DNA of 64,000 nt from Massilia agilis (GTDB lineage: Bacteria > Pseudomonadota > Gammaproteobacteria > Burkholderiales > Burkholderiaceae_D). The notes beneath the pieces are model-generated. The model ran no database searches and was not told the origin of the DNA. It was given only the letters and a program-made list of their open reading frames with translations. The stretch lies in contig NZ_JANUHB010000001.1 of the NCBI RefSeq assembly GCF_024756255.1, forward strand, positions 744,001-808,000. The letters run 5' to 3'. Shown here one piece after another: positions 1 to 64,000 of this stretch; position 1 is the stretch's first letter, and each line of letters opens with the position of its first letter. A program made the translations under genes and the position numbers.

Positions 1-77
1 CGTCCTTGGCACAGCTATTGCTATTTGCTCTTGTGTTTCACCAGTTTCGTTTTCAGCAATCACTTATCGAGGTGCGG

Positions 78-1658
78 ATGGATAGCAAGGCCCGGTCAGT
101 CACAAGACGTGAATTTTTATATCGTGCCGCCATGGTCGGCGGATCAGCGCTGCTGCTCAACACGATGAACGCATGGGGAATGGGGATCGCCTCGCAGGCC
201 GCCGCGCCGCCGCAACTGAGCGGCAGCGGCAAAGGCAAGAAGATCGTGATCCTCGGCGCCGGCCTGGCCGGCATGACGGCCGCGTACGAGCTCTCCAAGC
301 TCGGCTACGACTGCCAGGTCCTCGAGGCGCGCCACTTCGCCGGCGGCCGCTGCCAGACTGCGCGCAAGGGTTTCGCGCTGCAGGAACTGGGCGGCGAAAC
401 CCAGCACTGCAAGTTCGACCAGGGCCAGTACATCAACCACGGCCCGTGGCGCATCCCGCTCGACCACCAGTCGACGCTGTACTACACGCGCCAGTTCGAC
501 GTGCCGCTCGAAGTCATGGTCAACGAGAACGACCACGCGTTCGTGTACATGGAAGACGCCGGCCCGCTGTCGAAGCAGCGCCTGCGCGGCGAACAGCTCA
601 AGGCCGACATGCGCGGTCACGTGTCCGAGCTGCTCGCCAAGTCGGTCAAGGGCGGCCTGCTCGACCAGCAGATGACGAAGGACGACCAGATGCTGCTGCT
701 CGACTACCTCAAGCACGAGGGCGCGCTCGAAGGCGCCGAGCTGCAGTACAAGGGCCGCAGCGGCCGCGGTTACGCCGTCAACCCCGGCGCCGGCCTGGTC
801 GCGGGCACGCCGAGTGACCCGCTCGGCTTTCGCGACCTGCTCGCCGCCAAGGTGGGCAAGGTGTACAGCGCGGTGCAGGACTTCCCGATGCACGGCACGA
901 TGTTCCAGCCGGTCGGCGGCATGGACCAGATCGCCAAGGCGTTCGAGAAGCGCGTGCGCCGCCACATCCGCTACGGCGCCGAAGTGCAGTCGATCCGCCA
1001 GAACGCCGAGCAGGTGCTGGTCACCTACAAGGACGCCGGCGGCAAGGTCAGCACCATCGCGGCCGACTACTGCCTGTGCACGATCCCGCTGTCGGTGCTG
1101 CGCATGATCGACACCGACTTCACCGACAAATTCAAGGCCGCGATCCGCGGCGTGGCCTATGCCCCGGTCGGCAAGATCGGCCTGCAGATGAACCGCCGCT
1201 TCTGGGAAGAGGACGAACGCATCTACGGCGGCCACGTGCTGACCGACCTGAAGGCGATCAACACGATCTCGCTGCCGTCGACGGCCTGGCAATCGAAGAA
1301 GGGCGTGGTGCTGGGCTACTACCACTACGCGCTCGATGCGATCGAGGTCAGCGCCCTGTCGCCCGACCAGCGCGCCCAGTTCGCGCTCGACGCCGGCGAA
1401 AAGATCTTCCCCGGCGCCTACCGCGCTTCGTTCGACAACGCCTTCTCCGTGGCCTGGCATCGCGTCCAGTACAACCTGGGCGGCTGGGCCGAATGGACCG
1501 ACGACGGGCGCAAGGACGCCTACCCCACCCTGCTCGAAGGCGAAGGCCGGGTGATGCTGGCCGGCGAGCACCTGAGCTACCTGACCGGCTGGCAGGCCGG
1601 CGCCATCGAATCGGCGTGGCAGCAGATCGAGCAAATCCACCGGAGGGCCATGGCATGA
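78..1658 (+). CDS. Tat-exported flavin monoamine oxidase family protein
   Basis: An FAD-dependent amine or amino-acid oxidase of 526 residues. The start at 78 is chosen over an in-frame codon at 6 because GAGGTG lies just upstream and because it places a twin-arginine signal at the N-terminus: RR at residues 10-11 in TRREFL, followed by a hydrophobic stretch to about residue 40. The FAD Rossmann motif GAGLAG is at residues 60-65, Glu83 ends the second strand, and GGR follows at 89-91. The C-terminal FAD-contact segment GEHLSYLTGWQAGAIESA is typical of the family. The stop overlaps the start of a cytochrome c gene (ATGA), so the two are translationally coupled. In the same family, nicotine oxidoreductase NicA2 is Tat-exported and passes electrons to a cytochrome c rather than to oxygen; a similar dehydrogenase role is inferred here. 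The substrate is unknown. Confidence 0.88.
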   Translation: MDSKARSVTRREFLYRAAMVGGSALLLNTMNAWGMGIASQAAAPPQLSGSGKGKKIVILGAGLAGMTAAYELSKLGYDCQVLEARHFAGGRCQTARKGFALQELGGETQHCKFDQGQYINHGPWRIPLDHQSTLYYTRQFDVPLEVMVNENDHAFVYMEDAGPLSKQRLRGEQLKADMRGHVSELLAKSVKGGLLDQQMTKDDQMLLLDYLKHEGALEGAELQYKGRSGRGYAVNPGAGLVAGTPSDPLGFRDLLAAKVGKVYSAVQDFPMHGTMFQPVGGMDQIAKAFEKRVRRHIRYGAEVQSIRQNAEQVLVTYKDAGGKVSTIAADYCLCTIPLSVLRMIDTDFTDKFKAAIRGVAYAPVGKIGLQMNRRFWEEDERIYGGHVLTDLKAINTISLPSTAWQSKKGVVLGYYHYALDAIEVSALSPDQRAQFALDAGEKIFPGAYRASFDNAFSVAWHRVQYNLGGWAEWTDDGRKDAYPTLLEGEGRVMLAGEHLSYLTGWQAGAIESAWQQIEQIHRRAMA

Positions 1659-2065
1659 AATTCCACGAACTCGCGATCGGGTCGGCGCTGATGGCCGCCG
1701 CCGTGGCCTGGCACACGAACGTGCGGGCCGACACGCTCGACGGCAAGGCGCTGTTCGTCAAGAACTGCGCGGCCTGCCACCAGCCGACCGGCAAAGGCAT
1801 TCCCGGCGCCTTCCCCGCGCTGGCCGGCAATAGCTTCGTGCAGGGGCCGGCGCGCGACCCGGCCAGCGTGCTGCTCAAGGGACGTGGCGGCATGCCCAAC
1901 TTCAGCGGCAGCCTCGATGACGCCGAGATCGCGCAGGTGCTCAGCTACGTGCGCAGCAGCTGGGGCAACAGCGCCGCGCCGCTGACGCAGGACGAAGTGA
2001 GCGCACTGCGCACCGACCTGCAAGTGCCGCCGGCCAGCCACAGCCGCTTCGGCAACAAGCACTGA
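1655..2065 (+). CDS. periplasmic class I c-type cytochrome
   Basis: A small monohaem cytochrome c of 136 residues. A Sec signal peptide of about 25 residues ends near NVRA. The haem-binding CAACH is at residues 38-42, and Met80 in GRGGMPNF is a good candidate for the sixth ligand. The start overlaps the stop of the upstream amine oxidase by four bases, and a GGAGGG ribosome site lies just before it. This tight coupling suggests the cytochrome takes electrons from that flavoenzyme in the periplasm. That role is inferred; the fold assignment is secure. Confidence 0.9.
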   Translation: MKFHELAIGSALMAAAVAWHTNVRADTLDGKALFVKNCAACHQPTGKGIPGAFPALAGNSFVQGPARDPASVLLKGRGGMPNFSGSLDDAEIAQVLSYVRSSWGNSAAPLTQDEVSALRTDLQVPPASHSRFGNKH

Positions 2066-2096
2066 CCCGTTTTTCAAAACCCAGGAGGAAAACCGC

Positions 2097-2591
2097 ATGA
2101 ACAAAAACAAACTGATCGCCGCCCTGCTCTGCCTGATGCCGCTGGCCGCCAGCGCGGCCGGGCCGGCGATCGTCCGCCACAAGATCCCCGGCTCCGATTT
2201 CCCGATCGCGCAGGCAGTCACGCTGCCCGCCGGTACCGCCATCAGCTTCGTCAGCGGCCAGGTGCCGCCGCTGGTGGACAAGTCGGCCGACCCGAACTCG
2301 CTCGCCGCGTTCGGCGACACCAAGACCCAGACCGAGGGTGTGCTCAAGAAGATCGCCGAGGTCCTCAAGGGCATGGGCCTGTCGATGGGCGACGTGGTGA
2401 AGATGCAGGTGTTCCTGGTCGGCGATCCGGCCAAGGGCGGCAAGGCCGACGTGGCCGGCTTCATGCAGGCCTACACGCAGTTCTTCGGCGGCGCCCAGCC
2501 CAACCTGCCGGCACGCGCCGTGGTCCAGGTGGCCGCGCTTTCCAACCCGGGCTGGCTCGTCGAGATCGAGGTGGTGGCCGCGAAGAAGTAA
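2097..2591 (+). CDS. RidA (YjgF/YER057c/UK114) family protein with signal peptide
   Basis: A RidA-family protein of 164 residues, longer than the usual 125-130 because of an N-terminal Sec signal (LIAALLCLMPLAASA). RidA proteins hydrolyse reactive imines and enamines to ketones plus ammonia. The substrate-binding arginine is present as Arg140 in LPARAVVQV, and the family C-terminus VEIEVVA follows. A strong AGGAGG ribosome site precedes the ATG. It lies 31 bp after the cytochrome gene in the oxidase cluster, so its likely job is to hydrolyse the imine made by the oxidase. RidA is usually cytoplasmic, so predicted export is unusual. Confidence 0.88.
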   Translation: MNKNKLIAALLCLMPLAASAAGPAIVRHKIPGSDFPIAQAVTLPAGTAISFVSGQVPPLVDKSADPNSLAAFGDTKTQTEGVLKKIAEVLKGMGLSMGDVVKMQVFLVGDPAKGGKADVAGFMQAYTQFFGGAQPNLPARAVVQVAALSNPGWLVEIEVVAAKK

Positions 2592-2653
2592 GCACCGCCG
2601 CTCCCTGATTCCAGAAGTTGTACACAAACTGTTCGACCAAAAAAGGGAAATCC

Positions 2654-5107
2654 ATGCAAAAGGCAATCCTCAAGGGCGGCGTCGCCGCCATCGTCCTTCA
2701 CTCGGGCCTGGGCCTGGCCCACGCCGCGGAAGAAAAGCCGGCCGACACACCTGACCCCGCCGCGCAGGTGGCCAATGCGGGTGTCGTGATCGTGACCGGC
2801 ACCCGCGCCACCGGCCTGAAAGTCGAGAACAGCGCCTCGCCGGTGCAGGTGCTCGACTCCACCTCGCTGTCGCGCGCCGGCCAGCCCGACCTGATGCAGG
2901 CGCTGTCGCAGAACCTGCCCTCGCTGAACGCCCAGGCGTTCGGCAGCGACATGGCCGCCATGACGCTGTCCGCGCGCCTGCGCGGCCTGTCGCCGAACAA
3001 CACGCTGGTGCTCATCAACGGCAAGCGCCGCCACGGCACCTCGAACCTGTCGGTGCTGGGTGGCCCGTACCAGGGCGGCGCCGCGGCCGACCTGAACTAC
3101 ATCCCGATCGCCGCGATCGACCACGTCGAGGTGCTGCAGGACGGCGCCGCCGCGCAGTACGGCACCGACGCCATTGCGGGCGTGGTCAACATCATCCTCA
3201 AGTCGAACTACCAGGGCGGCACCGCCAGCATGAACGGCGGCGGCTACATGGACGAAGGCGGCCACACCGGCGATGCTTCGGCCAACATGGGCCTGACCCC
3301 GTTCGAAGGCGCCTTCCTGAGCCTGACCGCGGAATCGAAGTTCCACGGCTTTTCCAACCGCGGCGGGATCGACCCGCGCGTGACCGACCCGGCCACGCTG
3401 GCCGCGCAGCCGCAGCTGAAGAACAATAGCCTGTACCCGAACCTGAACCGGATCTCGGGCGACGCCCAGTACCGCCAGCACGTGTTCGCCGCCAACTTCG
3501 GGGCCGATATCAGCAACGACGCCAGCGTGTACAGCTTTGCCACCTATGGCGAAAAGAAGGCGCGCGCGTTCGAGAACTACCGCATGCCCAGCCGTATCCC
3601 CAAGGTCTATCCGAACGGCTTCTCGCCGCTGGAGACCTTCAACGAGCAGGACTATGCGCTCACGGTCGGCGCCAAGTTCAAGGCGCTGGGCTGGAGCTTC
3701 GACCTGTCGAGCACCTACGGCAAGGACGTGAGCAAGATCGGCGTGGCCAGTTCGGCCAACGTCTCGCTGTTCAACGATACCGGCTTCACGCCCACCGAGT
3801 TCAGGGCCGGCGAATTCCACGCAAGCCAGCTGACCAACAACCTGGACCTGTCGCGTGAATTCGACGTTGGCATGGCCTCGCCCCTGAACGTGGCCGCAGG
3901 CCTGGAGCAGCGCCGCGACACCTACGAGATCGTGGCCGGCGACGCCGCATCGCGCTACAAGGAAGGCTCGCAGTCGTTCCCGGGCTTTTCGCTGACCGAC
4001 GCCGGTTCCCACAGCCGCACCGGCAAGGCCGGCTACGTGGACATCTCGGGCAAGCCGGTCACCGACCTGACGGTGGACCTGGCCGCGCGCTACGAGCACT
4101 TCAGCGACTTCGGCAACGCCAAGGTGGGCAAGCTGACCACGCGCTACGATTTCTCGCCGGCGGTCGGCGTGCGCGCCACCTACAGCAATGGCTTTCGCGC
4201 GCCGACGCTGGCCGAGGAATACTACTCGGCCACCAACGTGTCGCCGCGCAGCGCCTTCGTCCAGCTGCCGCCGAACTCCGCCGGCGCCAAGCTGGTGGGC
4301 GTGAATGGCCTGAAGCCCGAGGCATCGACCAACATCAGCGCCGGCATCGTGCTGCACCCGACCGCGAACCTGGCGATCACGCTGGACGCCTACCAGATCA
4401 GCATCCGCGACCGCATCGTCGGCAGCGGCGCGCTGTACGGCTCGGGCGGCGCGATCAACTCGCCGGCGGTCATCAAGGCCATCATCGCCAACGGCAACGT
4501 GCTCGACCCGACCGTGGTGCAGACCGGGATCAACATCTTCTCGAACGCGGTCAACACCCGCAGCCGGGGCCTGGAGTTCGTCGCCACGCTGAACAGCAGC
4601 TACGGCGAGTGGGGCAAGGTGGACTGGTCGGCCGCCGCCAACTACAACAAGGTGGAGGTCACCAAGATCAACCAGGCGCCGGCCCAGCTGCAGCCGCAGA
4701 CGCTGCTCGACCCGTCGGCCATCGCCGACATCGAGACCGCGTCGCCGCGCATGCGCCTGAACCTGGGCGCCTTGTGGAAGCTTGGGAAGTGGACGATGAA
4801 CCTGCGCGAGGCGTTCTACGGAAGGTCCGAGTCGCTCGATTCGTCCGACGGCGCCGTGTGGTACAAGAACGAGGTCAAGCCGACCTGGATCACGGACCTG
4901 GAACTGGCGTACAGCCCGTCCAAGACCTGGACCTTCGCGGTCGGTGCGAACAACTTGTTCAACACCTACCCGAACCAGGTCAACGCGACGCTGCTGGCCG
5001 AGCGCCGCGCCAACCTGGATAACGGCGCAGTCACGCTCTACCCGTCGTTCTCGCCGTTCGGGATCAACGGCGGCTACTACTATGCGCGTGCCAGCATGAA
5101 GTTCTAA
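2654..5107 (+). CDS. TonB-dependent outer-membrane receptor
   Basis: An outer-membrane active-transport receptor of 817 residues. The start at 2654 is preferred to an upstream in-frame codon at 2618 because AAGGGA precedes it and a signal peptide ending in GLAHA begins there. The plug domain follows, with VIVTGTR, the arginine-rich INGKRRH segment and the typical QDGAAAQYGTDAIAGVVNIIL. A beta-barrel fills the rest and ends in aromatic YYYARASMKF, the usual C-terminal Phe. It is 62 bp after the RidA gene and probably imports the substrate of the periplasmic oxidase; no ligand can be read from sequence. The 3' end overlaps the convergent channel gene by three bases. Confidence 0.92.
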   Translation: MQKAILKGGVAAIVLHSGLGLAHAAEEKPADTPDPAAQVANAGVVIVTGTRATGLKVENSASPVQVLDSTSLSRAGQPDLMQALSQNLPSLNAQAFGSDMAAMTLSARLRGLSPNNTLVLINGKRRHGTSNLSVLGGPYQGGAAADLNYIPIAAIDHVEVLQDGAAAQYGTDAIAGVVNIILKSNYQGGTASMNGGGYMDEGGHTGDASANMGLTPFEGAFLSLTAESKFHGFSNRGGIDPRVTDPATLAAQPQLKNNSLYPNLNRISGDAQYRQHVFAANFGADISNDASVYSFATYGEKKARAFENYRMPSRIPKVYPNGFSPLETFNEQDYALTVGAKFKALGWSFDLSSTYGKDVSKIGVASSANVSLFNDTGFTPTEFRAGEFHASQLTNNLDLSREFDVGMASPLNVAAGLEQRRDTYEIVAGDAASRYKEGSQSFPGFSLTDAGSHSRTGKAGYVDISGKPVTDLTVDLAARYEHFSDFGNAKVGKLTTRYDFSPAVGVRATYSNGFRAPTLAEEYYSATNVSPRSAFVQLPPNSAGAKLVGVNGLKPEASTNISAGIVLHPTANLAITLDAYQISIRDRIVGSGALYGSGGAINSPAVIKAIIANGNVLDPTVVQTGINIFSNAVNTRSRGLEFVATLNSSYGEWGKVDWSAAANYNKVEVTKINQAPAQLQPQTLLDPSAIADIETASPRMRLNLGALWKLGKWTMNLREAFYGRSESLDSSDGAVWYKNEVKPTWITDLELAYSPSKTWTFAVGANNLFNTYPNQVNATLLAERRANLDNGAVTLYPSFSPFGINGGYYYARASMKF

Positions 5108-6003
5108 GTGCCGGCGGGACTGCGGGACGGCAGCGCTGCCCCGCAGTCCTTGCAGAAGCGGGCTTCGCGCGCATGCCCGTGCGACCCGCAGGCGGCGCAG
5201 GCCGGCGTCGCGGGCCCCCTCGCCGCGCCCCGACCCCATTCCTGGCGGGTCATCTCCGCCGTCACGATTCCCGTGGGCACGGCCAGGATGCCCCATCCCA
5301 GCAGCATCATGAACGAGGCGATCAGCTTGCCCAGGCTGGTGTGCGGCGTGATGTCGCCGTAGCCAACGGTGGTCATGGTCACGATGGCCCAGTACATCGA
5401 GACCGGGATGCTGGTGTAGCCGTTCTTGGGCCCCTCGACCACGTACATCACGGTACCCAGCACCAGCACTGCCATCACCACGGCGGACAGGAACACCATG
5501 ATCTTGCGGCGGCTTGCCAGCAGGGCCTCGCCCAGCCGGGTGTATTCCTGCACGTACAGCGTGAGCTTGAAGATCCGGAAGACGCGCAGCAGGCGCAGGA
5601 TGCGAATGTCCAGCAGCAGCGCGCTGCCCGGCACCAGCAGCGAAAAATACGTGGGCAGCACCGACAGCAGGTCGACGATGCCGTAGAAGCCGGTCGCGTA
5701 GCGCCACGGCCGGCGCACGCACCAGATCCGGGCAAGGTACTCGGCGGTGAACAGGGCCGTGAACATGCACTCGGCCGCGAACAGCACGCCGTCGTAGTCT
5801 TTGTCCAGTTCGGGCACGCTGTCGAGCACCACCACCAGGATGCTGAGCAGGATCGCGCACACGAGCACGATGTCGAAGCGGCGGCCGGCCGGGGTGTCCG
5901 ACTCGAAGATGATGTCGTAGAGCCGCCCGCGCAGCTCGCCGCGCGGGCGCCCGTACGAGGCCGGCGCCTGGGGTACGTAGCTTGGCGATGGCTGGTCGTT
6001 CAT
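5104..6003 (-). CDS. voltage-gated K+ channel with C-terminal zinc ribbon
   Basis: A six-helix potassium channel of 299 residues. The selectivity filter TVGYGD is at about residue 210, and S4 is the arginine-spaced helix DIRILRLLRVFRIFKL. After S6 comes a linker and a CxxC...CxxC zinc ribbon (CAACGSHGH, FCKDCGAAL) in the last 35 residues. The ATG at 6003 overlaps the stop of the upstream VOC gene, indicating coupling; a longer open frame reaching 6117 overlaps that gene and is not used. It would conduct K+ across the inner membrane. The zinc-ribbon tail occurs, as I recall, in other proteobacterial members annotated ion transporter. Confidence 0.9.
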   Translation of the reverse strand: MNDQPSPSYVPQAPASYGRPRGELRGRLYDIIFESDTPAGRRFDIVLVCAILLSILVVVLDSVPELDKDYDGVLFAAECMFTALFTAEYLARIWCVRRPWRYATGFYGIVDLLSVLPTYFSLLVPGSALLLDIRILRLLRVFRIFKLTLYVQEYTRLGEALLASRRKIMVFLSAVVMAVLVLGTVMYVVEGPKNGYTSIPVSMYWAIVTMTTVGYGDITPHTSLGKLIASFMMLLGWGILAVPTGIVTAEMTRQEWGRGAARGPATPACAACGSHGHAREARFCKDCGAALPSRSPAGT

Positions 6004-6434
6004 GCCCTCGGGCCCTTGAGCTCGATGGTGTTCCCCTCCGGGTCCTGCAGGTAGATCGACGGTCCCTCGCCCTCGGCGCCGTAGCGGCTCTCGGTAGGGC
6101 CGGCCTGCACGCCGCACGCCGCCAGGTGAGCGCGGATCGCCGCCTCGTCGAAAGGCTCGACGCGCAAGCAGAAATGGTCGAGGTTGCGCCCCTCGGCCCC
6201 GGGCGCGGCGCCGCCCGCCTTGCCCAGCTTGCCGTCCACCGGCACCAGGTCAATCAACGAGCTGCCGGCGCGCAGCTGCACCAGGCCGATCTCGTCCTGG
6301 CGCCGCTCGACCGCGCAGCCGAGCACCTTGCCGTAAAAGCCGACCATGGCGTCCAGGTCGCGCACGCGCAGCACGATGTGGTCGATGTGAAGGACGCCGA
6401 TGGCGTGGGTGGTGGCGTTGGTTTCAGTCCGCAT
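6000..6434 (-). CDS. VOC family (glyoxalase/dioxygenase-like) protein
   Basis: A single vicinal-oxygen-chelate domain of about 144 residues. The first half opens with HIDHIVLRVRDLDAMVGFY and the second carries NLDHFCLRV and IYLQDPEGNTIEL, giving His, His and Glu positions consistent with a metal site. The start at 6434 has GGAG six bases upstream; an ATG at 6464 is possible. It overlaps the 3' end of the FMN reductase gene by 11 bases and the 5' end of the channel gene by four, so the three form one transcript. The substrate cannot be told; members include glyoxalases, extradiol dioxygenases and resistance proteins. Confidence 0.85.
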   Translation of the reverse strand: MRTETNATTHAIGVLHIDHIVLRVRDLDAMVGFYGKVLGCAVERRQDEIGLVQLRAGSSLIDLVPVDGKLGKAGGAAPGAEGRNLDHFCLRVEPFDEAAIRAHLAACGVQAGPTESRYGAEGEGPSIYLQDPEGNTIELKGPRA

Positions 6435-6975
6435 GGCGCTCCACCCATGGTGCGAAGGCGTCAATGAAGGACTGCAGGAACTTGCGCGTGGACTCGTCGC
6501 TCACGTGCTCGGCGTCGACCTTGCCGGCGATGCCGCCCACGTAGGCCTCCGGCGCGGGCATGCAAGGCATGTTCAGGAAAGGCAGGCACTGGCGCAGGTG
6601 GTGGTTGGCGCCAAAGCCGCCGATCGCGCCCGGCGACACGCTCACGACGGCGCACGGCTTGCCGTTCCATGCCGACTGCCCGTACGGCCGCGACGCGACG
6701 TCTACCGCGTTCTTGAGCACGCCGGGAATCGAGCGGTTGTACTCGGGCGTGCAGAACAGGATGCCGTCGGCCTCGCGGATGCGGTTGCGGAACTCGGTCC
6801 ACGCGGCCGGCGGCGCAGTGTCGAGGTCCTGGTTGTACATCGGGAGCTGGCCGATCTCGACGATCTCCATCTCCAGCGCCGGCGGCGCCAGCAGCATCAG
6901 GGTCTTGGCCACCTTGCGCGTGTACGACTCCTTGCGCAGGCTGCCGACCAGTACGGCGATTTTTCTCGTTGCCAT
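6424..6975 (-). CDS. NAD(P)H-dependent FMN reductase family flavoprotein
   Basis: A flavodoxin-like NADPH-dependent FMN or quinone reductase of 183 residues. The start ATG at 6975 is preceded by GGGAGGAAG, a strong ribosome site, and the protein begins MATRKIAVLVGSLRKES, the phosphate-binding strand-loop of the family. The FMN loop PEYNRSIPGVLKNAVD is conserved. It is the first gene of a three-gene unit with the VOC protein and the K+ channel. It may act in quinone or chromate reduction; the true substrate is unknown. Confidence 0.88.
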   Translation of the reverse strand: MATRKIAVLVGSLRKESYTRKVAKTLMLLAPPALEMEIVEIGQLPMYNQDLDTAPPAAWTEFRNRIREADGILFCTPEYNRSIPGVLKNAVDVASRPYGQSAWNGKPCAVVSVSPGAIGGFGANHHLRQCLPFLNMPCMPAPEAYVGGIAGKVDAEHVSDESTRKFLQSFIDAFAPWVERHAD

Positions 6976-7076
6976 TTGCTTCCTCCCGTAGGTTGAGCCT
7001 TGGAAGTACAAATGGTAACCATTTTTGCATCACCGCGCCCGCATACGATGCAGTGCACGGCGCCGCAAGCGCAAGC

Positions 7077-7844
7077 TCAGTGTGGCATCTTCTCGCCGGC
7101 GCGCAAGGTCAGCACCCGCACGCCGTTGTTCGTCACGGCCACGGTGTGCTCGAACTGCGCGGACAGCCGCCCGTCGCAAGTGACGACCGCCCAGCCATCG
7201 TCCTGGGTTTCAACGTCGGCCCGCCCCTGGTTGATCATCGGCTCGATGGTGAACACCATGCCTTCGCGCAGCACCACGCCGGTCTTTGGCCTGCCCCAGT
7301 GCAGCACCTCGGGCGGCTCGTGCATTTCGCGGCCAATGCCGTGACCGCAGTATTCCCTGACCACCGTGTAGCCGTTCTTGCGGGCGTGCTGCTCGATCGC
7401 ATAGCCGACGTCGCCCAGCCTGGCGCCGGGGCGAACCGCCTTGATGCCCTTCCACATGGCCTCGTAAGTCACCTGCACCAGCCGCTTGGCCTGGGCCGAC
7501 ACCTCGCCAACGAGATAGGTCTTGCTGGAATCGGCGATATAGCCATTCTTTTCCAGCGTGATATCGAAATTCACGATGTCCCCGCTTTGCAGGAACTCGG
7601 TGGCCGAGGGCACGCCGTGGCACACCACGCTGTTGCGGGACGAGTTCAGCGCATACTCAAAACCATACTGGCCCTTGCTTGCCGGCCGCGACTGGAGCGT
7701 GTTGACGATGTAGTCGTCCACCAGGTCGTTTACCTGCATGGTCGTCATGCCGACCAGGTCGAGCCCGTCCAGATAGGCAAATACCTGGGCCAGCAGCTTG
7801 CCCGATTCGGCCATCAATGCGATTTCTTCCGGTCGCTTGGTCAT
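7077..7844 (-). CDS. map: type I methionine aminopeptidase (variant paralogue)
   Basis: Removes initiator methionine from nascent proteins. It has 255 residues and all six expected active-site residues: His in VCHGVPS, Asp in NFDI, Asp in IADSSK, His in GHGIGREMH, Glu in IEPM and Glu in AQFEH. The usual HGDTS segment reads YIADSS, so this looks like a divergent paralogue rather than the main housekeeping copy, which normally lies beside rpsB. The ATG at 7844 overlaps the stop of the ParD-like gene, so the two are coupled. The divergence and the antitoxin partner suggest conditional expression, which is inferred. Confidence 0.9.
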   Translation of the reverse strand: MTKRPEEIALMAESGKLLAQVFAYLDGLDLVGMTTMQVNDLVDDYIVNTLQSRPASKGQYGFEYALNSSRNSVVCHGVPSATEFLQSGDIVNFDITLEKNGYIADSSKTYLVGEVSAQAKRLVQVTYEAMWKGIKAVRPGARLGDVGYAIEQHARKNGYTVVREYCGHGIGREMHEPPEVLHWGRPKTGVVLREGMVFTIEPMINQGRADVETQDDGWAVVTCDGRLSAQFEHTVAVTNNGVRVLTLRAGEKMPH

Positions 7845-8053
7845 TGCATAGCCACCTGTAACGCTTGCGGCGCAACGCCTGCGGCACGCAGCTCGCGCGC
7901 TACGATCTCGTTGAAACTGAGCGTGGGGTGCATTTCGCACAGCATGCCGATCTTGATCCAGAACGCCGCCTGCGCGTTGATCGAGCGGCACGACACCGCG
8001 CTCGCCTTGCGTATCTGGTCGTGCAAATCGTCGTCAATGTTCACAATGCCCAT
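7841..8053 (-). CDS. ParD-like antitoxin family protein
   Basis: A 70-residue protein starting MGIVNIDDDLHDQIRKASAV, a ribbon-helix-helix pattern, followed by SINAQAAFWIKIGMLCEMHPTLSFNEIVARELRAAG. This matches the ParD-like family that I recall beside methionine aminopeptidase genes. The start at 8053 has a strong GGAGGG site; a longer frame to 8077 would run into the repeat region. No ParE-type toxin gene flanks it. It is probably a DNA-binding autoregulator of this two-gene operon, acting on the three repeats just upstream; that is inferred. Confidence 0.75.
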   Translation of the reverse strand: MGIVNIDDDLHDQIRKASAVSCRSINAQAAFWIKIGMLCEMHPTLSFNEIVARELRAAGVAPQALQVAMQ

Positions 8054-8063
8054 GCTGCCCTCC

Positions 8064-8096
8064 AATATACGAAACATATACGAATCATATACTCAA
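8064..8096 (-). promoter_or_regulatory. three 11-bp direct repeats upstream of the ParD-like gene (putative operator)
   Basis: Three head-to-tail 11-bp units, aatatacgaaa, catatacgaat and catatactcaa on the plus strand, lie directly before the ribosome site of the ParD-like gene. The period matches one helical turn, as expected for stacked ribbon-helix-helix dimers. The AT-rich units could also contain the promoter -10 element. Seen in sequence; binding is inferred. Confidence 0.5.
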
Positions 8097-8119
8097 CAAC
8101 AGCAGGATGGCAAGCGCGA

Positions 8120-8428
8120 TCAGATACGGATGCGGCGGTACTCGGCGAGGAATTTACGGGCCTGCGCGCGCGTCAGCACCACCACCGGGTCGCCGTGCCA
8201 GGCGTACAGGTAGGGCTCGCCGCCCAGCCGGTCGGTGAGCTTGGCCGACAGCAGGAAGCAGGTGCCGGGCGGGTACAGCGCGGGGTCGGTGAGCTTGCGG
8301 GCGCAGTGCACGCGCAGGGTCGGCGCAAACGCCTGCCCTGCCATGGGATGGATTTCGAGGCGGCCGCTCACCGGGTCATGCACCGATTCCACCGCCACCT
8401 CGCGGTAGGCCCAGGTGTCGCGCGCCAT
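8120..8428 (-). CDS. hypothetical protein, coupled to MFS transporter gene
   Basis: A 102-residue protein not recognised as any family. It has no signal peptide or membrane helix, is rich in arginine and tryptophan/tyrosine, and reads like a small soluble domain (VVVLTRAQARKFLAEYRRI at the C-terminus). Its ATG lies one base beyond the stop of the MFS gene, so it is almost certainly co-translated with it. Codon use resembles its neighbours and it is well framed, so it is likely real. Confidence 0.65.
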   Translation of the reverse strand: MARDTWAYREVAVESVHDPVSGRLEIHPMAGQAFAPTLRVHCARKLTDPALYPPGTCFLLSAKLTDRLGGEPYLYAWHGDPVVVLTRAQARKFLAEYRRIRI

Positions 8429-8429
8429 G

Positions 8430-9662
8430 TCAGGCCTTTGCCGCCGGCAGTGCTTGCGCCTTCGCTACCGGCGCCTCGCGGATCGGCAGGTTCACCAGCG
8501 CCGCGCCGAGCGCCAGTACGATGTCCGCGTACCACATCCAGCGGTAGTCGCCGAAGTGGACGATCGACAGCCCGCCCAGCCAGGCGCCAAAGAAGCCGCC
8601 GATCTGGTGCGACAGCAGCGTCAGCCCGAACAGCGTGGACAGGTAGCGCATGCCGAACAGCTTGGCGACCAGGCCCGCGGTGGGCGGCACGGTGGCAAGC
8701 CAGGTGGTGCCCAGCGCGGCGGCGAACAGGTAGAAGGTGAGCGCCGTCTTGGGCGCCAGCAGGTACAGCGCGATGATCACCGCGCGGCTGCCGTACATGG
8801 CCACCAGCAGCCACTTCATGCGGTAGCGCGCGGCCAGCGCACCGGCGCCCAGGCTGCCGGCGATGTTAAACAGGCCAATCAGGCCAAGCGTGGTGCCGGC
8901 CACACCGGCCGGCAGCCCGCACAGCGACACCTCGCCCGGCAGGTGCGTAACGAGGAAGGCGATATGGAAGCCGCAGGTGAAGAAGCCCGCGTGCAGGCAC
9001 AGGTAGCTGGGGTCGCGCAGCGCCTGGCGCAACTGTTCGGTGAGCGTGATGCCGCCGGAACCGGTGGTGGCGCTGTGCGGCGGTTTGCCGCGCATTGGCC
9101 AGGCCAGCGGAATGGTGAGCAGCGTGGAGACGGCCATGAACAGCATCGCTTGTACCCAGCCGGCCGCGTTGATGATCGCCTGCAGCAGCGGCGAGAACAC
9201 GAACTGGCCGAACGAGCCGCCGGCGTTGATGAAGCCCGACGCGAACGGCCGGCGCGCAGCCGGCAGGCGCTGGGCGGTGGCGCCGATCAGGATCGAAAAG
9301 CTGCCGGCGCCGGCGCCCGAGGCGGACAGGATGCCGAGCGTGACCATCAGACCCCATTGCGAGCTGACGAAAGGCGTGGCCGCCAGCCCCACGGCCAGCA
9401 GCACCGCGCCGACCACGATCACGCGCGCCGAGCCGTACTTGTCGGCCACCGCGCCAAACACCGGCTGCGAGGCGCCCCACATGAACTGGCCAATGGCCAT
9501 CGCAAAGCTGATCGCGCCGATGCCAAGGCCGGTGGCGGTGTTGATCGGCGAGAGGAACAGGCCGGTGGTCAGGCGCGCGGCCATGGTGATCATCAGGATC
9601 GCGCTGGCCGACAGGATCAGCAGCCACGCGGCGCGGGGACTCATCTCGTTGTGGTCACTCAT
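8430..9662 (-). CDS. MFS transporter
   Basis: A 12-helix major facilitator of 410 residues. The start at 9662 follows AGGAAACCCTTG; an in-frame upstream start at 9737 would run through a REP-like repeat and is rejected. The protein shows the motif-A-like loop GAVADKYGSARVIV between helices 2 and 3, and a second half beginning near LRDPSYLCLHAGFFTCGFHIAFLV, reminiscent of oxalate/formate and monocarboxylate-type MFS proteins. The substrate is unknown. It is followed by the hypothetical gene at 8120. Confidence 0.88.
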   Translation of the reverse strand: MSDHNEMSPRAAWLLILSASAILMITMAARLTTGLFLSPINTATGLGIGAISFAMAIGQFMWGASQPVFGAVADKYGSARVIVVGAVLLAVGLAATPFVSSQWGLMVTLGILSASGAGAGSFSILIGATAQRLPAARRPFASGFINAGGSFGQFVFSPLLQAIINAAGWVQAMLFMAVSTLLTIPLAWPMRGKPPHSATTGSGGITLTEQLRQALRDPSYLCLHAGFFTCGFHIAFLVTHLPGEVSLCGLPAGVAGTTLGLIGLFNIAGSLGAGALAARYRMKWLLVAMYGSRAVIIALYLLAPKTALTFYLFAAALGTTWLATVPPTAGLVAKLFGMRYLSTLFGLTLLSHQIGGFFGAWLGGLSIVHFGDYRWMWYADIVLALGAALVNLPIREAPVAKAQALPAAKA

Positions 9663-9690
9663 CAAGGGTTTCCTGCAAACACACGCACGT

Positions 9691-9794
9691 CGTCCCCGCG
9701 CAGGCGGGGACCCATGCTGAGCAAGCTGCCAAGGCACCTTGCGGCGCTACGACAGCGCATAGTCAGCATGGGTCCCCGCCTGCGCGGGAACGAC
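9691..9794. repeat. REP-like inverted repeat element, copy 1
   Basis: Left arm 9691-9720 (cgtccccgcgcaggcgggga then cccatgctga) and right arm 9763-9794 (tcagcatgggtccccgcctg then cgcgggaacgacg) are inverted copies around a 42-bp centre. Each arm carries its own small palindrome. It begins 20 bp after the ispF stop codon. Four similar elements occur in the window. Confidence 0.85.
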
Positions 9795-9813
9795 GTAGCG
9801 GTAATGGTTCAGA

Positions 9814-10323
9814 TCAAGCCGACCGGATCAGCATGGCCACCGCCTCGGCCGCCATGCCCTCCTCGCGCCCCAGGTAGCCCAACTTTTCGTTGGTCTTGGC
9901 CTTGATGTTGACCTGCTGCGGCGACACGCCCACGTCCTCGGCAATGCGCGAGACCATGTGCGGGATGTGCGGCGCCATCTTGGGCGCTTGGGCAATGATG
10001 GTGGCGTCGATGTTGCCGATCGTGTAGCCGGTATTGAGCACGCGGCTGGCGACCTCGCGCAGCAGGGTGCGCGAATCGGCGCCGGCGAACATCGGGTCGG
10101 TGTCGGGGAAATGCTTGCCGATGTCGCCCAGCGCGGCCGCGCCCAGCAGCGCATCGATGATCGCATGCAGCAGCACGTCGGCGTCGGAGTGGCCCATCAG
10201 GCCGAGCCGGTGCGGAATGGTCACGCCGCCGACGATCAGCTTGCGGCCCTCGACCAGCGCGTGGCAGTCGTAGCCGGTGCCGATGCGAAACGGCGGGGTT
10301 GGATTGTAGGATGCAAGTGCCAT
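9814..10323 (-). CDS. ispF: 2-C-methyl-D-erythritol 2,4-cyclodiphosphate synthase
   Basis: Catalyses ring closure of CDP-methylerythritol 2-phosphate in the non-mevalonate (MEP) isoprenoid pathway, in the cytoplasm. It has 169 residues, close to the usual 160. The metal site GYDCHAL (DxH) and the signature [25 protein letters not shown] are intact, as is [15 protein letters not shown] near the end. The start at 10323 is chosen because it begins [19 protein letters not shown]; an upstream in-frame start at 10371 reads into ispD. It follows ispD by 19 bp, the usual pairing. Confidence 0.97.
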
Positions 10324-10342
10324 GGTTCGTGTCTGTCTTGGG

Positions 10343-11032
10343 TTAAGGCGCCGCCAGGTACATCTCGACAATCTTGATGTCCGATGGCAGCGTCACTTTC
10401 AAATTCCGGGGATGACCTTCCACCAGTTTGGGGGCAAGGCCAAGGGCTTCAACCGCACTGGCATCATCGGTAATGGTGCTCGGGTCGGTCGCGGCTTCCA
10501 GCGCGTCGGCCAGCAGGCGGAAACGGAACATCTGCGGGGTCTGGGCCAGCCACAGTCCGTCGCGCGACAGCGTGGCCACCTCGTCGTTGATGGCGCGCTT
10601 GACGGTGTCCACCACGGGCAGCGCCAGCAGGCCGCCGACCGGATGCTCGCCGGTTTCCCCGATCAGCTTTTCGATGAGCTCGGCATTCAGTCCCGGGCGC
10701 GCGGCGTCGTGCACCAGCACCCAGTCGCCGGCGTGCAGCTGGTTTTCCAGCGCCCACATGCCGTTGCGCACCGATTCCAGGCGCGAGGCGCCGCCGCAGC
10801 GCAGCACCGTTACCCCGTCCGGCGGCACCACGGTGTCGATGACCGGGTCGTCCACGCTGACCACCACGAAGGTGTGCGCGATGAGCGGGCTCGAGCGGAA
10901 AGCGTCGAGCGTGTGGCGCAGCATCGGCTTGCCGCCGATGGGCAGGTACTGCTTGGGCGAACCCGCACCCATGCGCGCGCCGACACCGGCGGCAGGCACG
11001 AGGGCGAAGTAACGGGGAGCTGGCTGGTTCAT
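10343..11032 (-). CDS. ispD: 2-C-methyl-D-erythritol 4-phosphate cytidylyltransferase
   Basis: Transfers CMP from CTP to methylerythritol 4-phosphate in the MEP pathway. It has 229 residues, a standard length. The nucleotide-binding start [34 protein letters not shown] is complete, and VLVHDAARP is the family signature. It is cotranscribed with ispF directly downstream. The 200 bp upstream to the Nudix gene hold no clear gene and presumably the promoter. Confidence 0.97.
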
Positions 11033-11232
11033 GCTTGCGGTCTGGTGCGTTTTGCCGAATCAATAAGAGACTGTACCTCACCTTGGCCATCTTTGCTCAG
11101 GGCGCGCGGCCCGGCGCAGGCGGCCGTACGCGCGACCACCTGATTCCACTTTCGGCAAATGATCGGGATGCGGTTTGAGGTGGCGCATCCCGCGCGCAAG
11201 AAAGGACTGCTATGCGCGCTGCGCGCAACGCC

Positions 11233-11796
11233 TCAGCCGGCCTGGGCAGGCGTCCAGCTGCCGGAGAGGATCTTCTCCAGCCAGAAGGTGCCGATGATGG
11301 TCTTCACATCGGTGATCTCGCCGCGGCGCACCATGTCGAGCATCTCGGGCAAGGTGACGGTGAAGGTTTCGAGGAACTCACCCTCGTCGAGTTTGGCCTG
11401 GCCGGCGGTCAGGTCACGCGCGAGGAACAGCTCCAGGTGCTCGTCCGAATAGGCGATGGCGTTGTGGATGGTGCACACGAATTGCCAGTCTTGGGCCGTG
11501 TAGCCGGTTTCCTCTTCCAGCTCGCGCTTGGCGCAGGCCAGGTGGTCTTCGCCCGGGTCGATCTTACCGGCCGGGAATTCGACGAAGACGCGGTCGTTGG
11601 GGTAGCGGAACTGGCGCTCGAGCAAAATGCGCCCGTCCGGCAGCAGCGGCAGGATCACCACCGCGCCGGGGTGGCGGATGAACTCGCGATGGGTGATGGC
11701 GCCGTCGGGCAGGCGGATGCGGTCGCGCTCGACCTTGAGGAACTTGCCGTCAAATGCGGTTTCGCCGTCGAGGCGGGTTTCTTTGAGGTGGTCCAT
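11233..11796 (-). CDS. Nudix hydrolase (ADP-ribose pyrophosphatase type)
   Basis: A 187-residue Nudix hydrolase that probably cleaves ADP-ribose or a related nucleotide sugar. The Nudix box reads GKIDPGEDHLACAKRELEEE, matching GX5EX7REUXEE, and the N-terminal half (LPDGAITHREFIRHPGAVVILPL, QFRYPNDRVFVEFPAG) is typical of the ADP-ribose pyrophosphatase subfamily. It lies at the downstream end of the nuo cluster, after a REP-like element; it may be transcribed with nuo or from its own promoter. Confidence 0.92.
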   Translation of the reverse strand: MDHLKETRLDGETAFDGKFLKVERDRIRLPDGAITHREFIRHPGAVVILPLLPDGRILLERQFRYPNDRVFVEFPAGKIDPGEDHLACAKRELEEETGYTAQDWQFVCTIHNAIAYSDEHLELFLARDLTAGQAKLDEGEFLETFTVTLPEMLDMVRRGEITDVKTIIGTFWLEKILSGSWTPAQAG

Positions 11797-11862
11797 GCGG
11801 GATTTCGTCGTTGTCTGCGTTTGCCAACCGCTTCAGCTGACTTCACCCGCAGCCTCTGCATG

Positions 11863-11961
11863 TCGTCCCCGCGAAGGCGGGGACCCACAGACAATGTGCA
11901 GCAGAGCGAAACGCCGCATCGTCGCACACTCAGCATGGGTCCCCGCCTCCGCGGGGACGAC
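11863..11961. repeat. REP-like inverted repeat element, copy 2
   Basis: Left arm gtcgtccccgcgaaggcggg then gaccca; right arm cagcatgggtccccgcctcc then gcggggacgac. It lies about 22 bp after the stop codon of the DUF2818 gene and before the Nudix start. Arms match copy 1 closely while the centre differs. Confidence 0.85.
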
Positions 11962-11983
11962 GACTCAACCGATCGGGTAGGAT

Positions 11984-12298
11984 TCAGCCGCGGCGTTTGC
12001 GCAGGTAACGCAGTACAAACCCGGGAAACGCCAGCACGACGAACATGCACGCGGTGATCGCATAGAACTCCCAGGTCTGCACGAACACATTGCCGATCCG
12101 GGATTCGAGGCCGCGCGCAAGCAAGCCGACGACGAAGTATAAAACAATCAACTCGAGAAGGCGCACGATGAAGGGTTTCGTGCGCCCCTGCCCGGCTTTC
12201 CATGGCAGGAAGCCGAACACGCGCTCGTTGAAGAAAGGCAGGTTGGCCGCCACCAGGGCGACGGCGATGACCAACCAGCTTGCGAGGGAAACGTCCAA
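11984..12298 (-). CDS. DUF2818 family small membrane protein
   Basis: A 104-residue protein with about three predicted membrane helices: SLASWLVIAVALVAANL near the start, LLELIVLYFVVGLLARGL, and YAITACMFVVLAFPGFVL. It ends in basic LRYLRKRRG. It begins three bases after the nuoN stop, so it is the last gene of the nuo operon. DUF2818 is, as I recall, found after nuoN in many betaproteobacteria. The role is unknown; an assembly or accessory function for complex I is only suggested by position. Confidence 0.88.
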   Translation of the reverse strand: MDVSLASWLVIAVALVAANLPFFNERVFGFLPWKAGQGRTKPFIVRLLELIVLYFVVGLLARGLESRIGNVFVQTWEFYAITACMFVVLAFPGFVLRYLRKRRG

Positions 12299-12301
12299 CG
12301 C

Positions 12302-13810
12302 TTACGACGCCAGGGTGGCTTTGATCGCGGTCAGGCAGGTGCCCAGCAGTGCGCCCGGCATCACGCCCAGCAGCACCACGGCCACGCCGTTAAGCGACAG
12401 CACCACGCGCATGTCGAACGGGGTCGCGATCGCGGTCGTGTCGGCCGGCTCGTCGAACCACATCACCTTCACCACGCGCAGGTAGTAGTAGGCGCCGATC
12501 AGCGAGAACAGAACGGCCACGATGGCCAGCCAGATCTGGCCGGTGGCGGTCACCGCCTGCAGCACGGCCCACTTGGCCATGAAGCCCATCATCGGCGGCA
12601 CGCCGGCCAGCGAGAACATCAGCACGGTCATCACCACGGCAAACCACGGGCTGCGCTTGGACAGGCCCTTGAAGTCGGCCAGTTCTTCGGCTTCGAACCC
12701 CGAACGGGCCAGCATCATGATCAGGCCGAAGGTGCCGACGGTGGTCAGCACGTAGGTGATCGAGTAATACATCGCGGCGCTGTAGGCCGGGGCCATGTTG
12801 GCGGCATTCGCGTCCGCGCCACGGCCGACCACGCCGGCCAAGAGGCCCAGCAGCACGAAGCCCATCTGCGCAATGGTCGAGTAGGCCAGCAGGCGCTTGA
12901 TGTTGGTCTGCACGATCGCGGTCAGGTTGCCCACGGCCAGCGACAGCACGGCCAGCGCCATCAGCATCTGCTGCCAGTCGAACGCCATCTGCGGCAGGCC
13001 TTCGACCAGGATGCGCAGCGCCATGGCGAACGCGGCCAGCTTCGGCGCGCCGCCCAGCAGCAGCGTCACGGCGGTCGGTGCGCCCTGGTAGACGTCCGGC
13101 ACCCACATGTGGAACGGCACCACGCCCAGCTTGAACGCCATGCCGGCCACGATGAACACCAGGCCGAACACCAGGATGGTGTGGTTGGCGCCCTGGGTGG
13201 CGATGATGCGGGTGATGTCGGTCAGCATCAGCGAGCCGGTCGCGCCGTACACCATCGAAATGCCATACAGCAGGAAGCCCGAAGCCAGCGAGCCGAGCAC
13301 GAAGTACTTCATGGCCGCTTCGGTCGAGACGGCGTGATCGCGGCGCATCGCCACCATCGCGTACAGCGACAGCGACATCAGTTCCAGGCCCAGGTACAGC
13401 GACAGCACGCTGTTACCCGAGATCATGACCATCTGGCCCAGGGTCGAGAACAGGGTCAGCACGTAGAACTCGCCGCCCAGGTTACCCGACAGCATGCCAC
13501 GGTCGGTCGCGTACTGGCGCGAATAGACCAGGGTGATGCCGGTGGCCAGGTAGGTGAACAGCTTGAGCAGGTTCGCCATCGGGTCCGACACGAACATGTT
13601 GTTGAACGTGTAGGTCGTCGCGCCGCTGTTGAAGTCGGCGAACGAGAAGACTGCCGCACCGGCCAGCGCAAGCAGCGTCAGCACGTAGGTGATCGACCGC
13701 TTCGACTCCGACAGGAACATGTCGATCAGCAGGATCGCGGAGGCCGCGACCAGCATAAAGATTTCGGCGTAAACCGGGATCAGATTGTTAGTCATTTGAG
13801 TCAATACCAT
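12302..13810 (-). CDS. nuoN: NADH-quinone oxidoreductase subunit N
   Basis: Antiporter-like, proton-translocating membrane subunit of complex I, 502 residues with about 14 helices. Family features include the helix with [19 protein letters not shown] (the conserved membrane Glu), the lysine in [20 protein letters not shown], and [16 protein letters not shown]. Start codons at 13810 and 13795 are both possible; neither has a clear ribosome site, and the later one gives [13 protein letters not shown]. It adjoins nuoM without a gap. Confidence 0.97.
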
Positions 13811-15301
13811 TTAGTGAGGCAGCTTGGACTGGGCGACATGCGCGAGCAGGTCGGAGACCGAAGTCTGCATCGTGTCGGTGAACGGCGCCGGGTACAGGCC
13901 CATGTACAGCGTGAGCAGTGCGAGCACCACGAACATGAAGAATTCGCGGCTGTTCAGGTCGGTCAGCTCCAGCACATGCTTGTTGCCCGGTGCGCCGAAC
14001 ACGACGCGCTTGACCATCCACAGCGAGTAGGCCGCGCCCAGGATCAGGGCGGTGGCAGCCAGCGTGCCGATCCAGAACTGGTACTTGACCGAGGCCAGGA
14101 TCACCATGAATTCACCGACGAAGCCCGAGGTGGCCGGCAGGCCGCAGTTGGCCATCGCAAAGAACACCGAGAACGCGGCGAACTTCGGCATCACGTTCAC
14201 CACCCCACCGTAGTCGGCGATCTGGCGCGAGTGCATGCGGTCGTACAGCACGCCGATGCACAGGAACATGGCGCCCGAGACGAAGCCGTGCGAGATCATC
14301 TGCACGATACCGCCCTGCACGCCCAGGTCATTGAAGATGAAGAAGCCCAGGGTGACAAAGCCCATGTGCGCGATCGACGAGTACGCCACCAGTTTCTTCA
14401 TGTCGGCCTGCACCAGCGCCACCAGGCCGATGTAGATCACGGCGACCAGCGAGATGGTGATGATGAACGGGGCCAGGTAGTGCGAAGCGTCCGGGGCGAT
14501 CGGCAGCGAGAAACGCAGGAAGCCGTACGCGCCCAGTTTCAGCATGATCGCGGCCAGCACCACGGAGCCGCCCGTCGGCGCTTCCACGTGGGCGTCCGGC
14601 AGCCAGGTGTGCACCGGCCACATCGGCACCTTCACGGCAAACGCCATGAAGAATGCCAGGAAGATCAGGATCTGCTCGTTCATCGTGAGCGGCAGTGCGT
14701 GCCATGCCAGGATGTCAAAGCTGCCGCCAGCGCGGTTGTACAGGTAGATGATCGCGATCAGCGTCAGCAGCGAGCCGAAGAAGGTGTACAGGAAGAACTT
14801 GAATGCCGCGTACACACGGTTCGGGCCGCCGAACACGCCGATGATGATGAACATCGGGATCAGGGTCGCTTCGAAGAAGAAGTAGAACAGCAGGCCATCG
14901 AGCGCTTCGAACACGCCGACCATCAGGCCCGACAGCAGCAGGAACGAACCCATGTACTGCGCCACGCGCTCCTGGATCACTTCCCACGCCGAGATCACGA
15001 CGATGATGGTGATGAAGGCCGTCAGCGGCACGAACCACAGCGACAGGCCGTCAATGCCCAGGTAGTACTGGATGTTGAAACGCTCGATCCAGGCCAACTT
15101 TTCGACGAACTGCGGACCGTGCGCGAAATTGTTGAAGCTCGTGATGAGCGGGATCGTCGGCAAGAAGCTGACGATCGCGCCGATCAGCGACAGCACGCGG
15201 GTAAAGCCGGCGTTGTTGTCGCGGCCAACAGCCAGGACCAGCACGCCGAACAAGATCGGAAGCCAGATCGACAGGCTCAGGTATGGAAGTGTCTGATTCA
15301 T
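13811..15301 (-). CDS. nuoM: NADH-quinone oxidoreductase subunit M
   Basis: Antiporter-like proton-pumping subunit of complex I in the inner membrane, 496 residues. The proton-channel residues are recognisable: Glu in VISAWEVIQ, Lys in FAVKVPMWPVHTWLPDAHVEAPT, and the following DMKKLVAYSSIAHMGF. The length matches the family. It is 20 bp downstream of nuoL and abuts nuoN. A 760-residue open frame on the opposite strand here is an artefact of GC-rich coding. Confidence 0.98.
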   Translation of the reverse strand: MNQTLPYLSLSIWLPILFGVLVLAVGRDNNAGFTRVLSLIGAIVSFLPTIPLITSFNNFAHGPQFVEKLAWIERFNIQYYLGIDGLSLWFVPLTAFITIIVVISAWEVIQERVAQYMGSFLLLSGLMVGVFEALDGLLFYFFFEATLIPMFIIIGVFGGPNRVYAAFKFFLYTFFGSLLTLIAIIYLYNRAGGSFDILAWHALPLTMNEQILIFLAFFMAFAVKVPMWPVHTWLPDAHVEAPTGGSVVLAAIMLKLGAYGFLRFSLPIAPDASHYLAPFIITISLVAVIYIGLVALVQADMKKLVAYSSIAHMGFVTLGFFIFNDLGVQGGIVQMISHGFVSGAMFLCIGVLYDRMHSRQIADYGGVVNVMPKFAAFSVFFAMANCGLPATSGFVGEFMVILASVKYQFWIGTLAATALILGAAYSLWMVKRVVFGAPGNKHVLELTDLNSREFFMFVVLALLTLYMGLYPAPFTDTMQTSVSDLLAHVAQSKLPH

Positions 15302-15321
15302 TGTCTTTGTCTATGCCTGAT

Positions 15322-17385
15322 TTATGCGTGCCAGAACGGGAAGAAGTACAGCAGCGTTGCCAGCACGCCGACGATCATCACGAACGCGTAGTGATAGATG
15401 TAACCGGTCTGGAACGTGCGCACGATGGCGGCGAACCAGCCCACCAGCTTGGCGCTGCCGTTGACGAGCAGGCCGTCGATCAGGCCGCGGTCGCCCACCT
15501 TCCACAGGCCGCCACCGAGGGCGCGCGCGCCGCCAGCGAAGACCACTTCGTTGAACTTGTCCATGTAGTATTTGTTGTCGAGCAGCGTGTAGATCGGACG
15601 CAGCGCGTTATAGAACAGTTCCGGCACCTTGCGGTTGACCATGTAGCAGTAGTACGCCGCGGCCACGCCAGCCACCGCGAGCCAGAAGGGCACGGTCGTC
15701 ACTGCATGCATGCCCATGGCGGCCGCGCCGTGGAACTCGTGCGCCAGCTCTTCCATGGCCTTGTGGTTCTCGCCCACGAAGATGACGCCCTTGAAGAAGT
15801 CGCCGAACAGCATCGGCTGGACGGTCAGGTAGCCGATGATCACCGACGGGATCGCCAGCAGCACCAGCGGCAGGGTCACGACCCACGGCGACTCGTGCGG
15901 CTTGTCGCCCGGGTGCAGGCCGTGGTGGTGTTCGCCCTCGTGGTCTTCTTCTTCATTGTGCGCATCCGAGTCGTGGCCGTGGCTCACGTGGTGGTGCTTC
16001 TCGTTCCACTGCTCCTTGCCATGGAAGACCAGGAAATACATGCGGAACGAGTAGAAAGCAGTGATGAACACGCCAGCCATGACGGCGAAGTAGGCGAAGC
16101 CCGAACCCGGGATCTCCGAAGCGGCGACCGCCTCGATGATCGAGTCCTTCGAGTAGAAGCCCGAGAAGAACGGGGTGGCGATCAGGGCCAGCGAACCGAT
16201 CAGCGAGGTGATCCAGGTGATCGGCATGTACTTGCGCAGGCCGCCCATGTTGCGCATGTCCTGGTCGTGGTGCATGCCGATGATGACCGAACCGGCACCA
16301 AGGAACAGCAGCGCCTTGAAGAATGCGTGGGTCATCAGGTGGAACACGGCCACGTTGTAGGCCGAAGCGCCCAGCGCCACGGTCATGTAGCCCAGCTGCG
16401 ACAGGGTCGAGTAAGCGACCACGCGCTTGATGTCGTTCTGGATGATGCCCAGGAAACCCATGAACAGCGCGGTGATGGCGCCGATGACGATCACGAACGA
16501 CAGGGCCGTATCGGACAGCTCGAACAGCGGCGACATGCGCGACACCATGAAAATGCCGGCGGTAACCATGGTCGCGGCGTGGATCAGCGCCGAGATCGGG
16601 GTCGGGCCTTCCATCGAGTCCGGCAGCCACACGTGCAGCGGGAACTGGGCCGATTTACCCATCGCGCCGATAAACAGGCAAATGCAGGCGGCGGTGAGCA
16701 GCGGCCAGCCGATGCCCGGCACCGTCAGCGTTGCCAGCTGCTCGCGCTGGGCGAACACGTCCTGGTAGTTCATCGAGCCGGCAAACGCCAGCAACAGGCC
16801 GATGCCGAGGATGAAGCCGAAGTCGCCGACGCGGTTCACCAGGAACGCCTTCATGTTCGCGAAGATCGCGGTCGGGCGGGTGTACCAGAAGCCGATCAGC
16901 AGGTAAGAGACCAGGCCCACTGCTTCCCAGCCGAAGAACAGCTGCAGGAAGTTGTTGGACATGACCAGCATCAGCATCGAGAACGTGAACAGCGAGATGT
17001 ACGAGAAGAAGCGGTTGTAGCCTTCGTCGTCGGCCATGTAGCCGATCGTGTAGATGTGCACGCACAGCGACACGAAGGTGACCACGCACATCATCATCGC
17101 GGACAGCGCGTCGATCTGGAAGCCGACCGTCATCTTCATGCCGGCCACCGTCATCCAGGTGTAGATGTCGCCATTGAACGAGGCGCCGTTCATCACCGCC
17201 ATCAGGGTCTGCACCGAGATGATCAGCGCGATCAGCACGCCCAGGATGGTCGCGCTGTGCGAAACCTTGCGTCCGACTACGTTACCAAGGAACTTGGTAC
17301 CGAGCAGGCCTGCGATCGCGGAGCCTGCGAGCGGCGCCAGCGGGACAGCCAGGAGCAGGTTAGCGTCGAGAGAATTACCCACCAT
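15322..17385 (-). CDS. nuoL: NADH-quinone oxidoreductase subunit L
   Basis: Largest antiporter-like subunit of complex I, 687 residues, ending in the long lateral helix. Hallmarks include the Glu in FGWEAVGLVSYLLIGFW, GKSAQFPLHVWLPDSMEGPTP and NDIKRVVAYSTLSQLGYM. Between two helices, at about residues 464-498, lies an unusual loop rich in His, Asp and Glu (HHHVSHGHDSDAHNEEEDHE and then GEHHHGLHPGD). It sits in operon order between nuoK and nuoM. Confidence 0.98.
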   Translation of the reverse strand: MVGNSLDANLLLAVPLAPLAGSAIAGLLGTKFLGNVVGRKVSHSATILGVLIALIISVQTLMAVMNGASFNGDIYTWMTVAGMKMTVGFQIDALSAMMMCVVTFVSLCVHIYTIGYMADDEGYNRFFSYISLFTFSMLMLVMSNNFLQLFFGWEAVGLVSYLLIGFWYTRPTAIFANMKAFLVNRVGDFGFILGIGLLLAFAGSMNYQDVFAQREQLATLTVPGIGWPLLTAACICLFIGAMGKSAQFPLHVWLPDSMEGPTPISALIHAATMVTAGIFMVSRMSPLFELSDTALSFVIVIGAITALFMGFLGIIQNDIKRVVAYSTLSQLGYMTVALGASAYNVAVFHLMTHAFFKALLFLGAGSVIIGMHHDQDMRNMGGLRKYMPITWITSLIGSLALIATPFFSGFYSKDSIIEAVAASEIPGSGFAYFAVMAGVFITAFYSFRMYFLVFHGKEQWNEKHHHVSHGHDSDAHNEEEDHEGEHHHGLHPGDKPHESPWVVTLPLVLLAIPSVIIGYLTVQPMLFGDFFKGVIFVGENHKAMEELAHEFHGAAAMGMHAVTTVPFWLAVAGVAAAYYCYMVNRKVPELFYNALRPIYTLLDNKYYMDKFNEVVFAGGARALGGGLWKVGDRGLIDGLLVNGSAKLVGWFAAIVRTFQTGYIYHYAFVMIVGVLATLLYFFPFWHA

Positions 17386-17429
17386 TGTTGAACCTTTTAT
17401 TTAATCGAGGATGAGTTATCAATAACCGC

Positions 17430-17738
17430 TTAGCCCTTCAGGCTGTCGAGGTCTTCCACGTTGATCGTGTCCAGGTTGCGGAACAGGACCACCAGGATCG
17501 CCAGGCCAATGGCCGATTCGGCCGCCGCCACGGTGAGGATGAAGAACACGAAGATCTGCCCTGCCGCGTCGCCCAGGTAATGCGAGAAGGCGACGAAGTT
17601 CAGGTTCACGGCCAGGAGCATCAGCTCGATGGCCATCAGCAGGATGATGACGTTCTTACGGTTCAGGAAAATGCCGACGATCGAGATCGCGAACAGGATC
17701 GCGCCCAGGACCAGGTAGTGTGCGAGCGAGAGCGTCAT
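17430..17738 (-). CDS. nuoK: NADH-quinone oxidoreductase subunit K
   Basis: Three-helix membrane subunit of complex I (MrpC-like), 102 residues, standard length. The two conserved membrane glutamates are present, in [17 protein letters not shown] and in [13 protein letters not shown]. The start overlaps the nuoJ stop by four bases (ATGA), so the two are coupled. Confidence 0.98.
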
Positions 17739-18373
17739 TTTGCAGCCTCCTTGTTTGCTTCTGCAGGAGCGGCAGGCGCCTCTTTCACCGCTTGCATCTT
17801 CACGATCTTCAGGCGGTCGTTGCGCTTGACGCGCACGGCCAGGCCCGGGTCGATCGCCTTGGTGTCCTTGCGCTTACGCAGGGTCAGGGCGACTGCGGCG
17901 ATGATCGCCACCAGCAGGATCGCAGCGGCGATCTCGAAACCGTAGATGTACTGGGTATAGATCAGCATGCCCAGTTCCTTGGTGCCGCCGATGTTGCCGG
18001 CGTTGGCCGCAGCGTTCTCGTTCACGCCGAGGAAGCCGCGCCACAGCACCGCACCCATCTCCAGCACGATCAGGGCGCCGATGCCGCTGGCTAACGGCAA
18101 GTAGCCCCAGAAGCCTTCGCGCATCCGGTCGATGTTAATGTCGAGCATCATCACGACGAACAGGAACAGCACCATCACGGCGCCGACGTACACGAGCACC
18201 AGCACGATCGCCAGGAACTCGGCCTTGAGCAGCATCCAGATACCGGCCGCGTTGAAGAACGCGAGCACCAGGAACAGCGCGGCGTGCACCGGGTTCCGGG
18301 CGGTAATGACGCGCAGTGCGGCCAAGGTCATGATGACCGCGAACGCGTAGAACAGAAAAGTTTTGAATTCCAT
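17735..18373 (-). CDS. nuoJ: NADH-quinone oxidoreductase subunit J
   Basis: Five-helix membrane subunit of complex I, 212 residues. It shows the family segments [20 protein letters not shown] and [25 protein letters not shown]. The C-terminus after helix five is a hydrophilic tail rich in Lys and Ala (about residues 180-212), longer than the core needs. It follows nuoI by 21 bp. Confidence 0.97.
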
Positions 18374-18394
18374 GTCTAACCCAGGACCTTGTTA

Positions 18395-18883
18395 TTAGCG
18401 ATACGGCGCGTCGGCTTCGCGGTTGGCGGCGATGTCGGCCTCGTAGCGGTCACCGACGGCCAGCAGCATCTCTTTGGTGTAGTAGAGATCGCCGCGTTTT
18501 TCGCCGTGGTATTCGAGCACGTGGGTCTCGACGATCGAGTCGACCGGGCAGGACTCTTCGCAGAAGCCGCAGAAGATGCACTTGGTCAGGTCGATGTCGT
18601 AGCGCGTGGTGCGGCGGGTGCCGTCCTCGCGCTGTGCCGACTCGATCGTGATGGCCATGGCCGGGCACACCGCCTCGCACAGTTTGCAGGCGATGCAGCG
18701 CTCTTCGCCGTTCGGATAACGGCGCAGCGCGTGCAGGCCGCGGAAGCGCGGCGACATCGGGGTCTTCTCTTCCGGGTACTGCACCGTGATCTTGCGCGAG
18801 AACGCGTAGCGTCCGGTCAGGGCCAGCCCCTTGAAGAGTTCGGTCAGCATGAAGCTGCCGAAGAAGTCTTTTAAACGATCCAT
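18395..18883 (-). CDS. nuoI: NADH-quinone oxidoreductase subunit I
   Basis: Peripheral-arm subunit carrying two [4Fe-4S] clusters (N6a, N6b), 162 residues. Both CxxCxxCxxxCP motifs are intact: [12 protein letters not shown] and [12 protein letters not shown]. It passes electrons from NuoG towards NuoB. The amphipathic N-terminus ([13 protein letters not shown]) suits membrane contact. Standard length, located between nuoH and nuoJ. Confidence 0.98.
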
Positions 18884-18899
18884 GATGTAATGCGCTTCC

Positions 18900-19982
18900 T
18901 TACTTCCAAATGTTCCACGGGGTCTGCATCACGGCAGCGACCAGGACCAGCCACACCAGCGTCAGCGGGATGAACACTTTCCAGCCCAGGCGCATGATCT
19001 GGTCATAGCGGTAACGCGGGAAGGTGCCGCGCACCCAGATGAACAGGGATACGAACATGAAGGTCTTGGCGAACAGCCAGAAGAAGCCGCCGAAGCCGCC
19101 GCCGAACTCCAGGAACGAGAACGGAGCCGACCAGCCACCCAGGAACATGATCGATGCCAGCGCGCCGACCAGGATCATGTTGCCGTACTCGGCCAGCATG
19201 AACATCGCGTACGACATGCCCGAGTACTCGACCATGTGGCCGGCCACGATTTCCGACTCGCCTTCCACCACGTCGAACGGGTGGCGGTTGCACTCGGCAA
19301 GACCGGAGGTGATGTAGATCACGAACAGCGGCAAGAGCGGCAGCCAGTTCCAGGACAGGATGTTCAGGCCGTGGCTGGCCATCATGCCGCGGGTCTGGCC
19401 GGCGACGATGTCCGAGAAGTTCAGCGAGCCCGAAACCATCAGGATCACGACCATCACGAAGCCCATCGGGATCTCGTACGAAATCATCTGGGCCGAGGCG
19501 CGCATCGCGCCCATGAACGAGTACTTCGAGTTCGACGACCAGCCGGCGATGATGATGCCGTACACCTCCATCGAGGTGATCGCCAGCAGCAGGAGCAGGC
19601 CGGCGTTGACGTCGGCCAAGGCAGCCTGCGGGCCGAACGGCACCACCACCCAGGCGGCCAGTGCCGGCATGATGGTCATGATCGGGCCGATCACGAACAG
19701 CGCGCTGCTGGCCTTGGTCGGGATCACGATTTCCTTGAACAGCAGCTTGACCGCGTCGGCGATCGGCTGCAGCAGGCCGGCCGGGCCCACGCGGTTCGGG
19801 CCGACACGGATCTGGATCCAGCCGATCAGCTTGCGTTCCCACAGGGTCAGGTAAGCGACCAGGCCCATCAGCGGCAGCAGCACCACCACGATCTTGATCA
19901 GGGTCCAGACCAGCGGCCACACACCACCAAGGGTGGCGGCGCCGGTGGCGTTCAGAGTATCAATAAAACCGGGCGTTGCCAT
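18900..19982 (-). CDS. nuoH: NADH-quinone oxidoreductase subunit H
   Basis: Eight-helix membrane subunit that forms part of the quinone chamber of complex I, 360 residues. Conserved segments include [23 protein letters not shown], and the acidic loop [20 protein letters not shown] that links quinone chemistry to proton pumping. Its start overlaps the nuoG stop by one base. Confidence 0.98.
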
Positions 19983-22318
19983 TACTTGCCCTCCCCTGCT
20001 TTCTCAACATTGATGGTGCCGAACATCGCGCCCAGGCTGGCCACGGCCGGATGGCCGGCAGCCACGCGCACGGCGTTCGCCGGCAGCGTCGGGTCCACGT
20101 TCGCCACCAGGATGGCCGAGCCATTGCCCTGGGTGACCTTGACGCTGTCGCCCGCTTTCACGCCCAGCTGCTCGGCCAGGGCCTTCGGCAGGCTGACCAG
20201 CGGCGCGTTGGCGTCGGCGGTGCGCTGCAGCGGCTCGGAACGGCGCACGATGGCGTCGGTGTAGTAGATCGGCACGTTGGTCACGCGCTCGAGCGAACCG
20301 GCATTGCCGTAGGTGGCAGCAACGGCCGGCACCTTGGCGATGTTGTTCAGCTTCGCGGACACGTCGAACACGCCCTTGCCCAGCACGTCGTCGCGCACCT
20401 GCTCCGAAGTCTCGAAGTCGAAGCCCGGCAGCGACAGCAGGTTGCCCAGCACGCGCAGCACCTTCCAGGCCGGACGGGTCTCGCCCAGCGGACGCACGGT
20501 GCCGTTGAAGCTCTGTGCGCGGGCCTCGGCGTTCACGAACGTGCCCGAGGTTTCGCTGAACGGCGACACCGGCAGCAGCACGTCGGCGTAGTCCAGGCCG
20601 TGCTTGAACGGCGACATCACGACGACCATTTCGGCGGCACCCAGCGCGGCACGGGCTTGCTGCGGGTTGGCGCAGTCCAGCTCCGGCTCGGCGTGCAACA
20701 CGACGAAGGCTTTCTTCGGCGATGCAAAGGCCGATTCCGGCTTGGCCACGGCGCCGGCCAGGTAGCCGCCGACGCTGTTGGCAGCGTCCAGCAGGTAACC
20801 GAACTTGGCGCCGGTTTGCTCGGCGATCCATTGTGCGGCCACGTGCAGCTTGCTTGCCTGCGGGTGCTGCGCGGCAGCGTTACCCAGCAGGATGGCGCCC
20901 GGCAGTTCTGCACCGGTCTCGACCAGGGTGGCGGCAATCGCCTTGGCGACGTCGCCGGCCTGGATGGCCTCGAAGCCGGCCGGGGCGGCAACGCCCTTGG
21001 CGGCGGCGACGGCCACGACGATCTCGGACAGCGCAGCCAGCCATTCGGACGGCAGCACGGTGATGTTCTTCGCGGTCGGGATCAGGTTCTCTTCGGCGGT
21101 GCCGTTGATGATCGTCAGCTTGGCGCCGGCCTTGGCGGCAGCGCGCAGGCGGGTGGCGACCAGCGGGTGGTCCTTGCGCAGGAACGAACCGATCACCAGC
21201 ACGCGCTTGAGCAGCGAGATGTCGGCAACCGGCATGCCCAGCCAGGGCACCACTTCCTCGTCCAGCGCAAAGTCGCTCTGGCGCAGGCGGAAGTCGATGT
21301 TGGCCGAACCCAGGCCGCGCGCGACCTTGGCCAGCAGGTGCAGTTCTTCCAGCGTCGAGCCGCCGGCGGCAACCGCGGCGATGTGCTCGGCGCCGTGCTC
21401 GTGGCGGATGTTACGCAGGCCGTGGGCCACGTATTCCAGCGCGGTCTGCCAGTCGGTGTCGATCCACTGGCCGTCCTGCTTGATCATCGGGTTGGTCAGG
21501 CGGTCGGCATTGTCCAGCGCCTCGTACGAGAAGCGGTCGCGGTCCGACAGCCAGCATTCGTTGATCGCCTCGTTCTCCAGCGGGAGCACGCGCATCACCT
21601 TGCCGCCCTTGACCTGGACGATCAGGTTCGAGCCGAGCGAATCGTGCGGCGACACCGACTTGCGGCGCGACAGTTCCCACGGACGTGCCGAGTAGCGGAA
21701 CGGCTTGGAGGTCAGCGCGCCCACCGGGCACAGGTCGATCATATTGCCCGACACTTCAGAATCGACGGTCTTGCCGACGAAAGTCGAGATTTCCGAATGC
21801 TCGCCGCGGCCCAGCATGCCGAATTCCATCTGGCCTGCCACTTCCTGGCCAAAGCGCACGCAGCGGGTGCACTGGATGCAGCGGCTCATCTCTTCCATCG
21901 AGATCAAGGGGCCGGCTTCCTTCGGCGCGACCACGCGCTTTTCTTCCTTGTAGCGCGATTCGCTCTTGCCGTAACCGACGGCCAGGTCTTGCAGCTGGCA
22001 CTCGCCGCCCTGGTCGCAGATCGGGCAGTCGAGCGGGTGGTTAATCAGCAGGAACTCCATCACCGACTTCTGGGCCTGCACGGCCTTGTCGCTGTGGGTG
22101 CGCACGATCATGTTCGGGGTCACCGGGGTGGCGCAAGCTGGCAGCGGCTTGGGCGCCTTCTCCACTTCCACCAGGCACATGCGGCAGTTCGCTGCGATCG
22201 ACAGTTTCTTGTGATAGCAGAAGTGCGGAATGTAGGTGCCGAGTTTGTTGGCCGCGTCCATCACCATGGAACCTGGCGGGACCTCGACTTTTTTGCCGTC
22301 TATTTCAATTTCAACCAT
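19982..22318 (-). CDS. nuoG: NADH-quinone oxidoreductase subunit G
   Basis: Large iron-sulphur subunit of complex I, 778 residues. The N-terminus carries a [2Fe-2S] ferredoxin domain ([18 protein letters not shown]), then the His-liganded [4Fe-4S] site ([18 protein letters not shown]) and a further set [10 protein letters not shown]. The remainder is a molybdopterin-oxidoreductase-like fold without Mo. It accepts electrons from NuoF/E and passes them to NuoI. It follows nuoF by 21 bp. Confidence 0.98.
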
Positions 22319-22339
22319 TTGATCGTTACCTGACCTGGT

Positions 22340-23635
22340 TTAGATGTATGCGGGCACCAAGCAGCGCTTGTGCTCGATGTGGTATTCGAATTCGTCGCGG
22401 AAATTCTTGATCATGCCTTGCACCGGCATCGCGGCGGCGTCGCCCAGCGCGCAGATGGTGCGGCCCTGGATGTTGCCGGCGATCGAGGCCAAGAGCTCCA
22501 TGTCTTCCGCGCGGCCCTGGCCGTGCTCGATGCGGTGGACCATGCGGTACAGCCAGCCGGTGCCTTCACGGCACGGGGTGCACTGGCCGCACGATTCCTC
22601 GAAGTAGAAGTACGACAGGCGCAGCAGCGAGCGGACCATGCAGCGGGTCTCGTCCATGACGATCACGGCGCCCGAACCGAGCATCGAACCGGCCTTGGCG
22701 ATCGAGTCGTAGTCCAGGTCGGTGTCCATCATGACGTCGCCGCGGATCACCGGGGCCGACGAACCGCCCGGGATCACCGCCTTGATCTTCTTGCCGCCGC
22801 GCATGCCGCCGGCCAGCTCGAGCAGCTTGGCGAACGGAGTGCCCAGCGGGACTTCGTAGTTGCCCGGACGCTCGATGTCGCCCGAGATCGAGAAGATCTT
22901 GGTGCCGCCGTTGTTCGGCTTGCCCAGCGCCATGTAGTTCTCGGCGCCCATGTTCAGGATGAAGGGCACGGCCGAGAAGGTCTCGGTGTTGTTGATCGTG
23001 GTCGGCTTGCCGTACAGGCCGAACGAGGCCGGGAACGGCGGCTTGAAGCGCGGCTGGCCCTTCTTGCCTTCCAGCGATTCGAGCAGCGCGGTTTCTTCGC
23101 CGCAGATGTAGGCGCCGTAGCCGTGGTGCGCGTGCAGCTGGAAGCTGAACTCGCTGCCCATGATCTTGTCGCCCAAAAAGCCGGCGGCGCGCGCCTCTTC
23201 CAGCGCCTCTTCAAAGCGCAGGTAGTCCTGGAAGATCTCGCCGTGGATGTAGTTGTAGCCCACGGTGATGCCCATCGCGTAGGCGCCGATGGCCATGCCT
23301 TCGATCAGCGCGTGCGGGTTGTAGCGGATGATGTCGCGGTCCTTGAACGTGCCCGGCTCGCCTTCGTCGGTGTTGCAGACGAGGTATTTCTGGCCCGGGA
23401 ACTGGCGCGGCATGAAGCTCCACTTCAGGCCGGTCGGGAAACCGGCGCCGCCGCGGCCACGCAGGCCCGAGGCCTTCAGGTCGGCAATGATCTGCTCCGG
23501 CGCGATCTTCTCTTCCAGGATGCGGCGCAGCGCCGAATAGCCGCCACGCTTGACGTAGTCGGCCAGGTGCCAGTTGTCGCCGTTCAGGTCCTTGAGGATC
23601 AGCGGGTTGATGTGACGGTCGTGCAGGCAGGTCAT
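22340..23635 (-). CDS. nuoF: NADH-quinone oxidoreductase subunit F
   Basis: NADH- and FMN-binding subunit of complex I, 431 residues. The nucleotide-binding glycine-rich segment [19 protein letters not shown], the FMN region [16 protein letters not shown] and the [4Fe-4S] motif [12 protein letters not shown] are all present. The start at 23635 overlaps the nuoE stop (ATGA); the open frame continues upstream to 23866 but that part lies over nuoE in another frame. Confidence 0.98.
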
Positions 23636-24108
23636 TTCTTCAACTCCTCGAGCATGGCGTCGATCTTTTCGCGGCTCATGTGCGAGCACATGCGGTGGTT
23701 GTTCACCAGCATGACCGGCGCGTCGCCGCAGGCGCCCATGCACTCGCCTTCCAGCAGCGTGAACATGCCGTCGGCGGTGGTTTCGCGATAATCGATGCCC
23801 AGCTTTTCTTTCAGGTACTCGCCGGCGCGCTCGCCGCCGGACAGGGCGCACGGCAGGTTGGTGCACACGGTGATCTTGTGCTTGCCGACCGGCTTGAGGT
23901 TGTACATGTTGTAGAAGGTCGCCACTTCCTGCACGGCGATGGCCGGCATGCCGATGTAGTCGGCGACTTCCTGCATGGTTTCGGGCGACAGCCAGCCCAG
24001 TTCGACTTGCGCGTGGGCCAGCGCGGCCATCACGGCGGACTGGCGCTGGTCGGCCGGGTACTTGGCCAGTTCGCGGTCAATCTTTTTATAGCACTGCTCG
24101 GATAACAT
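23632..24108 (-). CDS. nuoE: NADH-quinone oxidoreductase subunit E
   Basis: Thioredoxin-like [2Fe-2S] subunit (cluster N1a) of the NADH dehydrogenase module, 158 residues. The four ligands are in CTNLPC and [11 protein letters not shown]. The N-terminal helical part ([27 protein letters not shown]) is typical. It is translationally coupled to nuoF by a four-base overlap. Confidence 0.98.
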
Positions 24109-24140
24109 AATCTGGTCTACCTTCTTAGCGAACGTGGGCG

Positions 24141-25394
24141 TTACCTGTCGATACTGCCGAACACGATGTCCTGGGTGCCGATGATGGTCACGGCGTCGGC
24201 GATCATGTGGCCGCGCGCCATTTCGTCAAGGCTCTGCAGGTGGGCGTAGTCCGGGGTACGGATCTTCAGGCGGTACGGCTTGTTGGCGCCGTCGGACACG
24301 ATGTAGATGCCGAATTCGCCCTTCGGGTGTTCCACCGCCGCGTAGGCCTCGCCGGCCGGCACGTGGAAGCCTTCCGAGAACAGCTTGAAGTGGTGGATGA
24401 GCGACTCCATGTTGGTCTTCATGTCCACGCGGCTCGGCGGAGCGACCTTGTGGTTGTCGGTCATCACCGGACCCGGGTTCGCGCGCAGCCAGGCCACGCA
24501 CTGCTTGATGATGCGGTTGGACTGGCGCAGCTCTTCCACGCGCACCAGGTAGCGGTCGTACGAGTCGCCGTTGGTGCCGACCGGGATGTCGAAGTCCATC
24601 TTGTCGTACACGGCGTACGGCTGGGTCTTGCGCAGGTCCCAGGCCACGCCCGAGCCGCGCAGCATGGCGCCGGTGAAGCCCATCGCCTTCGCGTCTTCCG
24701 GCGACACCACGCCGATGCCGACGGTACGCTGTTTCCAGATGCGGTTGTCGGTCAGCAGGGTCTCGTATTCGTCCACGTAGCCGTCGAAGCGCTGGGTGAA
24801 CAGGTCGATGAAGTCCAGCACCGAGCCCTGGCGGGTTTCGTTCAGTTCGTCGATGGCCTTCTGGCTGCGGATGATCGACGGCTTGTGCTTGGGCATCGCG
24901 TCCGGCAGGTCGCGGTACACGCCGCCCGGGCGATAGTAGGCCGCGTGCATGCGCGCGCCCGACACTGCCTCGTACACGTCGAACAGGTCTTCGCGGTCAC
25001 GGAAGCAGTACAGGAACGGGCCCATTGCGCCGATGTCGAGCGCGTGCGCGCCCAGCCACATCAGGTGGTTCAGGATGCGGGTGATCTCGTCGAACATCAC
25101 GCGGATGTACTGCGCGCGCACCGGCACTTCGATGCCGAGCAGCTTTTCGATGGCCAGCACGTAGCCGTGCTCGTTGCACATCATCGACACGTAGTCCAGG
25201 CGATCCATGTACGGGACCGACTGCAGGTAAGTACGCGTTTCCGCCAGCTTCTCGGTACCGCGGTGGAGCAGGCCGATGTGCGGGTCGGCGCGCTGGATCA
25301 CCTCGCCGTCCAGTTCCAGCACGAGGCGCAGCACGCCGTGCGCTGCCGGGTGCTGCGGACCAAAGTTCAGGGTGTAATTCTTAAGCTCAGCCAT
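24141..25394 (-). CDS. nuoD: NADH-quinone oxidoreductase subunit D
   Basis: 49-kDa-type subunit that helps form the quinone site, 417 residues and separate from NuoC (the two are fused in E. coli). It starts [20 protein letters not shown] with the conserved His loop, and DIGLLHRG-type [15 protein letters not shown] follows. Its start overlaps the nuoC stop by one base. Confidence 0.98.
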
Positions 25395-25987
25395 TATTTG
25401 ATCCCGTAGTTTTCTTCGCGGATCACGCGCGGAATGTTTTCACGCGGCTCGATCGTCACGGGTTGGTAGATCACGCGCTTCTGCTCGGGGTCGTAGCGCA
25501 TTTCGACGTAGCCCGAAATCGGGAAGTCCTTGCGGAACGGGTGGCCGATGAAGCCGTAGTCGGTGAGGATGCGGCGCAGGTCGCCGTGGCCCTCGAACAT
25601 GATGCCGTACAGGTCGAACGCTTCGCGCTCGTACCAGTTGGCGGCACGCCAGATGCCGGTGACGGTCGGGATCACGGGCATGTCGTCGTCGGGCGCGAAC
25701 ACGCGCACGCGCACGCGCCAGTTGTGCTCGATCGACAGCAGGTGCGACACGGCCGCAAAGCGCAGGCCATCCCAGGTGCCGTCGCCGTACTGCGAGTAGT
25801 CCACGCCGCACAGGTCGATCAGCTCTTCGAAACGCAAGGCAGGATCGTCGCGCAGGGTCTGCATCGCGGCCAGGTAGTCGGCGGCCTTGACTACCACCGT
25901 CACTTCGCCCAGCGCCACCGTGATGGAAGCGCCATCGCCCAGCGCATTTTTCAGGGCGAGTTCAAGGGTCTCGAGTTTTGTCGTCAT
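25394..25987 (-). CDS. nuoC: NADH-quinone oxidoreductase subunit C
   Basis: 30-kDa-type peripheral subunit of complex I, 197 residues. The family signature is clear in [20 protein letters not shown] followed by [20 protein letters not shown]. It binds NuoD and has no cofactor. It follows nuoB by 17 bp. Confidence 0.98.
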
Positions 25988-26004
25988 GGTGAAAACCGGA
26001 ATAT

Positions 26005-26481
26005 TTAGCGCGCGATGGTGTTGGTGCGCTTGATCTTGTTCTGCAGCTGGATGATGCCGTACAGCAGCGCTTCAGCGGTCGGCGGGCAGCCCGGGACATA
26101 GATATCGACCGGCACGATGCGATCGCAGCCACGCACCACCGAGTAGGAGTAGTGGTAGTAGCCGCCGCCGTTGGCGCAGGAGCCCATCGAGATGACCCAG
26201 CGCGGCTCGGCCATCTGGTCGTACACCTTGCGCAGTGCCGGCGCCATCTTGTTGCACAGGGTACCGGCCACGATCATCACGTCCGACTGGCGCGGCGACG
26301 GGCGGAACACGACCCCGAAACGGTCCATGTCGTAGCGGGCGGCGCCCACGTGCATCATTTCGACCGCGCAGCAAGCCAGGCCGAAAGTCATCGGGAACAT
26401 CGATCCCGTACGCGCCCAGTTGATCAGCTTGTCAGCTGTGGTGGTAATAAAACCTTCGTTTAAAACGCCTTCAATTGCCAT
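26005..26481 (-). CDS. nuoB: NADH-quinone oxidoreductase subunit B
   Basis: Carries cluster N2, the last [4Fe-4S] centre before quinone, 158 residues. The adjacent cysteines in [10 protein letters not shown], the cysteine in [19 protein letters not shown] and that in [15 protein letters not shown] make up the ligands. Three bases separate it from nuoA. Confidence 0.98.
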
Positions 26482-26484
26482 GGC

Positions 26485-26844
26485 TTATTCCCAATCAAGG
26501 GCACCTTTCTTCCAGATGTACCAGAAACCGACCACGAACTCGGCGATGAAGACCATCATCGTCACGAAGGCCGGCCACCCCAGGTCACGCATCGCAACGC
26601 CCCACGGGAAGAAGAATGCCGTTTCCAGATCAAACAAAATAAACAGGATCGCCACCAGGTAGTAGCGCACGTCGAACTTCATGCGGGCGTCCTCGAAAGC
26701 CTCGAAGCCGCATTCGTACGGGGAGAGCTTGGCCGAGTCCGGACGGAACGGCCCGAGCAGGCGGCCGAGCACCTGCGGGGCGATGCCGACACCGGCACCG
26801 ACAAGGATGAAGAGAAGAACGGGGAAGTAATTTTCGAGGTTCAC
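26485..26844 (-). CDS. nuoA: NADH-quinone oxidoreductase subunit A
   Basis: Three-helix membrane subunit of complex I, 119 residues, first gene of the nuo operon. The loop [23 protein letters not shown] with its conserved Cys is the family mark. The start appears to be GTG at 26844 with only a weak AGGC upstream. A terminator lies between the upstream tRNA-Leu and this gene, so nuo probably has its own promoter in 26845-26955. Confidence 0.96.
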
Positions 26845-27014
26845 TGTGAAGCCTGTTTGAACGATCGGTTAATGAAACTGCCGCATTGACTGCAGCGCCG
26901 TATCGCGCAACCCTGGCTAAGTGCCCTACACCAGGATCGTACGACTGATCCTCGTAAAAAAGCCAGCTTAGGCAGAGCTGAAGCTCATGCGCCTTTGCTG
27001 GCTTCTGATATTCC
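26845..27014. other. nuo leader region and inverted repeat
   Basis: Non-coding stretch between nuoA and tRNA-Leu (together with 27100-27211 it makes a gap of more than 300 bp broken only by the tRNA). It holds the tRNA terminator and an inverted repeat AGGATC/GATCCT at 26933-26938 and 26947-26952. No convincing -35/-10 pair was identified by eye. Confidence 0.45.
26956..27004 (-). terminator. Rho-independent terminator after tRNA-Leu
   Basis: On the minus strand AAGCCAGC pairs with GCTGGCTT (27004-26997 with 26967-26960), enclosing inner stems AGGC/GCCT and GAGC/GCTC, and is followed by a run of T. It would end the tRNA transcript before nuoA. Confidence 0.75.
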
Positions 27015-27099
27015 TGGTGCCGACGGCGAGACTCGAACTCGCACAGCTTTCGCCACTACCCCCTCAAGATAGCGTGTCTACCAATTTCACCACGTCGGC
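27015..27099 (-). tRNA. tRNA-Leu (anticodon GAG)
   Basis: An 85-base cloverleaf on the minus strand. The acceptor stem gccgacg pairs with cgtcggc and ends in encoded ACCA. The anticodon stem ctatc/ggtag holds the loop ttgaggg with anticodon GAG. A long variable arm and the T-loop gttcgagtc are present, as for leucine tRNAs. It lies between secG and nuoA. Confidence 0.95.
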
Positions 27100-27111
27100 T
27101 AAGAGACTGCT

Positions 27112-27141
27112 ATTTTACCCTGCCTTAGCACCTTTTTTCAA
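27112..27141 (-). promoter_or_regulatory. putative sigma-70 promoter of tRNA-Leu
   Basis: On the minus strand TTGAAA (27141-27136) and TAAAAT (27117-27112) are separated by 18 bp, with the mature tRNA beginning about 12 bp after the -10 box. Placement fits a tRNA promoter inside the secG-tRNA gap. Confidence 0.5.
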
Positions 27142-27211
27142 TGCACAAATTGCGTTGACACAAGGAAAAATGCACAGTTTCTCAATATTTCTTATCTTTA
27201 CAGAAGCCTGA

Positions 27212-27619
27212 TTACTTCGGAATCTGGTTGGCCGGCGCCGGGGCGGAAGTGGCCGGCGCGGCCGGTGCCTGCACCGGTGCTGCGTTGCCTGCGTTGTTGG
27301 CCGGAGCGGTCGTTGCCGGGGCATTGGTCGAGGGCACGGTCACGCGGCCCATCACGCCCACGTCGGTGCCGGCAGCCGGGCGCTTGTTGCCCACGTAGGC
27401 CAGGCCCAGGGTGCAGGCGAAGAAGATGACGGCGGCGATCGCGGTGGACTTCGACAGGAAGTTCGACGAGCCGCTGGCGCCGAACAGGCTGCCCGAGGCG
27501 CCCGAACCGAAGGCCGCGCCCATGTCCGCGCCCTTACCGTGCTGCATCAACACCAGGCCGACGATGGCCAGGGCCGACAGGACCTGCAGGACAATGATCA
27601 GATTGAACAAGGTGCTCAT
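27212..27619 (-). CDS. secG: preprotein translocase subunit SecG
   Basis: Small two-helix partner of SecYE in protein export across the inner membrane, 135 residues. Helix one (LIIVLQVLSALAIVGLVLMQ) is followed by the family loop HGKGADMGAAFGSGASGSLFG and helix two (IAAVIFFACTLGLAYVG). The C-terminal 60 residues are an Ala/Pro/Thr-rich tail, longer than in E. coli (110 residues in all) but common in betaproteobacteria. It follows tpiA by 58 bp. Confidence 0.96.
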   Translation of the reverse strand: MSTLFNLIIVLQVLSALAIVGLVLMQHGKGADMGAAFGSGASGSLFGASGSSNFLSKSTAIAAVIFFACTLGLAYVGNKRPAAGTDVGVMGRVTVPSTNAPATTAPANNAGNAAPVQAPAAPATSAPAPANQIPK

Positions 27620-27677
27620 TACAATTCCATTCCAAGTTTAACGGGGTTTCAGATTATTTTCAGGAGGCCTTGCAGGG

Positions 27678-28433
27678 TCAGGCCGCGTTGATGATGGCAA
27701 GGAATTCGGCAGCCTTGAGCGAGGCGCCACCGATCAGGCCGCCATCGATGTCCGGCTGGGCCATCAGTTCGGCCGCATTGTCCGGCTTCATGCTGCCGCC
27801 GTACAGGATGTGCAGTTGCTGCGCCGCTTCCTTGCCGACACGGACCTTCAGCTGGGCACGCAGCTGCGCGTGCACTTCCTGGGCCATGGCCGGGGTGGCG
27901 GTCTTGCCGGTGCCGATCGCCCACACCGGTTCGTAGGCGACCACGATCTTGGTCACCTCTTCCGGGCTCAGGGTCTCGAGCACGGTGCCCAGCTGCTCGC
28001 CGACGACGGCGGCGGTCTGGTTGGCCTCGCGCTGGGCCAGCGTTTCGCCGACGCAGACGATCGGGGTCAGGCCCGCGTCGAGCGCGGCCTTGGCTTTGCG
28101 CGCCACCAGCTCGTTGCCCTCGCCATGGTAGGCGCGGCGCTCGGAGTGGCCGACGATGACGTAGCGGCATGCAAAGTCGGCCAGCATGGCCGCTGCCACT
28201 TCGCCCGTGTAGGCGCCGCTCGCGTGCACGGACACATCCTGGGCGCCCCAGGCGACCGGGGTACCGGCCAGCAGTTCCTGGCACTGTGCCAGATAAGGCG
28301 CCGGTGCGCACACTGCGCACGCGGCTTTTGCTTTTGCACCGCCGAGCCCCGCCACAATGCCGGACAGCAGCGTTGCGTTCGCAGCGCGGCTGCCGTTCAT
28401 CTTCCAGTTACCTACGACCAGTTTGGGACGCAT
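27678..28433 (-). CDS. tpiA: triose-phosphate isomerase
   Basis: Interconverts dihydroxyacetone phosphate and glyceraldehyde 3-phosphate in glycolysis, 251 residues. All hallmarks are present: the N-terminal GNWKMNGS with catalytic Lys, [10 protein letters not shown] with catalytic His, [14 protein letters not shown] with catalytic Glu and mobile loop, and YGGSMKPDN phosphate site. Conserved linkage with secG. Confidence 0.98.
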
Positions 28434-28531
28434 AGAACCCCGCAGTCAAATAACCCGCTATTCTAGCGGTCGTGGATGTCACGGTCAAACAAGGACTGGC
28501 GCGGCCGGCCCTGGAACCACACTTTCTGTCC

Positions 28532-28615
28532 CGTCATCCCGGCGCAAGCCGGGATCCATGCTGACGATCCGAAGTAGCGCACTGTGCATGGGTCCCGGCT
28601 TGCGCCGGGACGACG
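28532..28615. repeat. REP-like inverted repeat element, copy 3
   Basis: Left arm cgtcatcccggcgcaagccg then ggatccatgctga; right arm catgggtcccggcttgcgcc then gggacgacg. It ends six bp beyond the stop codon of the quinone oxidoreductase gene and sits upstream of tpiA. Confidence 0.85.
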
Positions 28616-28620
28616 GTGTC

Positions 28621-29601
28621 TCAAATCACCTGCAGCACGATCTTGCCCACGTGGGTGCTGGACTCCATCAGCGCCTGCGCCTGCGCCGCCTCGGCCAGCG
28701 GGAAGGTCTTGTAGATCACCGGCTTGATCTTGCCCGCCTCGATCAGGGGCCAGACCCGCTCGCGCAGGCGCTGCGCGATCTGTGCCTTGAATGCGACGGG
28801 ACGCGGGCGCAGGGTCGAGCCGCTGATCGACAGCCGGCGGCGCAGCACCTGTCCCAGGTCCACCTGCGCCTTGGCTCCGCCCAAGAGCGCGATCAGCGCA
28901 ATGCGGCCGTCGTCGGCCAGGCAGTCGATCTCGCGCGCCACGTAGGGCCCGGCCACCATGTCGAGCACCACGTCCACGCCGCGCCCGCCGGTGAGCTCCT
29001 TGGTCACGGCCACGAAATCCTCGGTCTTGTAGTTGATGCCGCGTTCGGCGCCAAGCGCCTCGCAGGCGCGGCACTTTTCGTCGGTGCCTGCGGTGGCGAA
29101 CACGCGGTGGCCCAGCGCGGTGGCGACCTGGATCGCGGTCACGCCAATGCCGGAGGTACCGCCTTGCACCAGCAGCGTCTCGCCCTCGGCCAGCGCGGAG
29201 CGGTCGAACACGTTGCTCCAGACCGTGAAAAAGGTTTCCGGCAGCGAGGCCGCCTGCACGGGCGAGAGGCCCGCCGGCACCGGCAGGCATTGGGCCAGCG
29301 GCGCCGCGCAGTATTCGGCATAGCCGCCGCCCTGCACCAGCGCGCACACCATGTCGCCCTTCTGGAAGGAGCTGCCCGCCAGGTCGCCATCGACGATTTC
29401 GCCCGCCACTTCCAGACCCGGCAGGTCGGACGCACCCGGCGGCACCGGGTAGTGGCCCAGGCGCTGCAGCACGTCGGGGCGGTTGATGCCGGCCGCGTGC
29501 ACCTTGATCAGCACTTCGCCGGCCTTGAGCTGCGGCAGCGGACGCTCGCACAGTTGCAGCACCTCGGGCTTGCCCGGCTGCGTAATTTCGATCGCGCGCA
29601 T
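28621..29601 (-). CDS. NAD(P)H-quinone oxidoreductase (zinc-independent MDR, PIG3 type)
   Basis: A medium-chain reductase of 326 residues that probably reduces quinones with NADPH. The N-terminal segment HAAGINRPDVLQRLGHYP is typical of the PIG3/TP53I3-like group, and the Rossmann motif is GGTSGIGVTAIQVATALG. No structural zinc cysteines are seen. The start at 29601 has AAGGGGG upstream. Its usual neighbours are tpiA on one side and pnp on the other; here pnp is about 28 kb away. Confidence 0.9.
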   Translation of the reverse strand: MRAIEITQPGKPEVLQLCERPLPQLKAGEVLIKVHAAGINRPDVLQRLGHYPVPPGASDLPGLEVAGEIVDGDLAGSSFQKGDMVCALVQGGGYAEYCAAPLAQCLPVPAGLSPVQAASLPETFFTVWSNVFDRSALAEGETLLVQGGTSGIGVTAIQVATALGHRVFATAGTDEKCRACEALGAERGINYKTEDFVAVTKELTGGRGVDVVLDMVAGPYVAREIDCLADDGRIALIALLGGAKAQVDLGQVLRRRLSISGSTLRPRPVAFKAQIAQRLRERVWPLIEAGKIKPVIYKTFPLAEAAQAQALMESSTHVGKIVLQVI

Positions 29602-29861
29602 GTGTCCCCCTTGTTACGAAAAACACAATTATACGCCAAGCGCGCTGTTCTTCCGCGTTGCTTCCAAGCGAAAGAACGTGCTGAATTTGTACTCTCCCGC
29701 AAACAAATTCTTCAGTGAACTGGATTTTTGAGGGAGGTTCGATCAAGCGCAAGAAACCCCGCGATCATGTCTTGCCCGCATGGTCGAGCCTGCCTAGATT
29801 GGTCACGCGATCCATGCAACGTGCATGTGGCCACCACGCCAGCTCGAGCAGAGGAGCAAGC

Positions 29862-31118
29862 ATGATGCGGCAATCCCCCGTTTTCCACGCCCTGGTACTG
29901 GCAGGCGCCTTGCTGGCCAGCGCCATCGCCTTCCAGCCGGCGGCGCACGCGCAGCAACGGCAACTGGAGCACTGGACCGCCACCTGGGGTTCCAGCCCCG
30001 CCGGCCCGCCGCAGCCGTCCAGCACGCAGACTTTCGCCGACCAAACGCTGCGCCTCGTGGTCCACGCCAGCATCGGCGGCAACCGGGTACGCATCCGCCT
30101 TTCCAATGAAATGGGCAGCACCGCATTGCGTGTCGGCCAGGCCGACATCGCGGTGCGGGCGTCGGTAGCGAGCATCGTGCCCGGCACCGACCGGCCGCTC
30201 ACCTTCGGCGGCGCCCCGTCGATCACGATCCCCCCGGGTGCGGCCGCGCTGTCCGACCCGGTGGAGCTGAACGTGGCGCCGCTGTCGGACCTGGCCGTCA
30301 GCATCTACCTGCCTGGTACAGCCCGGGCCACCACCACGCACGACACGACCCAGAGCAGCTACGTGTCCACGCAAGGGAACTTCGCCGGCGCGACCACGAT
30401 GCCGGTCGCCCTCACCATCGCGTCGTGGCCATTCCTGACCGAGGTGGACCTGGACAGCGCAGGTGCGGCGATCGTCACGCTGGGCGACTCGATCACCAAT
30501 GGCGCGCGCACCACGCCCGACTCCAACAGCCGCTGGCCCGACTGGCTGGCCCGCCGCCTGCAGACGGTGCGCGACCCCATACCCGGGATCGACGGTCGCC
30601 TCTCCGTGGTCAATCGCGGCATCAGCGGCAACCGCTTGCTGTCCAACGCGCCGGAGTTCGACCGCGACGTGCTGGCCACGGCCGGGGTGCGCTACATGAC
30701 GGTGCTGATGGGCATCGAGGACATCGGCAGCAGCCCGGCGAACGCGCCGGTCAGCCAGAACGCCCTCATTGCCGGCTACCGGCAGCTGATCGCGCGGGCC
30801 CACGAAAAGGGTATCGCCGTCTATGGCGCGACGCTCCCGCCGTTCGAAGGCTCGGCGCTGTATTCGCCGGCCAGGGAGCAGGTGCGCCAGCAGATCAACA
30901 CATGGATCCGCGCGACCGACGAATTCGACGGCGTGATCGACTTTGACCAGGTCCTGCGCGATCCGGCACATGGCGCGCGCCTCCTGCCGGCGTACGACAG
31001 CGGCGACCACCTGAACCCGAACGACCTGGGAAGCCGGGCGATGGGCAATGCGGTGCCGTTGACACTGTTTGGGTCGATCGCGGTCCAAGCACGTACGGGT
31101 AGCACGACCGGAAAATAA
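29862..31118 (+). CDS. secreted SGNH/GDSL-family hydrolase with altered block III
   Basis: A 418-residue exported esterase-like protein. The start at 29862 follows GAGGAG; an in-frame start at 29715 lacks one. A signal peptide ends at HAQA-like AAHAQ near residue 35. An N-terminal beta domain (about 40-195) precedes the hydrolase domain. Catalytic Ser210 lies in GDSIT, the oxyanion Gly in SGNRLL, and the Asp-His pair at 382-383 in DHLNPND. The block III Asn is replaced: the motif reads MGIEDIG with Glu286 where Asn is expected. The substrate is unknown; members act on acyl esters or polysaccharides. It is 35 bp upstream of the HAF/PKD gene. Confidence 0.85.
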   Translation: MMRQSPVFHALVLAGALLASAIAFQPAAHAQQRQLEHWTATWGSSPAGPPQPSSTQTFADQTLRLVVHASIGGNRVRIRLSNEMGSTALRVGQADIAVRASVASIVPGTDRPLTFGGAPSITIPPGAAALSDPVELNVAPLSDLAVSIYLPGTARATTTHDTTQSSYVSTQGNFAGATTMPVALTIASWPFLTEVDLDSAGAAIVTLGDSITNGARTTPDSNSRWPDWLARRLQTVRDPIPGIDGRLSVVNRGISGNRLLSNAPEFDRDVLATAGVRYMTVLMGIEDIGSSPANAPVSQNALIAGYRQLIARAHEKGIAVYGATLPPFEGSALYSPAREQVRQQINTWIRATDEFDGVIDFDQVLRDPAHGARLLPAYDSGDHLNPNDLGSRAMGNAVPLTLFGSIAVQARTGSTTGK

Positions 31119-31153
31119 GACACCAGTGAATACAGCTTCCAACCGGAGGATAT

Positions 31154-32677
31154 ATGTGGCACCTTACCCAGAAACGCTTCGCTCCTTCGCGCGCCATGTT
31201 GGCGTTGGCCTTGCTGTTGGCCGGGCTGGCCGACGCACAAACGACACTTTCGCAGCCCGCAGTGGGCGCGTCCGACATGCAGGCGGCGTCCATGCCTCCG
31301 GCGCCGTTCTACACCGTCGTCAACCTTGGTGAAGGCTTCGTGCAACGCACCGCCATCAACCGCTATGGGCAAGTGGCCTATTCCATCGACCGCTCCGGCT
31401 ACTTCTACGACGGGTCGCGGATCTTCAAGATCCCCGGCATCGCGGGCGCAAGCCTCTCCCTCGCGGACAATCTCAACGACAAGGGACAGGTCGTGGGCGG
31501 CGCCGGGGTCGATAACACCGACGATATCCACCCGTTTGTATGGAGCAAGAGAACCGGCATCCGCGACCTGCGCCCGCTCGACAACGCCGCGGTCGCCGAG
31601 GCAAGGGACATCAACAACCACGGCATTGCGGTGGGCTATTCGTGGCGCAACCGGAACTCGGGCGTGCCGATCGCGACCCTGTGGAGGGGACCGGGCCACA
31701 GGTTCGAGCTGGGAGCGCCCGGCCCGGGCCTGTCGTTCGCGGTGGCGATCAACGATGCCGGGCTGGTGGCGGGCAACTTCGAGGTCGCGCCTGGCACCTC
31801 CCACGCATTCGCCTGGACGCGCGCGACCGGCTTCATCGATATCGGAACACTCCCCGGCGGTACCGGGTCTGACGCGCGCGCGGTCGACGAATTCGGCGAG
31901 ATCGCAGGCAACTCGGGCACGGCGAGCGGCAATGACCACGCCTACCTGTGGACGCGCGCGACCGGCATCCGCGATCTCGGTACCGCCGGCGGGGACAGGT
32001 CGCTTGTGCTGGGCATGAGCAGCCTGGGGCGAATCGCGGGCGAGATCTTCACGAGCGGCGGGGAGCACGCCATGACCTGGACGCATGCGACCGGCATGAA
32101 GGACATCGGCACCCTGCCCGGCGGCGTCAACGCGCGTGCCTGGGCTGCCAACAACTACGGCCAGGTGGTGGGCGATTCCAACTTGAGCAGCCAGGCACAA
32201 GCGCCTTTGCACGCGTTCATCTGGACCGCGGCGACCGGCATGATCGACCTGAACACGCGCGTGCGGCACCTGCCCAACGGGATGCTGCTGCAGTCGGCCA
32301 GGGCCATCTCGGACAACGGGTCGATCGTCGTCCTGACCAACACCGGGCTGGTGCTGCTCAAGCCGGGCCGCTGCGGCTGCGGCGCGGCGGTCGGGCCGAT
32401 CACGGCTCCCGACAGCGTGGCCGCCGGCACGCCGTATTTCGTCTCGACCCACCTGGTGGACGATGACGCGGCCGCGGTGCACAGCGTCAGCTGGTCGTGG
32501 GGCGATGGCAGCAGCGAGCCGGCCAGCCGGGCGATCGAACGCGGTGGCGAGGGCATCGTGAACGCCAGCCACGTGTACAGCACACCGGGCACCTACCAGG
32601 TGACGGCCCGCGTCACCGACGACGCGGGTCACACCACCACGGTGACCCGCAAGGTGGTCGTGAAAGGCCCGGCCTGA
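31154..32677 (+). CDS. exported HAF-repeat protein with C-terminal PKD domain
   Basis: A 507-residue secreted protein with a signal peptide ending near GLADAQ. The middle (about 60-400) has some seven repeats of the HAF type, for example HAFAWTRATGFIDIGTLPGG, likely forming a beta-propeller or solenoid. A PKD domain follows (VSWSWGDGSSEPAS, then HVYSTPGTYQVTARVTDDAG). PKD domains mediate protein or carbohydrate contact. GGAGGA precedes the start. It is probably cotranscribed with the SGNH hydrolase; a joint role in extracellular polymer binding is a guess. Confidence 0.8.
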   Translation: MWHLTQKRFAPSRAMLALALLLAGLADAQTTLSQPAVGASDMQAASMPPAPFYTVVNLGEGFVQRTAINRYGQVAYSIDRSGYFYDGSRIFKIPGIAGASLSLADNLNDKGQVVGGAGVDNTDDIHPFVWSKRTGIRDLRPLDNAAVAEARDINNHGIAVGYSWRNRNSGVPIATLWRGPGHRFELGAPGPGLSFAVAINDAGLVAGNFEVAPGTSHAFAWTRATGFIDIGTLPGGTGSDARAVDEFGEIAGNSGTASGNDHAYLWTRATGIRDLGTAGGDRSLVLGMSSLGRIAGEIFTSGGEHAMTWTHATGMKDIGTLPGGVNARAWAANNYGQVVGDSNLSSQAQAPLHAFIWTAATGMIDLNTRVRHLPNGMLLQSARAISDNGSIVVLTNTGLVLLKPGRCGCGAAVGPITAPDSVAAGTPYFVSTHLVDDDAAAVHSVSWSWGDGSSEPASRAIERGGEGIVNASHVYSTPGTYQVTARVTDDAGHTTTVTRKVVVKGPA

Positions 32678-32719
32678 AGCTGAACCGCAGCACCGAATGC
32701 CACGTTGAAGTTGAGACCG

Positions 32720-32820
32720 CCGTCCCGGCGAACGCCGGGACCCATGCTGAGTTTGCCGAAGTGCGGGCCGTGCGGTAGCGGCAGGCTCAGCATGGATCCC
32801 GGCCTTCGCCGGGATGACGT
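32720..32820. repeat. REP-like inverted repeat element, copy 4
   Basis: Left arm ccgtcccggcgaacgccggg then acccatgctga; right arm ctcagcatggatcccggcct then tcgccgggatgacg. It starts about 43 bp after the stop of the HAF/PKD gene, in the gap to the convergent Sel1 gene. Confidence 0.85.
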
Positions 32821-32875
32821 TGGCCTGCGCTGGAACCATGGGCTGAAGTCAACACTTAACGCAAGTGGCGCCCCC

Positions 32876-32909
32876 AAAAAAACGCCAGCATCGCGCTGGC
32901 GTATTTTTG
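32876..32909. terminator. bidirectional Rho-independent terminator
   Basis: Stem acgccagc (32882-32889) pairs with gctggcgt (32895-32902) around a five-base loop. A run of T follows on the plus strand, and a run of seven A precedes it, giving T on the minus strand. It can serve both the HAF/PKD transcript and the convergent Sel1 gene. Confidence 0.85.
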
Positions 32910-32921
32910 TTAGCGAGTCGC

Positions 32922-33530
32922 TCAATTCCCGCCGGTCTTCGACTGCGTCGGCAGCGGCGTGCCCGGCTTCCAGCTGCGCGACAAGGCCTGGGCCTCCTCG
33001 ACCTGCTCCTGGCTCATCACCCTTGCCACCGAGGCGCGCTGGTTGGCCGAATTGGCGTGGCCGTTGGCCGCGGCCAGGTTCCACAGCATGTAGGCGATCA
33101 CCACGTCCTGCGGCATGCCGGCCACGTGGTAGCGGTACATCAGCGCCAGCGCATACAGCGCTTCCGGGTGGCCCTGCTCGGCCGCCTTGCGGAACCAGTA
33201 CACCGCCTGCTTCTGGTCCTGTGGCACCGCATTGCCCTTGTAGTACATGGCGCCGATCACGTACTGCGCATCGGCCTTGCCCTGCACTGCCGCCTTCTGG
33301 TGCCAGGCGAACGCCTGCTTGTAGTCCTGCGGCACGCCGCGCCCCATGTAATACATCAAGCCCAGCAGGTGCTGGGCGTCGGCGTTGCCGGCCTTGGCCA
33401 GTGGCGTGATTTCCTTGAGCGCCAGCGCGTAGTTGTTCGCGTTGTACGCGTTCGCCCCTTCCGTGAAGCCCGCGTGCGCCGTGGCATGCAGGCCTAGTGC
33501 GAATGTGATCGCAACGAATAGTTTTTTCAT
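32922..33530 (-). CDS. exported Sel1-repeat (TPR-like) protein
   Basis: A 202-residue protein with a signal peptide (MKKLFVAITFALGLHATAHA) and about four Sel1-like repeats, for example ADAQHLLGLMYYMGRGVPQD, YVIGAMYYKGNAVPQD and ALYALALMYRYHVAGMPQD, about 36 residues each. Such alpha-solenoids mediate protein contacts in the periplasm. It ends at a bidirectional terminator and is followed upstream by a DUF2807 gene on the same strand. Confidence 0.85.
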   Translation of the reverse strand: MKKLFVAITFALGLHATAHAGFTEGANAYNANNYALALKEITPLAKAGNADAQHLLGLMYYMGRGVPQDYKQAFAWHQKAAVQGKADAQYVIGAMYYKGNAVPQDQKQAVYWFRKAAEQGHPEALYALALMYRYHVAGMPQDVVIAYMLWNLAAANGHANSANQRASVARVMSQEQVEEAQALSRSWKPGTPLPTQSKTGGN

Positions 33531-33584
33531 GTCTCGTTCTGGATACGGGTTCCTGCCCTCGCCTTTGCGGCGTCCTTGATCGTC

Positions 33585-34388
33585 CTACTTCCAGCTGACC
33601 TTGCCGAGGCCGTCGATCGACACCTTGTGGTTCAGCGGCTTGCCGTACACCGTGACCGATCCCATGCCCGACAGCGACAGGTTGGCGTTCTGGCGCGCGG
33701 TGATCGATGCATTCCCCAGGCCCGACACGTCGATGGTCACGTTGTCGGCCGTGAACTGCTGGGCATTCAGGCCGCCCAGCCCGCCAAGGTCGGCCTTGAG
33801 CCACTTGCTGCGCCCCAGCAGCGTGATGCCGCCGGCGCCGCGCAGGTTCAGCTCGACCCCGTCCGCATTCAGGCCGGAGATCATCATGCTGCCCAGGCCG
33901 CCAAGGTTGGCCGTCAGGCGCTTGACATTGCAGTTCACGTTCATCGAGCCGGCGCCGTCCAGGGTCAGGTCCAGCTCGTCGCCGGAAAAGCCGCTCACGA
34001 TGGTCGTGCCCAGGCTTTCGGACCAGACTTCGCGCAGCTGCGGCAGGGTCAGTTCGACGCGCAGGCCGGCCATCTCGCGCGAGATGAAGCGCTCGGACAG
34101 CTTGTTGCTGCGCACCTCGGTGTCGATGCTGAGCGTGTCGCCGTTTTGCACGGTACTGGTGCGCTCCAGCCAGCGCGGATCACCACGCACCGTGAGCGAG
34201 GCAGGCGAACCCTGGCGGATGTGCAGGTCAACCAGCCCGTCGGTCTTGACCCGCACCACGCGCGCGTCGATCGGGCGGTTCTCGCTGGCCACGTCAGGCG
34301 GCGCCGCGAACACGGCCCCGGCAAAGGTACACAAGGTGGCCAGCACCAGGCCGAACTTGAAAAACTTGTTCACGCGATTCTCCGTCAT
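33585..34388 (-). CDS. DUF2807 (GIN domain) exported protein
   Basis: A 267-residue exported protein. After a signal peptide (FGLVLATLCTFAGAVFA) it shows a beta-solenoid-like repeat pattern with many Gly-Leu-Gly-x-hydrophobic turns, such as LDGAGSMNVNC, LGGLGSMMISG, LRGAGGITLLG, LGGLGGLNAQQ, VSGLGNASI and LSGMGSVTVYG. This is the putative autotransporter adhesin head GIN domain. The role is unknown; location is probably periplasm or surface. It lies 54 bp upstream of the Sel1 gene. Confidence 0.85.
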   Translation of the reverse strand: MTENRVNKFFKFGLVLATLCTFAGAVFAAPPDVASENRPIDARVVRVKTDGLVDLHIRQGSPASLTVRGDPRWLERTSTVQNGDTLSIDTEVRSNKLSERFISREMAGLRVELTLPQLREVWSESLGTTIVSGFSGDELDLTLDGAGSMNVNCNVKRLTANLGGLGSMMISGLNADGVELNLRGAGGITLLGRSKWLKADLGGLGGLNAQQFTADNVTIDVSGLGNASITARQNANLSLSGMGSVTVYGKPLNHKVSIDGLGKVSWK

Positions 34389-34703
34389 GCAATTGTCCGT
34401 CGGGCAGGTCCAGGACCGGCGCCGGCTTCACTACCAGTTACCGAAAAAGCTTACCAGATGATCATTCCTTCTGTGCAATTTCGATGCTGGGCCGATGATC
34501 GAACTATAAATTGCGGTCCCGTCCGGAAACGGCAGAATGCGACAGGCTGCAAAAATGCGGGGCTGGGCGACCGAATCGCGGGACTGGACCCGCCCGGCCG
34601 CGAAAAAAGATTACTTCCTGACATGCCTGTGCGTTAAGATCGCTGCGGGGTGGCCGCAGCGCCGCCCGAACCACAACCAACGTCCAATTTGCAAGGGAAT
34701 TCC
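34389..34703. other. 315-bp divergent intergenic region
   Basis: Separates the DUF2807 gene (minus) from the M16 peptidase genes (plus). It should hold both promoters. A weak candidate for the plus strand is TTACTT (34611-34616), 18 bp, TAAGAT (34635-34640). Nothing else convincing is seen; no small gene is supported. Confidence 0.35.
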
Positions 34704-36077
34704 ATGCGCAAGCGCCTTCTCCCTGTCCTGCTGGCTGGCCTGACTGTCCCGATGTTCGCGCTCGCCGCGTCGGCCGACCAGTGGACCCTGCCCGTCCAGA
34801 CCAAGAAACTCGACAACGGCCTGACGGTCGTGGTCTCGGAAGACCACAGCTCGCCGACGGTCGGCATCTCGGTGGTGTACCACGTCGGCATGCGCCTCGA
34901 GCCGAGGAACCGCACCGGCTTTGCCCACCTGTTCGAGCACCTGATGTTCCAGGGCACCCCGAACGCACCCAAGGGCGTGTTCGACAAGACCATCACCGGT
35001 GGCGGCGGCCGCAACAACGGCTCGACCCGCCCCGACTTCACCAACTACATCGAGACCGCGCCCGTCTCGGCCATCGAGCCGCTGCTGTGGCTGGAGGCCG
35101 ACCGCATGAAGACGCTCGACTTCAACGCGGCGACGCTGAAGAACCAGCAGGACGTGGTCAAGGAAGAGATTCGCGTGAACGTGAAGAACCAGCCGTACGG
35201 CGGCTTCTACTGGCTCGACATCTCGCAGCAGGCGTTCCAGAAGTGGGAGAACAACCACGACGGCTACGGCAGCTTCGAAGACCTGGAAGGCGCCACGCTG
35301 GACGACGTGCGCGGCTTTCACCGCGATTACTACGGCCCGAACAACGCGGTGCTGGCGATCGCGGGCGACGTGACCCCGGCCCAGGGCTTCGCGCTGGCGC
35401 AGAAGTACTTCGGCGCGATCGCCAAGCGCCCCACCCCGGCCGCCGGCGACTTCAGCGAGCCGCTGGGAACGAAGGAAAAGCGCGTCGAGCAAAGCGACCC
35501 GCTGGCCCAGGTGCCGGCGATTGCGGCGGCGTGGAAGGTGCCGGCGCGCGGCAGCCGCGACCAGGCCGCCGTGGCGGTGCTGGCCGAGCTGCTGGCCGGC
35601 AGCGACGCCTCGCTGTTCTACCAGGGGCTGGTGAAGGGGCGCGAGATCGCGCTCAACGTCAACACCCTGTTCGGCCTGACCGGCCCGTGGGAATACGACG
35701 GCCCCACGCTGATGACCGTGTTCGCGCTCTACAAGCCCGGCAGCAGCGCCGACGCCATGCTGGCCGCCATGGACGAGGAAATCGCCAAAGTCGCCAAGAA
35801 CGGCGTGGATGACGCCACGCTCAAGCGCGTGAAGACCAGCATGCTCGCGGACTGGAACAACAAGATGGAAAGCTTCATCAACCGCGCCGACACGCTGGCC
35901 AAGCTGCAGACCCTGTGGGGCGACGCCAACGTGGCCAACAAGATCCCCGGATGGATCGAAGGCGTGACGTCGGACGACATCAAGCGCGCCGCCGCCGCCT
36001 ACCTGGTGCCGGCCAACCGTACCGTCATTGACCGCAAGCCCGCCCCGAAAGCGGCGCCGGCCGGCGACAAGAAATGA
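34704..36077 (+). CDS. M16 family zinc metallopeptidase (catalytic subunit)
   Basis: A 457-residue exported peptidase of the pitrilysin/insulinase clan. A signal peptide ends near LAASA. The inverted zinc motif HLFEH is in GFAHLFEHLMFQGTPNAPKG, and the third ligand Glu comes about 75 residues later, near WLEADRMKTL and the EEIR segment. Two M16 domains follow. The start at 34704 has AAGGGA upstream; a frame from 34650 lacks a signal. It is followed 11 bp later by a second M16 gene without the zinc motif, a typical heterodimer arrangement. Confidence 0.93.
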   Translation: MRKRLLPVLLAGLTVPMFALAASADQWTLPVQTKKLDNGLTVVVSEDHSSPTVGISVVYHVGMRLEPRNRTGFAHLFEHLMFQGTPNAPKGVFDKTITGGGGRNNGSTRPDFTNYIETAPVSAIEPLLWLEADRMKTLDFNAATLKNQQDVVKEEIRVNVKNQPYGGFYWLDISQQAFQKWENNHDGYGSFEDLEGATLDDVRGFHRDYYGPNNAVLAIAGDVTPAQGFALAQKYFGAIAKRPTPAAGDFSEPLGTKEKRVEQSDPLAQVPAIAAAWKVPARGSRDQAAVAVLAELLAGSDASLFYQGLVKGREIALNVNTLFGLTGPWEYDGPTLMTVFALYKPGSSADAMLAAMDEEIAKVAKNGVDDATLKRVKTSMLADWNNKMESFINRADTLAKLQTLWGDANVANKIPGWIEGVTSDDIKRAAAAYLVPANRTVIDRKPAPKAAPAGDKK

Positions 36078-36088
36078 GGAGCACATCG

Positions 36089-37501
36089 ATGAAAAAACTG
36101 ATGCTGACACTGGCGATCTCGATGCTGTTCGCGCCCGGCGCGTACGCCGACGCCCCGGCCGCCAAGCCGACCGACATGCCGGCCTACGCCAAGGACAAGC
36201 CGCTGCCGGTGCCCCACATCGGCAAGAAGACGCTGGCCAACGGCCTGACCGTGTGGGTGGTGCCGCGTGAAGGGCTGCCGCGGGTGGACTTCGTGCTGGC
36301 CGTGCGCGGCGCCGGTTTCGCCGCCGACGACAAGGACCATCCGGGCTTTGCCAACCTGATGGCAGGCCTGCTCAACGAAGGCTCGGCCAAGCGCGACTCG
36401 CGCGCGATCGCCGAGGCCGCCCAAGGCATGGGCGGCTCGGTCGCCGCCAGCGCCGCTGTGGATGGCATCGTGGTGTCGGCCAACGCCCTGGCCTCGCACG
36501 CGGCCGAGATGGCCGCGCTGCTGGCCGAGGTGGCGCGCGTGCCGGCGTTCCCGGCCAAAGAGGTCCAACTGGCCAAGGCCAACGCGCTGCAGGCGCTGCG
36601 GGTGGCCGAGACCCAGCCGCGCTTCAGGGCCGACCGCGCGCTCAGCGTGGCGATCTACGGCGAGCATCCGTACGGGCACACCGAGCCGACCGTGGAATCG
36701 ATCAGCACGACCACCGAGCAAATGCTGCGCGCCGAGCACGCCAAGCGCTTCCGCCCGGACCGCGCGCTGCTCGTGATCACCGGCCGCATCAAGGAAGCCG
36801 ATGCGCTCAAACTGGCGCAGCAGGCATTCGGCGACTGGAAGGTGCAGGGCAAGGCACTGCCGGATACGCCGGCGGCACCAACCGCGGCCAAGCCGGCGCG
36901 GGTGCTGCTGGAGCGCCCGGGCAGCGTGCAATCGACGCTGCGCCTGGGTAGCCCCGGCATTGCGGCCACGGCCACCGACCAGGTGCCGCTGCGCCTGGCC
37001 AGCACGGTGCTGGGCGGCGGCTTCTCGAGCCGGGTGAACATCAACCTGCGCGAGGAAAAAGGCTACACCTACGGCGCCTCGGCCGGGGCGCGCCTGAACC
37101 GCGACGGCGGCAGCATCGTGGGCGGCGCGGACGTGCGCAACGCGGTCACGGGCGCGGCGATCACCGAGTACATGAACGAGTTCAAGCGCATCGGCACCGA
37201 GCTGGTGCCGCCGGCGGAACTGGACATGCACAAGCGCTACGTGGCCGGCAGCTACCTGATCAGCAACCAGATGCAGCGCTCGGTCGCGGGCACGCTGGCC
37301 GCCAACTGGCTGGTGGGCCTGCCGGCCGAGTTCCTGGGCCAGTACGTGCCGCTGATCCAGAAGGTCACGCCGGAGCAGGTGCGCGACGTGTCGAAGAAGT
37401 ACTTCGCGCCCGAGAAGCAGTCGATCGTGGTCGTGGGCGACAAGGGCGCGGTGGCCGACCAGCTCAAGGCGTTCGGCGAGTTCACCGTCAGCGAGAAGTA
37501 A
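36089..37501 (+). CDS. M16 family peptidase homologue lacking the zinc motif
   Basis: A 470-residue exported partner of the preceding peptidase. A signal peptide (LMLTLAISMLFAPGAYA) is present. At the place of HxxEH the sequence reads FANLMAGLLNEGSAKRD, so it cannot bind catalytic zinc. The C-terminal domain keeps the substrate-binding GGGFSSRVNINLREEKGYTYGA segment. It likely forms the non-catalytic half of a heterodimer, as in mitochondrial processing peptidase. GAGGA precedes the ATG. A terminator follows the stop. Confidence 0.92.
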   Translation: MKKLMLTLAISMLFAPGAYADAPAAKPTDMPAYAKDKPLPVPHIGKKTLANGLTVWVVPREGLPRVDFVLAVRGAGFAADDKDHPGFANLMAGLLNEGSAKRDSRAIAEAAQGMGGSVAASAAVDGIVVSANALASHAAEMAALLAEVARVPAFPAKEVQLAKANALQALRVAETQPRFRADRALSVAIYGEHPYGHTEPTVESISTTTEQMLRAEHAKRFRPDRALLVITGRIKEADALKLAQQAFGDWKVQGKALPDTPAAPTAAKPARVLLERPGSVQSTLRLGSPGIAATATDQVPLRLASTVLGGGFSSRVNINLREEKGYTYGASAGARLNRDGGSIVGGADVRNAVTGAAITEYMNEFKRIGTELVPPAELDMHKRYVAGSYLISNQMQRSVAGTLAANWLVGLPAEFLGQYVPLIQKVTPEQVRDVSKKYFAPEKQSIVVVGDKGAVADQLKAFGEFTVSEK

Positions 37502-37523
37502 GCGCCGGTTCGCCGGATGCGAA

Positions 37524-37552
37524 AACGCCTGCTGCGCGCAGGCGTTTTTTCG
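37524..37552 (+). terminator. Rho-independent terminator after the M16 pair
   Basis: aacgcctg (37524-37531) pairs with caggcgtt (37539-37546), followed by a T run to 37550. It ends the M16 transcript. Confidence 0.85.
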
Positions 37553-37621
37553 TAGGGTGGGCACTTGTGCCCACGCGGCACGCGGCACGTATCACCGCGT
37601 GGGCACAAGTGCCCACCCTAC
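37552..37621. repeat. paired GTAGGGTGGGCA repeat
   Basis: Two inverted arms, gtagggtgggcacttgtgcc (then cacgcgg) and ccgcgtgggcacaagtgccc (then accctac), around a 16-bp centre. Each arm is also a small hairpin (gtgggca/tgcccac). It lies between the convergent M16 and hybrid kinase genes. Confidence 0.8.
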
Positions 37622-39522
37622 CGCCGTTCGCCGCGCAGCGCCGCCTCCAGGTCGTCCAGCTCGGCCGGCTTGACCAGGTGCGCGTCGAAGCCGGCGTCGA
37701 GCGCCTTCTTGCGGTCTTCCGGCGAGCCGTAGCCGGTATGCGCCACCAGCCGGATCGCTGCCAGCTCCGGCTCGCGCTTGATCATGCGCGCCAGTTCGTA
37801 GCCATCCACGCCCGGCAGGCCAATGTCGAGCACGATGACATCGGGCTTGTGGGCGCGCGCCAGCGCCACGATGTTGTGCGCGTCCTGGGTCGTGATCGCC
37901 TCGTGTCCCATTTCGCCGAGCAGAAAGCCCATCATCTCCATCGCGTCCGCATTGTCGTCCACCAGCAGCACGCGCAGCCCGCCCGCGCGGCCCGGCACCC
38001 TGGCCTGCTCGCGGCGCGCCTCGGCCGGCGCGCTTTCCACCCGCAGCACCGGCAGTTCGACGGTGAAGGTGCTGCCCAAACCGATGCCGGGACTGGACGC
38101 GGTCAGACGCCCGCCGTGCATCTCGAGCAGGCGCGACACCAGAGACAGCCCGATTCCCAGCCCTTCCGGCGCACGGTCGGGCGGCACCGCCGCCTGCGTG
38201 AACATGCCGAAGATGCGCGGCAGGCTGTCCTCGGCAATGCCGATGCCGTTGTCCTGCACCGAGATGCGCACGGTGCCGCTGTCGGTCAGCTTGGCGACCA
38301 CGCCCAGCCGCCCGCCCTTGGGCGTGAACTTGGCCGCGTTGTGCAGCAGGTTGCCCATCGATTGCGCCAGCCGAACCGGATCGCCGCTCACCCAGATCTG
38401 TTCGTCCGGCAGGTGCACCTCGAGCCGGTGCTCGCGCGCCGTGATCAGGGGGCCGGCGGTCTCGATCGCCTGCCCGATCACCGCGCCCAGGTTGACCTCT
38501 TCGCGGCGCAGCGCGATTTTGCCTTCGGAGATGCGGGCCACGTCGAGCAGGTCGTCCACCAGGTGTGCCAGGTGGTCCACCTGGCGCGTGATCACCTCCT
38601 TGGCGCGCGCCTGGCGCTCGCTGGCGCCGTCCCCGGTCGTGCCCAGCAGCGCGGCGGCATTGCGGATCGGCGAGAGCGGGTTGCGCAGCTCGTGCGCCAG
38701 CGTGGCCAGGAATTCGTTCTTGTTGCTGTCGGCGGCGCGCAGCAGCGCCTCCATCTCCTTGCGGTGCGAGATGTCGCTGGTGATGCGCGCGACACGGTAC
38801 ACCTCGTCCTTGGCGTTGCGCACCGGGCGCAGGCGGTCGCGGACCCAGCGCACCGTGCCGTCCGGGAGCAGCAGGCGGTACTCCTCGTCGTACGAAGGCT
38901 CGGTCGCCAATGCGGCCCAGCGCGCCGCCAGCTGGGCGCGGTCGTCCGGATGCACGCCTTCGAGCCAGTCGTCGTGGCGCTGCGCCAGCAGCGCGCGGCT
39001 GCGTCCCCACAGCGCCTCGTACGCCGGGCTCACGTAGTCGGGCGTGGCGTCGGGCACCGAGAACATCCAGAACACGTCCTCGATGGTGTCGGTCAGCTGG
39101 CGAAAGCGCTCCTCGCTGTCGCGCAGCTCGTCCTGGGTCTGGCGCATGCGCAAGAGCGCGTTGACGTTGGCGATCAGTTCGTCCGCCTCGATCGGCGCGG
39201 CCAGGTAGTTGTCGGCGCCGCCCTCCAGGCCGCGGATCTTGTCGTCGCGGCCGGTCAGCGCGGCCGAGGTCTGCAGCACCAGCACGCACGCGGTGGCCGG
39301 GTCGGCCTTGATGCGGCGGCAGACCTCGAGGCCGTTGATGTCGGGGAGCTTCACGTCCAGCAGCACCAGCGCCGGCTCGTCGCGCGCGACGATGGCCAGC
39401 GCATCGGTGCCGTTGGCGGCCTCCACCACCCGGAATCCCGCGCTCTGCAGGATGCGCGTCTTGGCGTAGCGCGCGCCGTCGTTGTCGTCTACGTTGAGGA
39501 TCAGGGTCGGATTGGCAGTCAT
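37618..39522 (-). CDS. REC-PAS-histidine kinase-REC hybrid sensor protein
   Basis: A 634-residue soluble hybrid kinase, last gene of the stressosome operon. Order: receiver 1 (residues 1-120, Asp56 in LLDVKLP), PAS with PAC (about 140-255), HisKA with AHELRNPL (His near 272), HATPase with DNGIGIAED and a GLGIGLSL loop, and receiver 2 (about 510-630, Asp in VIVLDIGLPG). No membrane helix. Its ATG overlaps the stop of the preceding kinase gene (ATGA). With no DNA-binding domain, its output is probably phosphotransfer to an unlinked partner. It may be a target of the upstream kinase through receiver 1. Confidence 0.92.
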   Translation of the reverse strand: MTANPTLILNVDDNDGARYAKTRILQSAGFRVVEAANGTDALAIVARDEPALVLLDVKLPDINGLEVCRRIKADPATACVLVLQTSAALTGRDDKIRGLEGGADNYLAAPIEADELIANVNALLRMRQTQDELRDSEERFRQLTDTIEDVFWMFSVPDATPDYVSPAYEALWGRSRALLAQRHDDWLEGVHPDDRAQLAARWAALATEPSYDEEYRLLLPDGTVRWVRDRLRPVRNAKDEVYRVARITSDISHRKEMEALLRAADSNKNEFLATLAHELRNPLSPIRNAAALLGTTGDGASERQARAKEVITRQVDHLAHLVDDLLDVARISEGKIALRREEVNLGAVIGQAIETAGPLITAREHRLEVHLPDEQIWVSGDPVRLAQSMGNLLHNAAKFTPKGGRLGVVAKLTDSGTVRISVQDNGIGIAEDSLPRIFGMFTQAAVPPDRAPEGLGIGLSLVSRLLEMHGGRLTASSPGIGLGSTFTVELPVLRVESAPAEARREQARVPGRAGGLRVLLVDDNADAMEMMGFLLGEMGHEAITTQDAHNIVALARAHKPDVIVLDIGLPGVDGYELARMIKREPELAAIRLVAHTGYGSPEDRKKALDAGFDAHLVKPAELDDLEAALRGERR

Positions 39523-40883
39523 GATTCGGTTCCATCGATGCTGGTGGCGGCGGGCGGAAAGTGCCGCGGCAGGATGAGGGTGAAGGTCGATCCCTGTCCC
39601 GGCGTGCTTTCGACCTCGACCCGCCCGCCCAGCAGTTCGGCGAGCTTGCGGCACAAGGGCAGGCCCAGGCCGGTGCCCTTGCTCTTGCGCTGCAGCGGGT
39701 GCTCGATCTGGCTGAACTCCTCGAAGATCAACTGCAGGTTCTCCTGGCTGATGCCGATGCCGGTGTCGGCCACGGCAAAAGCGATGTCGTCGGTATCCGC
39801 AAGCAGGCGCGCGCGCACCGTGACCGCGCCGTGCTCGGTGAACTTGAGCGCGTTCGAGATGAAGTTACGCAGGATCTGCGAAATCTTGCTCTCGTCCGAA
39901 TCGAACGGCTCCATGATACCCCCGGTGTCGAACACCAGCTCCACGTTGGCGCCATCGACCAGCGGGCGCAGCATGCCCTTAAGCGCGCGGAACATGTTTT
40001 CCACCACCACCGGGGCCAGCTGCACTTCGACCTTGCCGGCCTCGATCTTGGCCAGGTCGAGCAGGTCGTTGACCAGCTCGGACAGGTCTTCCGCCGCGCG
40101 CGAGATGAACTGCACCTGGCGCTCCTGCTCCACGGTCAGCTCGCCATCCATGCGGTCGAGCAGCAGCTTGGCCAGCGCGCGGATCGACGACAAGGGCGTC
40201 CTGAGCTCGTGGCTGGTGTTGGACAGGAAGCGCGACTTCATTTCGTCGGCGCGGCGCAGCCGCTCGGCCTTGTCCTCGATCTCGGCGTACAGCGCAAGGA
40301 TGCCGCGGTTGGTGTCCTCGAGCTCGCGCGTGAGCGACAAGAGGTCTTCCTGGCGTTCGCGCAGCTCGGCCAGCGTGGCCAGCAGTTCCTGGTTCTGCAC
40401 CTGCACTTCGAGGTAGGTGTTGGCCACCGGGCTGGCGGCCAGCTGGCGCGTGAGCTCGGCCAGCTGCTGCGCGCCGATCGGCGGCTGCGCCGGCAACAGC
40501 TTGCACATGGTGACGCATTTGACCCCGCCTTCCTGCTCCTTTACTTCGCAGGCGTCCATCAGGCGGTGCGCGGTGATGATGGCCAGTTCCGGGGCCGCGG
40601 CCATGCCGTCCCCGCTTGCCGCCGGCGCGCGCGCGCCGCTGGCGTTCGGGCACACCTCCACTTCCAGGTGCTGGCGTACCCCGTCAGTGCACAGAGCGAA
40701 GTTGGCGCGCCCGCTGGCGCGCTGCTGGCAGGCGCGCGCCACTTCCGACACCGCGGTGGCGATGCGCACCTGGTCCTGCTGCGAGAATCCGAGCAGGCTC
40801 GATACCTGGCGCGCGCGCTGGCGCACCAGCACCACGTCCTGTTCGTTCTCCAGTCCCACCACAAGAATACGTTGCGGTTTCAT
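39519..40883 (-). CDS. histidine kinase with N-terminal degenerate RsbT-like domain
   Basis: A 454-residue soluble kinase. The first 125 residues (ENEQDVVLVRQRARQVSSLL, QVRIATAVSEVARACQQ) resemble the RsbT anti-sigma kinase fold, but the N-box Asn is absent. A coiled coil (about 140-210, TYLEVQVQNQELLATLAELR) leads to HisKA (SHELRTPLSSI, His near 227) and HATPase (ADTGIGISQENLQLIFEEF, GTGLGLPLCRKLAELLGG). It is coupled by four-base overlaps at both ends, to the RsbT/SpoIIE gene and to the hybrid kinase. It is the likely readout of the stressosome. Confidence 0.9.
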   Translation of the reverse strand: MKPQRILVVGLENEQDVVLVRQRARQVSSLLGFSQQDQVRIATAVSEVARACQQRASGRANFALCTDGVRQHLEVEVCPNASGARAPAASGDGMAAAPELAIITAHRLMDACEVKEQEGGVKCVTMCKLLPAQPPIGAQQLAELTRQLAASPVANTYLEVQVQNQELLATLAELRERQEDLLSLTRELEDTNRGILALYAEIEDKAERLRRADEMKSRFLSNTSHELRTPLSSIRALAKLLLDRMDGELTVEQERQVQFISRAAEDLSELVNDLLDLAKIEAGKVEVQLAPVVVENMFRALKGMLRPLVDGANVELVFDTGGIMEPFDSDESKISQILRNFISNALKFTEHGAVTVRARLLADTDDIAFAVADTGIGISQENLQLIFEEFSQIEHPLQRKSKGTGLGLPLCRKLAELLGGRVEVESTPGQGSTFTLILPRHFPPAATSIDGTES

Positions 40884-41908
40884 GGCTTCTCCCGCCGGCG
40901 CACCGCCAGCACCATGGCGTCGTCGCGGCGCCGGATGAAGTCGCGCATCAGCACTGCGGCCACCAGCGCCGGGTGGCGCGCCACAAGGCCCGGGTAGGCG
41001 GCCACGTCCCACTGGGTCTGCACGCCGTCCGAATGCATGATGCACAGCGCGCCCGGTCCGAACGGTACCGAAAACTCCTGCACCTTGCGCATGTTGTGGC
41101 CGACGATGCCGTTGTGCGAGACCAGCGCGCGGCGCCCCTTGCCGTCATACACGCAGGCGCTGATGTTGCCGATGCCGGCAAAGCGCAGCTGGTCGTGCGC
41201 GCAGTCGATGTGGGCCAGCGCCAGGGCCGCGCCGCGCGTGATGCGCAACGCCTCGTTGGCGCGCGCCATCAGCTCGGCCGGCTCGAGGTCGCGGTTGCGC
41301 TCGAGCGCGCCGATGGCGGCCTTGGCGGCTGCCGCCGCTTCCGGCCCGTGGCCCAGGCCATCGGCCGCCAGCAGGGTCGCGCCGCGCTCATGGCAGCCGA
41401 CGGCCCAGCCGTCGCCGCACTCGTCCTCGCCGGCCATTGGCAGCGCCAGCGCGCCCACCACCACCGGCCGCGGCGCCGGCGCCGTGGCGTCGCGCCATAA
41501 TCGCATGAAAAACGCGGAGCCCTTGCCCGGTGTGGAATGCACGTCGAACTCATCCGACAGTCGGTTCAGCGCGCCCAGCCCGGTACCGGCGGTGCCGGCG
41601 GTGGACACGCCATCGACCAGGCTGCTCGCAAAATCGACGATGCCGGGTCCTTCGTCCACGGCCACCACGTCCACTCCCGGCCCCGCGCCCGACTGGGCCG
41701 GGCCAATGTACAGCGTGCCCTGCCCGGCGTGCTTGAGGATGTTGGTGGCCGCCTCGCTGATGATGATGGCGAGCTGGCCGGCGCGCGTTTCGTCAAAGCC
41801 GAGCGCATCGGCCAGCTTCTGCCCGATGCGGCGCGCGGCCGAAGCGTCGCTGGCGTGGCTGATGGCCACCGCCTCCTGGTGCGACAAAGAGCTGATCAGC
41901 GCTTCCAT
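40880..41908 (-). CDS. RsbT-like ATPase fused to SpoIIE-type phosphatase (RsbX-like)
   Basis: A 342-residue two-domain regulator. The N-terminal GHKL ATPase domain (about 20-140) has the N-box SEAATNILKHAG, DEGPGI and GTGLGALNRLSDEF. The C-terminal PP2C/SpoIIE phosphatase (about 150-335) has LLAADGLGHG, CIMHSDGV and RRDDAMVLAV, giving the metal-binding Asp residues. In Bacillus, RsbX (a PP2C phosphatase) resets the stressosome by dephosphorylating RsbS and RsbR, and this protein likely does the same. It overlaps rsbT by 13 bases and the kinase gene by four. Confidence 0.9.
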   Translation of the reverse strand: MEALISSLSHQEAVAISHASDASAARRIGQKLADALGFDETRAGQLAIIISEAATNILKHAGQGTLYIGPAQSGAGPGVDVVAVDEGPGIVDFASSLVDGVSTAGTAGTGLGALNRLSDEFDVHSTPGKGSAFFMRLWRDATAPAPRPVVVGALALPMAGEDECGDGWAVGCHERGATLLAADGLGHGPEAAAAAKAAIGALERNRDLEPAELMARANEALRITRGAALALAHIDCAHDQLRFAGIGNISACVYDGKGRRALVSHNGIVGHNMRKVQEFSVPFGPGALCIMHSDGVQTQWDVAAYPGLVARHPALVAAVLMRDFIRRRDDAMVLAVRRREKP

Positions 41909-42360
41909 TTCACGACCGACACCGCGGTGCCTTCTCCCTGTCTGCTGTCGATCTCGAACTCGTCGACCAGGCGGCGCGAGCCGCCCAGGCCCAGGCCCAG
42001 CCCGCCGCCGGTGGTGTAGCCGTCGCGTAGCGCCTGCGCGGTGTCCGCGATGCCCGGGCCGCCATCGACGAAGATCAGCCCGATCCCCAGCCGTATGCCA
42101 TCCGACAGGCTGTCCAGGTGCACCTCGCCACCGCCGCCGTACTTGAGCGTGTTGCGCGCCAGCTCGCTTGCCGCGGTGACCAGCTTGGTCTGGTCCACCA
42201 GCGACAGCGCAATGGCCACGGCACGCTCGCGCACCTGCTTGCGCAGGCCGACCACGTCCTCGTCGGTCCAGAGCGGCAAGGTGGTGCGGCCGGTACGCAG
42301 CGCACGGTTGCGCTCGAGCAGGACGCTCTCGAACAACGCCGCGTTATGTTGGTCGCTCAT
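41896..42360 (-). CDS. rsbT: RsbT-type serine/threonine kinase (stressosome switch)
   Basis: A 154-residue GHKL-fold protein kinase. The N-box SELARNTLKYGGG, the G1 box DGGPGIAD and the glycine-rich GGGLGLGLGGSRRLVDEF are all intact. RsbT phosphorylates RsbS and RsbR under stress and is then released to activate a downstream target. In Bacillus that target is the phosphatase RsbU; none is present here, and two histidine kinases follow instead. Its start overlaps the rsbS stop by one base. Confidence 0.93.
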   Translation of the reverse strand: MSDQHNAALFESVLLERNRALRTGRTTLPLWTDEDVVGLRKQVRERAVAIALSLVDQTKLVTAASELARNTLKYGGGGEVHLDSLSDGIRLGIGLIFVDGGPGIADTAQALRDGYTTGGGLGLGLGGSRRLVDEFEIDSRQGEGTAVSVVKWKR

Positions 42361-42716
42361 CAGAAGGCGTTCTTTCCTAACAGGGCCATGCCTTTCTCGA
42401 CGTTGAGTGCGGTCTTCACGCCCTGCAGCGTAAGCCCGAGCTCCACCAGCGTGATCGCCACCGCCGGCTGCATGCCGACCACCACCGTCTGGGCGTCGAG
42501 CACGCGCGCCATGGCGGCGGTATTGCTGATCATGCGGCCGATGAACGAATCGACCAGGTCGAGTGCCGAAATGTCGATCAGCACGCCCTTGGCGTTGTCG
42601 CGCACGATGCGCTCGGCGAGGTCGTCCTGCAGGGTCATCGCCAGGCGGTCATGCATGTCGACCTGGATCGTCACCAGCAGCAGGTCGCCCATGCGCAGGA
42701 TGGGAATGCGTTCCAT
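42360..42716 (-). CDS. rsbS: RsbS-type STAS-domain stressosome scaffold
   Basis: A 118-residue single STAS domain. Ser57 in ALDLVDSFIGRM corresponds to the phosphorylated serine of Bacillus RsbS (Ser59). The segment begins MERIPILRMGDLLLVTIQVD, close to RsbS proteins. It would form the stressosome core with RsbR and hold RsbT inactive when unphosphorylated. It starts 10 bp after the rsbR stop. Confidence 0.93.
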   Translation of the reverse strand: MERIPILRMGDLLLVTIQVDMHDRLAMTLQDDLAERIVRDNAKGVLIDISALDLVDSFIGRMISNTAAMARVLDAQTVVVGMQPAVAITLVELGLTLQGVKTALNVEKGMALLGKNAF

Positions 42717-42726
42717 ATGCCCCTTC

Positions 42727-43593
42727 TCAAGCCTTGGTGGCCGGGACCACGGCGGTGCCGGTGCGCTCCAGCGCGACCAGGAAGGCGTCGGCCAGCGTGG
42801 CCTTGGTGATCACGTCCTCCAGGTTCACGCCCAGGTGCACGATGGTCTGCGCGATCTGCGGGCGGATGCCGCTGATGATGCAGTCGGCGCCCATCAGGCG
42901 GGCGGCGGCGATGGTCTTCATCAGGTGCTGCGCCACCAGCGTATCGACCGTCGGCACGCCGGTGATGTCGATGATCGCAATCGCGGCGCCGGTGTCCACG
43001 ATCTTCTGCAGGATGTTCTCCATCACGACCTGGGTGCGGGCCGAATCGAGCGTGCCGATCAGCGGCAGCGCCAGGATGCCCTGCCACAGCTTGACCACCG
43101 GCGTGGACAGCTCGAGCAGCTCCTGCTGCTGGCGCACGATGATCTGGTCGCGCGTCTTCTGGAACACTTCGATGGTGTACAGGCCCAGCTTGTCCAGCAG
43201 GCTGCTGATGGTCCACGAGGCCGTGGCCAGCCCCTCCGGGTCTCCCGTGAAGCCGTCGCGCAGGCGCGAGAACAGCGGCTGCTTGAGCGAGAACACGAAG
43301 GTCGCCGTGTCGCTCGGGGTCGAGCCGCCCTTGGCGCGGCTGGACGAGATCTCGGCCAGCAGGTCGCGCGCGTCGTCCCACGAGCGGTGCTCGATGTTGT
43401 CGAGCACGCCACCGCGGGTGGCGTTTGTGAAGGCGGCAAGGAATTGCTGGCAATGGGCGCGCAGCTGCTCGCGCGAGACCGCATTGGCGCGGCCAGTCAA
43501 TGCCTCGAGCTGGCCGATCCATTCGGTTCCGATGTCTGCCTGGTGGTCCTGGATCAACTGGCTGATGCGGGCGGCGTAGTCCTGCGTGGTCAT
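42727..43593 (-). CDS. rsbR: RsbR-type stressosome sensor scaffold
   Basis: A 288-residue protein with a variable N-terminal sensory domain (about 1-160, helical, globin-like pattern typical of RsbR: WTISSLLDKLGLYTIEVFQKTRDQIIVRQQQELLELSTPVVKLW) and a C-terminal STAS domain. Phospho-threonine candidates are Thr215/Thr218 in VPTVDTLVAQHL and the Thr in IRPQIAQTIVHLG. The ATG at 43593 has AGAAGGAA upstream; a longer frame to 43725 is not supported. It is the first gene of a six-gene operon. The signal sensed is unknown; no haem ligand can be assigned by eye. Confidence 0.92.
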   Translation of the reverse strand: MTTQDYAARISQLIQDHQADIGTEWIGQLEALTGRANAVSREQLRAHCQQFLAAFTNATRGGVLDNIEHRSWDDARDLLAEISSSRAKGGSTPSDTATFVFSLKQPLFSRLRDGFTGDPEGLATASWTISSLLDKLGLYTIEVFQKTRDQIIVRQQQELLELSTPVVKLWQGILALPLIGTLDSARTQVVMENILQKIVDTGAAIAIIDITGVPTVDTLVAQHLMKTIAAARLMGADCIISGIRPQIAQTIVHLGVNLEDVITKATLADAFLVALERTGTAVVPATKA

Positions 43594-43783
43594 CAATCGG
43601 TTCCTTCTCTTTGTTTTGGATGGGAAGTTAGCGCAAGCAGCATGTGACGCGGAGTCGCAAAACACTGCTGGCAATTTGTAAAAGCGGCCAACTATACCAC
43701 CCATTTCTATAAAGCCACGACACAATTGAGCATTTCATATGTGTATTTTAAGAAACAATGTAATTGCCAAATTGTAAGTACAC

Positions 43784-43799
43784 GTAGGACTACTCCTAC
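43784..43799. promoter_or_regulatory. inverted repeat, putative operator between rsbR and tad locus
   Basis: GTAGGA-CTAC-TCCTAC: perfect six-base arms around four bases, in AT-rich DNA, about 190 bp from rsbR and 300 bp from tadV. It could be a regulator site or a small hairpin. Function not known. Confidence 0.35.
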
Positions 43800-43861
43800 A
43801 TACAGATAAGCCGTCGAAATGTTACAGAGATTCGGCCATTCAACAATTGGCAAACTGAGCG

Positions 43862-43892
43862 CGTAGGGTGGGCAGATCCTGCCCACGCGTTC
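43862..43892. repeat. single-arm GTAGGGTGGGCA repeat
   Basis: gtagggtgggcagatcctgc then ccacgcg. A single hairpin (gtgggca/tgcccac) of the same family as the paired element at 37552-37621. Confidence 0.7.
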
Positions 43893-44099
43893 AACCTGCG
43901 CGAGCCTGGCCTGGACGCGGCAGAACCAGGACAAAACGACTACCGCCCGCGCCGCCTCCTGGTCCGCACGCACTACCGCGTGCCCCGAAAAACAGGAGTC
44001 CCAGCCGCCCTTGAACAGGACATGCATCCGATTCGCGGGACCGGCCGCATCACTAGACTGAAGCCATCGATCAACCGCCGTCACCCACCGGGAACGATC

Positions 44100-44681
44100 A
44101 TGGATGAAGTCCGCGCCTTCTTCGAACTGCTGGCGATGCTGGTCACCGACCCGCGCACCGGCGTGCTGCTGGCCCTGCTGGCGGCGGCCGCTGTCAGCGA
44201 CTACCGCAGCTACCGCATCCCCAATCTCCTGACCTTCGGCGGCATGGCGTTTGCGCTGGTCTACAACCTGCTGGTGCCGGCCTGGCATGCCCAGTGGACC
44301 TGGGGACCGGCCGGCATGCTGCTTGGCCTGGTCGCGATGTTGCCGATGTACGCGATCGGCGTGATGGGCGCGGGCGACGTGAAGCTGATGGCGATGGCCG
44401 GCGCCTTCCTCGGCATGGAGGGCACGCTGTATGCCGTGCTGTTCTCGGTTGTCGCCGGCGGCCTTGGCGCCATCGCGGTGTCGCTGCTGCACGGTGCGCT
44501 GGGGCGGCTGCTGGCCAACACCGGCACGGTGGTGCGCGGGATGGTGTGGTCGGCGGTTGCGCGCGGCAATCCGGGCGTCTCGCCGGGCGCCGCGCCGTCG
44601 GTCGGCAAGCTCCCCTACGGCGTGGCGATCGCGGTGGGCACGGCGAGCTACATCGTGGCCCGTCAGTTCGGGCTCGTCTAA
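44100..44681 (+). CDS. tadV: A24-family prepilin peptidase (TadV/CpaA)
   Basis: A 193-residue membrane aspartic peptidase that cleaves the Flp prepilin leader. The two catalytic aspartates are in AAVSDYRSYRIPN and in GAGDVKLMAMAG. About five helices. The start at 44100 (MDEVRAFFELL) is chosen because the open frame upstream has no membrane or coding character; the ribosome site is weak. It is the first gene of the tad locus, followed 19 bp later by rcpC. Confidence 0.9.
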   Translation: MDEVRAFFELLAMLVTDPRTGVLLALLAAAAVSDYRSYRIPNLLTFGGMAFALVYNLLVPAWHAQWTWGPAGMLLGLVAMLPMYAIGVMGAGDVKLMAMAGAFLGMEGTLYAVLFSVVAGGLGAIAVSLLHGALGRLLANTGTVVRGMVWSAVARGNPGVSPGAAPSVGKLPYGVAIAVGTASYIVARQFGLV

Positions 44682-44700
44682 ACCTTAGCGAGGCAGCACC

Positions 44701-45534
44701 ATGAAAAACCTCAAGGCACTCGGGCTGATCGTCGCCGCGCTCGTCCTCGGACTGGCCGCCGCGGCCTACGCAACCGGATGGGTTTCGCGCCAGCCTGGCG
44801 TGGCGTCCAACAAGGTTGTCGTGGCGGCGGTGGACATCGAGCCCGGCACCAAGATCAATCCCGAAATGCTGTCCACCCTCGACTGGCCGGCGAGCGCCAT
44901 GCCGCCTGGCGCATTCACCGACATCAAGGAGCTGCAGGACCGCGTGCCGCGGTTCGGCGTGGTGCGCGGCGAGCCGCTCCTCGAACGCAAGCTGGCGCCG
45001 CAGGGCACGCTCGGCGGCCTGTCGGCGGTGATCGCGGAAGGCAAGCGCGCCATCACCGTGCGCGTCAATGAAGTGGTCGGGGTGGCCGGCTTTGCCCTGC
45101 CCGGCAATTACGTGGACGTGATGGTGAACGCCCAGCAGGACCAGGGCAGCGGCGCGCAGCCCAAACCGATCAGCAAGACGGTGCTGGAGCGCGTGCTGGT
45201 GCTGGCCGTGGCGCAGGAGGCGGCGCGCGACGACACCAAGCCGAAGGTCGTGAGCGCGGTCACGCTGGAAGTGTCGCTGGAAGACGCCGAGAAGCTCGAC
45301 CTGGCGCGCAGCGTGGGCACCCTGTCGCTGGTGCTGCGCAACCAGGTGGACAAGCAGCCGGTGGCCACCAGCGGCGTGACCAAGAACGAACTGTTCGGCG
45401 ATAAGCAGGCGGTCGCAGTCCCGGTGGCGGCCGCGCGCCCGCACCGCGTGTCGGCACCGGCCGCCGCGCCAGCGCCAAAGCGCCCGTGCGTGGAGGTGAT
45501 CCAGCACGGCGCAACGACCCTCAGCTGCTTCTGA
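44701..45534 (+). CDS. rcpC: Flp pilus assembly protein RcpC/CpaB
   Basis: A 277-residue periplasmic protein anchored by one N-terminal helix (LGLIVAALVLGLAAAAYATG). An SAF domain follows (KVVVAAVDIEPGTKINPEML, GVVRGEPLLERKL), then the RcpC domain with ITVRVNEVVGVAGFALPGNY. It helps stabilise the secretin RcpA in the tad apparatus. The C-terminus has a Cys pair (residues near 261 and 276) after an Ala/Pro linker. Confidence 0.92.
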   Translation: MKNLKALGLIVAALVLGLAAAAYATGWVSRQPGVASNKVVVAAVDIEPGTKINPEMLSTLDWPASAMPPGAFTDIKELQDRVPRFGVVRGEPLLERKLAPQGTLGGLSAVIAEGKRAITVRVNEVVGVAGFALPGNYVDVMVNAQQDQGSGAQPKPISKTVLERVLVLAVAQEAARDDTKPKVVSAVTLEVSLEDAEKLDLARSVGTLSLVLRNQVDKQPVATSGVTKNELFGDKQAVAVPVAAARPHRVSAPAAAPAPKRPCVEVIQHGATTLSCF

Positions 45535-45556
45535 AAGCGCCACGGAGGAACCAACC

Positions 45557-47074
45557 ATGAACACGCAACTGCGCATCACCGCATTGGCCGTCGCCACCAC
45601 GCTGGCGGCGCCGGCCTGGGGCGCGGCCGACGCCGGGACCAGGACCTGCAAGACGGTGCTGGTGGAGCCGCCCACCCAGGTCATGCTGGGCAAGGCGTCG
45701 GTGATCCCGCTGGCCGCGCCGGTGTCGCGGATCGTGGCCAGCGGCCTGCTGGCGGGCGCGCCCGCCAGGCCGGCGGCATCCGCAGCGGCGGCCGTGCCAG
45801 CGCCGGCCGCGGCGCCCGGTGCCGCGTCCGACCCGTCCGGCGTGGCCGAGATCGACGTGCTGCTGCTCAGCCCCTCCGACCTTTTCCTGCGCGGGAAAAA
45901 AGCCGGCGCCAGCAACATCATCCTTCAGGACGCAAACGGCGCCTGCTACCTGCGCGATGTGGTGGTATCGATCGACCCCGCCGTGCTGCAGGCCAAGCTG
46001 GCCGAGCTCATGCCCGAGGAAACCGGCATCACGGTGCGCAGCGCCGAGAATTCAATCGTCCTGACCGGCAAGGTCACCGACCTGGCCAGGCTGGACGAAG
46101 CGGTGCGCGTGGCCACGGCCTACGGCGATGGCAAGCGCGTGGTCAACCTGCTCACCGTGACGGCGCCGCAGCAGGTCATGCTGGAGGTGAAGATCGCCGA
46201 AGTCAGCAAGACGCTGCTCGACAAGTTCGGCATCGATTTTGCGCGCATGGTCACCTCGGCCGACGGGCTCACCTCGCAGGTCCTGACCGGCATCTTTGGC
46301 GGCGCGCCCGCCGTGTTCGGCAAATTCGGCCAGAACATCCGCGGCACGGTGATCGAAGGCGCGGCCGGGGCGGTGATCGGCAACGAAAAGGCGGCGGCCA
46401 AATCGAGCCTGTCCACGCGCGGCGCCAACGCCACGCTGTTCGGGGTCGACGCCCAGAAGAAGGACGGCCTGGTACGCGTGCTGGCGGAGCCGAACATCAT
46501 GGCCATCAGTGGCCAGTCGGCCAGCTTCCTGTCGGGCGGGAAGATCTTCATCCCGGTCTCGCAGTCGCAGAACGGCGGCGCACCCACCATCACGCTCGAG
46601 GAAAAGGAATTCGGCGTGGGCCTGAAGTTCTCGCCCACGGTGCTCGACCGCAGCCGGGTGAACCTCAAGCTGGTGTCCGAAGTGTCGGAACTGTCGCAGA
46701 CCGGCTCGCCCTTCACCACGGTGGGCGGCGTGACCTCGGTGCTGCCTTCGGTGACCACGCGCCGCATCGACACCACGGTTCAGCTGAGCGACGGGCAGAG
46801 CTTCGCCGTGGCGGGCCTGATCCGCAACAACGTGACGGAAACCATCAGCCGCTTCCCGGGCCTGGGCGACCTGCCGATCCTGGGCGCGCTGTTTCGCTCG
46901 ACCGAATTCCAGAAGGACCAGACGGAGCTCATCTTCATCATCACGCCGCGCCTGGTCAAGCCGGCCGAAGGGTTGGTGGCGCCGACCGACAACCACGTCG
47001 AGCCGAGCCGCTCCGACGCGGTCCTGCGCGGCAAGGCCGAGGGCCTGGCCGCCGAACCCGCACCGGGCAAATAA
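45557..47074 (+). CDS. rcpA: Flp pilus secretin RcpA/CpaC
   Basis: Outer-membrane secretin pore for the Flp pilus, 505 residues. A signal peptide ends near APAWGA; an N-terminal POTRA-like/N domain region and a BON-like segment (VLTGKVTDLARLDEAVRVA) lead to the secretin domain, with VLAEPNIMAISGQSASFLSGG, the GDLPILGALFRST motif and the terminal ELIFIITPRLVKP. GGAGGA precedes the start, 22 bp after rcpC. Confidence 0.94.
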   Translation: MNTQLRITALAVATTLAAPAWGAADAGTRTCKTVLVEPPTQVMLGKASVIPLAAPVSRIVASGLLAGAPARPAASAAAAVPAPAAAPGAASDPSGVAEIDVLLLSPSDLFLRGKKAGASNIILQDANGACYLRDVVVSIDPAVLQAKLAELMPEETGITVRSAENSIVLTGKVTDLARLDEAVRVATAYGDGKRVVNLLTVTAPQQVMLEVKIAEVSKTLLDKFGIDFARMVTSADGLTSQVLTGIFGGAPAVFGKFGQNIRGTVIEGAAGAVIGNEKAAAKSSLSTRGANATLFGVDAQKKDGLVRVLAEPNIMAISGQSASFLSGGKIFIPVSQSQNGGAPTITLEEKEFGVGLKFSPTVLDRSRVNLKLVSEVSELSQTGSPFTTVGGVTSVLPSVTTRRIDTTVQLSDGQSFAVAGLIRNNVTETISRFPGLGDLPILGALFRSTEFQKDQTELIFIITPRLVKPAEGLVAPTDNHVEPSRSDAVLRGKAEGLAAEPAPGK

Positions 47075-47084
47075 GGAGAACGCC

Positions 47085-47354
47085 ATGTACCGCACCACTT
47101 GCCTGACCCTGTTTGCCCTGCTGGCCGGCTGCGCCGCCACGCCGCACTACGACGCGCGCTTTGGCGACGCGGTGCGCCAGGCGCGCGTGGCAATGACGAT
47201 CGACCCGAACGCATCGGGCAACCGCGACCTGGCGGCGGGCATCGACGGCCAGTCCGGGCGCGAGGCGGTGACGCGCTACCACGACAGCTTCAAGACGCCG
47301 CCGCCGGTCGTCAACGTGATCAACGTGGGCGGCACGGGCGCCAGTTCGAAATGA
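47085..47354 (+). CDS. small tad-locus lipoprotein (pilus assembly, CpaD-like position)
   Basis: An 89-residue lipoprotein with lipobox LLAGC (Cys16). The mature part has the segment RQARVAMTIDPNASGNRDLAAGIDG and ends PPPVVNVINVGG, a pattern I recall from short pilus-assembly lipoproteins in betaproteobacterial tad loci. It sits 10 bp after the secretin gene with AAGGAG upstream, where CpaD or RcpB would lie, so it is probably a secretin partner in the outer membrane. Confidence 0.7.
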   Translation: MYRTTCLTLFALLAGCAATPHYDARFGDAVRQARVAMTIDPNASGNRDLAAGIDGQSGREAVTRYHDSFKTPPPVVNVINVGGTGASSK

Positions 47355-47475
47355 GCGGCAGCCCCTGGGCGGCCGCGCAGCAATCCGGAGACCGCGGCGA
47401 CCGCCGTGGCCTGGAGCAGTAACCCTCCCCACAAGGGCGGGAGCTTTGTCACTCAACCAACCGAAAGGAAACATC

Positions 47476-47682
47476 ATGAAAACCCTCCTGAAAGCAGCCG
47501 GCCAATCGATCAAATCGTTCGTGCGCGACGACGAAGGCGCCCAGGTCATCGAATACGCGCTGATCATCGCCGTGGTGTCGATCATCCTCGTGGTGGCACT
47601 GCGCGACCTGACCGGCACCAGCTTCTCGGGCTTCATCACCCGTGTCGCCACCTGCCTGACCTCCTCGGCTTCGTGCGCCTGA
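47476..47682 (+). CDS. flp: Flp-type major pilin (class IVb prepilin)
   Basis: A 68-residue prepilin. The leader is 21 residues, ending in Gly21; the mature N-terminus AQVIEYALIIAVVSIILVVAL carries the Glu5-Tyr6 pair that defines Flp pilins. The start at 47476 has AAAGGA upstream; a frame from 47446 is not needed. Two cysteines near the C-terminus may form a disulphide. TadV should process it. It lies in the middle of the locus rather than first. Confidence 0.93.
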   Translation: MKTLLKAAGQSIKSFVRDDEGAQVIEYALIIAVVSIILVVALRDLTGTSFSGFITRVATCLTSSASCA

Positions 47683-47737
47683 CCGGGCGGCCGGCGGGCC
47701 GCCTGTGCGGCCCGCCATCCAACCGACTTGCTCACCC

Positions 47738-49045
47738 ATGTGCGCGCATCCCCTTCCCCTCCAGGCAATCCGCGCCGGCGCCCGCAAGCGCCAGGCCGGC
47801 GCGGTCATCCTCCTGGTGTGCTTCATGCTGTTCTTCCTGCTCGGCTTCGTGGCCATCGCGTTCGACTTCGGGCGCCTGTTCATCGTCAAGACCGAGCTGC
47901 AGACGGCGATGGATGCGTGCGCGCTGGCCGCGGCCCAGGAACTCGACGGGCAATCCACCGCGCTCACGCGGGCGCGCAACGCTGGCATCACCGCCGCCAA
48001 CCTGAACCGCGTGAACCTCCAGTCGGCCAACTGGGATGGCAAAGGCCAGGTGGCCGCCGCCGACATCACCTTCAAGGACGGCGCGTATGTCCCGACCACC
48101 GTGCCCGCCAATGCGCGCTATGCGCAGTGCGTGCATACCCAGCAAGGCGTGCGCATGTGGCTGCTGCACGCGATGGGCGCGTTCACCGGCGACGCCGCCG
48201 CCAATCCGACCAGCCGCGACGTGCTGGCCAGCGCCGTGGCCACCCGCGCCAGTGCGCAGAGCACCTGCCCGATTCCCGTTGCGCTCAAGTCACGCGTCAG
48301 CGGCAGCCGCGCGAACAATTTCGGATTCCAGATCGGCGAGTGGGTCACCGTCTTCGACAAGGGCGGCGCCTCGGCTGGCGAGATGGGCTGGTACAACCTG
48401 GACGGCAGCAAGAGCGCGAGCGAAACCGCCGCCGAGCTGTCCGAGGGCGGCCACTGCGGCACGAAGATCGGCGACACCCTCGGCACGCCCGGCGCCCAGA
48501 CCAGCGTGGACCGGCCGTGGAACTTCCGCTTCGGCATCTACAAAAACACGGACTCGCCCAGCGTGAACCATCCGGACCAGACCGGCTACTCGTACACCAT
48601 CGTCAACTGGAAGAACCCGGTGCCGCAGAACGCCTTCAACGGAACGCCCGCCGCGGGCTCGCCCGCAAGCGCGCAGAACTACGTGACCAAGCGCGCCGCC
48701 TACGCCTCATTCGACGACACGGGCACGGACCTGAAGGACGGCGCCCTGATCGTCTTCGGCGACAGGAACAAGCTAAACAGTTTCCAGAAGCTGGCCACGC
48801 CCGGTCCTTCCGGCCAGCATCGGCAGTACGGCTACGACCGGCGGCTGGTGGTGGTCCCGGTCATCAACGATGCTGCCCAGGTCACCGATTTCGTGTGCAT
48901 GTTCATGCTGCACCCGCTCACCGGCCCGAATGACTCGGCCAACCTGGAATACCGTGGCCTGGCCGGCATCCCCAACTCCCCGTGCGCGCCCAGCGGCCTG
49001 CCCGGCGGTACAGGCGGCCCCCTCGTGCCCGTGCTCGTCAGGTGA
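47738..49045 (+). CDS. tadG: TadG-like pilus-associated protein (TadE/G family with long C-terminus)
   Basis: A 435-residue protein with a TadE-type N-terminus: basic residues, then GAVILLVCFMLFFLLGFVAIAFDFGRLFIVKTELQTAMDACALAAAQELD, the pattern of TadG and pseudopilin-like subunits. The large remainder is periplasmic, with paired cysteines and a low-complexity Gly/Pro C-terminus. A GTG at 47705 is an alternative start; neither has a clear ribosome site. It probably anchors or tunes the pilus at the envelope. Confidence 0.85.
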   Translation: MCAHPLPLQAIRAGARKRQAGAVILLVCFMLFFLLGFVAIAFDFGRLFIVKTELQTAMDACALAAAQELDGQSTALTRARNAGITAANLNRVNLQSANWDGKGQVAAADITFKDGAYVPTTVPANARYAQCVHTQQGVRMWLLHAMGAFTGDAAANPTSRDVLASAVATRASAQSTCPIPVALKSRVSGSRANNFGFQIGEWVTVFDKGGASAGEMGWYNLDGSKSASETAAELSEGGHCGTKIGDTLGTPGAQTSVDRPWNFRFGIYKNTDSPSVNHPDQTGYSYTIVNWKNPVPQNAFNGTPAAGSPASAQNYVTKRAAYASFDDTGTDLKDGALIVFGDRNKLNSFQKLATPGPSGQHRQYGYDRRLVVVPVINDAAQVTDFVCMFMLHPLTGPNDSANLEYRGLAGIPNSPCAPSGLPGGTGGPLVPVLVR

Positions 49046-49049
49046 CACC

Positions 49050-49478
49050 ATGGCCAATCGACAAACCGGCGTTGCGCTCATCGAGTTCGCGTTCATCCTG
49101 CCGCTGCTGCTGGTGCTGTCGCTGCTGGCGGCCGAACTGGGGCGCGCTGTGTACCGCTACAACACCACCGCCAAGGCGGTGCGCGACGCCGCGCGCTACC
49201 TGTCCGTGCAAACGCCCGGCACCCACGTCGCCGAGGCGCGCAACCTGATCGTGTACGGCAACCTGGCCGGCACCGGCACGCCGCTCGACACCGCGCTGGG
49301 CGCGGCCAACGTGCCCGCTCCCACCTGGCAAACGGCGGGCAGCGACCCGCTGATCAACACGGTGACGGTGCGCGTGTCCGGCTACCAGTTCAGGCCGATG
49401 ATCGCCAACATGTTCGGCGCCAGGTTTGCGACCATCACCTTCAGCGACATCAGCGCCACCATGCGGAGCCCGCTATGA
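49050..49478 (+). CDS. tadE: TadE-family pseudopilin
   Basis: A 142-residue pseudopilin. The N-terminus RQTGVALIEFAFILPLLLVLSLLAAELGRAVYRYNTTAKAVRDAARYL has the Glu at the fifth position after the Gly cleavage site, as TadV substrates do. The start follows the tadG stop by four bases, and its stop overlaps the next gene (ATGA). Confidence 0.88.
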   Translation: MANRQTGVALIEFAFILPLLLVLSLLAAELGRAVYRYNTTAKAVRDAARYLSVQTPGTHVAEARNLIVYGNLAGTGTPLDTALGAANVPAPTWQTAGSDPLINTVTVRVSGYQFRPMIANMFGARFATITFSDISATMRSPL

Positions 49479-49903
49479 ACCGCAACGAGCGTGGGGCCAC
49501 GATCATCGAACTGGCCCTGGTGCTGGTGGTGTTCTTCATGTTCCTGCTCGGGGTGCTCGATTTCGCCCGCATGCTCTTCACCTGGAACGCCGCCACCGAG
49601 GCCGCGCGCGTGGGCGCGCGCTACGCCGTCGTCTGTGCCGACACCACCAGCCAGCCGCTGTTGCTGGACAAGATGCGGCGCCTGGTGCCGGAGATCGGCG
49701 GCGTCAACCTGGCCTGGGAACCGGCGGGCTGCGACGCCACCAGTTGCGAAGGGGTGACGGTGACCATCACGGGCCTGAACTTCCGCTGGATCTCGCCGGT
49801 GACCGGGCTGGTGATCCCGGTGCGCTCGCTGCCGCCATTCAGCACCCACCTGCCGCGCGAGATGATGCGCCAGGACCCCAACAACGCGCTCATCTGCCAA
49901 TAA
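49475..49903 (+). CDS. tadF: TadE-family pseudopilin (TadF-like)
   Basis: A second 142-residue pseudopilin. N-terminus NERGATIIELALVLVVFFMFLLGVLDFARMLFTWNAATEAARVGARYAV shows the Gly cleavage site and Glu5. Two cysteines in CDATSCEG. Its position after tadE suggests TadF, but the two are similar and the assignment by order only is tentative. It is coupled to tadE by a four-base overlap. Confidence 0.82.
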   Translation: MNRNERGATIIELALVLVVFFMFLLGVLDFARMLFTWNAATEAARVGARYAVVCADTTSQPLLLDKMRRLVPEIGGVNLAWEPAGCDATSCEGVTVTITGLNFRWISPVTGLVIPVRSLPPFSTHLPREMMRQDPNNALICQ

Positions 49904-49924
49904 AACACAGGGAAGGAGAACGTC

Positions 49925-51088
49925 ATGAAGATCGCCGCCATTTCACCCAACAAGGTGCGGCTGAACGAAATCGGCAAGCTGCTGCAGGCCGCCTCGCACG
50001 TCGCGCTGCTGACCGAGGGCGGCGCCGGCAAGCTGCGCCAGGTCGCCGAGCAGGACCAGCCCGACCTGATGCTGGTGGACGGCATTGGCTGCTGCGAGGA
50101 CAGCCTGGCCCCGATCGAGGACCTGACCACGCGCCATCCGCAGATCGCGGTGGTGCTGTTGTGCGCGGAGACCTCGCCGGCCTTCCTGCTCAGCGCCATG
50201 CGCGCGGGTGTGCGCGAGGTGCTGCCCTCGCCCACCAGCCAGGCCGAGCTGGAGGCAGCCGTCACGCGCATCTGCGGCAAGCTGCGCGGCGCGTCGGGGC
50301 GTGGTACCGGCAAGGTGCTCGCCTTCATGCCGTGCAAGGGCGGCAGTGGCGCCACCTTCCTTGCCACCAGCCTGGGCTACCAGCTGGCGCAAGCCAGGTC
50401 GGTGCTGCTGATCGACCTGAACCTGCAGTTCGGCGACGCACTCTCGTTCGTGCACGACCAGCGGCCGCCATCGACCATGGCCGACGTGGCGCGCGCGATC
50501 GACCGGCTGGATGCCTCGTTCCTGGCCGCGTGCACGGTGCGCATCACCCCCAGCCTTTCCATCCTGGCCGCGCCCGAGGACCATACGCAGGCCGTGGAGA
50601 TCGGCCCCGAGCATGTGGACGCGGTGCTCGCGCTGGCCGTGCAGCATTACGATTTCGTCGTGCTCGACATCGGCCGTCCCGTCACGAACCTGAGCATCAA
50701 GGCGCTTGACCGCGCGCACCGGATCTATACCGTGATGCAGGCAGGCTTGCCGTCGATCCGCAACGCCAAAAAGCTGCTGGCGATCTTCAAGTCGCTCGAC
50801 TACGGGCCGGACAAGGTTGAACTGGTGGTCAACCGCTTCGAGCGCAAGGGTGCGATCGGCGCGGCCGAGATCGAACGGGCACTGGGCAAGTTCACCATCC
50901 ATACCGTGCCCAACTCGTACCGCCACGTCACGGCCGCGGTGGACCACGGCGAAGCCCTGATGACCGGCGCGCCATCGGACCCGGTGCTGCGCAGCGTGGC
51001 GCAACTGGCGGAAACGATCAGCCCGCGGCAGGAAGCGCCGCGCAGCCTGCTGGAGCGGCTGGTGCGGCGCCAGCTGGCAGCCAGCTGA
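49925..51088 (+). CDS. tadZ: TadZ/CpaE-type MinD-like localisation ATPase
   Basis: A 387-residue protein that sets the position of the Tad machine. The N-terminal 115 residues form an atypical receiver (KIAAISPNKVRLNEIGKLLQ, LMLVDGIG), and the C-terminal P-loop ATPase has the deviant Walker A CKGGSGATF (about residue 137) and a Walker B-like FVVLDIGRP. Standard length. GGAGAA precedes it. Confidence 0.9.
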   Translation: MKIAAISPNKVRLNEIGKLLQAASHVALLTEGGAGKLRQVAEQDQPDLMLVDGIGCCEDSLAPIEDLTTRHPQIAVVLLCAETSPAFLLSAMRAGVREVLPSPTSQAELEAAVTRICGKLRGASGRGTGKVLAFMPCKGGSGATFLATSLGYQLAQARSVLLIDLNLQFGDALSFVHDQRPPSTMADVARAIDRLDASFLAACTVRITPSLSILAAPEDHTQAVEIGPEHVDAVLALAVQHYDFVVLDIGRPVTNLSIKALDRAHRIYTVMQAGLPSIRNAKKLLAIFKSLDYGPDKVELVVNRFERKGAIGAAEIERALGKFTIHTVPNSYRHVTAAVDHGEALMTGAPSDPVLRSVAQLAETISPRQEAPRSLLERLVRRQLAAS

Positions 51089-51109
51089 CCAATCCCGATG
51101 GAGCAAGCC

Positions 51110-52456
51110 ATGTCCTTCCGCGAAAAACTCAATGCCGTCGACAGCAAGAACGACACCCGCGCGTCCGAGGTCGGCACCAGTGACGACTACCAGGCGATCA
51201 AGGCGCGCATCCACCTCAAACTGCTCGACAAATTCGACCTGGCCGCACTTGAAGCGCTGCCGGCGGCAACGCTGCGCTCCGAGATTGCGGCGATGGCCGA
51301 GCGGATGCTCGACGAGGATACGGCCGCGATCAACGAGCTGGAACGGCGCGCGCTGATCCGCGACATCCAGCACGAGATGCTCGGCTTTGGCCCGCTCGAG
51401 CTGCTGATGGCCGATCCCACGGTGTCGGACATCCTGGTCAACCGCTACAACCGGATTTTCGTCGAGCGCAAGGGACGCCTGGAGCTATCGCCGGTGCGCT
51501 TCACCGACGAGAAGCACCTGCTGCGCATCATCGACAAGATCGTCTCGCTGGTGGGCCGCCGGATCGACGAGTCCAGCCCCATGGTGGACGCACGCCTGCC
51601 CGACGGCTCGCGCGTGAACGCGGTGATCGCGCCGGTGGCGCTGGACGGGCCGATGATGTCGATCCGGCGCTTTGCCCACATTCCGCTGAAGATGGCCAAC
51701 CTGGTGAACGACCTGCACAGCCTCACCCCGGACATGGCCACCGTGCTCGAAGGCCTGTGCAAGGCCAAGGTCAACATGATCATCGCGGGCGGCACTGGCG
51801 CCGGCAAGACGACGCTGCTGAACATCCTGTCCGGCTTCATTCCGCCGGCCGAGCGCATCGTCACCATCGAGGACGCGGCCGAGCTGCAGCTGCAGCAGCC
51901 GCACGTGGTGCGGATGGAAACGCGGCCGCCCAACATCGAGGGCAAGGGCGAGATCACGCAACGCGCGCTGGTGCGCAACGCGCTGCGCATGCGCCCGGAC
52001 CGCATCATCATCGGCGAGGTGCGCGGTGCCGAGGCGGTGGACATGCTGCAGGCGATGAACACGGGCCACGACGGCTCGCTCACCACGATCCACGCCAACA
52101 ACCCGCGTGACGCGCTCTCGCGCCTGGAGAACATGATCGGCATGGCCAACCTGAACCTGCCGCACAAGGCCGCGCGCCAGCAGATCGCCTCGGCCATCAC
52201 GGTGGTGATCCAGGGCCTGCGCCTGATCGACGGCCGCCGCAAGATCACCAGCATCCAGGAAATCACCGGCATGGAGGGCGACGTCATCACGATGCAGGAG
52301 ATCTTCGCCTTCCGCCAGGTCGGGGTTGCCGCGGACGGCGCGGTGGAAGGCTACTTCCAGGCGACCGGGGTGCGCCCCAAGTTCTGCGATCGGCTGCGCG
52401 CGTTCGGGATCACCCTGCCCGACACCATGTTCGACAGCGCGCGCCGCTACCAGTAG
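51110..52456 (+). CDS. tadA: Tad pilus secretion ATPase TadA/CpaF
   Basis: Hexameric ATPase driving Flp pilus assembly, 448 residues. Walker [12 protein letters not shown], Walker [16 protein letters not shown], the Asp box region [20 protein letters not shown] and the His box [14 protein letters not shown] are intact. The start at 51110 has GGAG at good spacing; an ATG at 51098 has none. It shares an operon with tadB downstream (gap 9 bp). Confidence 0.95.
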
Positions 52457-52465
52457 GAGAGCGCC

Positions 52466-53464
52466 ATGCCCAGCAACGCCAACGCCATCGCCCACGTGCC
52501 GCCGCTGCTGTCGGTGCTCGTCTTCATTGCGGTGATCCTGCTGCTCGAAGGGCTGTATCTGATGTGGAAGACCTACCGCGGGCCGCACGCGAAAAAGATC
52601 CAGCAGCGCCTGTCCACCCTGGCCGACGTGGCGGACAGCCGCGCCACGCAGCAGCTGGTGCGCGATCGCATGCTGAGCGAGCTGCCGCCGTTCCAGCGCT
52701 TCCTGCTGCGGCTGCCCAGCGCGCACCAGCTCGACCGCATCCTGCTGCAGGCCAACCTCAACTGGACCGTGGCCAACCTGGTCCTCGGCTGCGCCGCGTG
52801 CGCCGCCATCGCCTACCTCGTGGTTACGGCCCTGCTGCACCAGCCGTTCATGGCTGGCGCCATGGTCGCCGCCGGTGCGGCCATCCTGCCGCTGGCGTAC
52901 GTGAGGCACCGGCGCGCGCGCCGCCTGGCCAAGCTGGAACAGCAGCTGCCGGATGCGCTCGACCTGCTCGGCCGCGCGCTGCGCGCCGGCCACGCCTTCG
53001 GCACCGGCTTGCAGATGATCGGCGACGAAATGGCCGAGCCGATCGCCGGGGAATTCCGCATGGTGCACGACGAGGTCAACTTCGGTGTGTCGCTCGACCA
53101 GGCGCTGTCCAACCTGTCGCTGCGGGTGCCGATCACGGACCTGCGCTACTTCGTGGTGGCCGTGCTGATCCAGCGCGAATCCGGCGGCAACCTGACCGAG
53201 GTGCTGTCCAACCTGAGCCGCCTGATCCGCCAGCGCCTGAAGCTCTTGTGGCACGTGCGCGTGCTCTCGGCCGAAGGACGCATGTCGGCCTGGCTGCTGT
53301 CGCTGCTGCCGTTCGCCATCGGCGGCTTCCTGAACCTGTTCAACCCGGAGTTCATGGCGCCGCTGTGGACCGACCCGCTCGGGCAAAGCATCGTGCGCGC
53401 CATGCTGGTGTCGATGGCCTTCGGCGTGCTGGTGCTCCGCAAAATCATCCACATCCGCGTGTGA
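52466..53464 (+). CDS. tadB: Tad pilus inner-membrane platform protein TadB
   Basis: A 332-residue type II secretion F-domain protein. The cytoplasmic T2SF domain includes LEQQLPDALDLLGRALRAGHAFGTGLQMI and YFVVAVLIQRESGGNLTEVLSNLSRLIRQR. About four helices, including one at the N-terminus (LLSVLVFIAVILLLEGLYLM). It forms the pilus platform with TadC. Confidence 0.93.
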   Translation: MPSNANAIAHVPPLLSVLVFIAVILLLEGLYLMWKTYRGPHAKKIQQRLSTLADVADSRATQQLVRDRMLSELPPFQRFLLRLPSAHQLDRILLQANLNWTVANLVLGCAACAAIAYLVVTALLHQPFMAGAMVAAGAAILPLAYVRHRRARRLAKLEQQLPDALDLLGRALRAGHAFGTGLQMIGDEMAEPIAGEFRMVHDEVNFGVSLDQALSNLSLRVPITDLRYFVVAVLIQRESGGNLTEVLSNLSRLIRQRLKLLWHVRVLSAEGRMSAWLLSLLPFAIGGFLNLFNPEFMAPLWTDPLGQSIVRAMLVSMAFGVLVLRKIIHIRV

Positions 53465-53475
53465 AGGAGACGGCC

Positions 53476-54384
53476 ATGTTCATGCTTGCCTTCCTGGTCT
53501 TCCTGGCTGTCGCCGCAGCCTGCGCCGGCCTGTTCATGCTGGTGGTCCCAAGCCGCCTGGACCGCCGCCTGCAAACACTCGAAGCGTCCGGCGCCAGGCC
53601 CGACTGGGCTACCACGGTGGCGCAGGCCGTCGGCCCGTTTGCCGGGGTGCTCGCCCCCACCGGCGACTGGGAGAACTCGGCGCTGCGTCTACGCTTCATC
53701 AACGCCGGTATCCGCCGCGACGACGCGCGCCTGATCTACTTCGGCCTGAAGGCAGTGCTGCCGGTGGCGCTTGCGGCGCTCACCTGGCTGCTGCTGCGCA
53801 CCTTCACCGCCATGGACGAAATGAAGGTGCTGATGTTCCTGATGATCGCCGCGCTGGCCGGCTGCTACCTGCCCAACCTGGCGCTATGGTGGCGCCTGCG
53901 CGAGCGCCGCCGCGAAATCTTCGAGAACTTTCCCGATGCGGCGGACCTGATGCTGGTGTGTGTGGAAGCGGGCCTGGGCCTGGATGCCGCCATGGCCCGC
54001 ATCGCCGACGAGATGGGAATGAAAAGCCGCGCGCTGGCCGACGAGCTTCACCTGACCAACCTGGAACTGCGCGCCGGCGCCAGCCGCTCGCAGTCGCTGC
54101 GCAACCTGGCCCTGCGCTCGGGCGTGGAAGAAATCGGGACGTTTGCCACGATGCTGTCGCAGGCCGACAAGTTCGGCACCAGCATCGGCGAATCGCTGCG
54201 GGTGTTTTCCGAGGACCTGCGCCACAAGCGCCAGGTGCGGGCCGAGGAGCACGCGGCCAAGGTACCGACCAAGATGCTGATCCCGCTGTGCCTGTTCATC
54301 TTCCCGGCCATTATCATGGTGGTGCTGGGGCCGGCGATGATCGTCATCGTGCGCACGATCATGCCGATCCTGGCCGCCCACTGA
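53476..54384 (+). CDS. tadC: Tad pilus inner-membrane platform protein TadC
   Basis: A 302-residue T2SF-domain protein and partner of TadB. FPDAADLMLVCVEAGLGLDAAMARIADEMG and FATMLSQADKFGTSIGESLRVF mark the domain; helices flank it. The ATG at 53476 has AAGGAGA upstream. Last gene of the tad locus; its 3' end overlaps the convergent response-regulator gene by 26 bp. No TadD gene is seen. Confidence 0.93.
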   Translation: MFMLAFLVFLAVAAACAGLFMLVVPSRLDRRLQTLEASGARPDWATTVAQAVGPFAGVLAPTGDWENSALRLRFINAGIRRDDARLIYFGLKAVLPVALAALTWLLLRTFTAMDEMKVLMFLMIAALAGCYLPNLALWWRLRERRREIFENFPDAADLMLVCVEAGLGLDAAMARIADEMGMKSRALADELHLTNLELRAGASRSQSLRNLALRSGVEEIGTFATMLSQADKFGTSIGESLRVFSEDLRHKRQVRAEEHAAKVPTKMLIPLCLFIFPAIIMVVLGPAMIVIVRTIMPILAAH

Positions 54385-55099
54385 CCGCGCTATCGCGCTG
54401 GCGCACATGCTCGGGCTGGACCAGGCCATGCCGCATCGCATAGACATACATCTCGAGCCGGTTGTTGACGTTGAGCTTGCGGTAGATCGAGGTCAGGTGG
54501 TTGCGCAGCGTGTGCTCCGAGATGAACAGGCGCTGCGCCACCTCGTGGTTGGCGCTGCCGCTGTGCTGCACGGCGGCGCTGATGATGGCGCGCTCGCGGG
54601 CGGTCAATGCCTCGTGCGGCGCGGGCTCTGGCTTGGGCGCGTTGCGCGAGCGGAGCAGCTGGCCGAACACGCGGTCCATGGTGGCCGCGTCGAACCACAG
54701 CTCGCCGCGGTGGATCTTCTCGATCGCCTTGAGCACCTGCCCGGCCGAGACTTCCTTGTGCAGGATGCCGCGCGCGCCGCGCCGCACCGCCAGGTCGAGC
54801 GTCTCGGTCTCGTGCGCGGCCGTGAGCACCAGCGCGCGCGACAGGCCATTGGCCAACAGCTCGGGCAGGAAGTCGATCATCGACACGCCGTTCAGGTCCA
54901 GGTCGAGCAGGATCACGTCCGGCGCCAGCTGCGCGGCGCGTTCCAGCGCCTCGGGGCAGGTGCGCGCCGTGCCGGCCACCTCCATGCGCGGCCGTTCGGC
55001 GTCCACCAGCTTCTGCAGCCCCCACAGCATGGTCTGGTGGTCTTCGACCAGCAGCACCCTGATGGGGCCAATACCCGGGTCGTTGGCGTCACTGTTCAT
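54359..55099 (-). CDS. NarL/FixJ-type response regulator
   Basis: A 246-residue two-component regulator. Receiver domain with acidic pair VEDH and phospho-acceptor Asp66 in VILLDLDLNG; LuxR-type helix-turn-helix at about 175-230 (LTARERAIISAAVQH, AQRLFISEHTLRNHLTSIYRKLNVNNR). It partners the histidine kinase whose stop it overlaps by four bases. It converges on tadC with a 26-bp overlap, so it may regulate the tad locus; that is inferred from position only. Confidence 0.92.
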   Translation of the reverse strand: MNSDANDPGIGPIRVLLVEDHQTMLWGLQKLVDAERPRMEVAGTARTCPEALERAAQLAPDVILLDLDLNGVSMIDFLPELLANGLSRALVLTAAHETETLDLAVRRGARGILHKEVSAGQVLKAIEKIHRGELWFDAATMDRVFGQLLRSRNAPKPEPAPHEALTARERAIISAAVQHSGSANHEVAQRLFISEHTLRNHLTSIYRKLNVNNRLEMYVYAMRHGLVQPEHVRQRDSAVSGRPGSA

Positions 55100-56757
55100 A
55101 AAGGGATCTCCACGCAGACAATCGTGTCGTTGAAGCGGCCCTCGTGCACGAAGGCGCTGCCGCCGAGCGCAAGCGCGCGCTCGGTGATGGAAGCCGGGCG
55201 AAACGGCGCCGGCGGTTTTCCGCCATGCTCGTTGCTGATCTCGATGCGCAGCCGATCATGACCGCAGCACAGCGACACCACGGCGCGCCTGGCCTTGGTG
55301 TGGCGGCAGACGTTACTGATCCCTTCGCGCACGATCTGCAGCACTTCGGCCGTGAGACGGTCGCCGAACTCGATCCGGCCTTGGCTCTCGATGCGCACGT
55401 CCACGCCATACGCGGCCTGGGCATGCGCGGCCTGGCGGCGAAGGGCCGACATGCACATCGGTTCGTCCGCGCCGGGGCCGGCGCGGGTGCGGCGCGCATA
55501 GTCGCGCAGCTCCACGACAACCTCGGCGGCCATGGTGGACAACTTGTCGAGCTCACCTGCCAGCGGGTTGGATGGCTCGGCCTGGCGGCACAGCGCGGCC
55601 AGCCCGAGCTGCAGGCCAATGTAGGACTGGATCGCGGTATCGTGCAGGTCGAGCGCGATCTTCTTGCGCTCCAGCGCCGCGGCGTCGGTGGCGATGCGGT
55701 CCAGCACGTCGATGCGGTCGATGGCGGCCAGCTCGCGCGCCGCGATCCGTGCCAGAAACAGCGCGTCGCCGCGCCCGAAGTCGCGCGCGCCGCCGGTCAG
55801 GTAGATGCGTCCCCGGCAGCGCCCGAAGACCAGCGGCGCGCTGATGAAAGACCGTGCCTGCAACAGGTCGGCCAGTTCGCGCAGCGGCGCCTCGTCATGC
55901 GCGGCCCAGGCGCCCACACCCGCGTGGCTTTGCGATACCGCCGCCGCGTGCGGCCAGCGGCACGAGGGCCTTGCGTACAGCAGCACATGCGCGCGCGGTT
56001 CCGGCAGCAGTGCGCGCGCGAGGCCGGCGTCGATGTCTTCCATCGGCGCCACCGCCGCGCTGCCCTCGCGCACCGCCCGCATGGTGGCGCGGCCGCTGTC
56101 CTGCTCTTCCAGTATGACGATGCAGGTGCCGGCCTCGAAAAAGGCACGGGTGCGCTCCATCGCCATGCTCATCGTGCGGTCGATGCCGAAGCGCGGGTTG
56201 GCGACATGATTGAGCTCGGCCAGCAGCGCCTGGCGCCGCACGGCCCGCAGCTGCCGTTCCCCGAGCTGTGCGATGGCCCGGCCGAAGGCGAGCAGGATCG
56301 CCGCCAGCAGGAACAGGCGTGCTGGCACCGAGCCGCCATGCGTGAGGATCACCGCGGCGCTGTAGAGGACGACGCCAGCCAGCGTGACCCGCGCGCCCTC
56401 GTCCAGGCCAAAGCGCAGCGACGCGACGACGATCGCGAAGAACAGGAACACCAACGCGAACACGTCCGCGTCGTCGCCGGCGGCGGCCATTGCCGCGCAG
56501 GCGGCCACGTCTACGCGGTGCATCAACTTGCCGCGTGCCCATTCGAGCCTGCCCGCACAGGCCAGCGCACACGCTGCCGCGTAGCACGACAAGATGATGA
56601 GCTCGAAGGAATTGGCCTTGTTGGGGCCGGTATGATCGACGATGGCCACCAGCAAGGCCGAGATCGCCAGCACCAGCCGGATACCCGCGACCAGCTGGTT
56701 GTCGGCTTCGTCCAAATGCGGCGCCATCGCTGGCGTACGAGAGCTCGAAATCGCCAT
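55096..56757 (-). CDS. membrane histidine kinase with HisKA_3 domain
   Basis: A roughly 553-residue sensor kinase. The first 190 residues hold about six helices (LVAGIRLVLAISALLVAIVD through RLFLLAAILLAFGRAI). A GAF-like sensory domain follows (about 210-360). HisKA_3 has ALDLHDTAIQSYIGLQLGL with His near 372, and the HATPase ends with an ITERALALGGSAF turn. Start sites at 56814, 56757 and 56727 are all in frame and none has a good ribosome site; 56757 is a compromise. It pairs with the NarL-type regulator. Confidence 0.87.
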   Translation of the reverse strand: MAISSSRTPAMAPHLDEADNQLVAGIRLVLAISALLVAIVDHTGPNKANSFELIILSCYAAACALACAGRLEWARGKLMHRVDVAACAAMAAAGDDADVFALVFLFFAIVVASLRFGLDEGARVTLAGVVLYSAAVILTHGGSVPARLFLLAAILLAFGRAIAQLGERQLRAVRRQALLAELNHVANPRFGIDRTMSMAMERTRAFFEAGTCIVILEEQDSGRATMRAVREGSAAVAPMEDIDAGLARALLPEPRAHVLLYARPSCRWPHAAAVSQSHAGVGAWAAHDEAPLRELADLLQARSFISAPLVFGRCRGRIYLTGGARDFGRGDALFLARIAARELAAIDRIDVLDRIATDAAALERKKIALDLHDTAIQSYIGLQLGLAALCRQAEPSNPLAGELDKLSTMAAEVVVELRDYARRTRAGPGADEPMCMSALRRQAAHAQAAYGVDVRIESQGRIEFGDRLTAEVLQIVREGISNVCRHTKARRAVVSLCCGHDRLRIEISNEHGGKPPAPFRPASITERALALGGSAFVHEGRFNDTIVCVEIPL

Positions 56758-56901
56758 ACAGGGTTTTTGTCTTTGCTGAGAAACATTGCCCAGGATCAGA
56801 TACCCAAGCACCATGTCGCCGCAGCCAACCCCGATTCTAAGTTACATTTTTTACAACACCATGACCTTGGTCAGGGGACGATCGACTTGGCGCCAGCGCA
56901 T

Positions 56902-57357
56902 TTATTCGTCGGCCAGAGCCAGGCACAACAGCGGATACGGTTTTCCCATCCCGTCGACGGCGCTGCGACCGATCACCTGGAATCCCATGCGCTGGTAGAA
57001 GCCGACTGCCTGTTCGTTCTGTTCGTTCACGTCGACCTTGCGGATACCAAGCTGCTCGATGGCATACCGGATCAGCCCCTTGCCGATGCCGAGTCCGCGT
57101 TCGTCCGGGTGGATAAACAGCATCTCCACCTTGTCTTCCGATGTGCCGAGAAAACCGGTGATCCTGCCGTCCGCGCCGGTCGCATCCACGAGATCGACTT
57201 GCTCGAAGAATTCGATAATCATGCCCCGCAACAGCAAAAAGTCTTCTCGCCGAAGAAAATGGTGCGTGGCGGCCACGGACGCTTCCCACACGTGGGCCAA
57301 TTCGGCGAAATCCGCCGGATACGACGGACGAATCTTCAATTCGGTAAAGCTCGACAT
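56902..57357 (-). CDS. GNAT family acetyltransferase (YjaB-like)
   Basis: A 151-residue N-acetyltransferase. The acetyl-CoA loop reads MLFIHPDERGLGIGKGLIRY, and the C-terminus VNEQNEQAVGFYQRMGFQVI then GRSAVDGMGKPYPLL closely follows E. coli YjaB, whose substrate is unclear. The start at 57357 has AGGAGATCCC. It lies downstream of pnp, beyond the pnp terminator. Confidence 0.88.
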   Translation of the reverse strand: MSSFTELKIRPSYPADFAELAHVWEASVAATHHFLRREDFLLLRGMIIEFFEQVDLVDATGADGRITGFLGTSEDKVEMLFIHPDERGLGIGKGLIRYAIEQLGIRKVDVNEQNEQAVGFYQRMGFQVIGRSAVDGMGKPYPLLCLALADE

Positions 57358-57366
57358 GGGATCTCC

Positions 57367-57402
57367 TGAAAAAAAACCGCCAGGCTTGCGCACTGGCGGT
57401 TT
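57367..57402 (-). terminator. Rho-independent terminator of pnp
   Basis: On the minus strand aaaccgccag (57402-57393) pairs with ctggcggttt (57383-57374), followed by a run of T. It lies 25 bp after the pnp stop and upstream of the GNAT gene ribosome site. Confidence 0.85.
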
Positions 57403-57426
57403 TGCCGGCCTTGGGGCCAGAGACGA

Positions 57427-59550
57427 TTACTGCGCGGTTGCCTCGGCGCCTGCAGCCTCGGCCTGCTTCATCGACAGCTTCAGGCGGCCACGCTCGTCGG
57501 CCTCGATGACCTTCACGCGCACTTGCTGGCCTTCCTTCAGGTAGTCGGCGACGGCGTTCACACGCTCGTTGGCGATCTGGCTGATGTGCAGCAGGCCGTC
57601 TTTGCCCGGGATCACTTGCACGATGGCGCCGAAGTCCAGCAGCTTCAGGACGGTGCCGTCGTAGGTCTTGCCGATCTCGACCGATGCGGTCAGCTCTTCG
57701 ATGCGGCGCTTGGCTTCCTGTGCGGCAGCGGCGTCCACCGAAGCAATCGTCACCACGCCGTCGTCGGTGATGTCGATCTGGGTGCCGGTTTCCTCGGTCA
57801 GCGCGCGGATCACGGCGCCGCCCTTGCCGATCACGTCGCGGATCTTCTCCGGATTGATCTTCATGGTGAGCAGGCGCGGTGCGAAGTCCGACAGCTCGGT
57901 ACGCACGTGCGGCATGGCCTTCTGCATTTCGCCCAGGATGTGCTGGCGGCCTTCCTTGGCTTGCGCCAGTGCCACTTGCATGATTTCCTTGGTGATGCCC
58001 TGGATCTTGATGTCCATCTGCAGCGCGGTAATGCCGTTGGCGGTACCGGCCACCTTGAAGTCCATGTCGCCCAGGTGGTCTTCGTCACCCAGGATGTCGG
58101 TCAGCACGGCGAACTTGCCGCCTTCCTTGATCAGGCCCATGGCGATGCCGGCCACGTGCGCCTTCATCGGCACGCCGGCGTCCATCAGCGCCAGGCAGCC
58201 GCCGCACACCGATGCCATCGACGACGAACCGTTGGACTCGGTGATTTCCGAGACCAGACGGATCGAGTAGCTGAACTCGTCCTGTTCCGGCAGCGCGGCG
58301 ATCAGCGCGCGCTTGGCCAGGCGGCCGTGGCCGATTTCGCGGCGCTTGGGCGAACCAACACGGCCGGTTTCGCCGGTGGCGAACGGCGGCATGTTGTAGT
58401 GCATCATGAACTCGTCGGTGTACTCGCCCATCAGCGCGTCGATCTTCTGGCTGTCGCGCGAGGTGCCCAGGGTGGCGATCACCAGCGCCTGGGTTTCACC
58501 GCGGGTGAACAGGGCCGAGCCGTGGGTACGCGGCAGCACGCTGGTGCGGATCGAGATCGGGCGCACGGTGCGGGTGTCGCGGCCGTCGATGCGCGGCTCG
58601 CCTTCCAGGATCTGCGAACGCACGACACGCGCTTCCATGTCGAACAGGATGTTGCCCACTTCGACGGCGTCCGGTGCCTCGGTGCCGTTGGCGGCCGCTT
58701 CGGCTGCCAGGTCGGCCTGCACTTCCGCCGACAGCTGGCGCAGCTTGTCGGTACGGGCTTGCTTGTCGCGGGTCTTGTAGGCGTCGCGGATCTTCGCTTC
58801 GGCAAAGTGCGCCACGCGCGAGATCAGCGCTTCGTTCTTGGCGGCGGCGGTCCACTCGATTTCCGGCTTGCCGCCCTCTTCCACCAGCGCGTGGATCGCG
58901 TCGATCACGGCCTTGCCTTGCTCGTGGCCAAAGACCACGGCGCCCAGCATGATTTCTTCGGACAGCTGCTGCGCTTCCGATTCGACCATCAGCACGGCGT
59001 GCTCGGTACCGGCCACGACCAGGTCCATCTTCGAGCTCTTGAGCTGGGTGGTGGTCGGGTTCAGGACGTACTGGCCATCGATGTAGCCAACGCGCGCGGC
59101 GCTGATCGGGCCGTTGAACGGGATGCCGGCCACGCACAGGGCGGCCGAGGCGCCGATCATCGACGGGATGTCCGGGTCGATTTCAGGATTGACCGACAGC
59201 ACGTGGATGATGACCTGCACTTCGTTCAGGTAGCCTTCCGGGAACAGCGGGCGGATCGGGCGGTCGATCAGGCGCGAGGTCAGCGTTTCTTTTTCGGACG
59301 GGCGGCCTTCACGCTTGAAGAAACCGCCGGGGATTTTACCGGCAGCGTAACTTTTCTCGACGTAATCGACCGTCAGCGGGAAGAAGTCCTGGCCCGGTTT
59401 CGCCTCTTTCTTGGCGACCACGGTTGCCAGCACCACGGTGTCTTCGACCGACACCAGGACGGCGCCGGATGCCTGACGTGCGATCTCGCCAGTTTCCAGG
59501 GTGACGGTATGTTGGCCGTACTGGAAGGTTTTCGTAACTTTGTTAAACAT
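57427..59550 (-). CDS. pnp: polyribonucleotide nucleotidyltransferase (PNPase)
   Basis: 3'-5' phosphorolytic exoribonuclease, 707 residues, standard length. Two RNase PH-like cores ([36 protein letters not shown]), the KH domain ([20 protein letters not shown]) and the S1 domain ([20 protein letters not shown]) are all present. It follows rpsO, the conserved arrangement. Confidence 0.98.
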
Positions 59551-59657
59551 GGGTAATCCCTTTCTATTTGCCGACAGATTTTCAGGAGCTGTCGTTCACC
59601 TCACCACGGGCGCTCTCCTCCGATCACGCCTTACTGCAAAAACAACGGAACAGCAAA

Positions 59658-59698
59658 AACAAAAAATGCCCGCGACAGCCGAACTGACGCAGGCATTT
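59658..59698 (-). terminator. terminator/attenuator between rpsO and pnp
   Basis: On the minus strand aaatgcc (59698-59692) pairs with ggcattt (59670-59664), with further GCG/CGC pairing inside, followed by TTTGTTTTTG. It partly ends the rpsO transcript; in E. coli a terminator at this place also allows read-through into pnp. Confidence 0.75.
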
Positions 59699-59726
59699 CC
59701 TGACTAAACCGTCTGTCGCAATCGAA

Positions 59727-59996
59727 TTACTTGCGCAGGCCGAGTTTGGCGATCAGGTCGCGGTAGCGGTTGGCGTCCTTGCCCTTCAGGTAGGACAGCA
59801 GGCTCTTGCGACGGTTGACCATGGCGATCAGGCCACGACGCGAGTGGTGGTCCTTCTGGTGGGTCTTGAAGTGGCCGTTCAGCTCGTTGATGCGTGCGGT
59901 CAGCAGTGCGACCTGAACTTCCGGCGAACCGGTATCGTTCTGGCCACGTGCGTTGTCCGCGATGATCGCGGCTTTGTTGATGTTTTCTACGGTCAT
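59727..59996 (-). CDS. rpsO: 30S ribosomal protein S15
   Basis: Small-subunit protein binding 16S rRNA, 89 residues. [50 protein letters not shown] is the family core. The start at 59996 is chosen because it gives the usual length; the open frame extends upstream to 60041. Confidence 0.98.
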
Positions 59997-60084
59997 GATG
60001 ATGCCTTTCACATGCGGTGCAAGAGTCGGAACCCAGCGCACCGTGATAACGTTGATAAAACCCGGCCCTGGGGCCAGACCGGCT

Positions 60085-60090
60085 AGTATA
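60085..60090 (-). promoter_or_regulatory. putative -10 box of rpsO
   Basis: TATACT on the minus strand, about 90 bp before the rpsO start, with a weak -35. A GC-rich imperfect hairpin (ccggtctgg/ccagggccgg) followed by TTTTA lies just after it in the leader. Low confidence. Confidence 0.35.
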
Positions 60091-60174
60091 TGCGAAAACT
60101 GCCCATGCAGCCAGTATTTTGCTCACGCCCGATACGGCGTGGGGCTGGTTTCCCGGGCTTTTCGGAGTGCCAAG

Positions 60175-60672
60175 ATGGCCAAATTTGCAATTTTAACAAT
60201 CACCACAGCCATTGCCTTGTCCGGCTGCGGCACGATCGTCCGCCACTTCCCTTCCCAGGGCGACAGCGCAACGGTGGTGACGGAAAAGATGGGACGGCCG
60301 ACGGCGGTCTATCCCGAAGACGGCGGGCAGCTGCTTGAATACGCGACCGGACCGATGGGCGAATACACCTGGATGGCGCACATTGGCCCGGACGGGCGCC
60401 TGAGCCGGTTCGAGCAGGTGCTCACCGGCGCCAAGTTCGCCACCATCAAGATCGACCATGCCACCAAAGACGACGTGCTGCGCACGATCGGGCATCCGGC
60501 CGAGGTGTCTTACCTGACGCTGCGCGACTACGAGGTCTGGTCCTATCGCTACCTCGAGAACGACGTCTGGTACTCGATGATGAACGTGATGTTCGACCGC
60601 GGCGGCATCGTGCGCATGATGCAGAACGGTCCCGATCCGCGCTACCAGGACCGGGACGACAAGTTCCACTAG
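60175..60672 (+). CDS. outer-membrane lipoprotein (SmpA/BamE-like repeat)
   Basis: A 165-residue predicted lipoprotein with lipobox ALSGC (Cys18). Two related segments, TVVTEKMGRPTAVYPEDGGQLLEYA and DDVLRTIGHPAEVSYLTLRDYEVWSYRY, look like the BamE/SmpA fold, in which a helix and small sheet repeat. It ends IVRMMQNGPDPRYQDRDDKFH. GGAG precedes the ATG. It is transcribed opposite to rpsO. The role is unknown. Confidence 0.78.
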   Translation: MAKFAILTITTAIALSGCGTIVRHFPSQGDSATVVTEKMGRPTAVYPEDGGQLLEYATGPMGEYTWMAHIGPDGRLSRFEQVLTGAKFATIKIDHATKDDVLRTIGHPAEVSYLTLRDYEVWSYRYLENDVWYSMMNVMFDRGGIVRMMQNGPDPRYQDRDDKFH

Positions 60673-60694
60673 CCGCCGCGGCAAGCCCCGTGGC

Positions 60695-61084
60695 TTAGTT
60701 CGCGCCTGCGCAGGCGACGGCCCGGCCGTCGGCCGAACGCGAGCAGGCGCCGGCCATGCCGCCACAGGCGACTGCCGTTCCGTCCGCCGATTTTTCGCAG
60801 TAGTTGGCTTTGCCGCCGCAGGCGACCGAGCGGCCATCGTCCGAGCGCAGGCAGTAGTTGGCATGTCCGCCGCAGGCGACTGCTTTGCCGTCGCTGGACA
60901 TCTGGCAGCTGGCGGCCTTGCCGCCGCAGGCGACCGCGCGGCCGTCCGACGAGGTGGCGCATTCGCTGGCGCCGCCGGTTTGTCCCTTGTCCGTGCTGCC
61001 GCCGGTGGCGATCACGCAGCCGGAACAGAACACCGCAACCAGCGCGCAGGCCAGCGAGGCCTTGAGGGTGGAGATCATCGTCAT
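60695..61084 (-). CDS. lipoprotein made of five 18-residue cysteine repeats
   Basis: A 129-residue protein with a signal peptide and probable lipobox at Cys23 (FCSGC). Residues from about 41 to 129 are five tandem 18-residue units with the pattern CxxSxDGxxVACGGxAxx, such as CATSSDGRAVACGGKAAS and CLRSDDGRSVACGGKANY. Each unit carries two cysteines, so disulphides or metal binding are possible. AAGGA precedes the start. No family recognised. It converges on the lipoprotein at 60175 with 22 bp between the stops. Confidence 0.75.
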   Translation of the reverse strand: MTMISTLKASLACALVAVFCSGCVIATGGSTDKGQTGGASECATSSDGRAVACGGKAASCQMSSDGKAVACGGHANYCLRSDDGRSVACGGKANYCEKSADGTAVACGGMAGACSRSADGRAVACAGAN

Positions 61085-61193
61085 TCAGGTTTTCCTTGTT
61101 GTTGTAGATGCCTGAAAGATAACGGACAACACTGCGGAATACAACCGGGCGCAGGCGGACAATCGTGCGCGCGTGCGATGCTCTGAACAGCCG

Positions 61194-61271
61194 TCGTCCC
61201 CGCGAAGGCGGGGACCCATGCTGAGCGTGCAATCACGCTGTCTATGGGTCCCCGCCTGCGCGGGGACGACG
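61194..61271. repeat. REP-like inverted repeat element, copy 5
   Basis: Left arm cgtcgtccccgcgaaggcgg then ggacccatgctgag; right arm tatgggtccccgcctgcgcg then gggacgacg. It lies about 21 bp after the leuA stop codon; the centre is the shortest of the five copies. Confidence 0.85.
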
Positions 61272-61291
61272 GGCTGAAGCTAAGAATCAGG

Positions 61292-62836
61292 TTACAGCTG
61301 CGGGTTGACGCGCTCGACCTTGGACTGCAGCTTGTTCAGGCCCGACAAGTAGGCCTTGGCCGACGCCACCACGATGTCCGGATCGGAGCCGACGCCGTTG
61401 ACGATGCGCCCGTTGCGCGACAGCCGCACCGTGACCTCGCCCTGCGACTGCGAGCTGCCGCTGATCGCGTTGATCGTAAACAACAGCAGCTCGGCGCCGC
61501 TCTTGGCATGCGATTCGATCGCGTTGATCATCGCGTCCACCGGGCCGTCGCCGGTCGCTTCGGCCGTGTACTCCTTGCCGTCCATGGCGAAGCTCACGCG
61601 CGCATGCGGCAGCTCGCCGGTCTCGGAGCGCTGCGCCAGCGAGACGAAGCGGTAGTACTCGCCTACCTGCTCCTTCGCGCCCTGCGCCACCAGGGCCATG
61701 ATGTCCTCGTCGAAGATCTCGGCCTTGCGGTCGGCCAGGTGCTTGAAGCGGGCGAAGGCCTCGTTCACCTCGGCCTCGGACTCGAGCTCCACGCCCAGCT
61801 CCGAGAGGCGCGCCTTGAACGCGTTGCGGCCCGAGAGCTTGCCCAGCACGATCTTGTTGGCGGTCCAGCCCACATCTTCGGCGCGCATAATCTCGTAGGT
61901 TTCGCGCGCCTTGAGGATGCCGTCCTGGTGGATGCCCGAAGCGTGCGCGAAGGCGTTCGCGCCCACCACCGCCTTGTTCGGCTGCACTGCGAAACCGGTG
62001 ATCTGCGAAACCATCTTCGAGGCCGGCACGATCTGCGTGGTGTCGATGCCGACCGTGAGCTTGTAAAAGTCGGCGCGGGTGCGCAGCGCCATCACCACTT
62101 CTTCCAGCGCGGTGTTGCCGGCACGCTCGCCCAGGCCGTTGATGGTGCATTCGATCTGGCGCGCGCCGCCAATGGCCACGCCGGCCAGCGAGTTGGCCAC
62201 TGCCAGGCCCAGGTCATTGTGGCAGTGCACCGACCAGATCGCCTTGTCCGAGTTGGGCACGCGCTCGCGCAGGCGGCGGATGCGCTCGCCGAATTCTTGC
62301 GGCACCGCGTAGCCGACCGTGTCCGGGAAGTTGATCGTGGTTGCGCCTTCGGCGATCACCGCTTCCAGCACGCGGCACAGGAAATCCTCTTCCGAACGGC
62401 TGCCGTCCTCGGGCGAGAACTCGATGTCGTCGGTGTGGTTGCGGGCGTAGCGGATCGCCAGCTTGGCCTGTTCCAGCACCTGCTCCGGCTCCATGCGCAG
62501 CTTCATCTGCATGTGCAGCGGCGAGGTGGCGATGAAGGTGTGGATGCGTTTGCGGGCGGCCGGGGCCAGCGCCTCGGCGGCGCGCGCGATGTCGCGGTCG
62601 TTGGCGCGCGAGAGCGAGCAGATGGTGGACTCGCGCACCACCGACGAGATTGCGCGGATCGCCTCGAAGTCGCCCGGTGAGGCGGCCGCAAAGCCTGCCT
62701 CGATCACGTCCACCCGTAGTCGCTCCAGCTGGCGCGCGATGCGCACCTTCTCATCCTTGGTCATCGATGCGCCGGGCGATTGCTCGCCATCGCGCAGGGT
62801 GGTATCGAAAATGATGAGGCGGTTCGGGTCAGACAT
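61292..62836 (-). CDS. leuA: 2-isopropylmalate synthase
   Basis: First committed enzyme of leucine synthesis, condensing acetyl-CoA with 2-oxoisovalerate; 514 residues. The HMGL-like barrel begins [15 protein letters not shown] and has the metal-binding [13 protein letters not shown]. The C-terminal LeuA regulatory domain ([34 protein letters not shown]) allows feedback by leucine. It follows pssA by 53 bp. Confidence 0.97.
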
Positions 62837-62889
62837 GACGGCTCCAATAACAAATTAATGCGAGCGCAACCCGGCCGCCTCGTGGGCGG

Positions 62890-63744
62890 TCAGCGGCGCT
62901 CGCTCGGGTCTGACGGTTCATCCTCGGTCTGGATGATGCTGACCGGCTTGCCCTTGGCCATACGCCAGAACAGCACCACATAACCGGATAAACCGTATAA
63001 AACAAACAGCGGCCAAAGCACCACGGCCGGCTTGATCGCCACCAGCGCGAAGATGAGGGCGATCAGGAAAACGACAATGAACGGAACGGACTTCTTGAAG
63101 TTGACGTCCTTGAAGCTGTAGAACGGGACGTTGGTGACCATGGTCAGGCCGGCGAACAGGGCGATGGTCCAGCTGAGCCAGTCCACCTGGCGCGCCGACA
63201 CGTCGATGTCCGGGTCGGTCATCATCAGGATGAAGCCGACCACCAGCGCTGCCGCCGACGGGCTGGGCAGGCCCTGGAAGTAGCGCTTGTCCACCACTTC
63301 GATGTTGGTGTTAAAGCGCGCCAGCCGCAGCGCGGCCCCGGCGCAGTACACGAAGGCCGCGATCCAGCCCAGCTTGCCCAGGCCGCGCAGCGAGTATTCG
63401 TAGATGACCAGCGCCGGCGCAGCGCCGAACGAGACCATGTCGGACAAGGAGTCGTACTGCGCCCCGAACTCGGACTGGGTGTTGGTCAGGCGCGCGATGC
63501 GGCCATCGAGCCCGTCCAGGATCATGGCCACGAAAATCGCCCAGCACGCGTAATCGAAGCGCTGGTTCATCGCCATGACGATCGCGTAGAAGCCGCAGAA
63601 CAGCGCCCCGGTGGTGAACGCGTTGGGCAGCAGATAGATGCCGCGGCCGCGCTGGCCCTCGGCCCTGCGGCCGAAACGGCTGAATCGGGGTGCCTTGGGC
63701 GCCATGGCGGCGGCAGCTTTTCTGCGTCGGGGGAAATGTGCCAT
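62890..63744 (-). CDS. pssA: CDP-diacylglycerol-serine O-phosphatidyltransferase
   Basis: Makes phosphatidylserine from CDP-diacylglycerol and serine in the inner membrane, 284 residues. The CDP-alcohol phosphotransferase motif DGLDGRIARLTNTQSEFGAQ, continuing to YDSLSD, is complete, and about eight helices are predicted. Start choices are 63744 (MAHFPRRRK) and 63705; neither has a strong ribosome site. It precedes leuA in the common betaproteobacterial order. Confidence 0.95.
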   Translation of the reverse strand: MAHFPRRRKAAAAMAPKAPRFSRFGRRAEGQRGRGIYLLPNAFTTGALFCGFYAIVMAMNQRFDYACWAIFVAMILDGLDGRIARLTNTQSEFGAQYDSLSDMVSFGAAPALVIYEYSLRGLGKLGWIAAFVYCAGAALRLARFNTNIEVVDKRYFQGLPSPSAAALVVGFILMMTDPDIDVSARQVDWLSWTIALFAGLTMVTNVPFYSFKDVNFKKSVPFIVVFLIALIFALVAIKPAVVLWPLFVLYGLSGYVVLFWRMAKGKPVSIIQTEDEPSDPSERR

Positions 63745-63834
63745 TGTGTAGTCGGTTCTCAAGTAAAGTTCGCGCTTGTGGCGCTGACCTCACCATTATA
63801 GTGGCCGGGTCGACTTGTTAGCGAACGGATACTG

Positions 63835-64000
63835 TTACTTGAACTTCACCTTTCCTACGAGACGCATTTGCAGCGTGGTTTCGCCCGGCTCGAAGCTGGG
63901 CTCGGGCACCTGGTCAGCCGTCTTGGCGCGCGCCACCGACATCAGCATCGGGGCCGCACCGACCGGCGCGTAATTGCCGGAAGCCTCGAAATCGACCGTA
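63835..64000 (-). CDS. SIMPL-domain (DUF541) protein, 3' end only
   Basis: The last 54 codons of a gene running off the window. The readable end TVDFEASGNYAPVGAAPMLM, then the ARAKTADQVPEPSFEPGETTLQM stretch and RLVGKVKFK, fits the C-terminus of SIMPL (DUF541) proteins, which often end with a Pro-rich linker, an EPGE-type turn and a final strand. These are periplasmic proteins with a proposed role in oxidative stress. The fragment is short, so the family call is moderate. Confidence 0.6.
   Translation of the reverse strand, partial: TVDFEASGNYAPVGAAPMLMSVARAKTADQVPEPSFEPGETTLQMRLVGKVKFK

Follow-up and report, generated by a model that had tools for sequence, protein, structure and literature searches.

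What does a run of genes for four exported or outer-membrane proteins do in the soil bacterium Massilia agilis, and how is it controlled? The window analysed here, a stretch of 64,000 nucleotides starting at position 744001 of its contig, opens with a plus-strand run at 78-5107 that encodes a flavin oxidase, a cytochrome c, a Rid protein and a TonB-dependent receptor. Leaders, Pfam domains and an ATGA overlap agree with the preliminary description, which had noted four consecutive plus-strand genes with export signals or outer-membrane targeting. With a probability of roughly two in three, we read the locus as a sigma-54-driven operon for periplasmic L-amino acid oxidation accompanied by a domesticated regulator of the TnsB type. 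An oxidase operon that has been little noticed so far would then stand out as a well-defined system of the cell envelope, equipped with an outer-membrane receptor and open to tests for a role in nitrogen or metal capture. The TnsB-derived gene upstream and the sites associated with it are the most surprising part of the locus.

The four genes are more than chance neighbours. Their order on one strand is kept in 31/32 close loci (the window and 31 fetched loci at 73-97% oxidase identity). Rare co-occurrence of the four genes, which the preliminary description had named as a refutation, was not observed. One close locus is without Rid (L019), the receptor of another is truncated by the contig end (L018), and all four genes are present but rearranged in L033, which is one and the same contig as L144. 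The loci are akin to each other and therefore do not represent independent events. Among 62 genus genomes, exported-Rid matches occur in 27, and the same 27 carry a receptor at no less than 73% identity (in two pieces in G004, with one stop in G055); besides these, G020 holds a receptor fragment (72%) with stops. A full-length oxidase is found in 25 of the 27 genomes, the copy in G049 having one stop read through, while the oxidase of G055 is partial and G023 yielded none, its Rid match being partial too. At 21/21 loci of more distant oxidases (L034-L050, L052-L055), some of them short, none of the three partners was found at E 1e-4. The family table drawn from 73 loci comprises 73 oxidase, 65 Rid and 58 cytochrome rows, as a locus with no family match has no row.

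The first gene (78-1658, plus strand) encodes a predicted Tat-type FAD L-amino acid oxidase (LAAO) of 526 amino acids with a Pfam Amino_oxidase domain (E 2.5e-49) and, in SVTRREFL, a signal of the twin-arginine type. The stop of this gene and the start of the cytochrome c gene at 1655 overlap, which confirms the earlier view of a Tat oxidase joined by ATGA to a cytochrome c. The L-amino acid oxidase of Rhodococcus opacus (RoLAAO; PDB 2jae) matches residues 48-524 of the 526 with E 2.3e-88. Residues R125, Y415 and W505 are invariant in 12/12 aligned relatives, and R125 and Y415 align with Arg84 and Tyr371 of RoLAAO, which we take to be its carboxylate-binding residues. Two Trp are kept along with this Arg and Tyr; as read from the alignment, Gln228 of RoLAAO stands opposite Met and Ala466 opposite Gly. 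Compared with RoLAAO, the Tat signal and the overlapping cytochrome c gene are features of the Massilia oxidase.

The preliminary description had used NicA2 as a model, which would suggest an oxidase acting on alkaloids or amines. NicA2, too, is a flavin amine oxidase that is exported and has a cytochrome c as its partner, and the gene overlap in Massilia fits this precedent. However, the entries 5ttj and 7kho, which presumably are NicA2, match oxidase residues 9-110 only (E about 1e-7), and the two proteins fall into different branches of the amine oxidase family. Moreover, the presumed carboxylate-binding Arg and Tyr are those invariant in all aligned relatives. Kinship with NicA2 was rejected because full-length homology goes to L-amino acid oxidase, and we regard a NicA2-like function as highly improbable. 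Since the NicA2 match is N-terminal and that of RoLAAO full-length, an L-alpha-amino acid is a more likely substrate than a general amine. The exported oxidase would dehydrogenate L-amino acids in the periplasm and pass the electrons to the co-expressed cytochrome c; that the Rhodococcus LAAO is a true oxygen-using oxidase counts against our main reading.

The cytochrome c (1655-2065, plus strand) is of the periplasmic type, with a Sec-like leader, one CXXCH and matches to Pfam Cytochrome_CBB3 and Cytochrom_C. It is followed by a predicted exported imine hydrolase of the Rid3 type (2097-2591, plus strand; Pfam Ribonuc_L-PSP, E 2.3e-20) with a Sec-like leader and the N-terminus MNKNKLIAALLCLMPLAASA. 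An exported RidA had been expected at this place: the predicted export stands, but the protein is better assigned to Rid3, as the catalytic R140 is kept, the alignment as printed places I37 at the Tyr of 2dyy, and the nearest solved proteins, PFL1385 and PSPTO3006 (PDB 9bkc, 9bka; E about 1e-33), are both Rid3. In the sources as available to us, Ile replaces the RidA Tyr in this subfamily (PMC4433059), and Rid3 relatives hydrolyse imines made by LAAO (PMC5619798). The catalytic Arg is common to the Massilia protein and these two relatives (PMC5619798), whereas the clear Sec-like leader and the place in an oxidase operon are Massilia features. Protein families and gene order support the earlier suggestion of a set of exported components that form a unit and of an oxidation with a cytochrome c partner followed by imine hydrolysis, in which the Rid3 protein would convert the imino acid into a 2-oxo acid and ammonia.

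In gene content, this core resembles the lao-cccA-ridA cluster of Gluconacetobacter diazotrophicus PAL5, published in 2016, in which genes for a predicted Tat L-amino acid oxidase, a cytochrome c and a Rid protein are clustered and co-transcription was suggested (PMC5053998). Because the three-gene core was published, the assertion that such a system had not been described is only partly right; for the receptor joined to the oxidase-cytochrome-Rid trio, our literature search found no report. The accessible text on the Gluconacetobacter cluster contains 0 occurrences of TonB and reports neither a TnsB-derived gene nor such sites nor a promoter of the sigma-54 type (PMC5053998). According to the same text, lao insertion mutants lose indole-3-acetic acid (IAA), and for mutants in cytochrome c maturation it cites an IAA level of 5% of the wild type (PMC5053998); both speak for our main reading. 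The loss in the lao mutants also favours a cluster that makes IAA from tryptophan in Massilia. Yet neither a decarboxylase nor a peptidase, a transporter or any other recurring fifth gene was seen by eye in the ORF list of 11 of the 28 wider clusters, and IAA synthesis appears quite improbable. Nitrogen scavenging is the likeliest purpose of the operon.

The fourth gene (2654-5107 from its ATG, plus strand) encodes a TonB-dependent receptor with Plug and beta-barrel (TonB_dep_Rec) domains according to Pfam, assigned to a clade in the receptor tree in which 27/29 rows are oxidase-linked (support 100/99). The tree includes 30 of the 40 receptor matches of the own genome and omits the receptor of the window itself (L239), L233 and L250, which duplicate L192 and L193, and four background rows that were weak; 12/30 background loci and the linked L048 and L050 had no HMM match and therefore no row. 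One receptor clade adjoins the oxidase family across Proteobacteria and this link is real. That the receptor was found near only 12/28 wider loci counts against our main reading.

What the receptor takes in through the outer membrane may be a substrate or else a ligand related to the product, which could be a metal chelate. To our knowledge, a TonB receptor is not needed for free amino acids, which speaks for a role in metal capture: 2-oxo acids formed in the periplasm would exit as weak siderophores and the receptor would retrieve them as metal complexes, a scheme that has been proposed for Proteus and related bacteria. Both clade members without an oxidase link adjoin copper genes (CopC, CopD, multicopper oxidase) and give a hint in this direction, but they form a long separate branch of the tree. 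Furthermore, it is unusual for genes of metal uptake to be controlled by sigma-54. The Proteus amino acid deaminases do make iron-chelating 2-oxo acids, with conflicting evidence on their role in the text at hand (PMC11026637); overall, metal capture seems an unlikely function.

A predicted sigma-54 (-24/-12) promoter (TGGCACAGCTATTGCT) lies 71 bases upstream of the start codon ATG of the oxidase gene, at 7-22 on the plus strand, and perfectly matches the strict pattern TGGCAC-N5-TTGCW. This pattern is found upstream of the oxidase in 32/33 loci, across which it has a total of 33 matches on both strands. The four genes would form one operon driven by sigma-54. NtrC-type half sites scoring 8 or higher may be mildly enriched: they occur in 18/31 regions, and in Markov copies and genomic windows at rates of 26% and 15%. 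A sigma-54 activator was not found and TnsB has no sigma-54-activating AAA+ domain, which counts against our main reading. The sole lead for Fur control is a predicted Fur box upstream of the nuo-lao set of Gluconacetobacter, as far as that source is accessible (PMC9368920).

The gene derived from Tn7 TnsB is located upstream of this promoter and outside the window (G000:C1:742890-743630, plus strand). Such a gene adjoins 65/65 close oxidases sampled; among 88 genomes with a TnsB-like match, 23 are without a close oxidase. Homology to Tn7 TnsB (PDB 7pik; plasmid R721) extends across most of the full-length forms, and the N-terminal DNA-binding region is kept. Unlike in Tn7 TnsB, the D, D, E triad is broken in 19/19 full-length linked copies, whereas it is intact in 4/4 true TnsBs. 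The Massilia copy is a short form that comprises the DNA-binding part only, the whole catalytic half being gone, and matches residues 84-235 of 7pik in the N-terminal region of TnsB (E 1.2e-21); lengths of TnsB-like copies were counted from the first start codon and are therefore upper bounds. Its neighbours include acyltransferase, two-component and oxidase genes. No TnsA, TnsC or TnsD is found beside it; such partners were found at L126-L128, and true Tn7-like elements in the genus have TnsA, a TnsC-type ATPase and TnsD/TniQ. Judged from dN/dS, which is 0.06-0.49 in every listed pair including the short forms, the TnsB-derived gene is under purifying selection. Domestication of a DDE transposase would apparently be seen at several stages: dead copies of full length, copies cut back to the part that binds DNA, and solo copies.

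Between this gene and the promoter, also outside the window, are Tn7-end-like AATAAAGT sites at contig positions 743746 (+) and 743905 (-). The word AATAAAGT occurs 45 times in 11 kb of such DNA between gene and promoter and once in the other 649 kb. A looser motif is present at 31/31 loci with the TnsB-derived gene (excluding L033 and, at a contig edge, L030) compared with 2/48 oxidase loci without it; the first control covered 14/20 family loci and its repeat all 48 family and wider loci. Tn7R of R721 has the same word, and the end-type motif AATAAAGTCT of Tn7 (R721) is also found in front of the Massilia operon. Forward site pairs are spaced 19-21 bases in 9/9 cases. The sites are specific to loci with the TnsB-derived gene and represent candidate binding sites. 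In the Massilia-Duganella group, the operon may have gained its regulator from a Tn7-type TnsB without the catalytic triad, which would have kept the end-binding region and act at these sites, either as a repressor or as a DNA-bending helper. It is reasonably probable that a Tn7-type DDE transposase, having lost catalysis, now serves as dedicated regulator of the oxidation and TonB-uptake operon via copies of its former end sites.

Instead, the TnsB-like gene and the motifs might be remnants of a Tn7-like element in which, or next to which, the operon formerly lay, kept by descent without regulation. True Tn7-like elements do exist in the genus, one of the three fetched has a motif array, and nearby sites were found in 0/10 and 0/5 loci of solo short TnsB-derived copies. 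However, the reading frames are intact, dN/dS stays below 0.5, the gene is next to every close oxidase sampled, and the motifs occupy similar places before the sigma-54 promoter. Moreover, the far end of the operon has no motif within about 10 kb to serve as a second transposon end. We consider a mere relic doubtful and favour the domesticated regulator. Its closest parallels are mobile-element DNA-binding proteins turned host regulators, of which the cases in the available text of a review are HTH regulators and antitoxins, with 0 occurrences of TnsB and DDE (PMC8987985); a TnsB-derived regulator of comparable kind was not found in our literature search. If the domestication is true, former transposon-end sites now precede a promoter, and the path from transposase to regulator could be tested in culturable Massilia and Duganella. 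On the genome scale, the pattern AAYAAAGTNTG has 3 matches in the own genome, one of them at the operon, compared with 4 for a reversed control pattern. Tandem site pairs occur in 4/12 genomes, at the operon in G014 and G052 and at places unmapped to genes in G059 and G252.

The four plus-strand genes of the preliminary description are borne out by the window sequence and by domain searches. The oxidase gene (78-1658), whose start codon is preceded by 77 bases of the window, encodes 526 aa with a twin-arginine type signal, SVTRREFL, close to the N-terminus, and its stop overlaps the start of the cytochrome c gene (1655-2065) in an ATGA at 1655-1658. Cytochrome c and the Rid protein (2097-2591) both have Sec-like leaders, and the receptor (2654-5107) contains Plug and barrel domains. 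The next gene after the receptor encodes an ion channel on the minus strand (5104-6117). The assembly of this genome (G000) comprises 32 contigs; within the named collection, the oxidase of Massilia solisilvae is nearest to the window's, at 97% identity. Export features elsewhere, scored by simple tests, include a hydrophobic stretch before Rid (57/65) and before cytochrome c (54/58) and a twin-arginine-like motif in 65/73 oxidases. At two loci, L199 and L201, the oxidase-adjacent Rid has no export leader despite the oxidase and receptor there.

NicA2 had been proposed as the model for the oxidase, and this kinship was rejected. NicA2-type entries align to residues 9-110 only (E about 1e-7), whereas the L-amino acid oxidase of Rhodococcus opacus (2jae) matches the far longer stretch 48-524 (E 2.3e-88). 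Residues R125, Y415, W473 and W505 align with Arg84, Tyr371, Trp 426 and Trp 467 of 2jae; all 12 relatives keep R125, Y415 and W505, and W473 is almost invariant. In the Rhodococcus enzyme, Arg84 and Tyr371 bind the substrate carboxylate. The solved proteins nearest to the window's Rid are PSPTO3006 and PFL1385, which PMC5619798 places in subfamily Rid3, with imines from an L-amino acid oxidase as substrates. Niehaus et al. describe FAD amine oxidase genes that cluster with RidA, and sometimes Rid3, genes (PMC4433059). As judged from protein families and gene order, a scheme in which L-amino acids would be oxidized in the periplasm and the resulting imine hydrolyzed by Rid is well supported.

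Cytochrome c is the predicted electron acceptor of the oxidase, a candidate role to which the overlap of the two genes and genetics in Gluconacetobacter diazotrophicus lend support. The lao-cccA-ridA cluster of that organism is the same trio of oxidase, cytochrome c and Rid; according to PMC5053998, lao insertions abolished indole-3-acetic acid and cytochrome c maturation mutants are cited at 5% of wild-type auxin. Since the trio is already published, the earlier claim of an undescribed system can hold only for the receptor. TonB does not occur in the same paper, and our literature search found no description of the four-part set including the receptor. The enzyme core is known; its link to the receptor is, as far as found, new.

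Of 33 loci, 32 have a strict sigma-54 pattern ahead of the oxidase (at 7-22 in the window). The entire DNA of these loci, counting both strands (1.37 million positions), contains 33 matches. Expression of the operon from a predicted sigma-54 promoter is strongly supported by sequence. In 31 of the 33 loci an extra gene on the same strand precedes the operon; L030 is cut by its contig and L033 has no match. The 31 linked copies comprise 19 full-length (584-731 aa) and 12 short forms (243-278 aa). The full-length profile matches Tn7 TnsB (7pik) with E 2.2e-82. The short form of G000 (246 aa, plus strand, G000:C1:742890-743630, corresponding to L085:12890-13630 in the fetched locus) matches TnsB residues 84-235 (E 1.2e-21), with nothing but TnsB below E 0.1 in the profile match. 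At L006 and L016 about 1.3 kb separate a short TnsB-derived ORF from the oxidase, compared with the usual 0.15-0.5 kb or so; this gene is possibly in the process of losing its catalytic half.

An oxidase of at least 74% identity is present in 65 of 392 family genomes (24 in the window's own genus, 39 in genus g40, 2 in g4), and all 65 have a TnsB-like match within about 2 kb of it, an adjacency read across two tables of matches. The TnsB-derived gene was not found beside any of eight oxidases of 60-67% identity (L140-L147) and is absent from all 48 family and wider oxidase loci, these eight included. A relaxed sigma-54-like site is present at 8 of the 48; the promoter may thus predate the TnsB-derived regulator, yet it is not universal among oxidase loci.

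The catalytic triad (Tn7 TnsB residues 273, 361 and 396) is intact in none of the 19 full-length linked copies and in all four true TnsBs, one from the Tn7 of R721 and the others from three elements found in the genus. These elements (L126 in G021, L127 in G028, L128 in G058) carry TnsA, intact-triad TnsB, TniB-like ATPase and TnsD/TniQ genes. In every listed pair of TnsB-derived copies more than 72% identical, whether short, full-length or solo, dN/dS by a Nei-Gojobori script is 0.06-0.49, so selection maintains the dead protein.

Conserved AT-rich blocks lie between the TnsB-derived gene and the sigma-54 promoter. With both strands counted, the 360 bases preceding the oxidase at 31 loci (11.2 kb) contain 45 copies of AATAAAGT, against a single copy in the remaining 649 kb of those loci. 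The looser AA[TC]AAAGT occurs 57 times in these regions versus 5 elsewhere, at least once in 31/31 loci, although these loci are related and not 31 independent events; in Markov copies of the regions the mean is 0.66 per set and the highest count 3. The looser motif occurs in the corresponding 360 bases at two (L204, L213) of the 48 oxidase loci without the TnsB-derived gene. Consecutive forward sites are spaced 19-21 bases apart in 9/9 cases, and the consensus is about AAATAAAGTCTGT. The right end of Tn7, present at 100% identity in R721 beside a TnsA gene and a DDE transposase gene, contains CAATAAAGTCTT twice. In the true Tn7-like element L128, AATAAAGT is repeated three times at intervals of 20-21 bases, and no such array is present in the fetched DNA of the other two elements of the genus. 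In G000 one site lies on the plus strand at G000:C1:743746, 255 bases ahead of the window start, and the other on the minus strand at 743905, 96 bases ahead of it. Regulation of the operon by the TnsB-derived protein, which would act at these predicted end-type sites, is strongly supported by sequence. Since TnsB has no sigma-54-activating domain, the activator must be encoded elsewhere. No bacterial regulator derived from TnsB turned up in the literature, the available text of PMC8987985 and PMC10293859 included; the search covered open-licence papers and is hence weak evidence of absence.

Solo copies speak against this regulatory reading. Short TnsB-derived genes without an adjoining oxidase (L116-L125, L260-L264) occupy one conserved chromosomal place, bordered at one end by acyltransferase and two-component genes and at the other by genes for an ion channel or FMN reductase; the same flanks enclose the oxidase operon in G000. 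Some of the genomes with such a solo gene have the operon at another place and others lack it; the solo genes are under purifying selection. The motif is absent within the 15-17 kb fetched around them (0/10 loci and 0/5 for L260-L264), and also around L259, a long copy elsewhere. Moreover, no close oxidase is present in 23 of the 88 family-sample genomes that have a TnsB-like match; two of the 23 (G021, G058) hold true Tn7-like elements. Thus, away from the operon the protein either has another task or has lost an old target.

The receptor is linked to the set by position and phylogeny. Oxidase, cytochrome c and receptor keep the same order at 31 of 31 close loci (L003-L032 and L051), and the full four-gene order suggested for comparison across genomes is found at 30 of them; L019 is without Rid, and the receptor of L018 runs off the contig end. 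Across 62 genus genomes the genes are gained or lost together: exported-Rid matches occur in 27, a receptor of at least 73% identity in the same 27, and a full-length oxidase in 25 of these; G020 has an extra receptor fragment (72%) with stops. Near the oxidase of 20 more distant family loci, where gene order often differs, we find the receptor at 14, Rid at 13, cytochrome c at 13 and all four at 8; the corresponding numbers for 28 wider Proteobacterial loci are 12, 22, 19 and 6. Hence the receptor belongs to the set in this lineage and often beyond it.

We prefer nitrogen scavenging as the purpose of the operon, because sigma-54 often serves nitrogen control and the reaction releases ammonia. 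The main rival is metal capture. G000 alone has 40 receptor matches, and in a tree of 47 receptors one clade (support 100/99) has 27 of 29 rows oxidase-linked; five further oxidase-linked receptors lie in a separate clade. The two unlinked rows (L190:6866-9322, L191:7289-9742) adjoin copper genes, CopC at L190 and multicopper oxidase plus CopD at L191, as well as a gene for outer-membrane efflux, which hints that receptors of this kind may deal with metal chelates. At L048 and L050 the receptors near the oxidase do not match this receptor family.

Other arrangements also occur. L212:7404-16559 (about 9 kb) holds two oxidase genes, each with a cytochrome c, two Rid-type genes and one receptor. 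At L036 and other loci of the Woeseiaceae type, the distant oxidases (about 47%) lack all three partners; a YceI-domain gene (Pfam, L036 only) lies immediately upstream in L036, with homologues in 13 further loci. Remnants in two operon-less genomes, a receptor with stops (G020:C1:5704986-5706098, L194) and an oxidase (G059:C5:193693-193992, L129), suggest loss of the entire set.
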